NCBI RefSeq assembly: GCF_024436055.1
Contig: NZ_JANFNH010000020.1
Coordinates: forward strand, 1-64,000
Reading direction: 5' to 3'
DNA length: 64,000 nt
Source of the DNA: Streptantibioticus rubrisoli
GTDB taxonomy: Bacteria > Actinomycetota > Actinomycetes > Streptomycetales > Streptomycetaceae
Shown here piece after piece: positions 1 to 64,000 of this stretch. How positions within the stretch are numbered: position 1 is the first letter of the stretch; each line of letters begins with the position of its first letter. Below the pieces are notes generated by a model, which saw nothing but the letters and a program-made list of their open reading frames with translations, did no database searches and was not told the origin of the DNA. A program made the translations under genes and the position numbers.

Positions 1-1
1 G

Positions 2-160
2 GACGAGTACGTCCAGCACTACAACGGGCGAAGACCCCACCGCGGACAACAGCTGCACCCGCCGCGGCCCGACCACCCCACCGCCGACCTCACCCAAGAA
101 AGGATCAAGCGCCGCCTGGTCCTCGGCGGACTCATCAACGAGTACGAGCGAGCGGCGTAG
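2..160 (+). CDS. Integrase-core transposase, C-terminal end (5' cut by window)
   Basis: Last 52 codons of an insertion-sequence transposase whose start lies outside the window. The peptide shows the usual tail of rve/DDE transposases: YVQHYNGRRPHRG followed by a basic stretch and the ending LGGLINEYERAA. The complete transposase at 3407-4420 ends LGGLINEYQSAA and the deletion derivative at 44791-45159 ends LGSLINEYHQAA, so three members of one IS family occur in the window. The catalytic residues are not in view and activity cannot be judged. Confidence 0.75.
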   Translation, partial: DEYVQHYNGRRPHRGQQLHPPRPDHPTADLTQERIKRRLVLGGLINEYERAA

Positions 161-676
161 CGATGCAAGTCATCGCAGGCGGCCGTGTTCTGGAACCCCA
201 CACGCTCCGGCGCACGCCGCCTGCAACCGGGCCAAGAGCGATCGGCTGCCCGCACAGGCCGAACTCGCCCGCCTGGCCGCCCGCAACGAAGCAATCATGC
301 AATCGCCCCATCCACTGCGCCGCACCCTGCAACTCAGCCTGAAGAGTGCCCTGACCGGCCGGAAGGTGTCTTCCTGGTCAGATTTCTTGAGGGCAGTGCA
401 GACGGCTATCTGAATTGAGCGCCCCGCCGTGAGACCGTCAAAGTTGTACAGCGACCGGCGAACACGACTGCGGAGAGCCTTCGATGAGGTTTGCTTCACT
501 GTGAGTCGGGTTCGCGATGCTCCATTGCGACTGGTCTGCGCTCGGTAGCCCACTGGGAAATCGAGCGATATGGTCTGTGGCGCTGAGGAATTGAGGGCTT
601 TTAGGTCGCTATGTCAGTTTCGGTGAAAGTGTTGAAGGATGGCTCGCTGGTTGGATGAACATGCAGGTCAGTGAGT
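161..676. other. No intact gene; degraded coding remnant and CRISPR-leader-like stretch
   Basis: No convincing gene. An open frame at 213-413 (+) encodes a 66-residue stretch containing AELARLAARNEAI and could be a relic of a mobile-element gene, but it has no start or ribosome site. From about 560 to 676 the sequence becomes relatively A/T-rich for this window and leads directly into the CRISPR-type repeat at 677-705, the position a CRISPR leader would occupy. The leader reading is inference. Confidence 0.3.
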
Positions 677-705
677 CTGCTCCCCGCGCACGCGGGGATG
701 GTCCC
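677..705 (+). CRISPR. Orphan type I-E-like CRISPR repeat
   Basis: A 29-base unit beginning CTGCTCCCCGCGC and ending GGGGATGGTCCC, with the CCCCGCGCACGCGGGG palindrome typical of type I-E repeats in Streptomyces. Only one clean copy is present. A poorer relative (GTCCCCGTGCACGGG then CCGGTCC) follows at about 724-748, only 19 bases after the first and shortened by about four bases, which is not the 32-33 base spacing of a working I-E array. No cas genes occur in the window. It is best read as the leader-end remnant of a lost array, though transfer as a solo repeat is also possible. Confidence 0.6.
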
Positions 706-795
706 GTCGTCACCACTCGCCGAGCTGGTCCCCGTGCACGGGCCGGTCCTGGCGTACCTCGGTGGTGTGCTACGGCAATTCCCGCGGTGACGTAG

Positions 796-963
796 TTACG
801 GGCGGCTGGCCCGGCTGTGGGCGTGTCGGACGGCTGCGGTTATACCGATCATGCCGAGCATCCACATCTGGCATCCGGCTTTGGGGTTTCGGCCGCTGAC
901 GTTGGTGCCTCGGACGAAGGTGCCGTCTTTGCGCCGGTAGCTGCGGCGGTGGTGCCGTGCCAT
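796..963 (-). CDS. Small basic hypothetical protein (55 aa)
   Basis: A 55-residue protein starting MARHHRRSYRRKDG, rich in Arg and Lys at the N terminus, with a more hydrophobic middle (QMWMLGMIGITAAV). The start is chosen because GAGGGGG lies just upstream of the ATG with good spacing; the open frame extends further upstream without another plausible site. I do not recognise a domain. The basic head and lone hydrophobic patch are all that can be said. It is divergent from the hypothetical gene at 1216. Confidence 0.5.
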   Translation of the reverse strand: MARHHRRSYRRKDGTFVRGTNVSGRNPKAGCQMWMLGMIGITAAVRHAHSRASRP

Positions 964-1215
964 GGTTCCCCCTCGTGTTGGCGTGTTCGGTCCACGATCA
1001 GGTCCGGCCGCCGGGCTGGGGTAGCTGTATTCCGGCCGGGTGGCGCAGGCCGGGGTGGTGTCAGGGGGGTTGGAACGTGTCGGCAGGTGGTCGTGCGCCG
1101 AGCTGGGCGATCGGCGCGGGGCACGAAGTTGCTTCGTGTGTGGCAACGAACCGGCCTGAGCGATGGGCTCCTCTCGCTACGCTGCGGTGCTAGGACCCGG
1201 CATGGAGGTTGTGCG

Positions 1216-1677
1216 ATGGCTGATCTGCGGAGTAAGCAGGAGTTCGAGGTTGGCGTCGAGTTCTACTCGTTCGCCTTGCAAGAGGCCGACGATAGTCTCG
1301 TTCCTGTGGCGTATCCGGAAAGAGCTTCGGACGCCGATGAGTTCGTGTCTTTCTTTCAAGGGCGGGTTGACATCCGAAGTGGCGGTCATACCCATACAGC
1401 CACCCTCGCTGCAGAAGTCTGGGACGCCGCTCCGCCGGAAGACCACAGTAGGGACTGGGAGGTCAAGGGCGAAGGCGAGATAGCGTCCCAAACGGGAGAG
1501 CTTTCCATCTGCGAGATGGGCGGAAGCCCTGGAAACTACATTCAGCTCGGGGAAACCGAAACCCGCTGGAAGTTGCGCGTGTACTGCTCAGGGCGCACGG
1601 CTGTACGCGACCTTGCTCAGGTAGAAGTTCCCAGTTACGTCGAGCACTACCTCGTCCAGCTTTGGCCCGCTGACTAA
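1216..1677 (+). CDS. Hypothetical acidic protein (153 aa)
   Basis: Encodes a 153-residue acidic protein beginning MADLRSKQEFEVGVEFYSF. The ATG at 1216 follows GGAGG at 1204-1208; the open frame reaches back to 817 but that part lacks a ribosome site and reads as low-complexity Gly/Arg/Val. The regular alternation of hydrophobic and polar residues (VGVEFYSFALQEA, WKLRVYCSGRTAV) suggests a beta-rich cytoplasmic domain. No signal peptide, membrane segment or recognised motif is seen. It ends just before a strong hairpin and converges on the nuclease gene at 1728-3149. Confidence 0.65.
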   Translation: MADLRSKQEFEVGVEFYSFALQEADDSLVPVAYPERASDADEFVSFFQGRVDIRSGGHTHTATLAAEVWDAAPPEDHSRDWEVKGEGEIASQTGELSICEMGGSPGNYIQLGETETRWKLRVYCSGRTAVRDLAQVEVPSYVEHYLVQLWPAD

Positions 1678-1683
1678 GGGTGT

Positions 1684-1715
1684 GCGGAGTGGAGTCGGTG
1701 TCGGCTCCACTCCGC
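1684..1715. terminator. Bidirectional hairpin terminator
   Basis: A perfect 11-bp inverted repeat, GCGGAGTGGAG at 1684-1694 and its complement at 1705-1715, around a 10-base loop. It lies between the stop codons of two convergent genes (1216-1677 and 1728-3149), the expected place for a shared factor-independent terminator. No U-tract is needed for such hairpins in high-GC actinomycetes. Confidence 0.75.
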
Positions 1716-1727
1716 AATAGTGTCCTC

Positions 1728-3149
1728 CTAGCTGATGGCGACGATGAAAGCGTCTAGTTCCTGCCCGTTAGCGTCTCGCCCTTGTATGATGCGGTTTTTG
1801 TCCATGAACAAGGACAGTATGGTGCCGGCCGCGCCGTTGTCGGCCTTCGCGAGAGCCATCGCTGAAAAGTTGTCTTTAGGGGCTGACGGCTCGTAAATCG
1901 ATTGTGCAGCCCCCTCATAGGTTGAGGCGAAGGGGTACTCGTCGCATTCGCGTGGTCCCGAAGGGTCGCTCTTTGCGTAGTCCTTCCCCCAGTACTTAAC
2001 GCACACACTGATGGCCTGCGATCGGTTCTTGCGGCGACGTTTTGTGTCGTAGAAGAGGCGATGGAGGGGGTGGTTGTAGTCGAAGCCCGGGACGTTCTTG
2101 TGGGGGTTTGGCGGCTTGGTCGCGCCGGGCTTGGTGTGAGCGAGTAGTAGGTGGTCAGCCACGGCCTTCTCTGGCGATCCTTGCTGTGAGCTGTAGACCA
2201 GGGTCGGCATGATTGTGAACGCTGCGCCTCCTCTCTTCTTTGGGTCGCTTGCTTTCGCGTTTGCAAGGTATGGGGCTGCATCCCAGTTCATGCCCGCGAA
2301 GGTCACTCTCTGCGGCCCCGGAACAGTTCCTACGACGTACTGCGGTGGGTACTTGACGGACAGGTAGGGAACGTAAGCCATCGTGATCAGGTCGTCGGGC
2401 TTAGTTCCCTGACCGGCATCGAAAACGACGGTGTGGGTATAGCTTGGTTCGCGTTCGAGTGCGTCGAAGGACACGGTGGGCGGGATACTCCCGCCTTCGC
2501 GGTCCTTCGCATGTGATATTAGGACTCTCTTGTCTACCTCGGTCTTGACGGTCAGCTCACTGGTCTTGGTCTCCCCGCTCGCCGAGAAGTGCGAGAAGTG
2601 ATAGTTGAACCGCACGGTGCGGTCTTGGGGGTCAGGGATGGTGCCGAGCACGGTGAGCGCGAAGCCGGACTCGCCTACCGGTTTTCCGTTGTCGCCCCAG
2701 ACTTGAAGAAATTGCATGGCGCCGCACATGGCGAAGCGTGATTTTGCCCAGAACAGTGCGTTGTTGAGGTTCCTTTGGCACTCGTCATCGGTGATGGAAC
2801 GCGGCGGGTCCGGGTACGTGGGCCCCGATGCGGCTTGCGTCGGAGGATTTGCGGGCGTCACTTCTGCCTGACGTGACTTGGGCAGAAGCGAGGCAGCTGC
2901 CCCTACCACCTGGCTGCCTACTGCGCTTTGGGGCTCCTCAGCTTTGGCCGCGTTGAGCAGTCGTGCCATGCCTCTGGGGCGCTGGAGTTCGTCCAGCGTT
3001 GGCACCTCGGCGTTGATGGGGAGAGTGTAGGTACTGATGGTTAGGCGGTGAGTCGTGGCGCTTGCTGGTGCTGGCGCACTTGAGGCTGCGATGAACCCGA
3101 TCGCAACCAGTGCGGCGCAAGCCCGACCTCGACCGATAGGCCTTGACAT
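1728..3149 (-). CDS. Secreted protein with NucA/NucB-type deoxyribonuclease domain
   Basis: A 473-residue secreted protein. The N terminus (MSRPIGRGRACAALVAIGFIA, then a cleavage-like ASA at about residue 33) is a Sec signal peptide. The start is fixed by GAGGGGAAAGC before the ATG. The C-terminal third carries RECDEYPFASTYEGAAQ, the hallmark of the DNase_NucA_NucB family (sporulation/competence nucleases of Bacillus and many actinomycete secreted homologues), where the acidic CDE(Y/F)P motif forms the active site. The roughly 300 residues before it are Pro/Ser-rich and then probably beta-rich, with no domain I know. Likely role: extracellular or envelope-associated DNA hydrolysis. The architecture resembles secreted toxin-like nucleases, but no immunity gene is adjacent. 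Confidence 0.8.
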   Translation of the reverse strand: MSRPIGRGRACAALVAIGFIAASSAPAPASATTHRLTISTYTLPINAEVPTLDELQRPRGMARLLNAAKAEEPQSAVGSQVVGAAASLLPKSRQAEVTPANPPTQAASGPTYPDPPRSITDDECQRNLNNALFWAKSRFAMCGAMQFLQVWGDNGKPVGESGFALTVLGTIPDPQDRTVRFNYHFSHFSASGETKTSELTVKTEVDKRVLISHAKDREGGSIPPTVSFDALEREPSYTHTVVFDAGQGTKPDDLITMAYVPYLSVKYPPQYVVGTVPGPQRVTFAGMNWDAAPYLANAKASDPKKRGGAAFTIMPTLVYSSQQGSPEKAVADHLLLAHTKPGATKPPNPHKNVPGFDYNHPLHRLFYDTKRRRKNRSQAISVCVKYWGKDYAKSDPSGPRECDEYPFASTYEGAAQSIYEPSAPKDNFSAMALAKADNGAAGTILSLFMDKNRIIQGRDANGQELDAFIVAIS

Positions 3150-3406
3150 GCTTTCCCCTCTGCTGCCGCGGTTCCCCCCTCCGGGCCCCCTGCCCGGGGT
3201 GTGGCGGCAGTTGCGAAGTGACGCTATGGCAGGGGGCTGACAAGCCGGCTTTGGCGTAGGCGCGTTGACTAGATCCACTGGTATGTCTGATTCCGCAGCA
3301 GTCACTTGCTGCTCACTCGTATAGCGCCCCAGACGAGGTTGAAGCTGGCCTGTGCCGCGTAGAAACCTCGGTTCGCTGGGATGACCAGGGTGTTCGCTGG
3401 GGGTGG

Positions 3407-4420
3407 TCAGGCTGCAGATTGGTACTCGTTGATGAGGCCGCCGAGTACTTGGGTGCGCCGGATGCGGTTCCCGGGCGGGATCACCCGCGCTGTCTCGGCG
3501 GTTCCCACGGCTTGAGGAGGTTGTTGGTGGAGAGACTGGTGGGGGCGGTGCCGGTTGTAGTGGTCGGTGTAGGTGTTCAGAACGGTTTGCAGGTGCTGCT
3601 CGTTGAGGATGAGCAGGCGGTCGGTGCACTCGCGGCGGACGGTGCTGACCCAGCGTTCCGCGAAGGCGTTCGCCTTCGGTGATCTCGGCGGTGTGAGGAG
3701 GACCTGTACGCCCGCGCCGACGAGGACCGCATCGAAGGTGTCGGAGAACTTCCCGTCCCGATCGCGCAGGAAGAACCGGAACTGGTCGACCCGGTCATCG
3801 AGATCCATCATCAGGTTGCGGGCCTGCTGGGTCGCCCAGTCCCGGTTTGGGTGCGCGGTGATGCCGAGGATGTGCACCCGGCGAGTTGGAATTTCCATGA
3901 CGAACAGCACGTACAAGCGGCGGCAGAACGCGGTGTCGACGTGGAAGAAGTCGCACGCGAGTAGTCCGGAGGCTTGGGCGCGCAGGAAGGTGGCCCAGGC
4001 GTCACGTGCCCGCTGGGGCGCGGGCGGGATGTTTCCCTTCCGCAGTACTGACCGGACGGTAGCGGCGGAAACGGTGATGCCCAATCGGGCCAGCTCGCCT
4101 TGTACGCGCCGATGTCCCCACATCGGGTTCTCCCTCGCGAGGCGTAGGATCAACTCCCGCGTCTCCTCTGATATCGGTGGTTGACCCGGTCTCTTGTGAG
4201 GGTAGGTCCACTTGTCGGCGATCAGCTCCCGGTGCCAGCGCAGCAGTGTCGCCGGGGTGACGAAGAAGCTGTTCCAACACTCCCTGGGCAACAGCCTCGA
4301 CAGTGCCGCCAGCAAAACCCGATCATCTGGTTCCAACTGCGGTCGGCCGACTTGTCGTTGGAGCACGGCGAGCTGATGCCGCAGCACGAGTAGTTCGACG
4401 TCTTTGGCCGCGCTGCCCAT
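3407..4420 (-). CDS. Integrase-core (DDE) transposase, apparently complete
   Basis: A 337-residue insertion-sequence transposase. It opens with KDVELLVLRHQLAVLQRQVG, then a helix-turn-helix region (about 40-140), then an rve integrase core with the expected acidic residues in ACDFFHVDT, FLRDRDGKFSDTFD and NAFAERWVSTVRREC. It ends HYNRHRPHQSL through LGGLINEYQSAA. Upstream in frame are about 20 further hydrophobic codons (WSWIYLLTRRALELAGLRL) that related transposases usually include, so the true start may be an upstream non-ATG codon or the N terminus may be eroded. I could not define terminal inverted repeats. It resembles Streptomyces integrase-core IS proteins; IS3 or IS481 affiliation is uncertain. 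Confidence 0.85.
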   Translation of the reverse strand: MGSAAKDVELLVLRHQLAVLQRQVGRPQLEPDDRVLLAALSRLLPRECWNSFFVTPATLLRWHRELIADKWTYPHKRPGQPPISEETRELILRLARENPMWGHRRVQGELARLGITVSAATVRSVLRKGNIPPAPQRARDAWATFLRAQASGLLACDFFHVDTAFCRRLYVLFVMEIPTRRVHILGITAHPNRDWATQQARNLMMDLDDRVDQFRFFLRDRDGKFSDTFDAVLVGAGVQVLLTPPRSPKANAFAERWVSTVRRECTDRLLILNEQHLQTVLNTYTDHYNRHRPHQSLHQQPPQAVGTAETARVIPPGNRIRRTQVLGGLINEYQSAA

Positions 4421-4589
4421 CAGCCGTAGGCCTGCCAGCTCCAGCGCCCTCCGTGTCAGCAGGTAGATCCATGACCACCGTATGGAGTCCGATCATCCTC
4501 GGTCTGACACCGCTCCCGCAGAAGAATGCACCAGCTCAGTGGCCCGAACCCGAATTTTCACGCGGCACAAGGTTGCTCAGGCAGGTGAG

Positions 4590-4718
4590 CGATGCGGGGG
4601 GTGCCTCTATAGTCTTTCGTCAAGCGAGGTGGGGGGTTCGGGGTTCGTAGAAGGTGCCGTCGCGGAGCATCGCGAAGAGCACGCTGATGCGGTGCCTGGC
4701 GAGGCGGAGAAGGGCCTC
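4590..4718 (-). pseudogene. IS110-family transposase C-terminal fragment and element end
   Basis: Codes for EALLRLARHRISVLFAMLRD and then FYEPRTPHLA, the characteristic C terminus of IS110-family transposases, followed on the same strand by GCTTGACGAAAGACTATAGA and then GGCACCCCCC, which matches the sequence normally found just past the end of such elements. The fragment is fused in frame at about 4718 to the remains of an IS5-family transposase (KAYD|EALL). No IS110 N-terminal DEDD part exists nearby. Confidence 0.65.
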
Positions 4719-5331
4719 GTCGTAGGCCTTGTCGGCATGGAGACGTTGGGGCTTGAAGTGTCGGCCGCGGTGGGGTCGTGTTTCGTTTGGTGCCCGGCCA
4801 CCATCGGCTTCAGCGCTTCGCTGTCGTGGACGTTGGCGGCTGAGACACCGACGAGTAGGGGCAGCCCGTTCGCGTCCGACAGGACGTGCATCTTGGAACC
4901 CGGCTTGCCCCGGTCCACGGGGCTCGGACCTGTGTGTTCGCCCCCCTTTTAGCCCTGACATGGGCGGAGTCGAGGACGACGCGGGTGACATCGACCAGGC
5001 CCGCGTCGTCGAGCCGGTGCAGCACGGCTTCGTGTAAGCGGCCCCAGACCCCGGCTCTGGACCAGATGAGGAACCGGCGGTGGGCGGTCGACTTGGAGAT
5101 ACCGAAGCAGGGTGGCAAGGCCCGCCAGGCACAGCCGCTGACCAGGACGTAGATGATGGCTGCGAAGAGCGTCTCATCAGGCGTGTCCTGCGTCCCGCCG
5201 CCCTGCGGCCGCGCCTTCGACGGCGGGATCAGCGGCTTCGCGATCTCCCACAGCCCGTCCGGAACAATCCAACTCCACGTACCCTGCCCCATGCCGAGAC
5301 CAACGACCGCCTCACCACATAGGACACGGTC
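4719..5331 (-). pseudogene. IS5-family transposase copy 1, truncated and frameshifted
   Basis: Homologous to the intact copy at 5335-6197 but on the opposite strand. It starts at 5292 with MGQGTWSWIVPDGLWEIA and is readable to LDSAHVRAKRGAN. A -1 shift at the A4G6 run (complement of 4941-4950) would then be needed to continue with DRGKPGSKMHVLSDANGLPL. After GHQTKHDP near 4765 a second, unexpected shift is required to reach HRGRHFKPQRLHADKAYD, where the IS5 sequence stops and IS110 sequence begins. The C-terminal catalytic portion (RRWVIERTMSW and onward) is missing, so the gene is dead. Its right end keeps the terminal repeat TAGGACACGGTC (5320-5331). Confidence 0.8.
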
Positions 5332-5346
5332 TTAGACCGTGTCCTA
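5320..5346. repeat. 27-bp palindrome formed by abutting IS5 ends
   Basis: TAGGACACGGTC (5320-5331), TTA, then its exact complement GACCGTGTCCTA (5335-5346). This is the terminal inverted repeat of IS copy 1 facing that of copy 2, sharing a single TTA. The same TTA follows copy 2 at 6198-6200, so TTA is the probable target duplication. Confidence 0.85.
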
Positions 5347-6197
5347 CATGGTCAGTTGTCAGTTGTGCGGGATATGGGGAGTGGGCGGTGGGGATGGATT
5401 GTTCCGGACGGGCTGTGGGAGATCGCGAGGCCACTGCTGCCGCCAGCGCGAGTGCGTCCGCAGGGGGGCGGGGTCGCGAACATCGATGACGAGGCGGTCT
5501 TCGCCGCGATCATCTACGTGCTGGTCAGTGGCTGCGCCTGGCGGGCTCTGCCGCCGTGCTTCGGGGCGTCGAAGTCGACCGTGCATCGCCGGTTCCTCAT
5601 CTGGTCCCGGGCCGGCGTGTGGGGACAGCTGCACCAGAAGGTGCTCCAGCTCCTGGACGGCCAGGACCTGGTCGATTTATCGCGCGCGGTCCTCGACTCC
5701 GCTCATGTCCGCGCTAAAAAAGGGGCGAACTTGCAGGTCCGAGCCCCGTGGACCGGGGTAAGCCGGGTTCCAAGGTGCACGTCCTGTCGGATGCGAACGG
5801 ATTGCCCCTACGCGTCGGACTCTCCGCAGCCAACACCCACGACAGCCTTGCTCTGAAGCCGATGCTGTCCCATTTCCACATGGGACACGAATCCCATGCG
5901 ACCGATTCCAAGCCTCAACGCCTGCACGCGGACAAGGCATACGACATCCCTCACCTGCGACGATGGCTATGGGGCAAACGCATTGGCGTCCGCATCGCAC
6001 GCAGGGGAATCGACTCCAGCGAACGGCTGGGCCGCCGACGGTGGGTCATTGAACGCACCATGTCCTGGCTAACCGGCTACCGTCGACTCAACCACCGCTA
6101 CGAACGGCAACCAGGCAACTACCTGGCCTTCCTCGGACTCGCCGCCGCCCTGTGCTGCTACAAGCGACTCCTCAAACTGACCAAGTAGGACACGGTC
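5335..6197 (+). mobile_element. IS5-family insertion sequence, complete (copy 2)
   Basis: An 863-bp element bounded by 13-bp perfect inverted repeats GACCGTGTCCTAC (5335-5347) and GTAGGACACGGTC (6185-6197), flanked on both sides by TTA (5332-5334 and 6198-6200), consistent with a 3-bp target duplication. It contains one two-frame transposase gene. The size, ends and frameshifted coding arrangement fit the IS427-like group of IS5. The right flank runs into a broken open frame (6201-6634), suggesting that the element inserted into or beside that gene. Confidence 0.85.
5374..6188 (+). CDS. IS5-family transposase read through a -1 frameshift
   Basis: The zero frame starts MGSGRWGWIVPDGLWEIA at 5374 (aligned with copy 1) and supplies the N-terminal DUF4096-like domain through VRAKKGAN. 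The A6G4 run at 5716-5725 then allows a -1 slip into the frame encoding DRGKPGSKVHVLSDANGLPL, SAANTHDS, KPQRLHADKAYD and finally RRWVIERTMSWLTGYRRLN with the C-terminal catalytic Glu region, ending at 6188 with CCYKRLLKLTK. The fused product would be about 271 residues, normal for the family. In the zero frame alone translation would stop at 5856. Ribosomal or transcriptional slippage at such A/G runs is well known for IS5 and IS1 elements; for this copy it is inferred. Confidence 0.8.
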
Positions 6198-6200
6198 TTA

Positions 6201-6634
6201 GTCCGAGGGATGCGGCGAAGGCTTGGGGCGTGCCGCCGGAGGGGCTGAGGAACGCGGCGGAGCAGATTAGTCAGATCCGGCCCGGCAGTCATCGGTCGCT
6301 GGCCAAGGACCGTCCGGGCTGCCCGGAGCCGGTGACCTCGTTCTACGGCTTTCCGTGCAAGTACCCGGTGGAGGAGGGAATGGACGTCTGCGCGATGCAT
6401 CGGCGGGCCAAGGCACATCCGGATACGGACAGCACCTCCTATGCCCTCGCCGCGGTTCAGATGCACGAGGGCTGGGCGGAGCTCCGCGCGCGTGTCTGGA
6501 ACTTGGACAAGCGGGCGCTCCAAAGTGAGCGACTGCGCTTGTTTCCGAGCGCTCGAAGCGCGGGCCACCCGGTGAGCGCGGCGTGCCAGATCGCGGTACG
6601 AATCCCGGTCCCGTACGACGTGCGACACATCTAA
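6201..6634 (+). pseudogene. Fragment of an unknown gene interrupted by the IS
   Basis: Reading through from the IS end, the frame gives DAAKAWGVPPEGLRNAAEQI, later PVTSFYGFPCKYPVEEGMDV, then CAMHRRAKAHPDTD, and stops at 6634. The codon pattern (G/C at third positions) looks coding, and the Cys/His set (CPEP, PCKY, VCAMH) could bind a metal. The 5' part is missing because the IS abuts it at TTA. I do not recognise the family. No matching 5' half is seen on the other side of the IS pair, so more than a simple insertion occurred. Confidence 0.4.
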
Positions 6635-6766
6635 AAGGTGAACTCCACCCAGCAGACCGTCGGCATTATCCGGCAGCGCCATCTGCTGCCCGCGCGGCTG
6701 CCGGTGTCGTCGGCTTGCCCGTCCCCGCGGGCGGGCGCCCGACGAGCCATGAAGCGGTTCGGTATG

Positions 6767-7999
6767 TCACCTGGCAGTCAGTTGTTGCAGCGGTACATCC
6801 GGGTCGGCGAGCCTGTCCCGGTCGATCTGCTCGCCGGAGCGGACCAGGTGCTGGATCGCGTCGTTGACGTCCCAGAGGTTGACGTTCATGCCGGCCAGCA
6901 CGCGACCGTCAGCCAGCCAGAAGGCGATGAACTCCCGGCTTGCCAGATCGCCGCGCACCACCACGTCCTCGTAACTTCCGGGCTCGGCGTAGCCCGCGTA
7001 CTCCATGCCCAGGTCGTACTGGTCGGTGAAGAAGTACGGGAGACGGTCGTAGAACGCACGCTCGCCCAGCATCGACCGCGCGGCCGTCCCAGGCTGGTGA
7101 AGGGCGTTGGCCCAGTGCTCCACGCGGATGTGCTTGCCCAGCATCGGGTGAGGCGCGTTGGCCACATCGCCGGCCGCGTAGATGTCCGGGTCGGAGGTCC
7201 GCAGGGAGGCGTCGACCACGACGCCGTTGTTGATCTGGAGGCCGGATTCGGCGGCCAGTTGGGTGTTGGGAGTGGCGCCGATGCCGACTACGACCGCGTC
7301 CGCGTCGATGCGGGTTCCGTCGGCCAACCGTACGCCCGCGGCCTTCCCGTTCTCGCCGACGATCTCGGTGACCCGCGCACCGAGCCGCAGGTCCACGCCG
7401 TGCTCACGGTGCAGGTCGGCGAAGACGGGCGCGATCTGCGGGCCCAGGACGCGCAGCAGTGGCGACTTGCCTGCCACCAGCACGGTGGCCTCGACGCCTG
7501 CCTCCCGTGCGGCGGCGGCCACCTCCAGGCCGATCCAGCCACCGCCGACGAGGACGATGCGGGAGGCGGAGCGGAAGGTGCGCTGGATGCGCTCGCAGTC
7601 GCCGACGCGGCGCAGGTAGAGCACGCCGTCGAGGTCCGCACCCGGTACGGCCAGGAGGTGTGGGGAGGCGCCGGTAGCCAGCAGCAGTTTGTCGTAGCCG
7701 ATCGTCCGGCCACCGGCGACGGTGACTGTCTTCCGGTCGCGGTCGATGGCCGTGACGTTGGTGTCCAGCCACAGATCGATACCCTGATCGGCGTACCACT
7801 GCGACGGGTGGACGAAGATCGTTTCGCGGTCCTGCTTGCCCATGAGGTAGCCCTTGGACAGCGGCGGACGCTCATACGGTGGGTCCGGCTCGTCCCCGAT
7901 GAGCAGGATCCGGCCGTCGAAGCCGTTCTCGCGTAGCGCTTCGGCGGCCTTGGCTCCGGCCAGACTCGCCCCCGCGATCACGAATGTGGATTGCGCCAT
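6767..7999 (-). CDS. FAD-dependent ferredoxin reductase-like oxidoreductase
   Basis: A 410-residue flavoprotein of the ferredoxin/rubredoxin/putidaredoxin reductase class. It begins with an FAD-binding Rossmann motif (FVIAGASLAGAKAAEALRE), continues with GDEPDPPYERPPLSKGYL, has a second NAD(P)H-binding dinucleotide motif (VLVGGGWIGLEVAAAARE, about 150) and the second FAD contact YAAGDVANAPHP (about 285). The C-terminal domain includes WDVNDAIQHL as in P450-system reductases. Start: ATG at 7999 after GAAGGTG; it overlaps the stop of the truncated transaldolase gene by one base (TGATG), so it is translationally coupled. A paralogue at 39288 is in a P450 operon; here no ferredoxin or P450 is adjacent. 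Confidence 0.88.
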   Translation of the reverse strand: MAQSTFVIAGASLAGAKAAEALRENGFDGRILLIGDEPDPPYERPPLSKGYLMGKQDRETIFVHPSQWYADQGIDLWLDTNVTAIDRDRKTVTVAGGRTIGYDKLLLATGASPHLLAVPGADLDGVLYLRRVGDCERIQRTFRSASRIVLVGGGWIGLEVAAAAREAGVEATVLVAGKSPLLRVLGPQIAPVFADLHREHGVDLRLGARVTEIVGENGKAAGVRLADGTRIDADAVVVGIGATPNTQLAAESGLQINNGVVVDASLRTSDPDIYAAGDVANAPHPMLGKHIRVEHWANALHQPGTAARSMLGERAFYDRLPYFFTDQYDLGMEYAGYAEPGSYEDVVVRGDLASREFIAFWLADGRVLAGMNVNLWDVNDAIQHLVRSGEQIDRDRLADPDVPLQQLTAR

Positions 8000-8349
8000 C
8001 ACACCTTCTCCCTGCTGTGGTCTGTCTGACTGCCGTCGGGTTCGTGCGGGCTGACTGCGAGTTTCTGGGCCAACTCGTTCCAGCTGGCGTCGAACTTCTC
8101 CACGCCCTCGTCCTCCAGCACCTGCACGACGTCGGCGTAATCGGCGCCGAGTGCGGGGATTTCCCGGCCGTCGCAGCAGTCGCTGGTTTCGATGGCCGTT
8201 GTGAAGATCGCCGGGTGGGTGGTGGCGCTGGTGACGTGCCAGTACGCGGCGAGCCTGCCCAGACTGGCGTCTACCAGTCGCCGTCGGCTCAGCTCGTCCA
8301 ACCAGGTCGACACCCCGGACGTGGGGAGCCGGGCGAGGGTGTCGGACAT
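7999..8349 (-). CDS. Transaldolase-derived mini-protein lacking the barrel core
   Basis: A 116-residue protein whose first ~45 residues match the transaldolase N terminus (GVSTWLDELSRRRLVDASL, then VTSATTHPAIFTTAI where the enzyme normally has VTTNPTIF) and whose later part matches the transaldolase C terminus (VLEDEGVEKFDASWNELAQK). The roughly 250 intervening residues, including the Schiff-base lysine, are absent and replaced by about 20 unrelated residues. It cannot be an aldolase. The start at 8349 gives GGAGG six bases upstream (an ATG at 8352 is also possible). Its stop overlaps the start of the downstream flavoprotein, so it may persist as a translational leader or scaffold. The frame is open and codon use normal, so decay is not obvious. 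Confidence 0.75.
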   Translation of the reverse strand: MSDTLARLPTSGVSTWLDELSRRRLVDASLGRLAAYWHVTSATTHPAIFTTAIETSDCCDGREIPALGADYADVVQVLEDEGVEKFDASWNELAQKLAVSPHEPDGSQTDHSREKV

Positions 8350-8482
8350 CATGTGCCTCCTTACCCGGGCAGGAGCGTGGCAGCCGCGAGGGCTCCCTGG
8401 TCCAAGGCTCACCCGTCAAGCGGGGGGCCGCAGGTCGATAGATGCGTGCTGGCGATCCTCTTTCCGGCACTGCTGTGCTCCA

Positions 8483-9472
8483 TCAGTTGCCGCGTCGAGG
8501 TGTCACCGGCAGGGTGGCCGGCACCGCGGTGGGCGCGTCGTGGGCGGCCCGGCGGACGTGAGGGCCCACGTCCGCGGACCGTGGATCCGCCAAGACGGCC
8601 CCGTTGGGACGTTGCGGTGCGCCGCTGCGCCGATTGACGGGGGAGGGCAGCGGTTCAAGTGGGTGACGGTGGATGTGACAGCTCTGATAGATGACCAGGA
8701 CCACGAGCAGAGCGAAGAGCGCCACCGAACCCCACAACGTGCCCCAGCCGAGACCGCCTTGGTTCACCGGCTTGACCAACGAGTCGCCCCCGGCGGCCCC
8801 GAGCGGACGGGTCAGGATGAACGCCAGCCAGAAGAGAACCATGCCGTTGACGCGGGTGAGATAGCGCGTGACCACGATGGCGACCATGACCCCGGCTATG
8901 ACGAGGAACGCACCGCGGAAGCCCAGCCCGGTGCTCTGTGACAGCCAGTCACCGCTTGCGGTGCCCAGCGTGTTCGACACCAGAATCGCGAGCCAGTAGA
9001 GGATTTCTCCCTTGCGGCTGGAGATTCTTTCAACGTCGTAGGTCTGCCCGGTGCGCCACCACACGACGAAGATGACTGCCAGCAGGCTGGTGAGGATCAC
9101 TGCGCCCCAGCCATAGCCCACCCCGTTCTCGGCGCTGCCGGAACCAGGTCCGCGGTCGAGGAAGTCCGAGATCTCGGTACCGACCATGCTGGTGCCCAGG
9201 ACCACCGCCCAAAAGACGGCTGGGTAGAAGCGCTTGGCCGTGACCTGGACCACCAGGACGATCAGGAAGTACGCGAGGAAGATGAACGCGGTGTCGACAT
9301 AGCCGATTCTGAGGGTGATCCCGAACAAGTCACCCGCGGTTTCCCCCAGGGTCACGGCGGTGATTTTCAGTATCCAGAACAGTACCGTTACGTGCGGAAG
9401 TTTCCGCATCACGTAGTGGGCCGGGTCATCCCGAAGGTCCATGCGGTGCGACCGGGGCAGTATTGATTGCAT
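8483..9472 (-). CDS. Polytopic membrane protein, COG4705-like
   Basis: A 329-residue integral membrane protein with about eight hydrophobic segments between residues 25 and 265 and a Pro/Arg-rich cytoplasmic-type tail. It contains repeated motifs of the form K(I/L)..T.GET.GD (for example ILKITAVTLGETAGDLFGIT and NTLGTASGDWLSQSTG, and RPLGAAGGDSL), a pattern I associate with the uncharacterised membrane-anchored family COG4705. The repeats suggest an internal four-fold duplication with conserved Gly-Asp pairs facing a pathway for ion or substrate. Start: ATG at 9472 after GGAAGGGGAG. Function unknown. It lies just downstream of the HATPase pseudogene. Confidence 0.75.
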   Translation of the reverse strand: MQSILPRSHRMDLRDDPAHYVMRKLPHVTVLFWILKITAVTLGETAGDLFGITLRIGYVDTAFIFLAYFLIVLVVQVTAKRFYPAVFWAVVLGTSMVGTEISDFLDRGPGSGSAENGVGYGWGAVILTSLLAVIFVVWWRTGQTYDVERISSRKGEILYWLAILVSNTLGTASGDWLSQSTGLGFRGAFLVIAGVMVAIVVTRYLTRVNGMVLFWLAFILTRPLGAAGGDSLVKPVNQGGLGWGTLWGSVALFALLVVLVIYQSCHIHRHPLEPLPSPVNRRSGAPQRPNGAVLADPRSADVGPHVRRAAHDAPTAVPATLPVTPRRGN

Positions 9473-9523
9473 AGTTCTCCCCTTCCTCGTGCCGAGCGGC
9501 GACGCCCGGTGCCGCGGCCGTGC

Positions 9524-9771
9524 TCACCAAAGGCAACGCCACGCTGACGGCGCGACGGAAGTTCCGGCGTCGGTGACAGCGATGTGAAATGTGTGGTGAT
9601 CGAAGGTCAGCAACAGCGTCGGGTACTCGTGGCCGGGCACTGCGGGGTTCGTCGTGAGGTGAAATGACGCGCCGTGGAGAGGTGCGTCTCCCGCGCCGAC
9701 AGGGTGACCAGCGTCTGGAGAGAGGTCCGCGGACGCGGGCGGCTGGTGATTGCTGAATCGGTGACGAACAT
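9524..9771 (-). pseudogene. Decayed HATPase (anti-sigma kinase-like) gene
   Basis: A deleted relative of the intact gene at 23928-24428. From ATG 9771 it reads MFVTDSAITSRPRPRTSLQT, then TLSARETHLSTARHFTS (compare TLPAQEAHVSAARHFTA). After an internal deletion removing the N-box region, a frame change gives GHEYPTLLLTFDHHTFHIAV, parallel to GHEYMTLQLALDHHTLHIVV. It stops early at 9524, so the G-box is gone. The upstream ECF-like promoter and leader remain. Non-functional as an ATP-binding protein. Confidence 0.7.
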
Positions 9772-9833
9772 GTCCTTCTGCTCCTCCGTGGAAATAGGGG
9801 GGGCGGGGGATGAATTCTGACGCTCACCCCCTT

Positions 9834-9862
9834 TCACGGGTGACGGGCGCCGTGCGGTTCGG
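9834..9862 (-). promoter_or_regulatory. ECF-type promoter, copy 1 (upstream of HATPase relic)
   Basis: On the minus strand: CCGAACCG, then CCGTGA, with GAAC and CCGTG separated by exactly 17 bases. The element is 64 bases upstream of the ATG at 9771. The same arrangement recurs at 11223, 21796 and 24500. Assignment to an ECF sigma factor is inferred from the GAAC/CGT pattern and the nearby sigma gene. Confidence 0.6.
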
Positions 9863-9931
9863 TTTTGTGCTTTTTACTTGACAGGCCGCGCCACGCCCTG
9901 CACCTTCGGACCGCTACCGATGCCCCGGACA

Positions 9932-10909
9932 TCATTCGTCCGCTTCCCGGCACAGCGGACCCAGCGCCATGACACGCTCGGCCGACTCATTCACGAGTAC
10001 CGCAGCGCCTGACGATGAATCAGTCAGGATCCCGCGAACACGCGGCCCAGCGCCCGTGCGGGACTTTTGGACCACACAGGGATGCCGACCGATCAGCACG
10101 ATGCCGACCACGATCGCCACGAGTCCGACGGCCTGCACGGCAAGCGAGCCCGGTGTGACCCTGAGGCGGTCGCCGATGATGCCGATCCCGCACGCGATCC
10201 CGGCCAGCGGCTGCGCAGCGGTGAGTGCGGGCAACGAGGAGCGCAGCGGCGCTGTCTCGAAGGCGATCTGGACGAGCACCAGACCGGTCACGCCGAGACA
10301 CACCACCACGTAGGGTTGCCAGTGCGCGAACAGGGCCGTGATTCCGTGCCTGCCGACGATCTGGCTCGCGATACGGGTGAGGGAGTCCTGAAGCCCGTAC
10401 AGGAGTCCGGCGGCGCAGGCCAGCACGGTCGCCACGAGCGTCGGCCGCACGCGTCGAGAGAGCACGATGAGCAGCCCGGCCAGTCCGACGACGATGCCGA
10501 AGAGGATCCAGCGGCGCAGCGGCCCGGTCAGGTGCCCGCCCTCTGACGGCTGTCCGGCGACGATGAACGCCGTCACGCCCAGCGCCAACAGCAGCACCCC
10601 GCCCCAGCCGCCCCAGCCGAGCGGCTGGCCGGTGAGCCAGCGGGACAGCGCCATCGCGAAGAGCAGGTTGGTCGCTGTGAGGGGTTCGACCAGCGACACC
10701 TCGCCGTTGGCCAGGGCGATGGTGCTGAGTGCCATGCCCGCGGTCATGGCGGCGATGCCGACCAGCCATTCCGGATAACGCATCAGGACGAGAAGCAACC
10801 GGAAGGAGAGGAGGTCGGCAAGGGGCGCCCGCTGGGCCTGCCGCTGCTGGAGGACGAAGCCGACGCCGAGGCAGCAGGCTGCACCGACCCCCAGCACGAA
10901 CACGCTCAC
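9932..10909 (-). CDS. DMT-superfamily (EamA-like) transporter
   Basis: A 325-residue protein with about ten hydrophobic helices in two repeated halves, the layout of drug/metabolite transporters: an early FVLQQRQAQRAPLADLLSFR region, GEVSLVEPLTATNLLFAMAL in helix 3-4 and the second-half counterpart ETAPLRSSLPALTAAQPLAG. The last ~40 residues are polar. The chosen start is the GTG at 10909 after GAGGTGACGAA; the stop of the preceding small gene overlaps it (GTGA). Probable role: export of a small metabolite or antiporter at the cytoplasmic membrane; substrate unknown. Confidence 0.8.
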   Translation of the reverse strand: MSVFVLGVGAACCLGVGFVLQQRQAQRAPLADLLSFRLLLVLMRYPEWLVGIAAMTAGMALSTIALANGEVSLVEPLTATNLLFAMALSRWLTGQPLGWGGWGGVLLLALGVTAFIVAGQPSEGGHLTGPLRRWILFGIVVGLAGLLIVLSRRVRPTLVATVLACAAGLLYGLQDSLTRIASQIVGRHGITALFAHWQPYVVVCLGVTGLVLVQIAFETAPLRSSLPALTAAQPLAGIACGIGIIGDRLRVTPGSLAVQAVGLVAIVVGIVLIGRHPCVVQKSRTGAGPRVRGILTDSSSGAAVLVNESAERVMALGPLCREADE

Positions 10910-11151
10910 TTCGTCACCTCTTTCGTGTCGGCGCCGTGCTCTCGAACCCGGGGCGTCTGCGTGCTGCGCCCGGCGATCGAGGTGGACTCGGTGGTGCCCG
11001 GCGTGGGTGAACGCGGACCGCGCCTCCCGGTGCGGTCGAGCCTCCGTCGGGCACGCCTCGCCCGTTCGACGGCGCAGGCTTCGGCGTGCGCGGTGGGGGC
11101 GGGTGTCGCGGGCGCCATGGGTGCTTCCTGCGAGTGGAGCGTGTCCGTCAT
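10906..11151 (-). CDS. Small Arg/Ala/Thr-rich protein coupled to the transporter
   Basis: An 81-residue frame starting MTDTLHSQEAPMAPAT, basic in the middle (ERARRARRRLDRTGRRG). AAGGAG lies upstream of the ATG, its 5' leader matches those of the genes at 21729 and 24428 (CGCAAGGAG..GA.C then ATGAC), and it is preceded by an ECF-like promoter. Its TGA overlaps the GTG of the DMT transporter gene, implying translational coupling. No domain is recognised; it may be a decayed HATPase-family N terminus kept as a leader cistron. Confidence 0.5.
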   Translation of the reverse strand: MTDTLHSQEAPMAPATPAPTAHAEACAVERARRARRRLDRTGRRGPRSPTPGTTESTSIAGRSTQTPRVREHGADTKEVTK

Positions 11152-11222
11152 CTCTGCTCGCTCCTTGCGTGGGTGCTGGGTGAGGAGGGCGGATCTGGTG
11201 GTTGGTAGCGCTTGTCCATGTC

Positions 11223-11250
11223 CACGGGCGGCGGACGGCGCACGGTTCGG
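11223..11250 (-). promoter_or_regulatory. ECF-type promoter, copy 2
   Basis: Minus strand CCGAACCG and CCGTGG with 17 bases between GAAC and CCGTG, 72 bases upstream of the ATG at 11151. Same geometry as the boxes at 9834, 21793 and 24497. Confidence 0.6.
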
Positions 11251-11417
11251 CAGATACGCATCTTTGTGCGGCCTCTTCGCGGGCGGGCCGTTCGAAGGGA
11301 TCCGGGCCCGCCTTCCTGCCCTCGACCACCTCGATCGCGGCTTCTCGGTTACCTAGTGGCCAAGCCGTATCGCGACGCACCGTATTCGTCTGCTTACGTT
11401 TCGTGCCTTCGCGCGGT

Positions 11418-11441
11418 GGAACGTTTCCCGGGTACGGCGTT
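11418..11441 (+). promoter_or_regulatory. Consensus-like ECF promoter before the relic sigma gene
   Basis: GGAAC (11418-11422) and CGTT (11438-11441) separated by 15 bases, close to the classical Streptomyces SigE-type consensus, about 70 bases upstream of the decayed sigma-factor sequence on the same strand. Its activity is not established, and this box differs from the divergent GAAC-N17-CCGTG box at 11223. Confidence 0.45.
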
Positions 11442-11508
11442 TTGTGCTCGTCCCCTCCTCGGCGAGCCACGGAATCGGAGGAGAGGACTTTTGTAAAAAG
11501 TGCCGATG

Positions 11509-11834
11509 ACTGAGCCGAATCGCTCCCGGCAGCCGTGTCACTTGTACGGGGGACTGTGCCGAGCGCAGAGCCGAGGAGGAACGTGACATCAGGAAACAGG
11601 CAATGGACCGAGGGCGCCGTGCAGGAGACGCTGCCGCGGGAGTGGCAGTTCCCCGCCACGTTCGAGCCCGCACGCGGTTCGGCATCCCAGGCACGGCTGC
11701 GTACGGGGCCCGCCCCGACGACGTCATCCGGACACTGTCCCCGGACCACCTGCGCCGTGCTGCCGGAGACGTACTACCGGGGCCGGACGACGATCAAGGC
11801 CGCACGGCGCACGGCATCCCAATGGGCACCGTGA
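11509..11834 (+). pseudogene. Relic of an ECF sigma-factor gene
   Basis: Nucleotide fragments match the intact sigma gene at 21881-22483 in the same order: the start-proximal GAGCCGAATCGCTCC, the region-2 part (CAGGCAATGGACCGAGG... GTGCAGGAGACGCTGC for GGCAATGGGCCGAGGA... GTGCAGGAGACACTGC), and the region-4 part (ATCCGGACACTGTCCCCGGA, GAGACGTACTACCGGGGCCG, then ATCCCAATGGGCACCGTGA). Large internal deletions and frame changes mean no sigma factor can be made. The anti-sigma gene immediately downstream remains intact, an orphaned regulator. Confidence 0.75.
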
Positions 11835-11858
11835 CGGCGCATGGAGGAGGTGCACAGC

Positions 11859-12656
11859 ATGAATGCGGACCATGAGGCCATCCGGCTGTCATTGGGCGGA
11901 TACGTGCTGGGGACGCTGTCGCCCGCGGAGTCGGATCGGGTGTGCGGCCACCTCGAGGAATGCGCTGAGTGCCGGGCCGAACACGCCAGACTGGCGGGGC
12001 TGCCAGCCCTGCTCGCGACGATCACCGAGGCCGAGGCCGCGGGCCGGGCCGCGCCCGCGGCCGGCGAGGATTGGGCCGACCGGTTGCTGCGGCGGGCCGC
12101 GCACCGTGTGCAGCCCAGCCCACACATCGCTGCTCCGCCCGCTGAGCCGTCGATGCCGAAGGTGCCCGAGCCCAGCCGATTGGAGCAGTTGCTCCAACAG
12201 ACCGCGGCCCGGCGTCGCACGACCCGGCGGCGGCAACTGGTCAGCGTCGCGGCCGCCTTGACGCTCATGGCCGCGGCCGCCTCCGGCGGCACGTTGCTGG
12301 CGACCCTGGGGTCCGCCGGCAGTGAAGTGGCGCAGTCGGGAACGACCTCGCCCGCCCCGGCCCGCACCCTGTCCGCAAGCGACCCCACCACTGGCGTGTC
12401 CGCCTCGGTGAAGGTCTCGCCCGCCGTCTGGGGCAGCACCGTGCAGGTCTCGGCCGAAGGAGTGCCTCCCGGGATCACATGCAGGCTACAAGCCGTCGGG
12501 GTCACGGGGGCCACGGCGACCGCAGCGACCTGGCAGGCCGGCACCTACTCGGGTAGCGCCACGATTTCCGGGACGGTACCCATGGCTCCCGGATCCATCG
12601 GTCACTTCGACATGTACGCGACCAACGGCCAGAAACTCCTCACGATTCCGGCGTAG
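11859..12656 (+). CDS. Zinc-finger anti-sigma factor (module A)
   Basis: A 265-residue membrane anti-sigma factor. The N-terminal zf-HC2/ZAS motif is LGTLSPAESDRVCGHLEECA with H-x3-C-x2-C in HLEECAEC (about 31-40). An Ala/Pro linker leads to one membrane helix after RRRQLVSVAAALTLMAAAAS (about 130-155), then an extracytoplasmic C-terminal domain ending GHFDMYATNGQKLLTIPA. That domain (PTTGVSASVKVSPAVWGSTV onward) is the anti-sigma-K/RskA-like type. Start at 11859 after GGAGGAGG. It is closely related to 22509-23312. Its own sigma gene upstream is destroyed, so it may now act on the module B sigma factor. Confidence 0.85.
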   Translation: MNADHEAIRLSLGGYVLGTLSPAESDRVCGHLEECAECRAEHARLAGLPALLATITEAEAAGRAAPAAGEDWADRLLRRAAHRVQPSPHIAAPPAEPSMPKVPEPSRLEQLLQQTAARRRTTRRRQLVSVAAALTLMAAAASGGTLLATLGSAGSEVAQSGTTSPAPARTLSASDPTTGVSASVKVSPAVWGSTVQVSAEGVPPGITCRLQAVGVTGATATAATWQAGTYSGSATISGTVPMAPGSIGHFDMYATNGQKLLTIPA

Positions 12657-12722
12657 GACGAACTGGGCCCCGCCGCGCGGGAGACCGCTGTTGACCGTCG
12701 GGGGGGACGCCTCACGGCCTGC

Positions 12723-13289
12723 TCACAGGCCGGGGGCCTGGAAGCCGTTCAGGTACCAGAAGGCGGCGGCGTACCAGATCAGAGCGATCGCTGTGACGAG
12801 GGTGCCGCCAGCCAGGGGGAGCGCCCAGCCGGGCCAGCGGCGGTGCCGGACCACGATGACCTTGGTCACGAAGGCCCCGTAGAGGAAGCAGCCGGTGAGC
12901 GAATGCAGCGCCACGCGGGTGTCGGTCAGTTGGACGCCGTAGGCGGTGATGCAGTGCCGAGCGATGGGCAGGGACAGGAGGAACGCGATCAGGCCGATGA
13001 GGCGGTGCGTGGTGTGGACCCGGTGAGGTGCGGCGCGCAGCGCGGGCAGGTGACCGTAAATCCACAGGGCGAGAATCAGCTGAATCAGCGCCAGGCCCAG
13101 GAGTGCGGATCCCAGTTGGGCTTTCAGCAGTCTTGCGTCGTCGCCGCGCTGCCCGAAGAGGCTGGTCTCGTAGTTGGGCGTGTGTACCCGGCCGTACCAG
13201 TAGAGGCCGACCACCACCGCCACGGGCAGGAGAAGCCACAGGACGCCGTGGAGCCGTCGGTGGTTGGCGGGGCGAGCGGAGCCGTCCAC
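12723..13289 (-). CDS. Four-helix membrane protein (DUF6529/cytochrome b561-like)
   Basis: A 188-residue protein with four to five hydrophobic helices (VLWLLLPVAVVVGLYWYG, LLGLALIQLILALWIYG, LIGLIAFLLSLPIARHC, LHSLTGCFLYGAFVTKVIVV, LVTAIALIWYAAAFWYL). Histidines in HTTHRLIG, ARHC and ALHSLTG sit at membrane edges in a pattern compatible with heme ligands. I believe this corresponds to DUF6529, known from Streptomyces beside redox genes; that identification is from memory. Start GTG at 13289, four bases after the stop of the previous gene. Last gene of the cupredoxin operon. Confidence 0.65.
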   Translation of the reverse strand: MDGSARPANHRRLHGVLWLLLPVAVVVGLYWYGRVHTPNYETSLFGQRGDDARLLKAQLGSALLGLALIQLILALWIYGHLPALRAAPHRVHTTHRLIGLIAFLLSLPIARHCITAYGVQLTDTRVALHSLTGCFLYGAFVTKVIVVRHRRWPGWALPLAGGTLVTAIALIWYAAAFWYLNGFQAPGL

Positions 13290-13293
13290 GTGA

Positions 13294-13707
13294 TCAGCCG
13301 CCCCAGCTCTCGATCGTGCCGCCCTGGGGCTTGACGGCACATGATGTGGTGCCGGGCGCGACGCTGGGAGTCGAGGTGGTGCGGGCCGACAGTCGGGGGG
13401 AGAGGCGAGGGTTGGCGCGGGCTGATGCGACCGCCGCCGCTGCGGGCTGCGGAAGCACGCCGATCGTCGTCCCTCCAAGGCCGAAGCAACCGCTCGGGGC
13501 TGTGGCGGGCGTGGCCTCAGCGGCGACGGAGGCGGCTGTGAGGCGAAGGCTTCTCAAGGGGTTCTCCAGCCAGTGCGGGCTGATTTCACCAGTAGGTTCG
13601 ACGAGTCCTGCCGGTTCCGGCCAGCGCGCCCGCAGGTACGGGAATCCGGCAGGCGGCCGTGCCGGGTGGTCTCCGTTGTGCGGGAGGCGCGTCGGTGTCG
13701 GGATCAT
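13294..13707 (-). CDS. Hypothetical protein (137 aa), translationally coupled
   Basis: Begins MIPTPTRLPHNGDHPARP. It has an Ala/Pro/Thr-rich middle (LTAASVAAEATPATAPSG, then VLPQPAAAAVASARA) and ends TTSCAVKPQGGTIESWGG. Its ATG overlaps the stop of the upstream membrane-protein gene (ATGA), and the next gene starts four bases after its stop, which supports it being real. No recognised domain. The single Cys in the conserved-looking tail could be redox- or metal-related, but that is a guess. Confidence 0.55.
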   Translation of the reverse strand: MIPTPTRLPHNGDHPARPPAGFPYLRARWPEPAGLVEPTGEISPHWLENPLRSLRLTAASVAAEATPATAPSGCFGLGGTTIGVLPQPAAAAVASARANPRLSPRLSARTTSTPSVAPGTTSCAVKPQGGTIESWGG

Positions 13708-14162
13708 CTGTCGGGTGCCGTGATGTAGGGCTCGGGTCGCACCCGGCTGGTCCCGTCGCGGTGCGGCCGGGTGCGGCGGTGTCGCCGGACCTCTGATGCC
13801 TGCCAGGCTGCGACGATCAGCAGGGTGAGCGTCTCGGCGATGAGGCTGAGCAGGGCCTGGGGGGCGGGCTGTAGGCCGCGTTCGGAGAATCCGAACAATC
13901 CGATGGTGCGGGATGTGGCGAACCCGGCGAGCGCCCCGACGGCGATCGCGGCGGCGGCGATTCGCAGGAGCAGGGGTGCCGCCCACAGCAGGAGTGCGGC
14001 CACCGCGAAGGCGGCGCTGGCCTGAAGCAGGAACAACGGGCCGATGACTTGGATGAAGCGGTATCCGGCGACGTAGAGCTGGGCGTGGATGTATCCGCTT
14101 GCCGCGAGCGTGGCGGCAAGCACGAGGCGCAGTGCGAGGGCGCGCAGGCTCCGGGTGCTCAT
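13704..14162 (-). CDS. Four-helix membrane protein (module A)
   Basis: A 152-residue membrane protein with four hydrophobic helices, starting MSTRSLRALALRLVLAATLA and containing GYIHAQLYVAGYRFIQVIGP, where His, Gln and Tyr sit at the first helix end. Near-identical architecture and motifs (SGYIHAQLYLAGYRFIHVVG) occur in the module B protein 20320-20745, so these are paralogues. ATGA overlaps occur at both ends, with the phosphoesterase upstream and the 137-aa gene downstream. Function unknown; association with cupredoxins in both modules suggests a partner in an envelope redox or copper process. Confidence 0.75.
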   Translation of the reverse strand: MSTRSLRALALRLVLAATLAASGYIHAQLYVAGYRFIQVIGPLFLLQASAAFAVAALLLWAAPLLLRIAAAAIAVGALAGFATSRTIGLFGFSERGLQPAPQALLSLIAETLTLLIVAAWQASEVRRHRRTRPHRDGTSRVRPEPYITAPDR

Positions 14163-15109
14163 ACGAGTTTCTCGTCCTTGACGGCCAGCGCGTGGCTGCC
14201 CTGCCGGTAGTTGACGGTGCGGATGCCGAGTGCGTCCTTGAGGCGCCCGGCGGGCAGCACCTGTGGAATGGGGCCGGGGCCCTGGCCGGGTTTGGGAAAC
14301 GGGTAGCAGGTGGGTGCGGCCGCATGGAAGGTGATGTTGCCCTCGGTCTTGGTGAACAGCTGGTGGACGTGCCCGTTGAGGCACGTGACCGAGGAGAAGC
14401 GGCGCAACATCGACAGCACCTGCACCGCGTCGTCGGTGCCCCAGCCCCACTTCGGATACATCGCGAACAACGGGATGTGACTGAAGATGACGATGGGGGT
14501 GTCCGACGACAGACCGGCGATGTCCTTGCGCACGAAGTCGATCTGGTCGTTGCCCAGGTGGCCCAGTTGCTCCAGATGCAGAGTGTTGACCAGCGCGATG
14601 AAGTGCACACCGTGGGTGTCGAAGCTGTACCAGCCGTCGCCGAGGGTGTTTTTGGCGAAGGTCTGTCGGTAAGCGACTCCGTTGTCTCCGATCGAGTCGT
14701 GCTCGCCCGGCACGGTGAAGACCCGGTCCGTGCGCACCTGCGACAGCATCTGCTTGACCTGGTCGAACTGCGCGGGCGTGGACAGGTGTGTCAGGTCGCC
14801 GCTGTGCATGACGAAGTCAGGCCGGAAGCCGAGGGAGTTGACCTGGTTGAGCGCTGAGGCGAACGTCCCGGCGACGTCCATGTTGGGCGGGCCCTGGAAG
14901 CCGATGTGGCTGTCGGAGACCTGCACGAACCGCAGGTCTGCGCTGCCTGCCGGGGGCGCGTCCGACGAGCCGGGGAGATGGCTGATCACCTCTCCTCCGG
15001 TGACTGTCAGGACCACGGCACCACCGAACCAGGCGGAGTGCCGCATGAGCTGGCGGCGGGTCATGCCGTGTTCGCCGTCGCCGTTGGAGTCGTGTGTGGG
15101 CCGGGTCAT
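14159..15109 (-). CDS. Tat-exported calcineurin-like metallophosphoesterase
   Basis: A 316-residue enzyme. MTRRQLMRHSAWFGGAVVLT is a twin-arginine signal. The metallophosphoesterase motifs follow in order: VSDSHIGF (DxH), HSGDLTH (GD), VPGEHDS (the GNH position carries GEHD), FSHIPLF and NGHVHQ (GHxH). These residues bind two metal ions in the family. It probably hydrolyses a phosphodiester or phosphomonoester outside the membrane. Start ATG at 15109 overlaps the cupredoxin stop (ATGA). In module B this gene is missing, apart from a possible N-terminal trace at 20746-20850. The Glu in place of Asn in the third motif is notable and may alter activity. Confidence 0.85.
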   Translation of the reverse strand: MTRPTHDSNGDGEHGMTRRQLMRHSAWFGGAVVLTVTGGEVISHLPGSSDAPPAGSADLRFVQVSDSHIGFQGPPNMDVAGTFASALNQVNSLGFRPDFVMHSGDLTHLSTPAQFDQVKQMLSQVRTDRVFTVPGEHDSIGDNGVAYRQTFAKNTLGDGWYSFDTHGVHFIALVNTLHLEQLGHLGNDQIDFVRKDIAGLSSDTPIVIFSHIPLFAMYPKWGWGTDDAVQVLSMLRRFSSVTCLNGHVHQLFTKTEGNITFHAAAPTCYPFPKPGQGPGPIPQVLPAGRLKDALGIRTVNYRQGSHALAVKDEKLV

Positions 15110-15621
15110 GGGGTCACCTCCACGGTGGCGGTCATGAACGGGTGGATGGTGCAGTAGTAGGCGTAGGTGCCGGGTTTGGTGAACGTGTAGCTGTAGGTGG
15201 CTTTGGTGGCCAGACCCGGTGACTTCAGCGGCCCGCCCGATCCCTGCTTGCTGGTGACGGTGTGAGTGTCGGGGTCGGTGTTGGTCCAGGTCACCTTCGT
15301 GCCCACCTTGACCGTCATTTTGGCCGGGGAGAACGCGAAGTTCTTGATCGTCACCGCGTTGGGGGCAGCCGGAGCGGTCGGCTGGCCGCTGGTGGGTGAG
15401 GTCGAGGGGGTGGCTGCTGGTGGGGTGACCGTGCCACCCGTTCCGGAGGCACCAGGCATTCCCGGCAGGGTCTGGCTGGGTCCGGGACTCAGCGCGCCGA
15501 CGGGTTTGGGGTGTGACGATCCGCCGCACGCGCTGAGCAGTCCCAGTGCTCCGGCAACGGCGACAGCGGCCAAGCACGCCGTACGCGACCGCCGGAGCGG
15601 CGAAGAGGAGTTCGCATTCAT
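15106..15621 (-). CDS. Cupredoxin lipoprotein (module A)
   Basis: A 171-residue lipoprotein. Lipobox LLSACGG follows the hydrophobic segment TACLAAVAVAGALGL; a Pro/Ser/Thr-rich linker then leads to a plastocyanin/azurin-like domain (VTIKNFAFSPAKMTVKVGTK, then VTWTNTDPDTHTVTS). Copper ligands are visible: His in DTHTV and Cys, His, Met in YYCTIHPFM, the type 1 set. Likely electron carrier or copper-binding protein anchored outside the membrane. First gene of a five-gene run with overlapping stops and starts. Start at 15621 is supported by GAAGGA upstream. Paralogue: 20847-21320. Confidence 0.88.
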   Translation of the reverse strand: MNANSSSPLRRSRTACLAAVAVAGALGLLSACGGSSHPKPVGALSPGPSQTLPGMPGASGTGGTVTPPAATPSTSPTSGQPTAPAAPNAVTIKNFAFSPAKMTVKVGTKVTWTNTDPDTHTVTSKQGSGGPLKSPGLATKATYSYTFTKPGTYAYYCTIHPFMTATVEVTP

Positions 15622-15714
15622 GGCCCTCGTTCCTTCTACGCGTCCCCAGCCGCACGGGCGGGTGTGATCCAAGACCGATGGGGGATCGTTCTTCTCAGGC
15701 AGACAGGCGACCGC

Positions 15715-15750
15715 GTTACACCTGTTGGGGAATGCTGGAAGGGGTGTAAC
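15715..15750. promoter_or_regulatory. Inverted repeat upstream of the cupredoxin operon
   Basis: GTTACACC (15715-15722) and its exact complement GGTGTAAC (15743-15750), separated by 20 bases, about 95-130 bases upstream of the cupredoxin start. Half-site distance centre to centre is 28 bases, close to 2.7 turns. It could be a regulator-binding site; no matching site was noticed in module B. Confidence 0.4.
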
Positions 15751-16272
15751 CCGGTGGCTCACCTTATGTGGGCGGACAGCGCATTCCGTTCCACAAAACG
15801 AATTCCGCAGCGGAGCCCCCCGTTGTTTCACCGTGGCGGCGGGTAGCGGCACGCCGCGAGCAGGGAAGTTGGTGAACTCGCAGGGCTGGGCAGAGGCCGT
15901 TCGACAGGTCCAGTGGCTGGTTGAAGGAGCCGTGGCAGAGGTGGCGGAAGACAGCGGCGGTAGTGCGTATTCGTACTGGGCCGCAGGCGGCCGCAAGAGC
16001 CGGTTCTTGAACGACAAGGGCCGCAGCACCGACATGTGACCCGGCACGACGCTGCGTGAATTCCGAAGGCGGACATCGCACTTCGACTCGACCGAACACT
16101 TGTCGCGGCGTCAGTTCCCTCTTCGTCCACCGTGGTCGCTCACCAGCCGCCTCAGCGCCAACCGACCGATCGAACGGGGTCGCTGCTGCCCCTGCTGGCC
16201 CTCGCCCGCCGGCCCTCCGGGGTGCGCCGTCGGTGGGAGCGCCCGGAGGGAGCGCTGCCCGGTGCCGCGACC
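15751..16272. other. Region without a supported gene
   Basis: About 520 bases between the cupredoxin operon promoter and the 3' end of the ABC exporter gene. Open frames exist on both strands but none has a ribosome site, recognisable domain or steady codon bias. It holds no obvious IS end. Confidence 0.4.
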
Positions 16273-18072
16273 CTAGCCGACGACGCGGACCGCCCTGAGG
16301 TACGGGGCCTCGTCCTGGCCTCCTGACGTGGGCGGTGTCGCAGGGAGCCGGACCGTGCGGGTCGCCACGTCCAGCAGCGCCGGGCGGTGCGTGGTCATGA
16401 CCACCGTCCGGCCGGCGACCAGTCGCTGAAGGGCGCCGATCACCAGCTGCTCGGCGTCCGCGTCGAGACCGGACGTCGGTTCGTCCAGCAGCACGATGGG
16501 CGCGTCGGCGAGCAGCGCGCGGGCGATCGCCACCCGCTGGCGCTGACCACCCGACAGTCCGGTCCCGCGGTCACCGACCCGGGTGGCGAGACCGTCCGGA
16601 AGGTGCTGCGCGAAGTCGGTGACGAGCGCGGCCCGGGCCGCCACGGCCACATCGGCGTCGTCGGCGTCCGGTCGGGCATAGCGGATGTTCTCGGCCAGCG
16701 TGCCGGGGAACAAATACGTGTCCTGTAGTACGACCGCGACCTGCCGGTGCAGCCAGGGCTCCGGGAGTTCGGTGGTCGCTCGGCCGTCGATGGCCACCGA
16801 ACCGAGGGTGGGCGGATACAGGCCCGCGATCAGAGCGAGCGAGGTGGACTTGCCCGCGCCGTTCGGGCCGGCCAGCGCGACCCGTTCGCCGGGCAGCACG
16901 GTCAGGTCCAGCCCGCGCAGCGCGAGCCGGGACCCGTAGGCCATCGAGACGCACCGGAAGTCGATCCGGCCAGCCGTTCGAACGGGCAGCCCCGCCTCGC
17001 TCCGCGCCGGGCTGCGCGGCTCGTCCAGGATGCCCAGGATGCGCTCGCCGGAGGCCTGGCCCTGGGCGAAGGTGACGGAGAGACGGGAGAGTGATTTGAT
17101 CGGCGAGACCATGCTGTTGAGGTAGCTCACCGCCACCACCAGCTGGCCGATGCTCCACCAGTGGTTCAGTACCCCCGATCCGCCGATCCACAGCAGCAGC
17201 GCGGTGCCGCCCGCCGTCGCCAGCTCCAGCAACGGCACCCGGAGCGCCTGCACTCGGGTCGTCGCCAGCCCGGCCTGCAGGGCGCCCTCGCTCTCCACGG
17301 CGAAGCGGTGGTCGTGCAGGTCCTGGCGGCCGAAGGAGTGCACGGTGCGGATGCCGTGCAGGGTTTCGGTGACCAGCGTGGCGAGCCGGCCCTCGGCCTC
17401 GCGTTCACGGCGTGCCGCCCGGTGGCCGAGCCTGCGGTTGTGCGACCCGATGACGTAGACGAGTGGGATACAGCCGATGCCGATCAGGCCGAACCGCCAG
17501 TCCAGCCACAGCAGTGCGATGGCGAAGCTGCCGGCCGAGAGCATGCCGGGCAGGAGCGTCGCGAACAGGGCGACCAGGCTGTCCTTGATGCGGGCGCAGT
17601 CGGTGATGATCCGGCTGGTCGACTCGCCCACGGCCTGTCGGTCGTGATAGCTCATCGGCAGTCGTTGCAGATGTCCGTAGGCGTCCGCGCGGATCGCCAC
17701 GCTCATTCGTTCGCCGACGCCGTTCATCACGCGGTCGCCGGCGTAGTCGAACGCGCCGGAGACGGCGGCGGTTACCACCACCGCCCCGGCCGCGGTGGCG
17801 AGCATCGTCGCTTTTCCGGTGCCGAAGACGCCGATCAGGTGGGTGAGCGGATTGTGCGCGGAGGCTGCACCGAGGACCCGGTCGACCACGGCGGCGATCG
17901 GCCACGGCGCCGCGAGGTCGGCGGCCATCTCGCAGATCCGCAGGCCCAGGCCGAGGCAGAACATGCCTAGGTACGGCAGGCCGTAGCCGCGGAACCGCCA
18001 CAGCACCTGCCCCTGGTCCGCGCTCCGTATGCCCCGGTTGCCGGTCACGGCCGGATCGCCGCCCCCGGCCAC
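16273..18072 (-). CDS. ABC exporter, fused membrane and ATPase domains
   Basis: A 599-residue half-transporter. Residues ~35-310 form a six-helix exporter membrane domain (YLGMFCLGLGLRICEM, then HLQRLPMSYHDRQAVGEST typical of type 1 exporters). Residues ~345-590 form the ATPase: Walker A GPNGAGKST, Q-loop VVLQDTYLFPGT, signature LSGGQRQRVAIARAL, Walker B PIVLLDEPTSGLD and the H-loop TTHRPAL. It would work as a homodimer or with a partner to export a peptide, lipid or drug. Start GTG at 18072 is preceded by AGGAGG and overlaps the metallopeptidase gene by 28 bases; a GTG at 18048 (GTGA overlap) is an alternative. It is the last gene of a three-gene coupled operon. Confidence 0.9.
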   Translation of the reverse strand: MAGGGDPAVTGNRGIRSADQGQVLWRFRGYGLPYLGMFCLGLGLRICEMAADLAAPWPIAAVVDRVLGAASAHNPLTHLIGVFGTGKATMLATAAGAVVVTAAVSGAFDYAGDRVMNGVGERMSVAIRADAYGHLQRLPMSYHDRQAVGESTSRIITDCARIKDSLVALFATLLPGMLSAGSFAIALLWLDWRFGLIGIGCIPLVYVIGSHNRRLGHRAARREREAEGRLATLVTETLHGIRTVHSFGRQDLHDHRFAVESEGALQAGLATTRVQALRVPLLELATAGGTALLLWIGGSGVLNHWWSIGQLVVAVSYLNSMVSPIKSLSRLSVTFAQGQASGERILGILDEPRSPARSEAGLPVRTAGRIDFRCVSMAYGSRLALRGLDLTVLPGERVALAGPNGAGKSTSLALIAGLYPPTLGSVAIDGRATTELPEPWLHRQVAVVLQDTYLFPGTLAENIRYARPDADDADVAVAARAALVTDFAQHLPDGLATRVGDRGTGLSGGQRQRVAIARALLADAPIVLLDEPTSGLDADAEQLVIGALQRLVAGRTVVMTTHRPALLDVATRTVRLPATPPTSGGQDEAPYLRAVRVVG

Positions 18073-19217
18073 CGTGCGGCCTCCTGCGATGCCTCAGGCA
18101 ACGGCGTCCGCGCATCCGGCGATGCGGCTCGGGTCTGCATCCGCACCCGCAGTTCCCCGTTGTCGCCGTAGGGGAGGACGCCGTGGTCGGCCATGGCGCC
18201 GGCCACGACCCGGGCGCTGGCCGGATCGGCGGCGAGGAGCTCGCGCAGCAACTCGGCGAAGAGGCTGCGACGTTGCTGTTCCTCGGCCACATCGGTCCCG
18301 CGGCTGCCGAACCGGGTCATCGCGGTGAGCAGGGTGCGGGTGATACCGGCACCGTCGGCCTGTCGTACGCGCTCGTGAGCCGTCCACAAGGCGGACGCCC
18401 ACACGGTGCCGTTGGCGTGTGCCTGGCCCCTGCCCGGGCGCAGGCAGGCGGTGGTCCAGCGAGCGGCGAGCCGCCGGCGGCGCTGGTCCCACGGCGGGAT
18501 GTTGCCGCGGTGCCAGCCGTAGATGTCGGGGGTGCCGAGGAGGACGGCGGTGAGGAAATCGGCCGTGCCCTCGTCGAGGGCGACCTTGCCGTTGTGCTGG
18601 TCCAGCGGCGGGCGCAGGCGGTTCGCCCGGAAGTCCGCGGTGTGGCGGCATATGTGGTGGCCGACCTCGTGGTAGATGATCGCCGCGTTGTGCGCGGGCG
18701 CGTGGAAGTAGCGGGAACTCCCGGGATCAGGGCGCTCGATGAAGCGGCGACCGGTGCCCAGATGGATCTCGCCCGACCGGGCCGGCGGCTCGGGCTCCGG
18801 CGGTGATGCCTCCCCCGGCAGCCGGTAGTGCCCTCCGCTCCAGGCCCGGCCCGGTACGGAGTGCGTGCCGATCCGGATGACCAGGGGCGGCAGCGGCCGG
18901 TCCAGCAGCCGGGCGGCGAGGTTCAGCACGCGGGCAGCGTGGTACGTGGTGTTGGTCACCCCGAAGCCGCGGGCCTGGTACTGGGCCTCCGGCCCGGCGA
19001 GCGGACCGCCGCCCGCCGCCGGGTCGAAGAGGTACGCGTGCTCATCCCGATCACGGAACAGGTCGCCGTCGCGCTCGTCCCGTACCGTCAGTCCGGCCAA
19101 GCTCAGCTCGGCGGGTCCGGTCACGGTGGCGTCGAGCTCGACTTCACACAGTCGTCCCGGTCCCACAGGCCGGTCTGGGCCAAGATGATGATCCATCAGG
19201 TAAGCGGTGACCCTCAT
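18045..19217 (-). CDS. HExxH metallopeptidase-like protein
   Basis: A 390-residue protein with a gluzincin zinc site: HEVGHH at 183-188 (H183, E184, H187) and a distal Glu in LDEGTADFL (E216). The preceding NTTYHAARVLN and the EGTADF motif resemble M4/M36-type peptidases, but the overall length and order do not match a family I can name. There is no signal peptide, so it may act in the cytoplasm, for example on a substrate later exported by the adjacent ABC protein. Start ATG at 19217 overlaps the preceding stop (ATGA). Alternative: a non-catalytic zinc protein, less likely given the complete motif. Confidence 0.75.
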   Translation of the reverse strand: MRVTAYLMDHHLGPDRPVGPGRLCEVELDATVTGPAELSLAGLTVRDERDGDLFRDRDEHAYLFDPAAGGGPLAGPEAQYQARGFGVTNTTYHAARVLNLAARLLDRPLPPLVIRIGTHSVPGRAWSGGHYRLPGEASPPEPEPPARSGEIHLGTGRRFIERPDPGSSRYFHAPAHNAAIIYHEVGHHICRHTADFRANRLRPPLDQHNGKVALDEGTADFLTAVLLGTPDIYGWHRGNIPPWDQRRRRLAARWTTACLRPGRGQAHANGTVWASALWTAHERVRQADGAGITRTLLTAMTRFGSRGTDVAEEQQRRSLFAELLRELLAADPASARVVAGAMADHGVLPYGDNGELRVRMQTRAASPDARTPLPEASQEAARWPGAAIRP

Positions 19218-20245
19218 ATCGCCGGGACCCTTTCGGCGAGCAGGTCCACAGCCGCGCCGCCGGCCAGCTGGGCGGGTGACAGCACCGGCAGACCGGTGGC
19301 CGCCGCCGCCTCCCGGGACGCCAGCGGGCTTGCCGTGATCAGCCCACTGACCGCCAGGACCGGCACCCCGACCGCGTAGAGCAGATCGACACCGGCGTGA
19401 GCGGCGAGAGCATCACCCACCGCGAGGACCGCCCCACGGCAGATGCCCGGCAGATGGCGGGTCAGCCGGCGCGTCTCCTCCTGCAACAGACCGTCGGCGA
19501 TCTCCAGCACGATCGCTTCGGCACCGTCGTGACCGAGCGCGTCACGCATCGCCACCATGGTCCGCAACAGCCGTTCGGGCGGATAGCCGAAGGTCGAGGA
19601 CATCCCGAAGTCGATGAAGTCCACGACATGCCGGGCACCGGCGTCGACGTAGGCCCAGCGGTCCTTGCCGCTGCCGGAGCCGGTGACCTTCGCCGCTCCG
19701 GCGGCCAGGCCCGCGTGCGTCCAGCCACTGATCAGCCCGGCCGCTGCGGTCGTCTTCCCCGAGTTCATCGATGAGCCGACGACCGCTACCGTCGGCGGTT
19801 GTGTGCCCGACCGCGACTGCGGCAGGGACGGAGGCCGCGGCCGTGCGAAGTGTTCCAGTGACAGAGCACGCCCGTGATCGTCCGTCAGCGGTCCGAGCAC
19901 ATCCAGCTCGGTCGGCGGAAGGCAGTCGGTGTGCCAGGAGACGGCGATGCCGACCACCCCGCCCGCGGTGAGCAGGTGCGCCTTCGGCTCGTGCCGGTGG
20001 TAGCCCTCGTAGACGTCGGTCGCATACCGGTTGCCACAGGCGCCCACCACCAGGTCGCCCCTGTGGAGCCGCACCCTGCGGCCGTGTGCGTCCTCCAGAT
20101 GGTCATGGGCTCCGACCCTGGTGACCTGAGTCACCACCAGATCGCCGAGGCGGAGCGGCACGGACGGTGCGCCGAGTCGGCACTGCCTCGCATCGGGCAC
20201 TGTGCGCGTGACATGGCTCCACTTGGCGGTGAACAGCTCTCTCAT
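19214..20245 (-). CDS. P-loop NTPase of DUF1611-like type
   Basis: A 343-residue protein. The N-terminal ~130 residues include a beta-rich part with HRGDLVVGACGNRYATDVYE and GYHRHEPKAHLL. The C-terminal half is a P-loop domain: GSSMNSGKTTAAAGLISGW (157-175) with the switch-like KVTGSGSGKDRWAYVDAG and EIADGLLQEETRRL. The NSGKTT motif and following layout resemble DUF1611 and MobB-like proteins. Start ATG at 20245 after AGGAG. First of three coupled genes (P-loop protein, metallopeptidase, ABC exporter), suggesting joint synthesis or processing of an exported product. Nucleotide specificity cannot be read. Confidence 0.7.
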   Translation of the reverse strand: MRELFTAKWSHVTRTVPDARQCRLGAPSVPLRLGDLVVTQVTRVGAHDHLEDAHGRRVRLHRGDLVVGACGNRYATDVYEGYHRHEPKAHLLTAGGVVGIAVSWHTDCLPPTELDVLGPLTDDHGRALSLEHFARPRPPSLPQSRSGTQPPTVAVVGSSMNSGKTTAAAGLISGWTHAGLAAGAAKVTGSGSGKDRWAYVDAGARHVVDFIDFGMSSTFGYPPERLLRTMVAMRDALGHDGAEAIVLEIADGLLQEETRRLTRHLPGICRGAVLAVGDALAAHAGVDLLYAVGVPVLAVSGLITASPLASREAAAATGLPVLSPAQLAGGAAVDLLAERVPAI

Positions 20246-20319
20246 TGCTACTCCTGGCAGGCCCTCAGCCTCGGCGGACGAGCGGCCCTTTCGTTGGGAT
20301 CTACGGAATGTTGGGATGT

Positions 20320-20745
20320 CTACGGGACGCTGGGGGCTGCGGGACGACGGCCTCGCGCGGTTGCCTGCCAGGCAGCGAGGAGCAGCAAGGTCCCGGTCTC
20401 CAGCAGGAGGCTGAGCAGGGCCTGGGGTGCAGGCGTAAGGCCGTGTTCGGTGAAGCCGAAGACACCGATCGTGCGGGAGGCGGTGAACCCGGCGAGAGCG
20501 CCGAGCGCGACGCCGGCAGCCGCGGCCCTGAGCAGCACCGGTGCTGTGAACAGCACCAGGCCGGCGACTGCGAAGGCGGCGCTCGCCTGAAGCAGGAACA
20601 GGGCGCCGACGACGTGGATGAAGCGGTACCCGGCCAGGTAGAGCTGCGCGTGGATGTAGCCGCTCCCGGCGAGCGTGGCGGCGACGGCCAGGCGTACCGG
20701 GAAGGCCGGACGTATCGCGGAGCCGAGTCTGTTGCTGGCATTCAT
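20320..20745 (-). CDS. Four-helix membrane protein (module B)
   Basis: A 141-residue paralogue of 13704-14162: SGYIHAQLYLAGYRFIHVVG and then GALFLLQASAAFAVAGLV, with SRTIGVFGFTEHGLTPAPQA shared almost word for word. The start at 20745 (MNASNRLGSAIRPAF) is chosen because GGAGGAG lies 8 bases upstream. The open frame continues further upstream to 20850, where an ATG overlaps the cupredoxin stop; that extension is treated as a separate remnant. Lies 74 bases before the P-loop operon on the same strand and may be cotranscribed with it. Confidence 0.75.
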   Translation of the reverse strand: MNASNRLGSAIRPAFPVRLAVAATLAGSGYIHAQLYLAGYRFIHVVGALFLLQASAAFAVAGLVLFTAPVLLRAAAAGVALGALAGFTASRTIGVFGFTEHGLTPAPQALLSLLLETGTLLLLAAWQATARGRRPAAPSVP

Positions 20746-20850
20746 GCGACGTTCTCCTCCGAGTCGATGCCTTGTGATGCCGTGTCCGTCAGCTGGCTTG
20801 TCGAGGTCCATGCCTGGCGCCTCGTCGTGCGTGTACGGGTACTGGTTCAT
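20746..20850 (-). pseudogene. Probable remnant of a metallophosphoesterase N terminus
   Basis: The frame begins at an ATG overlapping the cupredoxin stop (ATGA), exactly as the phosphoesterase does in module A, and encodes MNQYPYTHDEAPGMDLDKPA then DGHGITRHRL. This parallels the module A start (PTHDSNGDGEHGMTRRQL). The rest of the enzyme is missing and the frame fuses into the downstream membrane-protein gene. Probably a deletion scar; the similarity is short. Confidence 0.4.
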
Positions 20851-21320
20851 GGGGTCACCACCACGGTTGCGGTCATGAAGGGATGGATGGTGCACAGGTA
20901 GGCATAGGTGCCGGCTTTGGTGAACGTGTATCGGTAGGTGGCGCCGGTCGTCAGCGGTGCCGAGTGCAAGGGCCCGCCCGATCCGGAGCTGGTCACGGTG
21001 TGGGCGTCGGTGTCCTTGTTGGTCCAGGTCACCGTCGTACCCGCCTTGACCTTCAGGCTGGTTGGTGCGAACGCGAAGTTCTGGATCGTCACCGCGCTCC
21101 CGGCGACGGGTGCCGTTGCGGCCGGCGAGCTTGCCGGTGCGCTCATGCTGGGCATCGCCGGGGAGCTCGGGGCGGACCTCGAGGCACCGCCGGAACCAGT
21201 GGAGGAGGAATGCGGTGATGCGCCGCAGGCGCTGAGCAGCCCCAGCGTGCCCGCGGTGGCAACAGCCAGCCCAGCTGCCACCAGGGACCGTCGGGGTGAT
21301 GGAAGTGAGTTCAGGTGCAT
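20847..21320 (-). CDS. Cupredoxin lipoprotein (module B)
   Basis: A 157-residue paralogue of 15106-15621. Lipobox LLSACGA, a Ser/Ala/Pro linker with extra methionines (PAMPSMSAPA), then the cupredoxin domain VTIQNFAFAPTSLKVKAGTT with copper ligands in DAHTVTS and LCTIHPFM. The Met-rich linker could add copper binding. Located 52 bases downstream of 21373-21729 and likely transcribed from the ECF-type promoter at 21793. Confidence 0.87.
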   Translation of the reverse strand: MHLNSLPSPRRSLVAAGLAVATAGTLGLLSACGASPHSSSTGSGGASRSAPSSPAMPSMSAPASSPAATAPVAGSAVTIQNFAFAPTSLKVKAGTTVTWTNKDTDAHTVTSSGSGGPLHSAPLTTGATYRYTFTKAGTYAYLCTIHPFMTATVVVTP

Positions 21321-21372
21321 GGGTGCGTGCTCTCTACTGATCAGCCCACGGATGGGGCCGGGCGGGGGTCGG

Positions 21373-21729
21373 TCATCCGGTCGGTGTTCCGTGCTCGGAC
21401 GCGGGATCGAAGAGGTGCACGGCTTCCAGGTCGACTCGGCCGCCGTGCTGCCGTGCGCGGATGGCCCGGATGTGGGGGTGTCGGCTGAGCAGCAGGTCGA
21501 TGGCGTAGCGGAGTACGGCGAACGGGGCCTGCGCCGGAAGCTGGACGCGGGCGGCGTCGGTTGCGACGGCGTAGCCGCTGTGCGTTATGACGAGCGCGTC
21601 CGGCAGGACGCGGGCGGTGAATCCGCTGTGCTCGCGGAGCGCGTCGTAGAGCCGCAGTACGTGGTCGGGCCGCGTGTTCGGCCGCGCGGTGGGGGAGGCC
21701 TCGAGGGGCGGCGGAACCATCTCGGTCAT
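21373..21729 (-). CDS. Hypothetical protein (118 aa) under ECF-type promoter
   Basis: Begins MTEMVPPPLEASPTARP and has a folded-looking body (HVLRLYDALREHSGFTARVL, PFAVLRYAIDLLLSRHPHIR). No signal peptide and no recognised domain. AAGGAG precedes the ATG with the same leader as 24428, and an ECF-type promoter lies 67 bases upstream. First gene before cupredoxin B, so probably coregulated with it. Confidence 0.65.
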   Translation of the reverse strand: MTEMVPPPLEASPTARPNTRPDHVLRLYDALREHSGFTARVLPDALVITHSGYAVATDAARVQLPAQAPFAVLRYAIDLLLSRHPHIRAIRARQHGGRVDLEAVHLFDPASEHGTPTG

Positions 21730-21792
21730 CGCGGTTCACTCCTTGCGGTTGGGGGAGGTGGGGGATGATCCCGAGGATCAGTGCTCGTCGGG

Positions 21793-21823
21793 TTTCACGG
21801 GTGCCGGGGCCCGTGCGGTTCGG
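21793..21823 (-). promoter_or_regulatory. ECF-type promoter, copy 3
   Basis: Minus strand CCGAACCG and CCGTGAAA with exactly 17 bases between GAAC and CCGTG; 67 bases upstream of the ATG at 21729. Closely matches the box at 9834, including the CGCACGG that follows GAAC. Confidence 0.62.
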
Positions 21824-21880
21824 TGTGTAAGCACCTTTTGTGAGATTTCGGAGTTTTGCGGAATATGCAATGATCGACTT

Positions 21881-22483
21881 ATGCCGTGGAGTCTTCGGAA
21901 ACGCGGTCCATCGAGTGAGCCGGATCGCTCCGGGAACCGTGTCTCTGATACGGGGACCGTTTCCCGCGCGGACGAGGAACTGCTGCGCGCGCTGTACGCG
22001 GAGCATGCCGGACCGCTGCTTCACTTCGTTCTGCGGCTGACCTCAGGAGACTGGCAATGGGCCGAGGATGTCGTGCAGGAGACACTGCTGCGGGCCTGGC
22101 AGCACCCGGCGGCGTTCGACCCCGAGCGCGGACCGGCCCGGGCGTGGCTGTGCACGGTCGCCCGGAATCTCGTCATCGACGCCCACCGGGCCCGCCGGGC
22201 CAGGCCGCCCGAGGCCGATGGGGAGGCGCTGGAACGGGTCGCGGAGCAGGCACCGGGAGAAGACGAGATCGAGCAAGCGCTGCAAAGCTGGGCGGTGGCC
22301 GAGGCCATCCGGACCCTCTCCCCGGAACACCGGGCCGTGCTGCTGGAGACGTACTACAGAGGCCGGACGATGGTCGAGGCCGCGGAGGTGCTGGGCATTC
22401 CGGTAGGCACCGTGAAGTCGCGCACGTACTACGCCTTGAAGGCGCTGCGGCTGGAGCTGCAGGAACGGGGCATCGAGCCGTGA
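21881..22483 (+). CDS. ECF-type RNA polymerase sigma factor
   Basis: A 200-residue sigma-70 family protein with only regions 2 and 4. Region 2: ALYAEHAGPLLHFVLRLTSG, then WAEDVVQETLLRAWQ and ARAWLCTVARNLVIDAHRAR. Region 4: AIRTLSPEHRAVLLETYYRG, then VEAAEVLGIPVGTVKSRTYY. This is the SigK/SigL-like layout. The gene is followed by its anti-sigma gene (22509). The ATG at 21881 has no clear ribosome site, so the message may be leaderless or start at the GTG near 21939. It probably drives the four GAAC-N17-CCGTG promoters in the window; this is inferred. Confidence 0.88.
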   Translation: MPWSLRKRGPSSEPDRSGNRVSDTGTVSRADEELLRALYAEHAGPLLHFVLRLTSGDWQWAEDVVQETLLRAWQHPAAFDPERGPARAWLCTVARNLVIDAHRARRARPPEADGEALERVAEQAPGEDEIEQALQSWAVAEAIRTLSPEHRAVLLETYYRGRTMVEAAEVLGIPVGTVKSRTYYALKALRLELQERGIEP

Positions 22484-22508
22484 CAGCGGTGTGGAGGAGG
22501 TGCGGACC

Positions 22509-23312
22509 ATGAATGGCGACCGTGACGCCATCCGGTTCTCCCTGGGCGGGTACGTGCTGGGAACGCTGACCCCGGCGGAGACGGAGCAGGTGCGAGCCCA
22601 CCTCGCGGAATGCGACGAGTGCCGGGCCGAGCACGCCGAACTGGCGGGGCTGCCCGCGCTACTCGCGACGGTCAGCGAGGCTGAGGCCGCGGGCGCGGCA
22701 GCGCCCACGGCCAGCGAGGAGCTGGCCGACCGGTTGGTACGGCGGGCCGCCGAAAGCGCGGGAGCGCAGTCGGAGCCGCCGCAGCCTGCCGCTGCTCACG
22801 TGCTGGGGGTACCGCGGCGACCCCAGCGAAGCCGACTCGACCGGCTGCTCCAGCAGGCCGCGTCCCGACGGCGTACCGCCGTGCGGAGGCAACTGGTCGG
22901 GGTCGCAGTCGCCACGACGCTCATCGCCGCGGCAGCGTCGGGCGGTACGTGGCTGGCTACCATCGCTGCCACGACCAGCCAGGTGGCGCAGCCCGCACCG
23001 ACGTCACCGGCCCCGGTCCGCACTTTCTCCGGAACCGACCCCACCACCGGCGTGTCCGCCTCGGTGAAGGTCTCGCCCGCAGCCTGGGGCAGCGCCGTGC
23101 AGGTCTCGGCGCAGGGAGCGCCCCCCGGGATCACATGCAGGCTGCAAGCGGTCGCGGTCACGGGCACCACAGCGACCGCCGCCACGTGGCAGGCAGGCAA
23201 GTATCCGGGTGGTGCCAAGATTTCCGGGACCGTACCCATGTCCCCAGGAACGATCAGTCACTTCGACATCTACGCCGGCAGCGGCCAGAAGCTGGTCACC
23301 ATCTCGGCTTGA
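22509..23312 (+). CDS. Zinc-finger anti-sigma factor (module B)
   Basis: A 267-residue partner of the sigma factor ending 25 bases upstream. ZAS motif in RAHLAECDECRAEHAEL (H-x3-C-x2-C), a single membrane helix after RRQLVGVAVATTLIAAAASG, and an extracytoplasmic RskA-like domain ending HFDIYAGSGQKLVTISA. Paralogous to 11859-12656 along its whole length, with a longer linker. It would hold the sigma factor at the membrane until an envelope signal, perhaps copper or redox, releases it; the signal is not shown by sequence. Start at 22509 after GGAGGAGG. Confidence 0.88.
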   Translation: MNGDRDAIRFSLGGYVLGTLTPAETEQVRAHLAECDECRAEHAELAGLPALLATVSEAEAAGAAAPTASEELADRLVRRAAESAGAQSEPPQPAAAHVLGVPRRPQRSRLDRLLQQAASRRRTAVRRQLVGVAVATTLIAAAASGGTWLATIAATTSQVAQPAPTSPAPVRTFSGTDPTTGVSASVKVSPAAWGSAVQVSAQGAPPGITCRLQAVAVTGTTATAATWQAGKYPGGAKISGTVPMSPGTISHFDIYAGSGQKLVTISA

Positions 23313-23927
23313 GACCTCGGCCTGGTCGGCATCTCGTGGCCAGCGGTGATGGGTCAGCATCGGCGTTCGTCGCCACCGAGGCTTGCGCGGAAGACAATGT
23401 GCGCGGATTCGAAGCGTTGGCGGCTCGGAGCCTGGCGGGTGCCTCGGCTTTGACGGCGCCTCGGCCAAGTGCGACGCGGCGGCGGTGTCCGCGGGGAGTC
23501 CCTGGGTGAGAAGCCCCCGGTACGTCGGTTGGCGTCTGGTCAGCCCGAGGGGGCCCGGCGTGCCTGCTCGACCGCGGGCCGCCCGCCCTGCGCTTCGGCG
23601 ACGACATTGGCGGGGTCCCCCGGCGATCAGGCTGGTGATCGCATGGCCATGATGGTGGGCTACGTAGCAGACGGGGTGAAGGCACCGCCCGACGTCGGAC
23701 GAAGACGGCCCCTCGTCCCGAAGGCCTCAGCCTGGGGCAACGCACCGAGTAGTGCGTCACGGTTTCCGTGTGGCGCGACGTTCCCCGCGGGACAGGGAAG
23801 GCGGTTTCGGGCGACTGCGGTCATCCCCGCCCCATCGCCGACGGCGGAAGGGAAGGCCATGACGTGCTCAGCGCGTCGCCATGTGAGCGACGCGCTGACG
23901 TAGTGGCCGAGGCCTCACTGGGTTCGG
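23313..23927. other. Region without a supported gene
   Basis: About 615 bases downstream of the anti-sigma gene. Open frames occur on both strands, including one on the plus strand containing MAMMVGYVADGVKAPPDVGR near 23643, but none has a ribosome site or a recognisable family. Possibly degraded coding DNA. Confidence 0.4.
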
Positions 23928-24428
23928 TCACGCCGAGCACTGAAGGCAGGCGTGGACTTCGCGGCCGTCCGGAGCTTGGTGGACCTCGGTCGACTGCGCG
24001 AGGAACTCGACGATGCCGTTGCCGCGGCCGTGTTCGTCCGGGGCGATGTCCTGGCGGGGGCGGTCTACGTCGGCTCCGGAGTCGACGACCACGATGTGCA
24101 GCGTGTGGTGGTCGAGGGCCAGTTGCAGCGTCATGTACTCGTGGCCGTACCGGGCGGCATTGGCGGCGAGTTCGTCGACGATGAGGATTGCCGAGTCCCG
24201 CTCGTCCTGGGGAATGCTCCAGCTCTCCAGCAGGTCCGCCGTGAAGTGACGGGCGGCGGAGACATGTGCTTCCTGCGCTGGCAAGGTGAGCAGCGCCTGG
24301 CGGCGGCAGCCTCCCGGGCACAGCCCACCCGTGACGGGCGTGAACCGGCGACGCTGCGGGCTACGGCGTGTGGTGTGCAGACGAGCGTCGCGGACGCGGC
24401 GGGGGTCTGTGGGGAGTAGCTGTGTCAT
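23928..24428 (-). CDS. HATPase_c-type ATP-binding (RsbW/SpoIIAB-like) protein
   Basis: A 166-residue protein of the histidine-kinase-like ATPase superfamily, single-domain type common in Streptomyces. The N-box is in ILIVDELAANAARYGHEY; the G1-type motif is VVVDSGADVDRP and the later G-box HGRGNGIVEFL. N-terminal ~40 residues are Arg/Pro-rich. Such proteins usually bind and may phosphorylate anti-anti-sigma factors or act as anti-sigma factors. Start ATG at 24428 after AAGGAG, with a leader like that at 21729, and an ECF-type promoter 72 bases upstream. A broken copy lies at 9524-9771. Confidence 0.82.
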   Translation of the reverse strand: MTQLLPTDPRRVRDARLHTTRRSPQRRRFTPVTGGLCPGGCRRQALLTLPAQEAHVSAARHFTADLLESWSIPQDERDSAILIVDELAANAARYGHEYMTLQLALDHHTLHIVVVDSGADVDRPRQDIAPDEHGRGNGIVEFLAQSTEVHQAPDGREVHACLQCSA

Positions 24429-24496
24429 CTCAGCTCACTCCTTGCGGATGGAAGGGGGAAGGGGAGGAGATCTCGTGAATACCAGCGCTTGTTTAC

Positions 24497-24527
24497 TTTC
24501 ACGTGCGGCAGGCGCCATGCGGTTCGG
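24497..24527 (-). promoter_or_regulatory. ECF-type promoter, copy 4
   Basis: Minus strand CCGAACCG and ACGTGAAAG with 17 bases between GAAC and ACGTG; 72 bases upstream of the ATG at 24428. One base differs from the other three boxes in the -10-like element. Confidence 0.58.
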
Positions 24528-24912
24528 CCCTTTCACGTCTGTGCCGATAAATACGTCCGCACAGGTCGGACGGTGATGCCGTGGAAGGAGGAACTGGGGA
24601 GCGATGGGCGCGGACGGCTGATCTGCTCGGCGGTGTGAGGGCTCTTGACGGAGGCTTGGGGCACGGCATGAGTCGCATCGCGCACTGCGGCTTCCGCGGC
24701 TTCCCCGAAGAGTAGGACAGAGTGAGGCACGGGCGCCGGGCTCCAGATGCGGCTGGACCCGGACACCGAAATGGCGACTGCGTAGTGGAATAGCTCCCTT
24801 ACCTGGAGTAGGTACCGCCCGCCGTCACCACGTTCGGGCGACCCGCGGGAGGCCGGTCCCGGGCATCCCGCAAAGACCCGTCGGCGTTCGCGGCTCGTGG
24901 TCGGGGATCAGG
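24528..24912. other. Region without a supported gene
   Basis: Nearly 400 bases between the ECF-type promoter and the 3' end of the DivIVA-domain gene. No frame with a ribosome site or domain is seen, and no clear hairpin. Confidence 0.4.
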
Positions 24913-25659
24913 TCAGCGCGTCGGCCACGGGACATGGAACGGCGATGTCAGGGACGAAGGGGGCAACGTCACTGTGTCCGGGGTCGTGCCGACCGGGGCC
25001 GGACGCGGCGGGCCGGAGGGGGTGACTTCCAGTCGGCGCATCTGTGACTCCAGGTGGGACTTCAGCCGAGAGCGGTATTCGCGCTCGAATGACTGCAACG
25101 TGTCCACGTAGCCCTCAAGCGCTGCCCGCATGGAATCCAAAGGAGCCATCAGAACCCGGCATCTCGCCCGCGCATCCCGTTCCAGGGCCTCCGATCTGTA
25201 ACGGGTGGCGTACTCAAGGCTCTCGGCACGGCTGTGCGCCTCGCTGACAATTCTGTACGCCTCCGTGCGTGCCGCCCTGACCATCTGGTCGGCGGCGTGG
25301 CCAGCCAACTCCAGTACGAGAACGGTGCCGCCATCGCCCGGTGACTGTGGAGTGAAAGAGTGGCTTGCGCTCACGGGTACCGTCGGTGGGAAGGCCGGGG
25401 TGCCTATCTGCTGTCTTACAGGAGGAGTTGGGTCGGAGGCGACCACGGGGAGCCCGGCGGAGTGCCGCTGCTGGTTCTGTGTGGCGACGCGGCTGGCTGC
25501 GGCCAGCTTGTTTCGTAGTGAATCGTTCTCCTTGATGAGCCGGTCCAACTCCACCTCCACTTCGTCGAGGAAGGCGTCGACCTCGTCCGCGTCATAGCCT
25601 GCACGGAGGCGGGCCGTGGTGAACTCCTTGTTCCGCACCTCCTCGGGGAACAGTGACAT
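24913..25659 (-). CDS. DivIVA-domain coiled-coil protein
   Basis: A 248-residue protein. The N terminus has the DivIVA/Wag31 signature: VRNKEFTTARLRAGYDADEV, then DAFLDEVEVELDRLIKENDS leading into a coiled coil. A Pro/Ser linker follows, and a second helical region (AADQMVRAARTEAYRIVSEA, then HSRAESLEYATRYRSEALER) resembles the C-terminal half of DivIVA paralogues. Such proteins sense membrane curvature and organise polar growth; the short length suggests an accessory paralogue, not the essential DivIVA. Start at 25659 after GAGGTGAAGAG. Confidence 0.88.
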   Translation of the reverse strand: MSLFPEEVRNKEFTTARLRAGYDADEVDAFLDEVEVELDRLIKENDSLRNKLAAASRVATQNQQRHSAGLPVVASDPTPPVRQQIGTPAFPPTVPVSASHSFTPQSPGDGGTVLVLELAGHAADQMVRAARTEAYRIVSEAHSRAESLEYATRYRSEALERDARARCRVLMAPLDSMRAALEGYVDTLQSFEREYRSRLKSHLESQMRRLEVTPSGPPRPAPVGTTPDTVTLPPSSLTSPFHVPWPTR

Positions 25660-26445
25660 CTCTTCACCTCACGTGATCGTCGAATGGCCCCGCGCCTTGT
25701 GAGGTGTGACAGAGGCGCCATGGGGGAGCGATCAGATGGCTGATGGCGGATGTGGAGTCGGGACAGGCAGGAGCATCACGCACGCGGATGTGGTCGCGCA
25801 CTCACTGACGCGGCTATGTGAAGCGCGGGTGAAGGCAGTGTATGTACCCGACGGCCTCCTTCCGCAAGACCTGTCGAGCCGCATGTGTGGCATGGCTGTC
25901 CGGTTCGACCACAGTGGCCCGCGATATCCGCAAGGGGCCGACTGAGGTGGCGCGGTCCGGGTGTGGGGGCGCGCCTCCTCGACGGCAACTCCCACTGGCG
26001 CCCGCAATCCATACTCCTCAGGCCCGATGCCTTCCCCTGTACCCACATCGGCGAAGTCGAACCAGTTCAGGACACGTTGAACCCCGCTGGCAAAGCACCT
26101 GCGACGTCAGGGCTGGCACGGCACCCTCACCGCCACGCGAGAAAGCGCAACCCCACTACCGCTCTCGCTCGCACGGTCGGGCCCGCAAACGGTACGCACA
26201 GTGGAGAACGGCCCCCGTTGCGACGCGGTGAGCGGCAACGGAGGGTCTACCCGGTGCAGTCGTGGGCGAGGTGCCCCGACTTGCCGTGGCAGTCGGCGTC
26301 CGACCAGGGGAAGATCCTGATCATGACGCCGACGTCCGGGCTCGGTAGCCGACGACAGCCGTGTCGCTGGAGGCTTGATGGTAGGTCAGTCAAGGCCGCT
26401 GGCTGGCACTGAGGACTACCTGTTCTCGTTCACGTTCGGGCTGTG
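25660..26445. other. Region without a supported gene
   Basis: About 790 bases between the DivIVA-domain gene and the 3' end of the phosphoesterase gene. Short open frames (for example 25735-25945 +) lack ribosome sites and known motifs. The promoter for the DivIVA-domain gene should be in the first 150 bases, but no clear element was found. Confidence 0.4.
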
Positions 26446-29202
26446 TCAGCCGTCGTTGTCCGACGACGGGATGTAGGCGCCGGGCACGTCGTTCGGCGCG
26501 TAGATCTTGGTCTCGCCGGGGTACGGCGCTTTCCAGTTGTGCGTCTCGTACCACGTCAGGTGGTTCATCTGCGCGGGGTTGGCGTAGTCGGGCACCGCGT
26601 TGGGGCCGGTCAGCCGCTGCTTCGACTTCCACCTGGCCCACTGCGCCGCGACCGACTTCTCCGCCGCCGGCACCCCCGTCGTGGACGGCACGAGAGCCGC
26701 CTTCGGGTCCTGCGCCGCCGGGGTGTCCACGCCGCAGGAGGGCGGGGTGCTCAGACCGTCGGTCAGCGAGGTCCGGTTGGGCACCGCAGTGAACGGCGTG
26801 AAGTTCGGGTTCCTGGTGAACGCCCCGAACATCGGGGTGGCCGCGCTGTCCTTCTGGTTCATCGGGTGGATCCCGAGGATCTGCTCGATGGTGCGGATCA
26901 TCGTGATCTGCGAGTAGTAGTGGTCGTCGACGACGCCGTGCCGCGCCCAGGGGCTGATGATCTGGATCGGGGCGCGGTGGCCGTCGACATGGTCGAGGCC
27001 GGCCTGGGAGTCGTCCTCGACGACGAAGATCGCCGAGTCCTTCCAGTACTTGCTGTGCGAGATCGCGTCAACGATCTTGCCGGTCGCGAGGTCGTTGTCG
27101 GCGACCTGGGCAGCCGGGCTCGCCGGACCACCGGTGTGGTCGCTGGAGAGCCAGAACATGTTGAGGTTCGCCGGACCGTTCTTCTCGAAGTCCTGCTTCC
27201 AGATCTCGTACCGGTACTGGTCCGGGATGCTGGTGTCGAACTTCGGGAAACCGGGCACCGACACGCTGTTGAGCGACGGGATGGGCGAGGACGAGTTCAG
27301 GGTGTAGGCGGTGCCTTGCCCGGTTGTGTCCATGTTCTTGGCGTCGCAGTACAGGTTCTGCCAGCTCGCGCCGGACGGCTTGGTCAGGAACTGCTGGAAC
27401 TCGCCGAAGTCCCGCACGGTCTTGCCGGCCGCCTGTGCGCCGGTCCACAGGAAGCCGGACTTCTGGTGGCCGAGAGCGTCGTCCTCGGTGTCGTAGCTAC
27501 GCACGTACTCACCGGCCGAGGACTCGGTGTACTCCGGATCGTCAGCCTGCATCAGCCAGTTGTGGCCCTCGGCGGAGTTCGTGCCGATGTCGTAGGTGTT
27601 GTCGTAGAGCCCGAACTGCTCGGCCATCGCATGCTGGTTCGGCGTCACGTTCTCGCCGAACTCCGCCAGCGACGGGTCGCCGTTGCCCTTCGAGATGTCG
27701 CCGAAGAGCTGGTCGTAGGTCCGGTTCTCCTTGACGATCAGGAAGACGTGCTTGATCGTCGAGGGGGCACCGAGCCGCGCCGGGACCGGCACCGGCGTAG
27801 CCTTGCTGTTCTTGTTGGCCAACGTGACCGCGCCGTTGGTCCAGCCGTTCTGCTGGAAGACCTTGGCCGTCTCGGACCTGATGACACGGTCGCTGGGCAG
27901 TGTGAACTGCGTCAGGCTCGACGTCGTGTCGTGGGTGTCGTGGCCGGCGCTGCTGGTGGGTCGGCGGGCGTCGATACCACGGGCGTTGGAAACGACCACC
28001 TTCTTGCCGACGGTGGTGATCTCCGCGGGGAAGTAGTCCGTAGGCAGCAGGCCGACGTAGCTGACCGGCTCCTGCGGGCTGGTGTACCGGTAGACGGCGA
28101 CGGCGTTGGCCCGGCCGAGCGTCACCAGCAGGTGGCCGTCGTCGGTGAGCGTCACCGCGTCGGGTTCGTAGCCCACCGACGCCTCCGGCCACGGCTGGGT
28201 GGAAATGGTCTGTACGACCTTGTCGCGGGTGGGGTCGATGACCGACACGTCGTTGGTGGCGGTGTCGGTGACGAAGACCGCCCCCTTCCTGGCATACACG
28301 GCGGTCGGGTGCAGACCGACGTGGATGCTGCCGACGGCGGCGGAGGGGGCGGCCAGGTTGATGACGCTGACCGTGCCCGTGGTGGTGGCACCGGTCACCG
28401 GGCTGGCCGGCACCTGGGTGTTGTAGGAGTTGAGCGTGGAGTCGCCGGGCTTCGCCGGACGGCCGCCCTCGTTGCTGACGTAGAGCTTGTGGCCGACCTG
28501 GACCATGTCGCGCGGGGCGCTGCCGACCGCCCAGCTCTGCTCGATGGCCCCGGTCGCCGTGTTGATCGCGACCACCCGGTTCTGGCCGTTGACCGCGCTG
28601 TACACGGTGGAGCCGTCGGCCGAGAACACCGCCGCACCCACCAGTGCGTGCTTGGCTCCCTCGGCGGGGATCGAGATGGTCGTCGGGTCGGAGAGGGTGC
28701 CATCCGAGTTCACGGTGAACTTGGTGTAGCCGTCGCTCTGGCCCAGCCACAGCTGCGAGCCGTCGGGCGAGTACGTGGGGCCCTCCTGGCCGACAGCGCT
28801 GCTGCTGATGCGCAGGTCGTCCGATGCGGCACTGCCGACACGCTGCTTCACCTGCCCGGTCGTGAGGTCCACGACGACCAGCGCCGCATCACCATCGGTG
28901 ACCGAGGCGGCGAGATGGCTGCCGTCCGGGCTGACCGACGACGACATGATCTTGCCGTCGTTGATGATGAGGCGGCTGCCGTACGGGGCTATGTACTGGT
29001 CGCTGGAGATGACCTGGCCCTTGGCGGTGACCTGGCCGACCTGTTGGGTTCCGAACTGGTGCGTCGAGGCGATAGCGGTGCCGGTGGCCAGGGCGACACC
29101 GGTGATGCACGCCGTGACCAGCATTGCCCGGCGGCTGGTACGTCTGCCGAGAAGGACGACGTGCTCCTTCTTGGCATGTCGACGGAGACGCGTTACCTGC
29201 AT
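26446..29202 (-). CDS. Secreted YVTN-propeller/phosphoesterase-family protein
   Basis: A 918-residue exported protein. After RRTSRRAMLVTACITGVALA (signal or anchor) residues ~60-400 form a beta-propeller with YVTN-like blades (SSVSPDGSHLAASVTDGDAA, RVVAINTATGAIEQSW, VFVTDTATNDVSVIDPTRDK). Residues ~470-800 are a PF04185-type phosphoesterase domain: KHVFLIVKENRTYDQLFGDI, GHNWLMQADDPEY, IFVVEDDSQAGLDHVDGHRA and the final TMIRTIEQILGIHPMN. The family includes phospholipase C and acid phosphatases; the exact substrate is not readable. It starts 12 bases after the ABC permease gene and belongs to that operon. Confidence 0.85.
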   Translation of the reverse strand: MQVTRLRRHAKKEHVVLLGRRTSRRAMLVTACITGVALATGTAIASTHQFGTQQVGQVTAKGQVISSDQYIAPYGSRLIINDGKIMSSSVSPDGSHLAASVTDGDAALVVVDLTTGQVKQRVGSAASDDLRISSSAVGQEGPTYSPDGSQLWLGQSDGYTKFTVNSDGTLSDPTTISIPAEGAKHALVGAAVFSADGSTVYSAVNGQNRVVAINTATGAIEQSWAVGSAPRDMVQVGHKLYVSNEGGRPAKPGDSTLNSYNTQVPASPVTGATTTGTVSVINLAAPSAAVGSIHVGLHPTAVYARKGAVFVTDTATNDVSVIDPTRDKVVQTISTQPWPEASVGYEPDAVTLTDDGHLLVTLGRANAVAVYRYTSPQEPVSYVGLLPTDYFPAEITTVGKKVVVSNARGIDARRPTSSAGHDTHDTTSSLTQFTLPSDRVIRSETAKVFQQNGWTNGAVTLANKNSKATPVPVPARLGAPSTIKHVFLIVKENRTYDQLFGDISKGNGDPSLAEFGENVTPNQHAMAEQFGLYDNTYDIGTNSAEGHNWLMQADDPEYTESSAGEYVRSYDTEDDALGHQKSGFLWTGAQAAGKTVRDFGEFQQFLTKPSGASWQNLYCDAKNMDTTGQGTAYTLNSSSPIPSLNSVSVPGFPKFDTSIPDQYRYEIWKQDFEKNGPANLNMFWLSSDHTGGPASPAAQVADNDLATGKIVDAISHSKYWKDSAIFVVEDDSQAGLDHVDGHRAPIQIISPWARHGVVDDHYYSQITMIRTIEQILGIHPMNQKDSAATPMFGAFTRNPNFTPFTAVPNRTSLTDGLSTPPSCGVDTPAAQDPKAALVPSTTGVPAAEKSVAAQWARWKSKQRLTGPNAVPDYANPAQMNHLTWYETHNWKAPYPGETKIYAPNDVPGAYIPSSDNDG

Positions 29203-29214
29203 GGAGGCATCCCT

Positions 29215-30576
29215 TCAGGGAGTGGGAAGCAGTTCGACATTGCCGTCGAACTGCCAGAGCGGGTTCGGTGCGTCGCCGGTCGGGGTTCGCACCAGGAAGT
29301 AGCCGTTGACTTCCTTCGGCCCGTCACCGTCGGCCTCGAACCGCCCGGCCGGGGCGACATCGAGCTGGTAGATGGCCGTCCCCGCCGCCGCAGTGCCGGG
29401 GAGGTGCCAAGTGACGACGCAGCGCCAGTCGTTGCCCGGCCCCTCGGCGTCGACCTGGCCGTCGCTCCGGTCGCACGCCGCCGTGACCCGCAGCTGCGCC
29501 TCGGTGACGGCGGGACGGTGGAACTGCTCGGTCTGGATGCGATAGAGGTGGGCGAACGCGGTGGCGACCGACCGCTCCACCTTGGCCTGCGAGATCCCGG
29601 AGCCCATGGAAGGGGCGGTCACGGCGACGGCCCCGAAGGCCAAGGCGAGCAGTCCGACGAGCGGCAGCAGCCCGATGGTGATCGCGCGGCGCCCGATGCC
29701 GTCGTTGGTCGCGTCGGTGAAGTCCCGCCGCACGAAGAGTAGGTAGGCCAGGGTGGTCGCGACCACGACCCAGCCCAGGCTGACCGCGACGGCGATCAGG
29801 AGCTCGCCGAGTTGTGCCGGGCTGGCGAACAGCCCGTTCCAGGCGATGAAGGCATAGCCGGGCAGGGCGAGGCGTACCGCTACCGGCAACGGCAGCATCT
29901 GGGCGAACTGCATCGCGACCGCCACCAGTGCGGGCAGCAGCAGTCCCATCGGGGAGCGTCCCAGCACGACGGACCCGAGCAGACCGATCGCGGCGAGCGC
30001 CAGGGTGGGGGCGAGCGCGCAGACCCAGGCGAGCACGACGTCTCCGGCGGCGTCCGACGGCGTCAGCAGGTGGCCGTCGAGTCCGACCAGCGGCTGGTTG
30101 CCGACCGTCAGGAGCCCCCCGGCCGCGCTTGAGGCGACCAGCCCGGTCACGAGCAGCAGGATGACGGTGAGGCTGGCCAGCGCCTTGGCCGCGAAGATCC
30201 GCCGAGGCGACCGGACCGCCACCAGCAGATGACGCCAGGTGCCGAGCCGGTCCTCGGCGGCGAAGACGTCCCCGGCGACCACCGAGGTCAGCAGCGGGAG
30301 CGCCCAGGAGCCCGCGAACCCGAGGACCACCAGCGGGCCGGCCCATGCCGTGGCGTGCATCCAGCGACCGAAGAGGGTGTCGGTGGGGAGAGTGCTCTGC
30401 TGGCTCACCGCGGCGACGAACAGCCCCGGCACGACCCAACAAGCGAGCAACAGCAGACGGATCCGCCACTGGGAGACGAGCTTGACCACCTCGAAGCGGT
30501 AGCCGCGCGTCACCGGGACGCGCTGGGCATGGGGGTCGGCACCGGCAACGTTGCCGTCGGCGACGGTCACGGTCAT
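29215..30576 (-). CDS. ABC transporter permease
   Basis: A 453-residue integral membrane protein (about six to seven helices, e.g. LLLLACWVVPGLFVAAVS, AGPLVVLGFAGSWALPLL, LTVILLLVTGLVASSAAGGL, VSLGWVVVATTLAYLLFV). Its C-terminal ~110 residues after the last helix form an extracytoplasmic domain (QAKVERSVATAFAHLYRIQT to NPLWQFDGNVELLPTP). Start ATG at 30576 overlaps the ATPase stop (ATGA). It pairs with the ATPase upstream. The extracytoplasmic tail next to a secreted phosphoesterase suggests a lipid- or envelope-directed transporter; the substrate is unknown. Confidence 0.8.
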   Translation of the reverse strand: MTVTVADGNVAGADPHAQRVPVTRGYRFEVVKLVSQWRIRLLLLACWVVPGLFVAAVSQQSTLPTDTLFGRWMHATAWAGPLVVLGFAGSWALPLLTSVVAGDVFAAEDRLGTWRHLLVAVRSPRRIFAAKALASLTVILLLVTGLVASSAAGGLLTVGNQPLVGLDGHLLTPSDAAGDVVLAWVCALAPTLALAAIGLLGSVVLGRSPMGLLLPALVAVAMQFAQMLPLPVAVRLALPGYAFIAWNGLFASPAQLGELLIAVAVSLGWVVVATTLAYLLFVRRDFTDATNDGIGRRAITIGLLPLVGLLALAFGAVAVTAPSMGSGISQAKVERSVATAFAHLYRIQTEQFHRPAVTEAQLRVTAACDRSDGQVDAEGPGNDWRCVVTWHLPGTAAAGTAIYQLDVAPAGRFEADGDGPKEVNGYFLVRTPTGDAPNPLWQFDGNVELLPTP

Positions 30577-31523
30577 CGGTCGGCCTCCCGCTGTCCCTGC
30601 TGTTCGGTGAGCGCGAGGAACGCAGCCTCGAGCGGCGACACCACCGGAGCGAGCTCGCGCACCGCGATGCCCACCTTCACAAGTCCCGCCACCAGTGCGT
30701 CGAGAGCGGGCACCGGCGCGCGCACGACGAGCGCCTCGGCGCCGCGCCACGCCCCGGCGTCATCCAGGACGCGAATCCCGGCCGTGTGGGCGGCCAGTCG
30801 GCGCGCGGCCTCCGGATCGGAGGTCAGCAACCGGTAATCCAGTTCACGGCTTTCGGCCGCCAACTTGCCCAACGGGCCGGAGAAGCGGACCCGTCCGGTC
30901 GCGAGAATGGTGACCTCGGAGCACAGCGCCTCGAGGTCGTCCATCCGGTGGCTGGAGAGCACGACAGTGGTGCCCTCCTTCGCAAGCCGCCCGAGCACGC
31001 TGTGCACGTGCTTCTTGCCCGCCGGGTCGAGACCGTTGGCGGGCTCGTCGAGTACCAGCAGCCGGGGCTCGGTGAGCAGAGCGGCGGCCAACCCGAGCCG
31101 CTGGCGCATGCCCAAGGAGAAACCGCGGGCCCGATCGTCGGCGACCTCGCTGAGCCCCACCTCGCCGAGCACATCGTCGATCCGCGTCCTCCGCGCGTCC
31201 TGGCCACGCAGAGCAGCCAGCGCGGCGAGGTTCTGCCGTGCGGTCAACGAGGGGTACAGGCCGGGCCCGTCCACGAAACCGGCGACACCACGCGGAGCCG
31301 GCAACGCCCGCCCAACCGGCATGCCGAGGATCTCAAGGGCACCGCTGTCGGCGACGGCCAGGCCGAGCAGGAGGCCGAGCAGCGTCGTCTTACCGGCGCC
31401 GTTCGGCCCGAGCAAGCCATGGACCTGCCCCTGCACCAGATCCAGATCGACGCCGTCGAGTGCGACGACGTCACCGAAACACTTCGACAGCCCACGAGCC
31501 TGAACCGCAAGTTGTGTGTCCAT
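30573..31523 (-). CDS. ABC transporter ATP-binding protein
   Basis: A 316-residue ATPase of the DrrA/CcmA type. Walker A GLLGPNGAGKTTLLGLL, Q-loop region GVAGFVDGPGLYPSLTARQN, signature FSLGMRQRLGLAAALL, Walker B RLLVLDEPANGLDP and H-loop VVLSSHRMDD. A ~90-residue C-terminal extension matches the usual regulatory tail. First gene of a three-gene operon with the permease (ATGA overlap) and the secreted phosphoesterase. Start at 31523 after GGGAAGGGG. Confidence 0.9.
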   Translation of the reverse strand: MDTQLAVQARGLSKCFGDVVALDGVDLDLVQGQVHGLLGPNGAGKTTLLGLLLGLAVADSGALEILGMPVGRALPAPRGVAGFVDGPGLYPSLTARQNLAALAALRGQDARRTRIDDVLGEVGLSEVADDRARGFSLGMRQRLGLAAALLTEPRLLVLDEPANGLDPAGKKHVHSVLGRLAKEGTTVVLSSHRMDDLEALCSEVTILATGRVRFSGPLGKLAAESRELDYRLLTSDPEAARRLAAHTAGIRVLDDAGAWRGAEALVVRAPVPALDALVAGLVKVGIAVRELAPVVSPLEAAFLALTEQQGQREADR

Positions 31524-31656
31524 AGCCCCTTCCCGCAAACCCGAAGAGAATGTAGGACCCGCCCATGGGACAGTCAGGAGCGCCCGGTTGAACGCTCGCG
31601 AAACGGAAGAAGACCGACTCGCCGAGGCCGTATCTGTCCGAGCAGCTGATGGCTCG

Positions 31657-31989
31657 TCACCCATGGGCCCTGACCGGCTGGCACTCCGGTCGTACTTCGC
31701 TATCGCTGCGCCTCAGCGCTGCGTTGTGGATTGCACGCGGGTTACTTGGCGTTGCCGCCGACCGGGGCGGCCGGAGCGTCACGGACACTGCGGGCGGACT
31801 TCCAGGTGCCTGCTCTGGCACGCTGATCGGTTCGGGTCGTGGGCGAAGCGGTGCGGCTTGCTTCAGTGTTCGGTGCGGTTGACGCACGTTGTAGAAGGAC
31901 TCGAACTCGCGGACCGCGTAAAGAAGGTGGCTCTGGTTCCAGATCAAAGTGCGGTGCAAGAGCTCGTCAGCGATCAAGCCAACGACCAC
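31657..31989 (-). pseudogene. Transposase C-terminal fragment
   Basis: The first ~55 codons read GLIADELLHRTLIWNQSHLL, then YAVREFESFYNVRQPHRTLK with QAAPLRPRPEP, which is the end of an integrase-core transposase of the type that mobilises IS481/IS3-like elements. The catalytic domains are absent and the rest of the frame is unrelated. A dead remnant lying between the ABC operon and the truncated aldo/keto reductase. Confidence 0.6.
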
Positions 31990-32070
31990 CGCGGATGAAT
32001 TACCGGCACCCGCGGTGCCCCGGTGGCGGCCATCCGCACCCTGGTGGGGCAGCCTGCGGCCAGCGGGCCA

Positions 32071-32394
32071 TCAGGCGGATGCTTCGGTGAGCCTCGCGAG
32101 CTCAGCCTCGCCCAGCTTGAGGCCAGCCACCGCTGTCAGCGCGGGCAACTGCTCCACCATGCGGGCGCTGGCGATCGGCGCGGCGACCGTCGGCTGAGCG
32201 GCCAGCCAGGCCAGCGCCACGGTGGCATGCGCGACACCGTGCGCCGCGGCCACTTCGTCCAGCGCCGCGAGCACGCGCAGCCCCCGCTCGCTGTCCAGGT
32301 ACTTCCCGGCCCGCTCCACCCGGGCGCTCTCCACCGGCTTGCCTGGGCGGTACTTGCCGGTCAGGAAGCCGGCCGCGAGCGCGAAGTACGGCAC
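32071..32394 (-). pseudogene. Aldo/keto reductase, C-terminal third only
   Basis: Reads YFALAAGFLTGKYRPGKPVE, later HGVAHATVALAWLAAQPTVA, then APIASARMVEQLPALT and a stop at 32071. This matches the C terminus of aldo/keto reductases (LTGKYR, the A.AW.L..P.V..PI.GA.. motif). The catalytic Asp/Tyr/Lys/His half is missing; the sequence is joined at about 32394 to the 3' part of an oppositely oriented LLM oxidoreductase gene. Confidence 0.75.
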
Positions 32395-33051
32395 CCCACC
32401 ATCCTGCTGGCCCCCCTGCGCACCAACCACCCGCTGTTCGCCAAGGCCACCGCCACACTCGACCGCCTTTCCCGCGGCCGGCTCGTGCTGGGCCTGGCGC
32501 CCGGCGGCCGGGAGGACGACTACAACGCGAGCGGAGTCGAATTCGACCAGCGCGGCAAGCTGTTCGACGCGCTGCTCGAACGGGCCGTCCGGCAGTGGCA
32601 GGACGACGGCGGTATCGGGCCGCACCCCGCCACGGGCGGCGGCCCCCCGCTGCTCTTCGGTGGGTTTACCGAACGCGCGCTGCGGCGTATGACGACCTAT
32701 GGTCGCGGCTGGATCGGTGGCGCCCAGGGCGTGGCGAACTTCCGGACCATCCTCCCGCGTGTCCGGCAAGCGTGGCGGGACGCGGGCAAAGCTGGGGCGC
32801 CCCGGTTGGTGGCCACCGCGCACTTCTCGCTGGGCCCGGACGCACAACAACGCCTGCACAGCCGCCTTGCCAACTACTACACCTCCGGCACGTACACCAG
32901 CGAAAGCATTGAAGCCGGTCTGTCCACACCCGATGAAGTAGCCCGCGAGGTCGCCGCCTACGCCGAAGCAGGCTGCGACGAACTCATCCTCTTCCCCCAC
33001 GGCGGCGGCCAGGAACAGGTGGACCTGCTCGCCGACGCCGTCGGGCTGTGA
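32395..33051 (+). pseudogene. LLM-class flavin-dependent oxidoreductase, 5'-truncated
   Basis: From about 32395 the frame gives PTILLAPLRTNHPLFAKATA, then TLDRLSRGRLVLGLAPGGRE and ends at 33051 with GCDELILFPHGGGQEQVDLL. This is the C-terminal ~70% of a luciferase-like (LLM) enzyme; the start and first strands are gone, replaced by reverse-strand aldo/keto reductase sequence. An open frame runs in from 32023 but that part is the antisense of the reductase. Confidence 0.78.
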
Positions 33052-33427
33052 CTCCCACGGGGAGGCGCACGGCCCGTCGGTGCCCGAAACCCTGCCTCAA
33101 CGGGCGTGCACCTCGCCGCGCTGCACCGGAGGAACCCCCTACGGCAGGGGAACTCGATCAGTGGCCACCACGAAGTGTTCCTCGACCGGCACCTCCAGGC
33201 TCAGCCCGTGCGGCACGTTCCCCGGCACGACCTCGTGCTGCTGGGTTGGGTGGGTCCGAAGGCGGGCGTTCGAGCTCCCTGCCGACCTACGTCGCAGTGT
33301 GCGGAGCGTCCTTGTTGTCGGTAGGTGTCCGGCGGTGCAGTTCTGGGAGCAGGCCACCGGCGCGCCAGAATCCCTCGTTGACCTCAAGTGACATGGCGCG
33401 TCGCCAGCCTGCTCAGGGTGGGTGGTT
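33052..33427. other. Region without a supported gene
   Basis: About 375 bases between two truncated genes. A minus-strand frame containing HEVVPGNVPHGLSLEVPVEE (about 33140-33235) looks protein-like and could be another gene tail, but no family is recognised. Confidence 0.35.
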
Positions 33428-34190
33428 CTATTGCGCCGCTGGCTGGTGGAGCCAGGGTGCGCTGGTGGCCCAGAAGATGCAGTTGGCTCCGAGGGTGTTC
33501 GTGCCGAAATCGGTGAACTCTTGCCGGGTGTATGGTTTTTTCGTTTGCGGGTTGGTGTATTGGAAGTCGGGTTCCTGTACGGCCATGGCTACGATTGGGA
33601 GTTGTCCTCGGTACCGCTCGAAGAAGGGGTACGAGTTCTGCATCTGCGCCGGCCGGTTCGGCAGGACGTCGGGCCCGCCCAGGCCGATGCCGCGAGACTT
33701 GGCGAATGCGAAGGTTCGCCCCATGTAGTTGTGGTCGTTGTTCCATTCGCCCGGCCAGAAGTTGACGTACTGGACGAACGGCGTCCTGGTGAAGACCTTC
33801 TTGCCGTAGGCCATGTTGTCGAGCTCTGCGTTGAAGTAGGAATCGTCGCTGAACCCGGTGTGGTCCTTGCTGGTGTCCACTTCGGTGGAAGTCTCCGGAA
33901 GGTTCACTCTGGCGAGACGACCGTCGAACCGCTGTGCCAGCGCCTTCAGCAGATGCTGGAAACGGTCCCGCACCTGCGGAACCCACTGCGCCGCGATCGC
34001 GCCGGGCTGACCGGGGCCGAGGCCGTTTTCGTTCTTCGTCGGAGCCGCGCCGCCGTGGTACTCCGGATCGGTCAGCAGGTAATTCGGGAGCCTGGCCGGC
34101 AGCGTGAAGAACCGGTCCTGGACCTGGACGAACAGCTTCTTGTGGCGCGGCTGTAGATAGTTCAGTGCCTGCTCGATCGACGAGAAGTCT
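33428..34190 (-). pseudogene. 5'-truncated gene for a possible TIM-barrel-like protein
   Basis: About 250 readable codons without a start: PDFSSIEQALNYLQPRHKKL, FVQVQDRFFTLPARLPNYLL, later RFDGRLARVNLPETSTEV, FVQYVNFWPGEWNNDHNYMG and TLGANCIFWATSAPWLHQ before the stop at 33428. The spacing of beta strands (KKLFVQVQDRF, ARVNLPETS, IVAMAVQEPDF, CIFWATS) suggests a glycoside-hydrolase-like TIM barrel, with NLPET and VQEPD as candidate acidic positions. I do not know a named family. The 5' end is lost at a junction near 34190. Confidence 0.5.
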
Positions 34191-34349
34191 GGAGCAGCCG
34201 ACCTGGGCTACTCCGCGGTGCGCTACCGGCACGCCGCGGCCGACATCAGACACGAACGGCTCCGCGTCGCTGGCCGGACCGCAGGACCACTGGCAGCGGG
34301 CGTCGTACTGGCCGTCGCGCTCACCGCTTCCCTGCTGCTGCTCTGGTGA
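34191..34349 (+). pseudogene. C-terminal fragment of a membrane protein
   Basis: In the frame ending at 34349: GAADLGYSAVRYRHAAADIR, then a single terminal helix AGVVLAVALTASLLLLW. The upstream part of the gene is missing; it abuts the truncated gene on the other strand at about 34190. Function unknown. Confidence 0.45.
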
Positions 34350-34390
34350 CCCGTGTGCGGACGGGGCCGGAGCCACGGCCCGCAGACGGG

Positions 34391-35254
34391 TCAGGTCGGA
34401 GGCCGCCTCAGGAAGTCGACGGCGGCGAGGTCGTCGCTGTCATGACCGGCTGCGGCGGTAGCGGTCAGGCGGTCTCGGACGGTTTGGAGGAGGGGGCTGA
34501 GGGTGGCGGATGCCGCGGCCAGTTCGATGTCCTTGAGGGCGAGTCGCACCGCGAAGCCGGGTGCGTATGAGGCGTTGTCCATGAGGCTCACCTTCTGCAA
34601 CTCGTAAGGCATGGCGAGCGGGCCCGCCTCAAGCACCCGGACGAACGTGGCGTGGTCGACGCCGAGTGTGTCGCACAGGGAAAGAACGTCGCTCATGGCG
34701 ACCGTGGATGCGGCCATCCAGGCATTGACGGCGAGCTTGACGGCACTGCCCTCGACCCCTCTCCCGACGTGGAGCACGGACGAACCGAGATCGTCGAGCA
34801 CAGGGCGCACCCGCGCGAGGGCGTCCTCGGGACCGGCGACCAGCCAGACGAGCTTGCCCTCCCGAGCGGGAGCGGTGCTTCCCGACACCGGCGCGTCGAG
34901 GTAGGCGACACCGTGATCACGAGCCATATCAGCCAGGGCGCTGGCGTGCCGTGGCCCCACCGTGCTTGCCTGCACCCAGACGGCGTCGCTGTCGAGCCGA
35001 CCGATGGCATCTGACATGACATCCGTCACCGCTTCGCCGTCACGCAGCACCGTGATGACGACGGACGCACCCGAGACCGCATCGCCGAGCACCCCAACGG
35101 CCGTGACCCCATCCGCGTGCTCGGCCGCCACGCGGGCCCTGCCCTCCGTGCGGTTCCACAACCGCACCTCGTGTCCGGTGTCTCCGAGTCGCGTCGCCAT
35201 CGCGGTGCCAAGTGCGCCCGCTCCGAGCACAGCGACGGTGGAAACCTGAGCCAT
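34391..35254 (-). CDS. NAD(P)-dependent 3-hydroxyisobutyrate dehydrogenase-like enzyme, copy 1
   Basis: A 287-residue beta-hydroxyacid dehydrogenase. N-terminal Rossmann motif TVAVLGAGALGTAMATRLGD, the substrate-binding signature YLDAPVSGSTAPAREGKL (DAPVSG), and the catalytic Lys region GSAVKLAVNAWMAAS. It should oxidise a beta-hydroxy acid or reduce the corresponding semialdehyde in the cytoplasm; imine reductases share this fold and are an alternative. Start at 35254 after AAGGGG. Eight or so residues differ from copy 2 at 51541-52404. Divergent from the SDR gene. Confidence 0.88.
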   Translation of the reverse strand: MAQVSTVAVLGAGALGTAMATRLGDTGHEVRLWNRTEGRARVAAEHADGVTAVGVLGDAVSGASVVITVLRDGEAVTDVMSDAIGRLDSDAVWVQASTVGPRHASALADMARDHGVAYLDAPVSGSTAPAREGKLVWLVAGPEDALARVRPVLDDLGSSVLHVGRGVEGSAVKLAVNAWMAASTVAMSDVLSLCDTLGVDHATFVRVLEAGPLAMPYELQKVSLMDNASYAPGFAVRLALKDIELAAASATLSPLLQTVRDRLTATAAAGHDSDDLAAVDFLRRPPT

Positions 35255-35824
35255 GGAAACCCCTTGCGGACGGCGGACGCAGGCGAATACCTGCTGAACG
35301 CGGAAGATCCGCGCCCTTTGCACGAGCTAAACCGAGCCCGGGGCCCATCGCAGCTTGAGGCCGTTCTCCGAGCGCCCCCGAGTCACCCGACCCGAGCAAT
35401 CCCGAGCCGTTCACGCGGGCCACCCGGACGGCGAACTGAAACTGTTCACCCCGTCGGTGGGACGCCGACGCAATGCTCCGACGGCGCGTCGATTCTGCAT
35501 GTTCCCAACGACGTCCAAGCGGCTTCAGCCAGTGTCCGCACAGCCTGGTAATGCCAACGCCCTGTGGGCCCCGCCAGTATCAGGGGAGCCACCGAATCGA
35601 GTGGCCCGATCCCGAGATGATGTGTTGCCGTGGGGCCATACGGGCAATCAGGTGTCCCCGTTTGATGGATGCCGCGCTCAGGTCCGACGCGGCTGTCATC
35701 CGTCTGGGCACCCTCTTGTGTGGGTGCAGGGATACGCCCTGTCCGAAGAGGAACCTGGTGTCCGTAAGGGCTTCGAACCGCTTGCCTGTCGTGCACCTGC
35801 GTGGTTGCAGGGAGGACCCTCGAC

Positions 35825-36592
35825 ATGTCTGATCCCGTCGTGCTGATCACGGGTGCGCTCACCGGTATCGGCCGAGCCACCGCCTTCGCTTATGCTCGTC
35901 AGGGCGCGAACCTTGTGGTCTCCGGCCGTCACGAGGACGTGGGTGAGCAACTTGCCAGGGAGCTGTCCGACCACGGCACTTCGGCCGAGTTCGTGCGTGC
36001 CGATGTCCGCTTCGACGGCGATGTGAAGGACCTTGTCGACCGGGCGGTCGAGCGGTTCGGGCGGATCGATGTCGCCTTCAACAACGCCGGCACCGAGGGA
36101 ACACCCGGCCCTGTCACCGAGGTGACCGAAGAGGGATATCAGGCCACCTTCGATACCAACGTCAAGGGGACACTGCTCTGCCTGAAGCACGAGTTCCGGG
36201 TGATGAGAGAACAGGGCGGTGGCAGCATCGTCAACGTCAGCTCCTGTTACGGCCTGATGGGTTACCCCGGGGCGACCTTGTACGTCGGGAGCAAGCACGC
36301 CGTTATCGGCATCACCAAGGCGGCCGCACTCGAAGGCGCCTCTCACGGTATCCGGGTCAACGCGGTCGCGCCCGGCTACACCCGGACCGCTATGTACGAG
36401 CGGTTCACCGGCGACGACACGGCGCGTGACGCGGTTGATTCGGTGCTGCCCATGCACCGGGCGGGTACCCCGGAGGAGATCGCCGAAGCCGTCCGGTACC
36501 TGGGTTCCGACAAGGCGAGCTACGTCACCGGCCACGTTCTCCTCATCGACGGTGGCCTGATGGCGGGTGGGCCCCTGTTCCCGAACTCGTGA
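35825..36592 (+). CDS. Short-chain dehydrogenase/reductase, copy 1
   Basis: A 255-residue classical SDR. Cofactor motif VLITGALTGIGRATAFAYAR (TGxxxGIG), NNAG in VAFNNAGTEGTP, active site Ser in NVSSCYGLMG and YVGSKHA (YxxxK), and the C-terminal GHVLLIDGGLMAGG. An Arg in SGRHEDV after strand 2 suggests NADP preference. Start ATG at 35825 after GGAGG. Almost identical to copy 2 (52747-53514), which starts with GTG and has SSGYG in place of SSCYG. Confidence 0.9.
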   Translation: MSDPVVLITGALTGIGRATAFAYARQGANLVVSGRHEDVGEQLARELSDHGTSAEFVRADVRFDGDVKDLVDRAVERFGRIDVAFNNAGTEGTPGPVTEVTEEGYQATFDTNVKGTLLCLKHEFRVMREQGGGSIVNVSSCYGLMGYPGATLYVGSKHAVIGITKAAALEGASHGIRVNAVAPGYTRTAMYERFTGDDTARDAVDSVLPMHRAGTPEEIAEAVRYLGSDKASYVTGHVLLIDGGLMAGGPLFPNS

Positions 36593-36802
36593 GGTGGCCG
36601 GGCAGCTCAGCTGACCACGAACAGCCACCACACCGTGCGCATTACCTTCCCCAACGGCGGCGTGGGCCTGGATAGTTGGGCCAACTGACCGTTCCGGTTC
36701 CGGTCGCTGTCGGGCCCGCTCCGCGTTCTGGTGCGCTGGGGTGATGCCCCTGCCTCAGCGGCGGGTTCCAGGCGTGGCAACGCATGTGATCCACCGGCTG
36801 TG

Positions 36803-36885
36803 GCCAGGAGCTCAGCAAGGCGCTCGGTTGGGGTTGCCCAGCCGAGCGTTTCGTGTGGGCGGCTGTTGAGTTCGGCGCCATGACC
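36803..36885 (-). pseudogene. IS30-family transposase C-terminal trace
   Basis: One minus-strand frame reads ELNSRPHETLGWATPTERLA then ELL, the signature end of IS30-family transposases (LN.RPRKTLGW.TPAE.L). Nothing else of the element is present and the reading frame is not open as a gene. A short relic between the SDR and the multicopper oxidase. Confidence 0.6.
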
Positions 36886-37071
36886 CGTGTGGCGAGCAGG
36901 TAGCTCTGCCCTACGAGCACGAGCCCAGACGGCCTGCCCGAGGAAAATGTCCCACGAGCAGCCAGCGCTGCATGCGTAGCGCCAACGGTCGAGGGAGTCG
37001 TTGAGTGCTCGCGGCCGGACGCCCCAAGGTCGCTCCGCCGGGAAGGGCGTAGCCCAAAGCCCTGGAGCAGG

Positions 37072-38517
37072 TCACTTGACGATCTCCATCACCGCCATCA
37101 TGCCTGCGTCCTCGTGGTTGAGGATGTGGCAGTGCAGGACACTCTTGCCGGTGTAGGTGTTGAAGCGGATCCGGACGACGATCTGTCCTTTGACGGGGAC
37201 GCTCGCGGTGTCCTGGAGGCCGTGGCCTTGGTGGGGACGGCCGTTGATGCTCATCAACTGGAACTTGTTGACGTGGGTGTGGAAGGAGTGTTCCTCGTTG
37301 CTGTCGTTGCGTACGGTCCATTCCTCGATCGTGTTCAGCTTGGGCCGGATGTCGACCCGGTTCGGGTCGAACTGCTTGCCGTTGATGTAGTACTTGCTCC
37401 CATCGGCGTTCTCGGAGAACACGATGGTGCGCCGCGCGGCGATCGGCGCGTGGCTGAAGTCCAGTCTCGGGGCGAAGGACGAGGTAGGCAGCGGCGCTGG
37501 CCGGGCCGAGGGTCCCTGGGAGTCCAGGGTGGCCAAGGTTGCCTGCGGGAAGGAGTTGCCGCCCGGCCCGGTGTTGTAAGCGAGTGTCTGGAGTTGGGTC
37601 CGGCCGGGCGGACCGCCCTGTACGAGCACATCGAAGCGGGTGCCGGCCGCAAGGAGGAGGGAGTCAGCCGTCCAGATGCGGTCGGACGGAGCGCCGTCGT
37701 GGGCGACCACGTGGAACTGCTGTCCCTGGAGGTGGACGTTGTAGTAGATGTTGGCGCTGACGTTGGCGAGCCGCCACAACTGGGTCTCGCCCGGCCGGAT
37801 GCGGATGGTGGGATTGAGCTGACCGTTGACCGTGCGGTTGGTGGGTGCGCTGATGTGCAGGCCCTGGGTCTTGACCGCGTCGCCTTGGAGCTGGAAGTCC
37901 TTGAGGGCGATGACGTGTTCGGTGATGTTCCGCAGGTTCACGGGCAGGTACTGCTGGAGGCCATCGACGATGATGACGCCCGAGAGGCCCCCGGCGACCT
38001 GTGGTGCGGAGATGGGGTCCGCGTGTGAGTGGTACCAGTAGGTGCCGGCTCGCAGGGTGTCGGGAAACCGGTAGACGTAGTGGTGGGTCTCTCCGGGATG
38101 GATGTGGATGAAGATGTTGTCGGAGTCGCCGGACGGTGAGACATGAAGTCCGTGGACGTGCAGATTGGTGTCCTGGCTCAGCCTGTTCGTCATCGTCAAA
38201 TAGAGCGTGTCCCGGGGCCGGATCCGCAGGGTGGGCGGTACGTACCGGCCGTTGTAGGTGAGGGCCCACAGCTTGCGACCGGCCACGTCCACCTGCTTTC
38301 TCTCCACGACGAGGTCCACCCGCAAAACGCCGTTGCGGCTGACCACCTGCTCCGGATCCCGCAGGGGGGCACCTGCGGGGAACGACGGGGCGGGCGACGG
38401 GGAGGATGACGGTGGCTGCGACGCTGCCTGGCCGCCGGTGCACCCGCTCACCAGAGCGGTGACGGCGAAAGTCAGCGCAACAGCCAGCCGACGCGCCCTG
38501 CACAGCGGATACCGCAT
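37072..38517 (-). CDS. Multicopper oxidase lipoprotein
   Basis: A 481-residue three-domain multicopper oxidase. Lipobox VSGCTGG follows the signal segment. Copper motifs: NLHVHGLHVSPSGD (type 2/3), TYWYHSHAD, then in the C-terminal domain HSFHTHVNKFQLM and SVLHCHILNHEDAGMMAVME (HCHxxxH...M) for type 1/3 copper. Such enzymes oxidise phenols, metals (Cu+, Mn2+) or bilirubin outside the membrane. Start at 38517 after GGAGG. A domain-deleted relative is at 48114-49170, and cupredoxins occur at 15.1 and 20.8 kb. Downstream spacing suggests a single-gene transcript. Confidence 0.9.
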   Translation of the reverse strand: MRYPLCRARRLAVALTFAVTALVSGCTGGQAASQPPSSSPSPAPSFPAGAPLRDPEQVVSRNGVLRVDLVVERKQVDVAGRKLWALTYNGRYVPPTLRIRPRDTLYLTMTNRLSQDTNLHVHGLHVSPSGDSDNIFIHIHPGETHHYVYRFPDTLRAGTYWYHSHADPISAPQVAGGLSGVIIVDGLQQYLPVNLRNITEHVIALKDFQLQGDAVKTQGLHISAPTNRTVNGQLNPTIRIRPGETQLWRLANVSANIYYNVHLQGQQFHVVAHDGAPSDRIWTADSLLLAAGTRFDVLVQGGPPGRTQLQTLAYNTGPGGNSFPQATLATLDSQGPSARPAPLPTSSFAPRLDFSHAPIAARRTIVFSENADGSKYYINGKQFDPNRVDIRPKLNTIEEWTVRNDSNEEHSFHTHVNKFQLMSINGRPHQGHGLQDTASVPVKGQIVVRIRFNTYTGKSVLHCHILNHEDAGMMAVMEIVK

Positions 38518-39088
38518 CAGGTCCTCCGTGGCCTCACGTGGTCTGGTCTCTTGACTACGGCCCAGCACACCCCAGGTGGCCCGCCCGCGCGAGGCGGACG
38601 GGACCGTTCGCGCGAAGCCCGAGGTAGGGTTCTGGGCAGGCCAGGCAGTTGTCCGGTCAGTCGGCGCCCTGGCCTTCGTCCTCCGCGGGACCGGGCGGCG
38701 GCGAGCCAGATCGGCAGCATGATGGCCATGGACGATGTGCGCGGCGTCCGGTGACCGCGACGCTGGATGGGACACGGACGACGAGTACGAGTGGGTGCGG
38801 TGAACGTGGCCAGGCGCCCGGGCGGGGCCGTCACGCTCGCCGGCCGGGTACCCGGAAGTCTGCGCCACCGTCAGGGGCTCACCACCTCCCGCAGAACAAT
38901 GTAGGGATCTCTTTCACGGCGCCTCCGTTCCTGGTGCCCGATCGCAGCCTCGTTCCGGCCCACCTGCGCGTTCTCGAACGCCGTTGCCCGCTGGATCTGG
39001 TCCCGACGGAGTAGCCGGGCGAGCGCCTGGCGCATTGAAAGCCTAGAAAGAGACGGTGAGCTCAAGGCGGCGGAGGGAGAGGCTTGGG
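38518..39088. other. Divergent intergenic region
   Basis: About 570 bases between the start of the multicopper oxidase gene and the ferredoxin gene, both transcribed outward. No convincing gene. It must hold two promoters, but I see no consensus strong enough to mark. Confidence 0.4.
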
Positions 39089-39298
39089 ATGCGGCTCGTC
39101 GTGGACCTCACCCGCTGCCAGGCGTACGCGCAGTGCGTGTTTCTCGCACCGGAGATGTTCGAGCTGCATGGCGAGGAAGCGCTGCTGTACCGCCAGGAAG
39201 TCCCGGACGAGCAGCTGGAGCGCGTGCGCCAGGCTGCTGCGGCGTGCCCGGTCCAGGCGATCCCCGTGGGTGAGGCGGTGAGCGCCCGTGCCCGGTGA
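39089..39298 (+). CDS. P450-type [3Fe-4S] ferredoxin
   Basis: A 69-residue ferredoxin. Cys ligands in TRCQAYAQCVFLAPEMF (C-x5-C) and AAACPVQAI (C-P), the three-cysteine pattern of P450-partner [3Fe-4S] ferredoxins. The chosen ATG at 39089 is preceded by GGAGGGAG. It overlaps the ferredoxin reductase start by 11 bases and is the first gene of a ferredoxin/reductase/P450 operon, delivering electrons to the P450. Confidence 0.88.
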   Translation: MRLVVDLTRCQAYAQCVFLAPEMFELHGEEALLYRQEVPDEQLERVRQAAAACPVQAIPVGEAVSARAR

Positions 39299-40664
39299 CC
39301 TTCGGGAGGGCCCCATCGTCATCGTCGGCGCGTCGCTGGCCGGGTTGCGGGCTGCCGAGAAGCTACGCGAGGAGGGTTTCACCGGCTCGCTGACCGTGGT
39401 CGGGGACGAGCCCCATCCGCCCTATGACAGGCCGCCGCTGTCCAAGCAGGTTTTGCTCGGCATGTCGGCGGCGGACACCACCGGGCTGCCGATGCGCCGC
39501 GACCCGGACGCCGACTGGCGGCTCGGAGTGCGTGCCACGGGGCTCGACCTGGTCGGCCGTCAGGTCCTGTTGGCCGACGGCGAGTCCCTGCCCTACGACC
39601 GGCTGCTGATCGCCACCGGAACCCGGGCGCGCCCGTGGCCCCAACCGGAGCAGGCTGCCCTGGACGGAGTCTTCACCCTGCGCACGCGTGAGGACGCCGG
39701 GTGCCTGGCCGAGCGGCTGGCCGCCGGGCCGCGCCGGGTGCTGGTCATCGGCGCTGGCTTCACCGGTTCGGAGATCGCCTCGGCCTGCCGGGAGCGGGGC
39801 ATCGAGGTCACGGTCGCAGAACGTGGTACCGCACCGCTGGTGGGCGCCCTCGGCGGCACGCTGGCGAGGCTCGCGGCTGGCCTGCAGCGGGCCCACGGCG
39901 TGGACCTGCGCTGCGGAGTGACGGTCACCGCGCTGTGCGGGAACGACGGCGGGCGGTTCACCGGAGCCGATCTCTCCGACGGCAGTCACATCGACGCGGA
40001 CGTGTGCGTCATCGCCATGGGTGCGGTCCGCAACGTCGAGTGGCTGGCGGATTCCGGGCTGGCGGCGGGCCCGCACGGGGTCGCCTGTGATGCGGGGTGC
40101 CGCGCCTTCGACATGTACGGGATCGTCACCGACGACGTCTTCGTGGCAGGTGACGTCTCCCGCTTCCCCCACCCGCTCTTCGACTACCAGATGCTCTCCT
40201 TGGAGCACTGGGGCAACGCGGTCGCGCAGGCCGAGGTGGCGGCCCACAACATGATCAGTTCCGGGCCGCCGCGGCGTCCCCACCTCGCGGTTCCGGTCTT
40301 CTGGTCGAGTCAGTTCGGGGTCAACATCAAGTCCGTGGGTGTCCCTACCTACTCCGACCAGGTGGTCATTGCCCAGGGCTCGCTCAGTGAACGCCATCTG
40401 GTGGCGGTCTACGGCTACCGGGGCCGCATCACTGCCGCCGTCACCGTCAACATGGCCAAGTGGCTGGAGTACTACCAGGGCCTGATCGAGGCCGCCGCCC
40501 CGTTCCCGCCCGCGCCCGGCGCGGCCGACGGCCATCCGCTGGTGACCGAATTCGCGCTTCCCTCCGACGTGCCGGATCCAAGGGGGCTGTCCCACGGCCC
40601 CACCGTCGCGCTGACCGGTCACCTGCCGGACCGCCGGCTGACCGTGGTCCGGCCCGCCGGCTGA
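39288..40664 (+). CDS. Ferredoxin reductase of the P450 operon
   Basis: A 458-residue FAD/NAD(P)H flavoprotein. FAD motif IVIVGASLAGLRAAEKLRE, then GDEPHPPYDRPPLSKQVL, the NAD(P)H motif VLVIGAGFTGSEIASACRE and the second FAD motif VFVAGDVSRFPHP. C-terminal domain typical of BphA4-like reductases, about 40 residues longer than usual. Start GTG at 39288 inside the end of the ferredoxin gene. Function: pass electrons from NAD(P)H to the ferredoxin upstream. Distinct from the paralogue at 6767-7999. Confidence 0.9.
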   Translation: MPGDLREGPIVIVGASLAGLRAAEKLREEGFTGSLTVVGDEPHPPYDRPPLSKQVLLGMSAADTTGLPMRRDPDADWRLGVRATGLDLVGRQVLLADGESLPYDRLLIATGTRARPWPQPEQAALDGVFTLRTREDAGCLAERLAAGPRRVLVIGAGFTGSEIASACRERGIEVTVAERGTAPLVGALGGTLARLAAGLQRAHGVDLRCGVTVTALCGNDGGRFTGADLSDGSHIDADVCVIAMGAVRNVEWLADSGLAAGPHGVACDAGCRAFDMYGIVTDDVFVAGDVSRFPHPLFDYQMLSLEHWGNAVAQAEVAAHNMISSGPPRRPHLAVPVFWSSQFGVNIKSVGVPTYSDQVVIAQGSLSERHLVAVYGYRGRITAAVTVNMAKWLEYYQGLIEAAAPFPPAPGAADGHPLVTEFALPSDVPDPRGLSHGPTVALTGHLPDRRLTVVRPAG

Positions 40665-40699
40665 CCCTTCCGTTCTTCCCTGTCACGAGGAGCCCGTCG

Positions 40700-41917
40700 A
40701 TGGCTGTCGACACCCTGCTGGAGCGGATCACCGACTACGCCAACCGCCCCGACCCGTACCCGCTGTACGCGGAACTCCGCGAGGCGGGCGTGGCGCGGCA
40801 GACGGACGGCAGCTACCTGGTCGGCGGGTACTACGACATTGTCGCCCTGTTCCACAACCCACGGCTCAGCTCGGACCGCCGCAACCGCGCCGGCGCCTAC
40901 AGCGGCTTGCCCGCGGATGAGGAAGAGCCCCGCCCTTTCATCCGGCTCGATGACCCCGAACACCGCAGGCTGCGCAGCCTGGCCACACGGCCGTTCGGGC
41001 CCCCGCACAGTCCGGGCCGGATCGACGCGATGCGAGACGAGATCACCCGGATCACCGACGAACTGATCGAGTCGCTCCAGGGCCGTACGCGAGTCGACGT
41101 CGTCGACGACTTCGCCTATCCCCTGCCCGTCTCCGTCATCTGCCGACTCCTTGGTGTTCCGCGCGAAGACGAGCCGACCTTCCGCGAGTGGTCCAACGCC
41201 ATCATCGACTCCAGCGACATCCGGCCCGGTGAGAACCTCGGCACGAGCCAACGGGCCGGCAACCAGGCCCGGGCGCAGATGGGCCGCTACCTGGTGGACC
41301 TCGCCGAGCAGCGCCGCGGCCACCCGGGTGACGACATGCTGTCCGCGTTCGTCAACGACCCGGACCCGACCGGAGGGCTCACCCGCGAGGAACTGGCGGC
41401 CACCGCAGTGCTGCTGCTCGTCGCCGGACACGAGACCACGGTCAATCTGATCACCAACGGCGTCCTCACCCTGCTGCGCCATCCCGACCAGTTGGAGCGC
41501 CTGCGCCGTGAACCCGACCTGCTTCCCGGCGCAGTGGAGGAACTGCTGCGCTACGAGCCCCCCGTCCACTTGCTGGAGCGTATTCCCCTCACCCACGTCG
41601 ACGTCGCCGGCACCACCATCCCCAAGGGCGTACCCGTGGTGCTCGTACTGGCCTCGGGCAATCGTGACCCCAAGCGGTTCCGCGACCCCGACCGGTTCGA
41701 CCCTACCCGCCGGGACAACCAGCACCTCGGCTTCGGCAGCGGCGTCCACATCTGCTACGGCGCGCCCCTCGCCCGGGTCGAAGCCCAGATCGCCCTGGGA
41801 GCGCTTCTGCCTCATCTCACCACCGCAACCCTGGTCGAAGACCCTCCTCCCTACCGGAACAGCGCCGTGCTGCGTGGCCCCCGGCACCTTCCCATCGAGC
41901 TGGCTCCGTCGCCGTAG
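40700..41917 (+). CDS. Cytochrome P450
   Basis: A 405-residue class I bacterial P450 (CYP105/107-like in general look). I-helix AGHETTVNLI (about 242), ExxR in VEELLRYEPPV, and the heme loop FGSGVHICYGAPLAR with the Cys ligand at about 352. It lies 35 bases after the reductase gene, start ATG at 40700 after GAGGAG. It would hydroxylate or epoxidise a small hydrophobic substrate using the ferredoxin and reductase encoded upstream. The substrate is unknown, and the nearby Gfo/Idh/MocA and LLM genes give no clear pathway. Confidence 0.93.
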   Translation: MAVDTLLERITDYANRPDPYPLYAELREAGVARQTDGSYLVGGYYDIVALFHNPRLSSDRRNRAGAYSGLPADEEEPRPFIRLDDPEHRRLRSLATRPFGPPHSPGRIDAMRDEITRITDELIESLQGRTRVDVVDDFAYPLPVSVICRLLGVPREDEPTFREWSNAIIDSSDIRPGENLGTSQRAGNQARAQMGRYLVDLAEQRRGHPGDDMLSAFVNDPDPTGGLTREELAATAVLLLVAGHETTVNLITNGVLTLLRHPDQLERLRREPDLLPGAVEELLRYEPPVHLLERIPLTHVDVAGTTIPKGVPVVLVLASGNRDPKRFRDPDRFDPTRRDNQHLGFGSGVHICYGAPLARVEAQIALGALLPHLTTATLVEDPPPYRNSAVLRGPRHLPIELAPSP

Positions 41918-41924
41918 ACGCAAA

Positions 41925-41955
41925 CCGCCTCGCCGCGGCGATGGAACCGAGGCGG
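41925..41955. terminator. Hairpin after the P450 gene
   Basis: An 8-bp inverted repeat CCGCCTCG (41925-41932) and CGAGGCGG (41948-41955) with a 15-base loop, seven bases past the P450 stop. Plausible terminator of the three-gene operon. Confidence 0.5.
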
Positions 41956-42313
41956 GCACGCGGAACGGAGCTGCTCAGTCGCGGTCGCGCTGGTAGACGG
42001 TAGCCAGATCTCGCTGACGGTGGCGAAGCAGGCGATCGCGTGCCGGTGCATGTAGGCCCCCGGTCTCCTGTCCCTGCCCCAGGATGCAAAGTAGAGCAGC
42101 GCCGGTCGTTCGTTCGGTTGTACCTCAGCCGGTTCGGAGCGCCGACGAGCCACAGGGCAGGGCGCGGCGGAGCGAACTCGCCGAGTGAGGTGCCGCTATA
42201 ACGAACGGCAAGCCAATCGACATGGAGCTGACCGTATTGCTCAGCCCGTGTCCTCCATAGCTATGGGCCGTTTTGAGATGAGAGAGCAGGCGACCGCGAA
42301 CGCTGGGGTGCAC
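41956..42313. other. Region without a supported gene
   Basis: About 360 bases before the Gfo/Idh/MocA gene. A minus-strand frame with MHRHAIACFATVSEIWLPST is present but too short and without a ribosome site. Presumed promoter region for the gene at 42314. Confidence 0.4.
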
Positions 42314-43468
42314 ATGACGTCCACTTCCCCTCATCGGGAGCCGATCCGCGTCGGTGTCGTAGGTCTGAGCGCGAGCGGCGGGTGGGCGGCCACCGCCCAT
42401 CTGCCGGCACTGGCCGGGCTCGATGGATACGAGTTGCGGGCGCTGAGCGCCAGCAGCGCAGAATCCGCGCGTGCGGCCGGCGAGAAGTATGGGGTGCCGC
42501 TGGCCTACGGCGGCGCGGAGGAACTGGCCCGCAGTGAGGAAGTCGATCTCGTGGTGGTGACGGTGAAGGTTCCGCATCACCTGGAACTCATCCGACCCGC
42601 GCTCGAAGCAGGGAAGATGGTGTTCAGCGAATGGCCGTTGGGTGCCGACCTCGCGCAGGCCGAGGAATTGGCCGACCTCGCACACCGCAGGGGTGTGCTC
42701 ACGGCCGTCGGCCTGCAGGCCCGGTCGGCTCCGCCGCTTCGGTACCTGCGGGACCTGGTCGCCGACGGCTACGTGGGGCGGGTGCTGTCGACCAGCATGC
42801 TCGGGTCGGGCTGGATCGGCGGCGCCACCTACGACGACCACTATGCGTACGTGCTGGACGTCACCAGCGGCGGCACGCTGCTATCGATCCCCTTTGGGCA
42901 CTCGGTCGACGCGCTGGCCATGGTGCTCGGGGAGTTCCACGAGGTGTCGGCTCTCATCGAAAACCTGCGCCCGGAGGTCGTCCACGTCACGAGCGGGGCG
43001 GTCGCGGCCAAGACTGCAGAGGACCAGATCGCCGTCATCGGTGTGCTGGAGTCGGGGGCCGTAGCCGCAATGCACATCCGTGGTGGGACGTCCCGCGCCG
43101 CCGCGTTTCACTGGGAGATCAACGGCACGGACGGCGATCTCGTCGTCAAGGCCGACCAGGCGCTGTGGTTCCAGGGGCGGCTGCAGCTGTACGGCGCCCG
43201 GGGAAAGGACCGCGCGTTGACCGAACTTCCGGTTCCCGCCCGCTATCAGCGGTCGCTGACGCAATGGACCGAGCGATCCGCCGAGCCCGCCTGCAACGTC
43301 GCCCACGCGTACGCGCTTCTGCGCGACCAGATCACCGGGAATCTTGCGCCGGATGAGGACGGTGTTCCCGACTTCCGGCACGCCGTCCGGCGACACCGCA
43401 TGCTGGAGCGGATTCGAGAGGCGGCGTGCGCGGGCCGGAAGGTCACACTCGCAGAGCAAGGCTCGTAG
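42314..43468 (+). CDS. Gfo/Idh/MocA-family oxidoreductase
   Basis: A 384-residue enzyme. Rossmann motif IRVGVVGLSASGGWAATAHL, then VPHHLELIRPALEAGKMVFS and EWPLGADLAQAEELADLA, where EWPL replaces the usual EKP(L/A) motif, so the catalytic Lys of that motif is absent (Trp), as in the yeast Gal80-like branch. The C-terminal beta-sheet domain includes SGGTLLSIPFGHSVDALAMV (HxxD). It probably binds NAD(P) and oxidises or senses a sugar-like substrate. Start 42314 chosen because family proteins begin just before IRVGVVG; upstream in-frame ATGs at 42263 and 42278 are alternatives. Confidence 0.85.
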   Translation: MTSTSPHREPIRVGVVGLSASGGWAATAHLPALAGLDGYELRALSASSAESARAAGEKYGVPLAYGGAEELARSEEVDLVVVTVKVPHHLELIRPALEAGKMVFSEWPLGADLAQAEELADLAHRRGVLTAVGLQARSAPPLRYLRDLVADGYVGRVLSTSMLGSGWIGGATYDDHYAYVLDVTSGGTLLSIPFGHSVDALAMVLGEFHEVSALIENLRPEVVHVTSGAVAAKTAEDQIAVIGVLESGAVAAMHIRGGTSRAAAFHWEINGTDGDLVVKADQALWFQGRLQLYGARGKDRALTELPVPARYQRSLTQWTERSAEPACNVAHAYALLRDQITGNLAPDEDGVPDFRHAVRRHRMLERIREAACAGRKVTLAEQGS

Positions 43469-43549
43469 GCCCCGAAGTGAGTCAGGTCGGGAGCTCGACC
43501 GTTTTGCCCTCGGCGAGGATGACCACGGTTCCGGTGTTCCCCGAGGCCG

Positions 43550-44425
43550 TTATCCCAAGAGAGAAGCGAGCCTGCGCCATTCCTCCCTCGGGAGCTTGTC
43601 CCTGTGGGTGCCGGTGACCACCTGGAGGGCCACGTGGTCCCCGCCTGCCTGGTGGAAGGTGTCGATGCGGTCGCGGATGCGGTCCTCATCGCCCCAGGCG
43701 AAGACCGCGTCGATCAGGCGGTCGCTGCCGCCCTCGGTCAGGTCGGCCTCGGTGAAACCGTGCCGCAGGAAGTTGTTGGTGTAGTTCGGCAGGGTGAGGT
43801 ACATGGCGAGGGCGTCGCGGGCCAGGGCGCGGGCCCGGGCTGGGTCGGTCTCCAGGACCACCTTCAGCTCCGGGGCGAGCAGCGGGCCCTGACCGAGGAT
43901 CTCGCGGGCCTGGGCGGTGTGTTCGGGCGTGACCAGGTAGGGGATGGCGCCGGCCGCCCGCTCGCCGGACAGCTTCAGCATCTTCGGGCCCAGCGCGGCC
44001 AGCACCCTGCTGTCGGCGGCGACGCCGGCCTCGTCCAGCTCGTCGAGGTAGCCGGTCATCGCCGCGTACGGGCGGCTGTAGTCCTTCACCAGCGGGCCGT
44101 GGCTCACTCCGAGACCCACCAGGTAGCGGCCGGAGTACGCCGATTCCACCTCGGAGAAGGCGGCCGCGGTCGTGGCGGCCTCCTGCTGCCAGATGTTCAG
44201 GACGCTGGTGCCGACGACGATGCGGCGCGTCGCCCCGATCAGCGGGGCGGCGTGGTCGGCGGTGCTGTTGTTGCCGAGCCAGACGGCGCCGTACCCAAGT
44301 TCCTCCAGTTCGGCCGCGGCCTCGTCCAGTTCGCCGCGCCGGGCCGGGTCCTCCGAGCGCAGTTCGACGCTCCAGGCGCCGTACCGGCCGACTCGCTGCT
44401 TAAGGGGGACTGTGGTGTCGCTCAT
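43550..44425 (-). CDS. LLM-class F420-dependent oxidoreductase (TIGR03620-like)
   Basis: A 291-residue single-domain luciferase-fold enzyme starting MSDTTVPLKQRVGRYGAWSV. It has the family landmarks LEELGYGAVWLGNN, RIVVGTSVLNIWQQEAAT, GRYLVGLGVSHGPLVKDYSR and AALGPKMLKLSGERAAGAIP. Such enzymes use F420 or FMN to reduce or oxidise small molecules. Start at 44425 after GGAGG. Convergent with the Gfo/Idh/MocA gene. Confidence 0.88.
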   Translation of the reverse strand: MSDTTVPLKQRVGRYGAWSVELRSEDPARRGELDEAAAELEELGYGAVWLGNNSTADHAAPLIGATRRIVVGTSVLNIWQQEAATTAAAFSEVESAYSGRYLVGLGVSHGPLVKDYSRPYAAMTGYLDELDEAGVAADSRVLAALGPKMLKLSGERAAGAIPYLVTPEHTAQAREILGQGPLLAPELKVVLETDPARARALARDALAMYLTLPNYTNNFLRHGFTEADLTEGGSDRLIDAVFAWGDEDRIRDRIDTFHQAGGDHVALQVVTGTHRDKLPREEWRRLASLLG

Positions 44426-44790
44426 CGGGTGTTCCTCCGGGTGGTGGGCTGTGCCGTGATCATCACGTCTGCAGCCACTGCCGAACGGAGGGCTTCCCGG
44501 GTCGATTCCCGCCGTTCCCTCAGTTGGTCGAGCGGACCATAGGACGTCGAACACTGCGGGTGCCGATTAATCATCTGTGCAGGTCACGCGGCATGCTGAT
44601 ACTCATGTAAGACGCCGCCGGGTCGGTTGAGTCGGCAACGAATCATGGTGCTGCCCGCCCCTGCCCACGTGAAGACCGCGATCACGCAGCCATACCTGGC
44701 AAGACGCAGTGATCAACGATCAAGGCGCCCACCTGCCCGGATGATTTATCGGCACGCGCACTGTTGACCAGGTCGTTTGTCTGGGTGCAG

Positions 44791-45159
44791 TTAGGCTGCT
44801 TGGTGGTACTCGTTGATGAGGCTGCCGAGCAGTTGTGTGCGGGGGATGCGGCCTTCCAATGGGATGACGGGTGCCGTCTGGCTGGTCTGCACGGTGTGGG
44901 GAGGTCGTTGCTGGAGGGATTGATGGGGGCGGTGCCGGTTGTAGTGGTCAGTGTAGGTGTCCGGCACAGTGCGCAGGTGGCCCTCGTTGAGGACGAGGAT
45001 CCGGTCGGTGCACTCGCGGCGGACGGTGCCGAGCCAGCGTGCCGCGAAGGCGTTCGTCTTCGCGAGGATTTCCACTTCCCTGTCGTGGTCGCTCATCGCC
45101 AGCAGCCGCAGCATCGCGAACGCGTCGGCCACACTCAGGGACGTCAGTCGCAGCAGCAT
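44791..45159 (-). pseudogene. Integrase-core transposase with precise internal deletion
   Basis: A 122-residue frame. The first ~33 residues are a normal transposase N terminus (MLLRLTSLSVADAFAMLRLL then MSDHDREVEILA). It then jumps directly to the region after the second catalytic residue (KTNAFAARWLGTVRREC), and ends with HYNRHRPHQSLQQRP to LGSLINEYHQAA. About 200 residues, including the helix-turn-helix and the first two catalytic acids, are missing while the frame stays open. Same family as 3407-4420. Confidence 0.8.
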
Positions 45160-45536
45160 GGATGATCGTCATGCCCGGCGACCCCGACCGCCGGTGGCGA
45201 GACGGCGCAGTCCATCCGCTGACTCGCATGGATGGACTTCTCGGCAACCACAAGATCGGCGTAGCGTAGTGAGTCACCGTGAAGGTACGCGTGGTGAGCA
45301 GATAGATCATCCTTACGATCACGATGACGGATCATGCCCGGACCACGAACAACGCCCAGCCCGGCAGCAGTGAAGGAATTTCGGAGCGCTACGCGCCGGT
45401 CCGATTCCGACTACCGCTGGACACAGTCAGGCTCCGGCCCCCGGGGCACGCATGGCCGCCGTCAGGATGCGTGTGAACGCCCTGCGTGTTCGCATTTGAC
45501 CAACGGTTATCCGCGGGTCGTTGCGAGAGGGAGAGC
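45160..45536. other. Region without a supported gene
   Basis: About 375 bases between the deleted transposase and the DyP peroxidase gene. No gene recognised. The promoter of the peroxidase gene should lie here. Confidence 0.4.
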
Positions 45537-46835
45537 ATGAGCGAGGGGAAGGGTTCGGCCTTGGCGGACGGGTGGGGCGGCGGAGGGTGCCCGGTGGGGC
45601 TCTTCGCCCGGCGGTCGGTGCTTCAGGGTACGGCCGCCGGGCTTGTCGGAGCCGCGGGCGGGAACCTGATCGGCGGTGATTCGGCCGTCGCCCAGAGTGC
45701 GGGCGGCGGGGATCGGACGACCGGGAAGCTGATTCCGTTTCACGGCTACCACCAGGCGGGCATCGCCACTCCGCCCCAGACGGTCGGCGCATTCTCCGCC
45801 TTCGAGGTGACCGCCTCGAACCGCGCGGAACTCATCGAACTGTTCCGCATCCTGACCGCGCGAATCCGCCTGCTCACCTCGGGCAGGACCGAACCGAACG
45901 CGCCGGACGCACCGCCAGCGGACAACGGCATCCTGGGCCCTGGTGTCGTACGGGACGATCTCACCATCACTGTCGCCGTCGGCGCGACCCTCTTCGATGA
46001 GCGTTACGGGCTGCACGCACGCAAACCCGTCCAGCTCAAGACCATGACGCCGTTCCTTCACGACGACCTGGACCCCACCATCTCTCAGGGTGACCTGCTA
46101 CTGCAGGTGTGCGCCGGACACCGCGACACCACGGTGCACGCGATGCTCGACATCCTCTCCCACACCAAGGGCTTGATGAAGTTGCGCTGGCGCTTCCACT
46201 GTCAGCGCAATCCGCCGCGTCCCACCGGCATCCCCCGCGACTGGTTCGGTTTCAAGGACGGCATCACAAACCCCGACACCACCAACACCGCCCAAATGGA
46301 CAAGTTGGTCTGGGTACAGCCGAACACCGCTGAACCCGCATGGGCGGCGGGCGGCACCTATCAGGCGGTGCGCATCGTCCACTTCTTCCTCGAGGCATGG
46401 CAGAAAGTGCCGGTCGCCCAACAAGAGCGGATCTTCGGCCGTCGCAAGATCAGCGGCGCCCCCTTGTACGCCGTCTCCGACGACGCACCGGACACCTTCG
46501 ATCCCATCTACACCAATGACCCGCAGGGCCTGATCACCCCGCTGAACTGCCATGTCCGATTGGCCAATCCGCAGACCCCGCAAACTGCGTCGACCAGTTC
46601 CATCCTGCGCCGCAGCTACGACTACGAGCGCAGTCCCGACATGGACGGCCGCCCGGATCTGGGGCACGTGTTCTGCTGCTTCCAACGCGAACTCAACACG
46701 TACATCGCCATGCAGACCCGGTTGGAAGCCGAGGCGTTGGTGCCGTACATCACTCCGCGCGGCGGAGGCTACTTCTTCGCGCTTCCGGGAGTGCGAGACC
46801 ACCGGGACCATCTTGCCCGCACGCTGCTGACCTGA
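45537..46835 (+). CDS. Tat-exported DyP-type heme peroxidase (EfeB-like)
   Basis: A 432-residue dye-decolourising peroxidase. Twin-arginine signal in FARRSVLQGTAAGLVGAAGG. The distal heme motif GxxDG is in FGFKDGITNPD, and the proximal His in LNCHVRLANPQTP; the C-terminal DLGHVFCCFQRELNTYIAM is also typical. Class A (EfeB/YcdB) proteins take part in heme deferrochelation or iron uptake; others oxidise phenolics with H2O2. No EfeU or EfeO gene is adjacent; instead a YVTN propeller gene follows and a broken multicopper oxidase. Start at 45537 after GAGAGGGAG. Confidence 0.9.
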   Translation: MSEGKGSALADGWGGGGCPVGLFARRSVLQGTAAGLVGAAGGNLIGGDSAVAQSAGGGDRTTGKLIPFHGYHQAGIATPPQTVGAFSAFEVTASNRAELIELFRILTARIRLLTSGRTEPNAPDAPPADNGILGPGVVRDDLTITVAVGATLFDERYGLHARKPVQLKTMTPFLHDDLDPTISQGDLLLQVCAGHRDTTVHAMLDILSHTKGLMKLRWRFHCQRNPPRPTGIPRDWFGFKDGITNPDTTNTAQMDKLVWVQPNTAEPAWAAGGTYQAVRIVHFFLEAWQKVPVAQQERIFGRRKISGAPLYAVSDDAPDTFDPIYTNDPQGLITPLNCHVRLANPQTPQTASTSSILRRSYDYERSPDMDGRPDLGHVFCCFQRELNTYIAMQTRLEAEALVPYITPRGGGYFFALPGVRDHRDHLARTLLT

Positions 46836-46908
46836 CTGCTGCCCACCGGCCGTCGCGAGACGGCGCCCGGGCGACACACCGACGTTCCACCAGTATCCAG
46901 GAGCCGAG

Positions 46909-47964
46909 ATGCGTTTTCCCCGGGGAATCCGAACCCCCAACGACGGCCGTCGGCACGGGAAGGCACTCCGACGGGCGCTGGCCGTGGGCGCGGGACTGCT
47001 GATCGCCGCCGGTCTCCTCGCCGCCTGGCTCATCCCGGTGTCGTCCCCATCGTCCTCCGCCGCCCCGCTCGCGGGCACCGGGGGCCGGGTGTACGTCACC
47101 AACCAACTCGACAACACCGTCTCCGTGATCGATGCCGCGACAAACAAGGTCCTCACGACCGTCCCCGTGGGCACGGCGCCGGAAGGCATCGCGGTCACCC
47201 CCGATGGCAGGCGCGCGTACGTCGCCGACAACGGATCGGCTGCGGTCTCGGTGCTCGACACCAGGACCGGCCGGATCGTGGCCACCGTAGCGGTCGGAAC
47301 CAAACCCACCGGCGTCCGACTAAGCCCGGACGGAACCCGGCTGTACGTGGCGAACGGCGGCTCGAACAGCGTCTCCGTAGTCGACACCCGAGCCAACCGT
47401 GTGACCGCGACTGTCCCGGTCGGCGTATCCCCGGTGAGCGTGGCCGTCAGCGGTGACGGTGCCGCGGTCTACGTCGCGAACCTTGGGTCGCGCAATGTCT
47501 CGGTGATCGACACCCGCACGCATCGAGTCACCCGGAGCCTGCCGGCCGGTCGCTCTCCGGCGGGTGTCGCCGTCGCACCGGACGGCGGGTCGGTATACGT
47601 GGCCGATGAGACGGCGGCGAGCGTGTCGGTGGTCGGGCTGGGTTCCCGGTCGAGTGCGGCCACCGTGCCGGTCGGCGAAGGGCCTTTCGCCGTGGCGCTG
47701 GCTCCGGACGGCTCGCGCGCCTACGCCGCTGCTCTTGGACCAGGCAAGGTATCCGTCATCGATACCCGAAGCCACCGCGTCTCGGCCACCGTCACCGTTG
47801 GCCCTCCGGGCACCGACCCGTTCAACCTGGCGGTCACCTCCCGCGCGGTCTACGTCACGGAGCAGGGAGCGGGCACACTGACGGTCATCGACCCCAGAAG
47901 CCTCAAGGTCACCGCAACCATCACGGTCGGCACCAGTCCCTATGGGGTGGCCGTGTCCTCATGA
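46909..47964 (+). CDS. Membrane-anchored YVTN beta-propeller protein
   Basis: A 351-residue protein. One N-terminal helix (ALAVGAGLLIAAGLLAAWLI) anchors or exports it; the rest is seven ~42-residue YVTN repeats (RVYVTNQLDNTVSVIDAATN, RAYVADNGSAAVSVLDTRTG, RLYVANGGSNSVSVVDTRAN and so on) that should close into a seven-bladed propeller. These proteins commonly sit beside redox enzymes as docking or surface-layer-type components. It starts 73 bases after the DyP gene and is probably cotranscribed. Confidence 0.88.
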   Translation: MRFPRGIRTPNDGRRHGKALRRALAVGAGLLIAAGLLAAWLIPVSSPSSSAAPLAGTGGRVYVTNQLDNTVSVIDAATNKVLTTVPVGTAPEGIAVTPDGRRAYVADNGSAAVSVLDTRTGRIVATVAVGTKPTGVRLSPDGTRLYVANGGSNSVSVVDTRANRVTATVPVGVSPVSVAVSGDGAAVYVANLGSRNVSVIDTRTHRVTRSLPAGRSPAGVAVAPDGGSVYVADETAASVSVVGLGSRSSAATVPVGEGPFAVALAPDGSRAYAAALGPGKVSVIDTRSHRVSATVTVGPPGTDPFNLAVTSRAVYVTEQGAGTLTVIDPRSLKVTATITVGTSPYGVAVSS

Positions 47965-48113
47965 CCGCATTCACATGGCGTGGACCGGAATGGCCGATCA
48001 GGGAATGCGCGTCCAGCGGGGCGCGGTGTGATGGCGGTGTTTGGCTGCGTCGGCAGTTGGTAAGCCCCCGGGGGCGCCGCGTCCAAGGCCATGGCCAGCG
48101 GCTCGATACCCCA

Positions 48114-49170
48114 ATGGAGGACGGCATAGCACGTCGTCGATCGGTCGCGGCCCGGCACGTGATCGTGTTGGCCATTCCTTTGTCATTGGTCGCCTTTGCC
48201 GTTGGGGCGCCCCCGCCAAGGCGCCGTCATGGTGGGCGCCGCGGAGCGCGGCGGATCCGTTCTCCTCCGCGCACGTTGGGCAACCGCTGCACGATCCCCC
48301 AGAGCTGGCCAGCCGTCACGGTGTTTTCACCGCAGGGATCGTCGTGGAGCGGCGGAAGGCCCAGGTAGGTTCCCGCAGATTGTTCGCGCCCACCTGCAAC
48401 GGCTCCTACCTGCCGCCTACCCTGCGCCTGAGACCCGGCGACCGGCTGGACCTGGCCATGACCAACCGGACAGGCGAGGGCACCAACCTGTACGTCCACG
48501 GGCTCCATGCGTCCCCGCGCAGTCCCGCCGACAACATCTTCATCACCATCAAGCCGGGCCAGACCTACAGGTACTCGTACCGCCTCCCGCCCCCCCGCCA
48601 CCCGGCACGTACTGGTACCACTCGCACGAGGACCAGCGATCCGCCCCGCAGGTGGCCGGAGGCGAGTCGGGCGTCGTCGTCGACGGGCTGAGTACGTATC
48701 TGCCGACGTCACTGCGCCACATCACCGAGCACGTCATCGCGCTCAAGGGGCACGCCAGGATCACCGCGCGGCACACCGTGGTCTATACGGAGAACGCCGC
48801 GGGCACCGAGTTCTACATCAACGGCAAGCAGTTCGACCCGAACCGGGTGGACTTCACCTCCCACCTCAACACTGTCGAGGAGTGGACCGTTCGCAACGAC
48901 ACGGACGAGGAGCACTCCTTCCACCTGCACACCAACCACCTCCGGGTGATGAGCATCAATGGTGCCCCCGCGCCCCGCGGACACGCCTGGTACGAGACGT
49001 TCAACATCCCGGTGCGCGGCAGCGCGGTCATCCGCACCCGTTTCACCGACTTCGTGGGAAAGACGGTTCTCCACTGCCACCTGCTCAATCACGAGGACAA
49101 GGGCATGATGGCCGTCCTCAACATCGTTCCCAGCCACCAACCCATCACAGCACGTCATGGCGGTACGTGA
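48114..49170 (+). pseudogene. Multicopper oxidase, frameshifted and lacking domain 2
   Basis: Related to 37072-38517. The frames needed in order are: a start-proximal part (RRSVAARHVIVLAIPLSLVA), then SYLPPTLRLRPGDRLDLAMT, LYVHGLHASPRSPADNIFIT and TYRYSYRLPP, then after a frame change at about 48595 GTYWYHSHEDQRSAPQVAGG. At HVIALKG the sequence passes directly to HARITARHTVVYTENAAGTE, skipping about 180 residues (cupredoxin domain 2) of the intact enzyme. The C-terminal copper motifs (HSFHLHTNHLRVM, TVLHCHLLNHEDKGMMAVLN) are intact. Frameshifts make the gene non-functional as read. Confidence 0.85.
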
Positions 49171-49401
49171 CGCCCGGTGAGTCACGTTGAGCCAGCGCAG
49201 TCAGGGCGGTTGCCTGCTGTTCATGGGCTCCAGGCCAGGGTCCGTGGGGCCGTGTCTGGCAGGTCAACCACGCAAGACCCGGTCCAGTGGGAGTGCTCCG
49301 TGTGCATCGGTGGCCAACTCCGTGACACGACGGATTGGGCCAGGTGAGGGTGACCAATGCGAGCCGCGGTCAGCAGGTCCATCGACACAATCCTGTGTCA
49401 A

Positions 49402-50334
49402 TCAAACGGCCGCGTCACGGACTTCCGTGTGGATCCGGACTGCCAGGTCGAGGAGTTCGTCGGCATCGCCGATGTTCCACTGGAGGTCGAGCAGCACCTC
49501 TTCGGCTCCGACGGCGGCATGAGCGGCCACGTCTTCCACGATCTGCTCGACTGTGCCGGTGAACGGCTGGCGCTCGGCATCGCTGATCGGGGAGCCGGTG
49601 AGCTGTACGTTGCCTCTGACGCACAGGGTCAGCGCCTCAGCGCCGCGGCCGTGCGAGGCGGCCAGCTCCTTCACCGTCCGCCACTGCGTTGCCAGGTCAG
49701 CCGCTGAGATGCCCGTCGGCATCCAGCCGTCGGCGCGGCGCGCCACGCGGTCCAGCGCTCTTCCGCCGGTCGCCGCCAGATAGACGGGGATGGGGCGGGC
49801 GGGCTTCGGCCCGACCTCCGCCTCGTCGATCACCGTGTGAGCGCCACGGTACGACACCGGGTCCGGACCCCACACCGCGGCGCAGACGTCCAGGAGTTCG
49901 TCCATCACCGCCCCGCGTTCCTCGAACGGAGCGATGGATGCCGCCGCGTATTCGTCCAGCGACCAGCCCGTCCCGAACCCGGCCACCACCCGGCCACCGC
50001 TCACCGCATCCAACGTGGCGAGGGCGCGGGCGAGTTGGACCGGCACGTGCAACGGAGCGATCAGTACGCTGCTCCCCAGCCGAGCCCGTTCGGTCACCGC
50101 GGCGGCGAGCGAGAGCACCACCAGCGGATGGGCCACCGAACGGTAGGCGTCCGGCCAAGCTCGCCCGGGGATCCCGTACAGCCCCTGGTGCGGCCGCTCC
50201 GGGACGAGCAATCGTTCGAACACCCACAGGCTCTCGTAACCGATCTGCTCGGCCGCGCGCGCCACCCGTGCGGGATCGCGCGCCAGATCGTACCGATTGT
50301 TCTGCGGCAGCCCGAGGCCCAGCCTGATCGCCAT
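49402..50334 (-). CDS. LLM-class F420-dependent oxidoreductase
   Basis: A 310-residue luciferase-fold enzyme starting MAIRLGLGLPQNNRYDLARD. Typical motifs are IGYESLWVFERLLVPERP, LGSSVLIAPLHVPVQLARAL, DAVSGGRVVAGFGTGWSLDE and PIPVYLAATGGRALDRVARR. Probably F420-dependent, acting on an unknown small molecule. Start ATG at 50334 after GAGG. A short duplicate fragment of its middle lies 200-300 bases upstream (50520-50650). Confidence 0.88.
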   Translation of the reverse strand: MAIRLGLGLPQNNRYDLARDPARVARAAEQIGYESLWVFERLLVPERPHQGLYGIPGRAWPDAYRSVAHPLVVLSLAAAVTERARLGSSVLIAPLHVPVQLARALATLDAVSGGRVVAGFGTGWSLDEYAAASIAPFEERGAVMDELLDVCAAVWGPDPVSYRGAHTVIDEAEVGPKPARPIPVYLAATGGRALDRVARRADGWMPTGISAADLATQWRTVKELAASHGRGAEALTLCVRGNVQLTGSPISDAERQPFTGTVEQIVEDVAAHAAVGAEEVLLDLQWNIGDADELLDLAVRIHTEVRDAAV

Positions 50335-50519
50335 GGTTCAATCCTCTTCCACCGCCTCGTGCGGCGCATCCCGAACGAGTCCTATTTGGCCCCACTTCGT
50401 CATGCCTCTGTTGAAGCCGTCATGGACCGCCCACCGGCCCGAAGTGTCCAGGCGCGGGCCCGGATCCCCAGTGCTCCGTCAAGACGACCGTGCAGTGGCC
50501 GAGTAGCCAGCAGCGATGC

Positions 50520-50650
50520 CTTCATCTCGCGCCGACCACCACCCAGACCTCCGCACAGACGTCAAGTAGTCCGTCCAGTACTCGCCTGCGCCTCTCGAAC
50601 GGAGCGATGGATGCCGCTGCGTACTCATCCAGCGAGACGAAGGCCGCCTC
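50520..50650 (-). pseudogene. Fragment duplicated from an LLM oxidoreductase
   Basis: The complementary strand reads VSLDEYAAASIAPFERRRRV then LDGLLDVCAEVW, matching WSLDEYAAASIAPFEERGAV and MDELLDVCAAVW of the gene at 49402-50334. Only about 40 codons remain, with no start. Evidence of a past tandem duplication or a second LLM gene since lost. Confidence 0.7.
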
Positions 50651-50747
50651 CCGGTGCGGACGTGGACATCCTTCTTACGGCCTTGTGCGCGAAATCGGTC
50701 GTGTGCCGCGCGGCGAGCCTCAGTGGCTAGAAGGCCGAAGTGCCCGG

Positions 50748-51518
50748 TCAGGGGCGGACGATGACGTGCGGGCGGGCCCAGGAGTTGTTGGCGTAGCCTC
50801 GGGGGTTCCAGACGGTCGCCGGTGATTCGGGTGGTACGGCCGCGGTGTCGTCCCAGGCGCGGGCGATCAGCTGCGCGCCGCCCGGCGGCATGATGAGTGC
50901 GGCGTGCCAGTGCTGCCACGTCCAGGGATTTTCGGGTTCGTCCAGATCGGCATGGACCCAGGTGCTGCCGCCGTCGGGGATACGTCCACGCGTGCCACGG
51001 TTCGGTCTCCTCCCTCGAGGGCGGAGCCGGTCACCTCGGTCGGGCCGGACGGGAGCTGGGCGCCCTTGTCGGGCCGCAGGATGGCGCGGTGGATGCCGAG
51101 CGGGCCGAGAGGTGATGCCATCGCTTGGTGCGGCCTTGTGGGGGTCGCCTTCGGGCGGCAAGATGCTGTACTCGGTTTGGAAGTGGTTGTCGGTTGCTTC
51201 GGCCTGTGCGGTGAGGCGTTGGAACCATTTGACGCTGCGGGCGCCGATCCAGCCCCGGAGCACCACGCGCAGCGGGGCTCCGTGCGCGGTGGGCCGGGCC
51301 TGGTCGTTCATGGCCCAGGCCAGGAGCACCTCGCCGGAGGTGGCCTTCGTCGTCGGGATGGAGGCGCCGAAGGGCTGTGGCGGGTCAGCGGTCTGTGAGA
51401 CGTCGGCGCCAATGCAGGCGATGTGGGCCGCTTCCGCTCGCAGTCCGGCCTCGCTCAGCACATCTGCCAGGCGCCCTCCGCCCCAGCACGCGGTGGTGAC
51501 CCGCCTGCGGTCGGGATT
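50748..51518 (-). pseudogene. Sulfite oxidase-like molybdoenzyme, truncated and frameshifted
   Basis: The C-terminal half of a sulfite oxidase-family protein: AHIACIGADVSQTADPPQPF, VLLAWAMNDQARPTAHGAPL, RVVLRGWIGARSVKWFQRL and, at the end, WTWQHWHAALIMPPGGAQLI to NPRGYANNSWARPHVIV. In the middle (about 50975-51115) the family-like reading (LGPLGIHRAILRPDKGAQLP) lies in another frame, so two compensating shifts exist. The N-terminal molybdopterin-binding half, including the cysteine ligand, is missing where the duplicated cassette begins at 51519. Confidence 0.75.
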
Positions 51519-51540
51519 GGAGCCACGGCCCGCAGACGGG

Positions 51541-52404
51541 TCAGGTCGGAGGCCGCCTCAGGAAGTCGACGGCGGCGAGGTCGTCGCTGTCATGACCGGC
51601 TGCGGCGGTAGCTGCCAGGCGGTCTCGGACGGTTTGGAGGAGGGGGCTGAGGGTGGCGGATGCCGCGGCCAGTTCGATGTCCTTGAGGGCGAGTCGCACC
51701 GCGAAGCCGGGTGCGTATGAGGCGTTGTCCATGAGGCTCACCTTCTGCAACTCGTAAGGCATGGCGAGCGGGCCCGCCTCAAGCACCCGGACGAACGTGG
51801 CGTGGTCGACGCCGAGTGTGTCGCACAGGGAAAGAACGTCGCTCATGGCGACCGTGGATGCGGCCATCCAGGCATTGACGGCGAGCTTGACGGCACTGCC
51901 CTCGACCCCCCTCCCGACGTGGAGCACGGACGAACCGAGATCGTCGAGCACAGGACGCACCCACGCGAGGACGTCCTCGGGACCGGCGACCAGCCAGACG
52001 AGCTTGCCCTCCCGAGCGGGAGCGGTGCTTCCCGACACCGGCGCGTCGAGGTAGGCGACACCGTGATCACGAGCCATATCAGCCAGGGCGCTGGCGTGCC
52101 GTGGCCCCACCGTGCTCGCCTGCACCCAGACGGCGTCGCTGTCGAGCCGACCGATGGCATCTGACATGACCTCCGCCACCGCTTCGCCGTCACGCAGCAC
52201 CGTGATGACGACGGACGCACCCGAGACCGCATCGCCGAGCGCCACAACGGCCGTGACCCCAGCCGCGTGCTCGGCCGCCACGCGGGCCCTGCCCTCCGTG
52301 CGGTTCCACAACCGCACCTCGTGTCCGGTGTCTCCGAGTCGCGTCGCCATCGCGGTGCCAAGTGCGCCCGCTCCGAGCACAGCGACGGTGGAAACCTGAG
52401 CCAT
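51541..52404 (-). CDS. NAD(P)-dependent 3-hydroxyisobutyrate dehydrogenase-like enzyme, copy 2
   Basis: Same length (287 residues) and motifs as 34391-35254 (VLGAGALGTAMATRLGD, DAPVSGSTAPARE, GSAVKLAVNAW). Substitutions relative to copy 1 include EHAAGVTAVVALGDAV for EHADGVTAVGVLGDAV, VAEVMS for VTDVMS, DVLAWVRP for DALARVRP and RLAATAA for RLTATAA. All catalytic positions are kept, so both copies look functional. Start at 52404 after AAGGGG. Confidence 0.88.
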   Translation of the reverse strand: MAQVSTVAVLGAGALGTAMATRLGDTGHEVRLWNRTEGRARVAAEHAAGVTAVVALGDAVSGASVVITVLRDGEAVAEVMSDAIGRLDSDAVWVQASTVGPRHASALADMARDHGVAYLDAPVSGSTAPAREGKLVWLVAGPEDVLAWVRPVLDDLGSSVLHVGRGVEGSAVKLAVNAWMAASTVAMSDVLSLCDTLGVDHATFVRVLEAGPLAMPYELQKVSLMDNASYAPGFAVRLALKDIELAAASATLSPLLQTVRDRLAATAAAGHDSDDLAAVDFLRRPPT

Positions 52405-52746
52405 GGAAACCCCTTGCGGACGGCGGACGCAGGCGAATACCTGCTGAACGCGGAAGATCCGCGCCCTTTGCACGAGTTAAACGGAGCCCGGGGCCTATCG
52501 CAGCTTGAGGCCGCCGAGTCGACCGGGCCGATCCCGAGATGATGTGTTGCTGTGAGCCATACGGACCATCAGGTGTCGCCGTTTGATGGATGCCGCGGTC
52601 AGGTCCGATGCGGCTGTCGTCCGTCTGGGCACCCTCGGTGTGCGGTGACAGGGATACGTCCTGCCCGATGAGGAACCTGGTGTCCGTACGGGTTTCGGAC
52701 CGCTTGCCCGTGGCTCACTTGTGTGGTTGCAGGGAGGACCCTCGAC

Positions 52747-53514
52747 GTGTCTGATCTGGTCGTTCTCATCACGGGTGCGCTCACCGGTATCGGCCGCGCC
52801 ACCGCCTTCGCTTACGCCCGTCAGGGCGTGAACCTTGTGGTCTCCGGCCGTCACGAGGACGTGGGGGAGCAGCTCGCCAGGGAGCTGTCCGGCCATGGGG
52901 CTTCGGCCGAGTTCGTGCGTGCCGATGTCCGCTTCGACGCCGAGGTGAAGGACCTTGTCGACCGTGCGGTCGAGCGGTTCGGGCGGATCGATGTCGCGTT
53001 CAACAATGCCGGTACCGAGGGAACACCCGGCCCTGTCACCGAGGTGACCGAAGAGCAGTACCAGGCCACTTTCGATACCAACGTCAAGGGAACGCTGCTG
53101 TGCCTGAAGCATGAGTTCCGTGTTATGAGAGAACAGGGCGGCGGCAGCATCGTCAACGTCAGCTCCGGCTACGGCCTGATGGGTTACCCCGGGGCGGCCT
53201 TGTACGTCGGGAGCAAGCATGCCGTCGTCGGCATCACGAAGGCGGCCGCACTCGAAGGCGCCGCTCACGGTATCCGGGTCAACGCGGTCGCGCCCGGCTA
53301 CACCCGGACCGCTATGTACGAGCGGTTCACCGGCGACGACACGGCGCGTGATGCGGTCGATTCGGTGCTGCCCATGCATCGGGCGGGCACCCCGGAGGAG
53401 ATCGCCGAGGCCGTCCAGTACCTGGGTTCCGACAAGGCGAGCTATGTCACCGGGCACGTCCTGATTGTCGACGGTGGCCTGTTGGCGGGCGGGCCCCTGT
53501 TCCCGAGCTCGTGA
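52747..53514 (+). CDS. Short-chain dehydrogenase/reductase, copy 2
   Basis: Same 255-residue SDR as 35825-36592 with about a dozen substitutions (for example HGASAEF for HGTSAEF, SSGYGLMG for SSCYGLMG, GHVLIVDGGLLAGG for GHVLLIDGGLMAGG). TGxxxGIG, NNAG and YxxxK are intact. The start codon is GTG at 52747 instead of ATG, with the same GGAGG. The promoter region is shorter by 228 bases than in copy 1, so expression may differ. Confidence 0.9.
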   Translation: MSDLVVLITGALTGIGRATAFAYARQGVNLVVSGRHEDVGEQLARELSGHGASAEFVRADVRFDAEVKDLVDRAVERFGRIDVAFNNAGTEGTPGPVTEVTEEQYQATFDTNVKGTLLCLKHEFRVMREQGGGSIVNVSSGYGLMGYPGAALYVGSKHAVVGITKAAALEGAAHGIRVNAVAPGYTRTAMYERFTGDDTARDAVDSVLPMHRAGTPEEIAEAVQYLGSDKASYVTGHVLIVDGGLLAGGPLFPSS

Positions 53515-53559
53515 ATCAAGGGGCTGGCAACGGTGTGGGTGCCGGAAAGTACATCCACG

Positions 53560-54040
53560 CTGGTCAAGCTGCATGTCGGTACTCGTGGAGAGTTCCGCCT
53601 ACCCGGTCGTGGCGGCGTATGTTCAGTTGGGCGATCCAGTCCGGATCGTTGATCGGCGTGGACCGTGCTCGCAGGGGTGAGCCTTGGTTGAGGCGCGCCG
53701 ACACCGTTGGGGCATCGCTGTCCGAGTGGTCGGTGAGGTCGATGTTCATCGTGGTCGATGCGGCGCTTGCGACCAGCGCGCTTGAGCACGGTAGCGATCT
53801 GCATGCGCGTCAGCCGAGCCGGCCTTGGTCGGGATCGGGGCGGATTTGAGGGGTTCGCGGGCTTCGGGGCGGCACAGGTCGTTAGCCCAGGTGGCGGAGG
53901 CCGCCAGGGCGGCGGGATAGTACTCGCGCAGCAAGAACCGAAGTTGGTTGGACAGCTGCTGCCGGTTCCAGATCGCACCACGCGAACGGCACTTTCGCGT
54001 CCCGGGCGCGCTGGAGCATCGCGCAGTAGTAGCCCTCACT
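53560..54040 (-). pseudogene. IS110-family transposase fragment
   Basis: From about 54039 the frame reads IWNRQQLSNQLRFLLREYYP, then AALAASATWANDLCRPEARE, the middle region of IS110-family transposases; a frame change then gives MQIATVLKRAGRKRRIDHDE. After that it degenerates, and 53564-53749 ends HDRVGGTLHEYRHAA, the tail of a different transposase type. Neither catalytic end is present. A mosaic of dead IS sequence. Confidence 0.65.
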
Positions 54041-54127
54041 CGGTTGGGGCCGCTGATGCACCCGTAAGCGGCCCCGTGCGGGTTCGGCCAGCGCTTCAGG
54101 GGTGGTGCGGAGGCGACGCGACTGGCA

Positions 54128-55554
54128 TCAGTCTCCAGCCCGACACATTGAAAGGATTTCCCGCCCCCGCTCCTCGGTGATCATCTCGGCGAGTACGGGG
54201 TCGGCGAACAGCACCACGGGAACTATGTGGTCGTCATGCAGCGGGCGCCATAGCCGAATCGCCTCCTTCAGCTCGGGCCAGGCCGCGTCAATGAGCCGCC
54301 GCTGACGCTCCCGTGCCCGATCGTAGTCGCCGAACGGGTCGGGCACTTCGAAGTCGGCGGGCATACCGTCTTCCGATTCCTCGCTGATGAAAACCGCAGA
54401 GGCGGTCAGGGGTGGCATCTCCACGCGAACGGCGAGCTGGCCGTCCACCCACACCTCTTCGTGGGTCGTGTTCCGTCGCTGCTCCTCATGCGGGTCCCGG
54501 ACCTGGAACGCGGGGTCAGCGGTCAGCCGGTCCACGAAGTGGTGGACGGCGGCGTCGAATTCCGGTTTACCGAAGGAGAGTTGGAAGTCGGGAGCGGCGC
54601 GGCGGGCTTCATGGTCGGCGATGAGTGACTGCAGCCATTCCGGGCCGTTCTCCTTGGAGAATTGCAGCGTCGACCATCCGTGTGGCAGATCGCGAGTGCG
54701 GTCCTCCTCGAAGACAAGAGGCAACAACTCTGACAAGAACAGGGGGTGTTGCAGGATGCCGGGATGGTGCGCGTAGTTCACGACATGGCTGATCTTGGCC
54801 TCGTGCTCGCCGCCGCCGAGCATGGCCAGCATCTGGAACCGCAGAAGCAGAGCCCGCTCGTTGCCGAATTCCTCTGCCTCGGCCAACACCTCCAACGGCC
54901 CCTCGATCTCGCCTTTGAGGGCGGGGCCTCTTCCACCTTGGCGTCCCAGCGGTCCTTGGTCTCCCCTGCCGGTTTCCGCAAAGCATGGAACGACTTGTAC
55001 TGGTGGTACATCAACTCGTAGAAGGAGTCGAAAGGCTCCAGCCCGCACCCGGACCATGAAGCGAGCCAGTAAGCGGTCCACTCCCCGCGCCCATTTACCT
55101 CTCCGGGGTCAAGGAAGACATCCGCCGCGTCACCGTCGAGCGAGACAAGCAGAGAACGCCTCAGCACCTCGGCCTCGTTGATCACGTCAGCGTCCTGCTG
55201 TTCCTCCTCGCTCCCTGCGTTGCCCTGCGCGAGTTCGTCATAGATCTCGATCAGGTACGACCGGTCGGAATCGGCCAGCCACTCCAGCTCGGCCGTTCCA
55301 GCCAGCCGGTAGATGAAACAGCCCGCGTCCCGCCACCCGTTGGTAACCGCCAGGAATTCGCGCAGCGACGGCGGCAGGGTGCGGCCCAGTCGGGCCTCGG
55401 CCGCCGCGATCTCCTCCTCGCTGGCCTGGGCGAAGCCGAGCCAGCGGTCACGCACTACCGCCTCGTCCAACTCGCCGTCCTTCTCAGGGTCATGGCTGTC
55501 GATCCACTCCTCGCTCCACCGCTGGAGGAACGGACGCCACTGCTCACGGTTCAC
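54128..55554 (-). pseudogene. SUKH (SMI1/KNR4)-domain protein with one frameshift
   Basis: From GTG 55554 (after GAGGGAG) the frame encodes VNREQWRPFLQRWSEEWIDS, then the SUKH motif RWLGFAQASEEEIAAAEARL, RTLPPSLREFLAVTNGWRDA and an acidic body (VFLDPGEVNGRGEWTAYWLA) to DRWDAKVEEAP. At about 54920, in a G/C-rich run, the continuing reading moves to the -1 frame: GPALKGEIEGPLEVLAEAEE, ALLLRFQMLAMLGGGEHEAK, and on to the stop at 54128. The product would be about 475 residues: an N-terminal SUKH domain plus an uncharacterised ~250-residue domain. SUKH proteins often act as immunity proteins to contact-dependent toxins. A sequencing error could also explain the single shift. Confidence 0.75.
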
Positions 55555-55829
55555 TGGTGTGCTCCCTCGCCTCGAGGCCACTGCGACAGGGCAAGGACAG
55601 CACAGGGGTACGACAACGCCCGGGCACGGATCAGCCCAACGGCCTCGCCCGCAACGGATATGCGATGGACCCACGCCGCGTGCCGTGGCAAGACTCACCT
55701 GTGACGACAACAGAAACGGTACGCCTGAGCCCGTAACCGAGGAGAACCTGCCGCGCCTGCGCGAACTGGCCATCGCCGAAGCCGAATCGGAGCAAGCGAT
55801 GCCGCCCGTGCCAGACTCAGCGGCGGGCT

Positions 55830-56010
55830 GATCGGGTGCGCCTCACCGGCACGTTCCGTCAGCGACCAGGCGATCTTTCGCTCCAGGGGCGCGATCAGCC
55901 CGGCCATGTACTCCAGCGCCCGGACCTGCGGCTCGGATCGGGAAAATGGCGAGGCGAGCCGCGCGCGCAGTTCAAACTGCCGGCCAAACCGGCGTACAAA
56001 CGTTGCTGCT
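55830..56010 (-). pseudogene. IS701-family transposase N-terminal fragment
   Basis: The minus strand reads RFGRQFELRARLASPFSRSE then PQVRALEYMAGLIAPLERKI and AWSLTERAGEAHP, matching the N-terminal part of IS701-family transposases (F.R.EPR.R...YL.GL..P.ERK..W.LAE..G). The catalytic remainder is missing. Part of the IS debris near the attachment site. Confidence 0.6.
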
Positions 56011-56460
56011 GGACGTGAGCGAAGCCAACCAATGGCAACTCGTGAAGACTCTTGACTGCGGCGTGTCCAAGACAGCGTCGAATCCCGGCCTTTTGAGGTG
56101 TCAGCTTGCGCAAGCGGAAGCACTCCGGAGGAGAGCAACGTGCGCCTACTACGCTACGGTCGCCAGGCCGCCCGCCCCGCCAACCAAAGGGGAAGCTCGC
56201 CAGACATACGACGAGAGCGGATGTCTCTGGCGGAAGACCGTGTACCTATTGCGACGCGCGCGACGTTCGGGCGGACCGTAACGACGCAGGCGACGTGGTC
56301 CGCGGGGATCGAAGAGATCTGCCGAAGGCATGTAGGAAGCGGGACGGCCTCAATGGCGGTGCGAGAGAAGCCCATGTGCACAGACTCCTTTACTCGGCGG
56401 AGTACGCTTGAAACTGACCTCGAAGAACGACCTGGAGCACGCCGCTCAGACGCACTTGAG

Positions 56461-56503
56461 CTGGGGGTCAAGGGGTCGCAGGTTCAAATCCTGTCGTCCC
56501 GAC
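56461..56503 (+). tRNA. 3' half of tRNA-Pro(GGG): probable attachment-site core
   Basis: The segment begins CTGGGGGTCAAG, the anticodon loop (GGG) and 3' anticodon stem of a proline tRNA, continues with the variable region and T arm (GCAGGTTCAAATCCTGT) and ends with the acceptor strand CGTCCCG plus discriminator A. The 5' acceptor strand (expected CGGGACG) and D arm are not found at the right distance upstream; the anticodon stem CTTGA is present but with one extra base (CTTGAG). It is therefore not a complete tRNA but the 3' part typically regenerated at an integrative element's att site. Confidence 0.65.
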
Positions 56504-56520
56504 TTGCGAAACCGCAGGTC

Positions 56521-56556
56521 GAAGGCCGTTTCCGTGAGTAACGGAAGCGGCCTTTG
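56521..56556 (+). terminator. Terminator after the tRNA fragment
   Basis: AAGGCCGTTTCCGT and ACGGAAGCGGCCTT form a long stem with one internal mismatch around the loop GAGTA, followed by TTTG. It is placed as for a tRNA transcription terminator. Confidence 0.75.
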
Positions 56557-56569
56557 TCGTGTTTGCGGT

Positions 56570-56611
56570 GGGAGCGAACGGGGAGCCCTCTGGGAGCGCT
56601 CTTGCTCCCAG
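56570..56611. repeat. Three GGGAGC repeats at 11-bp spacing plus an inverted copy
   Basis: GGGAGC starts at 56570, 56581 and 56592, exactly one helical turn apart, and the complement GCTCCC lies at 56604-56609. The last direct copy and the inverted copy also form a hairpin (CTGGGAGC/GCTCCCAG). Adjacent to the tRNA fragment and terminator; could be arm-type integrase or regulator sites. Confidence 0.6.
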
Positions 56612-57927
56612 CCTCAAGTGGTGTCAATCGGGGGCGATTTGTCCGTCGTCCGGTCGGGTGGATGTGGGGCGCGGTACGGGGGCGTTGCGCGCGGTCGTCA
56701 ACCGTTGGGTGGCGAGGTCACCCGGGATGATGTTGATGTAGCGGGCATCGAGAGGCCTAAACGCCCCTTGGCGGGTTCTGGCCGACCTTTGGCCAAGGGA
56801 GCGGGGTGGGGTGCTCCCCGTGGGGCGGGGCAGGGACATTGCCCGAGGTGCCCAGATCGTTCGTCCGCGCAGGTGAGCCCAGGTCCTGCCACTTCGGCGT
56901 CACGGTCATCGCACCGCAAAGCCGAGGCAATGCCCCTTGGCGCCGTGCCGCAGACGGGGCAATCCCAGGGCGGGCGCGCGGTACGACGCCGCTGCGCGCG
57001 GTACGGAGCGTCTGGCTTGGCCATGGGACGACCAATACGACACGTCCGCGCGAACGCAGTCAGAGGGCATGGCGGGACCGGGGCGGGCTTGGGGTGGATG
57101 GACCTCCAAGTCGGCCGGGCGGGTGGCGGCGGCTCGTCAGTCCTGACTGCCGCGGTAAAAGTCCAGAGGAGAGAAGACGACCGCCAAGTTGAGCAGGTCA
57201 TGCTCGCCAGCGGCGTGAGCTCCGCCTAGGCAACCGATGAGAGGAGCGATGGCCCGTCAAGCCAACACGGGCGGACCTGTTGATGGTTGGCCGCAGGTTC
57301 GAGCCCCCGGCAGGAGCCACAAAACATGGCTGGTCGGGTCGGCGGCGCTGATCTGGTCATTCGGGCCCGGGTGGCGGTGGAGGGCCGGACGCGGCTGGTG
57401 CCGCTTCCTCCCGGTGGGTGACGGGACTCCGTGGTGCGCAGGTTCGAATCCCCAGGGGGAAGGTGCTCCATGCGTCGATGCCCGGCTGGGTGGCGTAGAG
57501 GGTCAGGCCGTAGGCCGAGCCGGAACCCGACCACGCCGATGAGGTCGGCGAACCGGCGATTGAGGCAGGAGGTGTTGCCGACGTTGATGGGCGCAGGTGC
57601 CCTGTGCCCATGAGTCGTCGATCCGCCGTAAGGATCGATGGCGATGTGAGTAATGCCACAGTAGTGACTTATCGTGACACCTGCAGACTGGTTTGCCAGT
57701 GGGAACACCTTGGCCAGAGCTGTGAAGAGCGTGTGAACGTTGCGGTCGGTAGCTGATGCATGATCAATGCGTGGTCAGTACCCGTCATATCGCTGTTCAC
57801 TTCACCCTCTCCGCGCATAGAGTCCTCTGTGATCGCGAGGGCGACCTGCTCGCGTGAACCGGGGGGTTCGAAGCAGGAAACTTCCTTGCGATCTCGACCA
57901 TGTCGCACGTATCCGGGGGGAACCTGC
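56612..57927. other. Region without a supported gene
   Basis: About 1.3 kb after the attachment-site region. Long frames exist on both strands because of the high G+C, but none shows a ribosome site together with a known family. One minus-strand frame contains DCPVCGTAPRG near 56950. No integrase, excisionase or replication gene is recognised. The last ~150 bases presumably hold the promoter of the SapA-like gene. Confidence 0.4.
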
Positions 57928-58452
57928 ATGACTAAAAAGATCAAAAAGGCGTTAGGCACTGCGGCGGCCACGGCAGCGGTCACCGCGCTCGGCCTGGTCG
58001 CTCCACAGACATCTGTGGCTGAGACTGCGGCTATCTCACACGTCAAGCTCTCCTCCAAGGCAAACGCTGCTACCCGCGCCATCGCGGCGGCCGATCCACA
58101 GGCGGCGAAGGCCGCAGCCACGCTCTGCGGAGCGGGCTACGAGCTCTACAACGCCGAACGCCTGCCTGACGCGCGGCGGTTTGCAACACTCTTCACGTAT
58201 GACAACGGGGGAACCGGCCCACGCAACTGCGAATGTGCCGTCTTCGACAACAATCTGGGGATCAGCCAGTACATGAAGCTGAAGATGTGCGAGAACCAAG
58301 CGAGCAATCCCCGCTGCTCCGTCGATGCGAATTACTACACCCAGTACGCAGGACCGGTTCGCATGAACAACTGTCCGACTGTGACGGCGATCATGGCAGA
58401 CACGCCGAGTAGCACGGCGTACATCAACGCCGTCCGCGGCTTCTGCGACTGA
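57928..58452 (+). CDS. Secreted cysteine-rich SapA-like protein
   Basis: A 174-residue exported protein. MTKKIKKALGTAAATAAVTA then LGLVAPQTSVAE is a Sec signal peptide. The mature part resembles Streptomyces spore-associated protein A: LCGAGYELYNAERLPDARRF, ATLFTYDNGGTGPRNCECAV, and YYTQYAGPVRMNNCPTVTAI, with about seven cysteines that can pair as disulfides. Start at 57928 after GGGGGGAA. SapA-type proteins are found on spore surfaces; the role is unknown. Followed 8 bases later by a lipoprotein gene. Confidence 0.72.
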   Translation: MTKKIKKALGTAAATAAVTALGLVAPQTSVAETAAISHVKLSSKANAATRAIAAADPQAAKAAATLCGAGYELYNAERLPDARRFATLFTYDNGGTGPRNCECAVFDNNLGISQYMKLKMCENQASNPRCSVDANYYTQYAGPVRMNNCPTVTAIMADTPSSTAYINAVRGFCD

Positions 58453-58460
58453 GACGCCTG

Positions 58461-59081
58461 ATGCTTCGTAATGCGGTAGGTGACTGGGCCGGGCAGCGGG
58501 CTGCCAGGGCGTTGGCGCCGGTGCTCCTCGGTTGCGTTGTGCTTCTAGCAGCGTGTAGTGCTGGCTCCGACGGCCGTCCATCGCCGGTCGCCGGACACTC
58601 CACTGCACCTGTCGTAGCGTCGCAGGCTGCGGCCGACGGATCCAGCTCCCCGCAGCAGCCGGACTCCTCTGGTTCTCCTCGAAGAGAGGAGTCCGGACCG
58701 CCACTCGACGGGAGTGGGAGCATCGCAACCGCACCGTCCGGACCTGACGGCCCATCGGGCGACACAGGGGGCGGCGCGATATCCCCCCTCGTCGCCAGCC
58801 GCCAGGGTGTCACGGTGCGGGATCCCCGTCGCCGACCGTCAGGCAACGGGATGTGGCTCGCGGTCGACGTTACAAACCTGGGGAATGACCCAGCCAGCTA
58901 TCGCATCGTGATCGAGGTAACCGGGCCCGGAGGCTTTTCGGCGACTGTGAAAGCCCAAACCGATGTGCTGGCTCCCGGCCGCGAGGCATCCCAGGCATGC
59001 ACCGCGCTCGGCAAGTCAGGCGTTCCCACTCCTGAACACGCGAACGTCAGCATCATCAGCGTGACACGCACGCCCGCGTAG
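58461..59081 (+). CDS. Lipoprotein with a DUF4352-like immunoglobulin-type domain
   Basis: A 206-residue lipoprotein. Lipobox VLLAACSAG ends the signal segment; a ~90-residue Ser/Pro/Gly-rich spacer follows (no regular structure expected); the C-terminal ~90 residues form a beta-rich domain (GNGMWLAVDVTNLGNDPASY, RIVIEVTGPGGFSATVKAQT, HANVSIISVTRTPA) like extracellular FxLYD/DUF4352 folds. Eight bases after the SapA-like gene, so probably cotranscribed. Start ATG at 58461 has only a weak ribosome site and may be read by coupling. Confidence 0.7.
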   Translation: MLRNAVGDWAGQRAARALAPVLLGCVVLLAACSAGSDGRPSPVAGHSTAPVVASQAAADGSSSPQQPDSSGSPRREESGPPLDGSGSIATAPSGPDGPSGDTGGGAISPLVASRQGVTVRDPRRRPSGNGMWLAVDVTNLGNDPASYRIVIEVTGPGGFSATVKAQTDVLAPGREASQACTALGKSGVPTPEHANVSIISVTRTPA

Positions 59082-59109
59082 GGCGGGTGGCCAGCCGCCC
59101 GGGCTGCTG

Positions 59110-59162
59110 CCGACTGGCTCGATTCCTTGTTCACTGCGACTCTCGGGGGTCGAGCCAGTCGG
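59110..59162. terminator. 13-bp inverted repeat terminator
   Basis: CCGACTGGCTCGA (59110-59122) and its perfect complement TCGAGCCAGTCGG (59150-59162) around a 27-base loop, 29 bases after the lipoprotein stop. Likely terminator of the SapA-like/lipoprotein operon. Confidence 0.7.
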
Positions 59163-59288
59163 ACATCAGTGACGTGGCACAGGTATGACCCCCGACGCTG
59201 TCATGGCACTTCCCTTAAAGCACCAGACCTCTGACCGATCGGCATCTGCAACGGATCAGCGCATCTCACTTCTCCTGAGAAAGGACAA

Positions 59289-59627
59289 ATGATGTCCTTC
59301 GGCCGCAGGCGGGTGGTGGTCCCGCTTCCCGCCCTCGGCGCGAGCGTGTCTCTGGACCTCGGCAGCCGTGGCTCCCGCCCCAGCGATTCCTGCACCCCGC
59401 GCGGGTGCAGCCGCTCCGAAGGCCCTGGGCCGGATGATCCACGCGGACCGGGATCTCGCTCTGGGGCCGAAGAGAGCATCGGTAGCGTGAGCCTGGCAGT
59501 CGGGACCATCGGACATGTCTTGCTGACCTGCAACCCGGCCACCATCAACGCACGTGCCCGACGTCAGGCGCGTTCCCCCGCCGGTGAACATCGACATCTC
59601 TGCCTAGCACGAACTCGCCGTCAATAG
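59289..59627 (+). CDS. Possible small basic protein (112 aa)
   Basis: ATG at 59289 (with another ATG directly after it) follows AAAGGACAA, a fair ribosome site. The frame starts MMSFGRRRVVVPLPALGASV and has G/C-rich third positions, but the content (Arg, Ser, Pro-rich; later SVSLAVGTIGHVLLTCNPAT) matches no family I know. Competing frames on the other strand look equally open. Treat as doubtful. Confidence 0.3.
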   Translation: MMSFGRRRVVVPLPALGASVSLDLGSRGSRPSDSCTPRGCSRSEGPGPDDPRGPGSRSGAEESIGSVSLAVGTIGHVLLTCNPATINARARRQARSPAGEHRHLCLARTRRQ

Positions 59628-59915
59628 GTGACGCCACCGGAGCTTTGCTGCCGACGACCCCATGTTCACGGCAGCGGCGTACACGCTCGCCGTAGTCGAG
59701 GTGGAGGAGCGGTGAACGCCGAGCCATTCTGATGCCGTCGCCGACCGTGCAACCCATCCCTTCGGCCATCCCCAAGAGGGTTCCCTTTTAGGTGCCAGCC
59801 TCTTCCTGGCGAGACGCTCTTGCAGCTCCCGGCTGCACTCCGTGCCGCTCCATGCAAGTGCATACACGACTGAAGTGACGTCACTGTGCCTGAGCCACCT
59901 CACGAAGGAGAGTTC

Positions 59916-62900
59916 GTGCCACCATCCGACAGACGAATACGCCCGCGTCGCGGGCTGACCGCATTGGCGGCCACCACGGCGTTATTGTCCCCAGCTCTTG
60001 TACAAGCCCACGTCGCCATGGCGAACGTTCCACATGCGCGGCCGACGTCTGCTCCTAGGCAGGTCAGCCGCGCCGAAGTAGCCCCCGAAGACCGGGAGGC
60101 CGTGCTCGGCAAGCAGTGGCAGACGTCATCAGACTATGCGGTCACCACGGCGGGCGACGCCACGGGGCTGCACGTCCTCACGGCCCGTCAGGGCGAAGGT
60201 TACGCGTGGAAGACCATCGCCACGCTGTCCGAGCCAGGTGTCACCACAGATCGATGGATCGGCAATACCTGCACCACAGGCGATGGTAAGTACCTCGTAG
60301 CCGTCTACACTCCCCGCCAGGCGGACAACAAGCCTCAGTTGGTGGAGCGGGGTGGATTTACTGCCACCGTGAACCTCGCCACCGGAGAGGTCACCAAACT
60401 CCCCATCAACGCCTCACTGGCCTATTTCGACCCGAGTTGCGGAACCGGTCACACGGCGGTGTTCACCCAATCCGGTACCGAGGGCGACAAGGTCCTCACC
60501 AAGTTGGTGACCGTGGACGCGGCCACCGGGAAGGTGACCTCCTACGTCAGCGAGCCGGGACAGGTCACCTCCGCGGTACCGGTGGGTGACGGCCTGATTG
60601 CCGCCGAGGGCAATACGCTCATTCACATCGACGACGACGGCAAGACCGCTCGCAAGGCCACCACGCAGGGGACGGCGTTCCATCTGCACCCCACCGGCTC
60701 CGGCGTCGTCTTCGCCGATCACGATGCCAGGAGCGGCAGTGAGAGCGTCAAGGAGCTCTCACCCTCTGGCAAGACCATCACGTTGGCCACCGCCCCGTTG
60801 GGCAAGGTCGGCCTGGCGGCAGGCGCCGACGGAAGGGCATTCGTCACCGGCGAGGGTGTACGTACGGGTACGTTGCCAGGCGACGTGAGGCGCGTCGACG
60901 CGCCAGCCGACGCCGAGATCTCCAGCGATGGCGAGTTGGCCATCACCTCGGCCACCGCGCAGGACTTGGCGGATGCGGTCACCAACGCCAGGCGCTACGA
61001 GCAAGCCCATCCGCAGGGGCGGCCTCCGGAAGTGGCGCCCAAGCAGACCCGGCAGGGTCCCCCCAGCAAGTCGGACAGTCAACCGCCTGGCAGTCCGCAG
61101 CCGGTCGTCATCGTGGCCAGGGCCCTGCGGACCGGGCACGCGGTCACGTTCACTGCGAGCCCCACGGTCGTGGCCGCCAAGGACAAGGCCGCAACGGGGG
61201 GCCGGACCTCTCCGCTGCTGGCGTTCATGGCTGAGGGCGCCAACCGCCCCTCGACCATGGCTCCTCGGGATACGGATCCGGCCAACGATCCGGTCGACGC
61301 GAACCGGACGTGTTCCATTCCGCGCAACGACCCGCACACCATGGTCTACCAGCCCACTCCCAACCAGGTGGAATGGGCTGCTGATCTCGCTGTGCGCGGT
61401 CTGCTCGACTCGGCGCATGTCCAACGCCCTGGGAACTGGAAGGACTCCGGGCTGTCGGATTCCTGGGCTCCGCAGGACCTGTTCCCGCTGCCGACCTTGG
61501 TCACTGGTGGGCGCATCCCGGCGCAGGTGTTGCTGGGCATCCTGGCGCAGGAGTCGAACCTGTGGCAGGCCAGTTCACATTCCGAGCCCGGTGAGTACGG
61601 CAACCCGCTGGTTTCCAACTTCTACGGTACCTACGTCTACCCGAGCCAGAAGGGCTACGACCCTAAGCTGATCTGGAAGGTCCACTGGGACAGCGCCGAC
61701 TGCGGATACGGCGTCGGGCAGGTCACCGACGGCATGCGGCTCGCGGGCAAGCAGAAGCCGGGCGAAACTCCTTTGTCGCCCACCCAGCAGCGGGCCGTGG
61801 CCGTGGATTACGCGACCGGCATCGCCGGCGCCGCGCAGATACTTGCCAGCAAGTGGAACGAACTCCACGCGTCCGGCACCACGATCAAGCTGAACAACGA
61901 CGACCCGTCCCGGATCGAGAACTGGTTCGCCGCCGCCTGGAACTACAACGAGGGCATGGGGTACCACAACGGCAATTGGGGACTCGGCTGGCTCAACAAC
62001 CCTGCCAACCCCAGCTATCCGCCGGACCGCAAGGCATTCCTCAACCTCGATGAGGACCCGCTCGCTGTCAAGGACGCGGCTCACCCGCAGTACTGGTCCT
62101 ACGAGGAGAAGGTCATGGGGTGGGCGGGATGGTCGATCGACACCGGCCGCTCCTACGACAACAACGGCAACCAGCAGCACAAGGGCGATTCCGGGTTCAA
62201 CACCAACGGCTTCATCCCCTCCTGGTGGGGCGGGACGCAGGCCGTCCTCAACCGCGAGAACGTCGAACCCCCGCTGAGCACGTTCTGCTCGGCCGCCAAC
62301 GGCTGCGACCCGAACAACGTCCCACACTGCACCACCGAGGACTGCTTCTACTCCCACCTGTGGCACGCCGATGCCACGTGGAAACCGGACTGCTCCACCA
62401 CCTGCGGATACGAGTACCTGACGCACAACAAGAACCTGGCCGAACCAGGCGATGCGAAGCTCCTCTACGGCTACACCGACCCGGCCAACGGATACTCGAG
62501 CTTCTGCAACGGCCCTGGCGGCGCGGGTGTGGTCGTGGTCAACGACATCCCAGGCAGCACATCGACGCCCACCTGTCGTGACGGCTCCGACGGCCAGGGG
62601 ACGTTCAGCTTCTCCTTCCCCGCCGACGAGCACAATGACTACGAGGCGAAGGAAGACCTCGAGCAGGACTCGTCCGGCTACGGCGGCCACTACTACTTCT
62701 CCCACGGACGCCAGCCCAACAACTGGGACAACCTGCTGGAGACCACCGGCACCTGGACTCCCAGCGGGCTCTCGAAGCACGTCTACCTGATCCAGGCGTT
62801 CGCCCCCTACCTGGGCAACAAGACGCACACAGCCGACTACCAGGTCTACGACGGCTTCGGGAACAAATGGGACTCGGTCGTGGACCAGTCCCAGAACAAC

Positions 62901-64000
62901 CAGCTGTTCGGCTGGATCACGGTCGGGTACTTCTACCTCCAGCCCGGCGCCAAAGTCGTCCTCACCAACGTCACCAACGACGGCTCATCCGGAGACACCG
63001 CCGTCGCCTACGACGCGCTGATGTTCACTCCGATCGAGGGCACTTTCCAGCACCACACCTTCGACGCGGCGTCGATCTTCCCCAGCAACATCAATCTCGA
63101 CACAGTCGCTCCGCCCTACACTGCCGGGCCCATGCGCAACCGGCAGACGTTGTACGGGTGGGCTGACGCCCGAATCCACGGCGGCACCCCTCCCAACCAA
63201 CTGCCGCCGCCATTCGGCTCGGGCCCGTTCAAGGGCTTGGCAAACTACCCCGCGTGCACCGCCGCGCCCAGCTCCGACTGCATCGGGGCTACCGTGAAAT
63301 CGGCAATCCAGGCGTGGGGGCAGGATGTCACAGCAGCCGGAACCGACGTGAACAGCCACCCCTCCATCCCTGATTGGCTTGCCTTCACCAACCCCACTCC
63401 TCCGCCCGCGACGATCGACCCGGACCATTCCTTCACAGACGACCACTCGTACAAGATCAAGACTCACATCGACGTGCGCTGGGTCAGCGGCCCGGACGGG
63501 AAGGTCATCCCCGGCAGCCAGCTGGTCACCTATACGCCGCACACCTCGGACACTCCTCTTGCTCCCTTCGTGGTGTCCTTCGCGAAGGCCATCGCCAAGG
63601 ACTACAACATCCCCATACCGGACGTGTCCTTCACCGCCCAGGACGCCAACGTCTACGGCAGGCAAGTCGCTGTTCCCAATCCGATGAAAACCGGAATCAC
63701 GCCAGGAAAGGCGTACCCCTCAAAGGAGGATCCGGCTACCGTCGATTCGAGCGGCAAATGTGTCAACACCAAGGTCGTCAGCGGTGGAGTCCTCGGCTAC
63801 CGCATGCTCGATGGACAACAGAGCACTGACCTTGCCATGCAAGGCTGGCTGAGCGACCTCAACTCCTTCGTGAAGCAGGGAAAGCTGCCAGAGGAAGTAG
63901 CAGGAACAGCCGGCGACTTCTACAGCCTGTTCTTCCGTCACGGGGGCATCAACAACGGAAACCCGGAGGGCTCCCTGTTCAACTTCGCCCCACCGATCTG
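59916..64000 (+). CDS. Very large secreted golvesin-domain protein (3' end beyond window)
   Basis: An open frame of at least 1361 codons. GTG at 59916 follows AAGGAG. The N terminus (RRIRPRRGLTALAATTALLS, PALVQAHVAMA) is a Sec signal. Residues ~75-370 look like a WD/propeller-type sensor region with repeated short strands. Around 540-610 is a transglycosylase-like segment (VLLGILAQESNLWQASSH, DSADCGYGVGQVTDGM). Residues ~905-1035 match the golvesin C-terminal-like domain (DNDYEAKEDLEQDSSGYGGH, then QPNNWDNLLETTGTWTPSG, GWITVGYFYLQPGAKVVLTN). The remainder is an uncharacterised extracellular module. Similar giant proteins are known in Streptomyces; their role is unclear, perhaps cell-wall or matrix attachment during development. 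It lies in a cluster of secreted proteins. Confidence 0.85.
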   Translation, partial: MPPSDRRIRPRRGLTALAATTALLSPALVQAHVAMANVPHARPTSAPRQVSRAEVAPEDREAVLGKQWQTSSDYAVTTAGDATGLHVLTARQGEGYAWKTIATLSEPGVTTDRWIGNTCTTGDGKYLVAVYTPRQADNKPQLVERGGFTATVNLATGEVTKLPINASLAYFDPSCGTGHTAVFTQSGTEGDKVLTKLVTVDAATGKVTSYVSEPGQVTSAVPVGDGLIAAEGNTLIHIDDDGKTARKATTQGTAFHLHPTGSGVVFADHDARSGSESVKELSPSGKTITLATAPLGKVGLAAGADGRAFVTGEGVRTGTLPGDVRRVDAPADAEISSDGELAITSATAQDLADAVTNARRYEQAHPQGRPPEVAPKQTRQGPPSKSDSQPPGSPQPVVIVARALRTGHAVTFTASPTVVAAKDKAATGGRTSPLLAFMAEGANRPSTMAPRDTDPANDPVDANRTCSIPRNDPHTMVYQPTPNQVEWAADLAVRGLLDSAHVQRPGNWKDSGLSDSWAPQDLFPLPTLVTGGRIPAQVLLGILAQESNLWQASSHSEPGEYGNPLVSNFYGTYVYPSQKGYDPKLIWKVHWDSADCGYGVGQVTDGMRLAGKQKPGETPLSPTQQRAVAVDYATGIAGAAQILASKWNELHASGTTIKLNNDDPSRIENWFAAAWNYNEGMGYHNGNWGLGWLNNPANPSYPPDRKAFLNLDEDPLAVKDAAHPQYWSYEEKVMGWAGWSIDTGRSYDNNGNQQHKGDSGFNTNGFIPSWWGGTQAVLNRENVEPPLSTFCSAANGCDPNNVPHCTTEDCFYSHLWHADATWKPDCSTTCGYEYLTHNKNLAEPGDAKLLYGYTDPANGYSSFCNGPGGAGVVVVNDIPGSTSTPTCRDGSDGQGTFSFSFPADEHNDYEAKEDLEQDSSGYGGHYYFSHGRQPNNWDNLLETTGTWTPSGLSKHVYLIQAFAPYLGNKTHTADYQVYDGFGNKWDSVVDQSQNNQLFGWITVGYFYLQPGAKVVLTNVTNDGSSGDTAVAYDALMFTPIEGTFQHHTFDAASIFPSNINLDTVAPPYTAGPMRNRQTLYGWADARIHGGTPPNQLPPPFGSGPFKGLANYPACTAAPSSDCIGATVKSAIQAWGQDVTAAGTDVNSHPSIPDWLAFTNPTPPPATIDPDHSFTDDHSYKIKTHIDVRWVSGPDGKVIPGSQLVTYTPHTSDTPLAPFVVSFAKAIAKDYNIPIPDVSFTAQDANVYGRQVAVPNPMKTGITPGKAYPSKEDPATVDSSGKCVNTKVVSGGVLGYRMLDGQQSTDLAMQGWLSDLNSFVKQGKLPEEVAGTAGDFYSLFFRHGGINNGNPEGSLFNFAPPI

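Follow-up and report, generated by a model that had tools for sequence, protein, structure and literature searches.

An actinomycete operon of a BioD/DUF1611-like P-loop protein, a thermolysin-fold metallopeptidase and an ABC exporter is inherited as a unit

Introduction

What might a P-loop protein, a metallopeptidase and an ABC exporter do together when their genes overlap end to start? The question is raised by positions 16273-20245 of the window, by which we mean the whole 64,000-nucleotide stretch of DNA from the soil actinomycete Streptantibioticus rubrisoli that was analysed. The original prediction, made from the sequence, saw in these genes a coupled operon with the logic of peptide maturation and export (activate, cleave, pump), and could put no name to a matching system. 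Our literature search, mostly of openly accessible papers, agrees in that it found no described operon matching the trio. Below, we discuss how the three genes are arranged and inherited, what their products resemble, and which functions these features favour.

Results

PL (the P-loop protein), MP (the metallopeptidase) and ABC (the exporter) are encoded in that order on the minus strand, each ORF lying where the original prediction had placed it (Table 1). The four-base ATGA overlap between PL and MP is present in the sequence as described. The 28-base overlap reported for MP and ABC hinges on an upstream GTG at 18072. Another GTG lies in frame at 18048, where it overlaps the stop codon of MP as GTGA; since every ABC-bearing relative carries (A/G)TGA at this point (the frameshifted L034 was left out), we prefer this start and a four-base overlap. 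The longer overlap is probably a start-site artefact, so that both junctions may be read as four-base coupling overlaps. PL, MP and ABC are thus a single translationally coupled operon, as had been proposed, a view borne out by the overlaps and by recurrence of the trio in the same order elsewhere. In comparisons with several relatives, dN is lower than dS for all three genes; against the closest relative, dN is 0.018, 0.068 and 0.033 and dS is 0.12, 0.11 and 0.15 for PL, MP and ABC, respectively, with MP under the loosest constraint.

Table 1. Positions of the three genes, their junctions and the leader in the window, and of related clusters in other loci
Feature	Coordinates	Strand	Description
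PL	19214..20245	-	343 aa; P-loop protein, BioD/DUF1611-like; motif GSSMNSGKTT
MP	18045..19217	-	390 aa; thermolysin/M36-fold metallopeptidase
ABC	16273..18072	-	599 aa from first GTG (18072), 591 aa from GTG 18048; fused MDR/MsbA-type exporter
PL/MP stop-start overlap	19214..19217	-	ATGA, 4 bases in the sequence; same or similar in most relatives
MP stop/probable ABC start overlap	18045..18048	-	GTGA in the sequence; NTGA in ABC-bearing relatives
Leader 5' of PL	20246..20300	-	Conserved in Streptomycetaceae copies (alignments); GGAG ribosome-binding site
Pseudonocardia-type clusters	L035:9213-12613, L038:9293-11457, L040:9152-11305		MP + DUF6875 + 488-aa protein

MP genes are found in Streptomyces, Streptantibioticus, Pseudonocardia and several MAGs (Streptomycetaceae, Modestobacter, Pseudonocardia and an unclassified actinomycete), with 19 loci recovered from genome contigs in a scan by peptide patterns, a count that is a lower bound; genes in these other genomes were called with a simple codon-usage script. 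Across 16 comparable loci, in which MP is 44-87% identical to that of the window, the order PL-MP-ABC is kept with tight spacing. Pairwise protein distances correlate between PL and MP (0.950), PL and ABC (0.974) and MP and ABC (0.958; Mantel p<=0.0005). Because the order is kept in 16 loci and the distances correlate at r=0.95-0.97, the cassette is inherited as a unit, and these sequence comparisons argue solidly for co-inheritance over a chance arrangement. The concern attached to the original prediction, that the genes might not be conserved together elsewhere, falls away, as they are kept together and co-diverge. PL adjoins MP in 20 of the 22 MP loci, the exceptions being L040, which has no PL beside MP, and L037, where none was seen and which begins near a contig end.

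The distribution of the trio is sporadic, among scattered actinomycetes. With the source genome included in both counts, MP occurs in 5/61 genomes among relatives and in 2/396 genomes across the phylum, and it was not found on any plasmid record. A second full trio is present in the same genome (G000 contig C16:239000-242826, locus L042), with identities of 74/62/75% for PL/MP/ABC, and one relative, G009, holds three copies. The L042 trio adjoins a divergently transcribed FHA-ABC2 transporter, and in an actinomycete MAG an M55 D-aminopeptidase gene (L041:5945-6784) immediately precedes the trio in the same orientation. An MP-ABC fusion suggested by a 958-aa ORF in Streptomyces sp. L-9-10 (L034) was rejected: a short run of C has one C more than in three near-identical relatives, which puts the ORF out of frame, and the apparent fusion is probably a sequencing error or frameshift.

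When the 8 kb to the left and right of the trio were compared among nine divergent loci, no common flanking gene emerged; the exceptions were genes shared by close relatives, an amino-acid permease found in two loci and a single weak match. A search for short precursor ORFs likewise found no small ORF conserved upstream or downstream of the trio across distant loci, in agreement with the earlier statement that no precursor peptide lies nearby. Because distant loci have no common gene or small ORF outside the trio, nothing visibly points to a need for further genes; a precursor peptide gene that lies far away or varies strongly would be compatible with this search.

The 50-60 bases 5' of PL are conserved in alignments of Streptomycetaceae copies sited elsewhere, including loci that lack the adjacent membrane protein gene. 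As this leader is kept where the neighbouring gene is absent, the trio probably carries its own putative control region. The leader region has no match to Rfam, to a sigma-70-type promoter or to a terminator. Conserved "ORFs" in this region were rejected as genes, since they reflect conservation of the leader DNA and a one-base indel breaks the frame.

Two related modules of a cupredoxin and a small membrane protein flank the trio in the window (13707-15655 and 20323-21320); their membrane proteins and cupredoxins are paralogous, and one module includes a metallophosphoesterase-like ORF. The adjacent membrane protein gene (20323-20745) is found beside the trio in four close loci only, namely the window, L023, L024 and L025. 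The cupredoxin/membrane-protein module is whole in L023 and L025, partial in L024 and absent from the other loci, among them the second trio of the source genome. A functional link between the trio and the cupredoxin/ECF modules, with one of whose membrane proteins the original prediction had thought it possibly cotranscribed, is not supported in view of this restriction to close relatives.

MP is characterized by three motifs, HEVGHH (183-188), DEGTAD with E216 and D220, and HANGTVW with H267, in which H183, E184, H187, E216, D220 and H267 do not vary among 20 sequences. The order of the motifs fits the thermolysin arrangement of H142ExxH, E166 and H231, with H267 assigned as the His231 equivalent by motif order and not by superposed coordinates. 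The AlphaFold model (pLDDT 80.6) has a thermolysin/M36 fold spanning residues 1-384, matching M36 fungalysin 4k90 with a Z of 24.4 (rmsd 3.4, 308 residues) and M4 enzymes with a Z of about 21, at about 13-14% identity to these structural matches. No family was assigned by Pfam (E 0.1), NCBIfam or PADLOC, and the M4 and M36 Pfam profiles were unmatched. MP contains no hydrophobic signal segment (maximum 19-residue hydropathy 0.88) and, because the fold begins at residue 1, would have no propeptide; sequence and model together indicate an apparently cytosolic enzyme with neither. The earlier description of a cytoplasmic gluzincin with a complete HEVGHH...E site therefore holds, with the site residues intact and invariant and the signal segment absent. 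MP appears to represent an undescribed branch of thermolysin-fold peptidases, working without secretion or propeptide.

PL is modelled (pLDDT 88) as a beta-rich N-terminal domain (about residues 1-143) followed by a P-loop domain (about 150-338). The P-loop domain matches BioD best (Z 16.7), followed by the DUF1611 structures 2g0t (16.3) and 2obn (15.1), SRP GTPases (about 15), DgcN 7xrj (14.8) and HypB (14.7). BioD and SRP GTPases score like DUF1611, and the DUF1611_C fold match is not specific. PL has no Pfam match above cut-off, PF07755 included, with weak MobB similarity only below it, and no PADLOC match; a distant relative with an M20 partner gives a sub-threshold PF07755 match (E 1e-4). 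The original label of a DUF1611-like NTPase is therefore supported by fold (2g0t, 2obn and DgcN) but is not a call that Pfam makes for PL. Sequence profiles reach BioD very weakly, at an E of about 0.5. K164, K186, T188, G189, D195 and E248 are invariant across 32 PL family members and hint at ATP/Mg chemistry, and the invariant residues include no evident Cys/His metal-binding cluster. HMMER places K186 on the lysine of the BioD KPVASG motif, in a weak alignment (E 0.55). PDB-profile matches to arterivirus nsp4 were discarded as short chance matches to a glycine-rich stretch. PL and its relatives appear to be P-loop enzymes of a BioD/DUF1611-like family not described before.

ABC is a fused exporter, as originally described, with whole-domain Pfam matches to ABC_membrane and ABC_tran only, both in a single chain, and no C39 peptidase domain by Pfam. 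Its closest solved structures are P-gp/MsbA, and its fused TMD-NBD architecture, with Walker A at 402, LSGGQ at 506 and Walker B at 526, is of the ABCB/MsbA type. MDR-type exporters are promiscuous.

PL family members are also found in other gene settings and, by profile search, occur in 15/396 genomes of the phylum. Some loci without MP have the order PL-ABC, and three of these continue with HTTM-domain proteins, a small protein also being present in L073 and L076 and HTTM only in L074. In L073:7815-12146 and L076:3989-8415, PL, ABC, the small protein and the HTTM protein form a coupled operon, the last two members of which recall SdpA/SdpB. One known HTTM protein is SdpB, from the SDP peptide toxin system of Bacillus. 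A second setting without MP (L077-L082) is a conserved operon of a flavin-reductase-like gene, an M20 peptidase and PL, for which we found no known name. Pairing of PL with a hydrolase and/or an exporter thus recurs from one setting to another.

Pseudonocardia-type loci (P. xinjiangensis L035, P. alaniniphila L040 and the Modestobacter MAG L038) carry DUF6875 and a 488-aa protein after MP, in place of ABC, with MP either preceded by PL or on its own; P. xinjiangensis also has a full trio elsewhere in its genome (L031). A TauD-type dioxygenase gene lies intact between MP and the DUF6875/488-aa genes in L035, with remnants in L037-L039. The 488-aa protein has no Pfam match and contains EFNNSTRLGG and KPAVGKSG motifs; judged by eye, our guess is that it may be ATP-grasp-like. 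DUF6875 proteins have been reported to be tryptophan oxidases that bind heme, and one of them belongs to a biosynthetic cluster (PMC13307353), a lead towards amino-acid-derived small molecules.

Discussion

Our leading, if tentative, reading is that the trio forms a self-contained, sporadic cassette for processing and exporting a single kind of small molecule, peptide-like (amide-containing) in nature. PL, with ATP and Mg2+ (or an acyl donor, as in DgcN), would activate an amine or amino acid by carboxylation, acylation or in some other way; cytosolic MP would then cleave an amide bond in the same molecule, and the MDR-type ABC would pump the product out. The analysis establishes the conservation of the genes as a unit, their folds, intact catalytic and nucleotide-binding motifs and coupling, with no conserved precursor or flanking gene; that they have a substrate in common, what PL does chemically, which step comes first and which way ABC transports are inferred. 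The activate, cleave, pump scheme of the original prediction is thus plausible in light of the predicted folds, the motifs and the coupling, though unproven. Several features argue against it: the chemistries of the DUF1611 and BioD folds are not alike, and PL resembles both only very weakly in sequence; enzymes with a thermolysin fold mostly act on proteins, so that MP may instead serve in protein processing or in regulation; MDR-type transporters, being promiscuous, give little guide to a substrate, and transport in a single direction is an assumption; and with flanking genes that vary from locus to locus, no common pathway can be made out. A broader formulation, which we regard as possible but doubtful, is a cytosolic maturation-export system in which a thermolysin-fold peptidase acts on peptide-like metabolites together with an ATP-dependent enzyme of BioD/DUF1611-like type and an ABC dedicated to the task, a metallopeptidase counterpart of peptidase-containing ABC transporters, with a modular PL family that swaps partners (M36-like, M20 and ABC-HTTM).

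The closest rival is a self-protection (resistance) cassette, in which a peptide antibiotic or toxic dipeptide that enters the cell is broken down in the cytosol by MP, inactivated by PL through an ATP-dependent modification and removed by ABC. The sporadic distribution of the trio (5 of the 61 genomes among relatives and 2 of the 396 across the phylum), the several diverged copies per genome, the absence of a conserved biosynthetic gene beside it and the MDR/P-gp-like character of the transporter would all fit such a role. We nevertheless consider it rather unlikely, as Pseudonocardia-type loci exchange ABC for oxygenases and a further gene, which look biosynthetic, and neither PL nor MP has a PADLOC match. 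Next comes RiPP-type maturation, with MP as leader peptidase, ABC exporting the core peptide, PL modifying it and a precursor encoded elsewhere or too short or variable to detect. Coupling of a peptidase to an exporter follows peptide secretion logic, and some PL relatives without MP sit in the PL-ABC-small protein-HTTM operons, SdpB being an HTTM protein. This explanation is improbable, since no small ORF is conserved on either side of the trio, ABC lacks a C39 domain, and the small and HTTM proteins of those operons have no Sdp family match in NCBIfam.

Very unlikely, in our assessment, is that PL acts as a HypB/MobB-like metallochaperone that loads zinc into MP, with ABC serving a protease-linked stress function. 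The weak MobB similarity of PL, the presence of HypB among its fold matches (Z 14.7) and its position beside MP in 20/22 MP loci, one exception starting near a contig end, are consistent with this idea. However, PL is also present in ABC-HTTM and M20 loci that have no MP, its invariant residues form no evident Cys/His cluster, and to our knowledge zinc peptidases of the thermolysin fold need no chaperone.

Returning to the processing-and-export cassette, its wider significance lies in a PL family that turns up across Actinomycetota with varying hydrolase or exporter partners. If the trio acts on a common substrate, such operons point to peptide-like metabolites of a class probably missed by genome mining keyed to known biosynthetic enzymes. 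The cassette is small and autonomous, which makes the question directly testable genetically.

Comparison with known systems

M36 fungalysin and M4 thermolysin (clan MA(E)) share with MP the fold of the whole chain (Z 24.4 and about 21), HExxH, a glutamate in a (D/N)ExxxD-type motif and a downstream histidine in HxxGxxW. M4 and M36 peptidases are usually, though not universally, secreted with a signal peptide and propeptide, whereas MP lacks both, is ~13-14% identical to them with no Pfam match, and shares its operon with genes for a P-loop enzyme and an ABC exporter. DUF1611 proteins (DgcN 7xrj, an N-acetyltransferase that uses an acyl donor, 2g0t and 2obn) share the P-loop domain fold with PL (Z 14.8-16.3), which differs in its lack of a PF07755 match, its modelled beta-rich N-terminal domain and its operon partners. 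BioD, the dethiobiotin synthetase, is the best P-loop fold match (Z 16.7), with its KPVASG lysine on invariant K186 in a weak alignment, but PL has the extra N-terminal domain, reaches it only at a sequence E-value of 0.55 and was seen in no biotin context. Predicted structures of both proteins, as called for alongside the original prediction, thus yielded a thermolysin/M36 fold for MP and a BioD/DUF1611-type P-loop domain (Z 16.7/16.3) for PL. PCATs and RiPP exporters, like the trio, couple a peptidase to a fused ABC exporter; the trio, with no precursor found beside it, differs in having a separate zinc peptidase in place of a fused C39 cysteine peptidase and in adding a P-loop enzyme.
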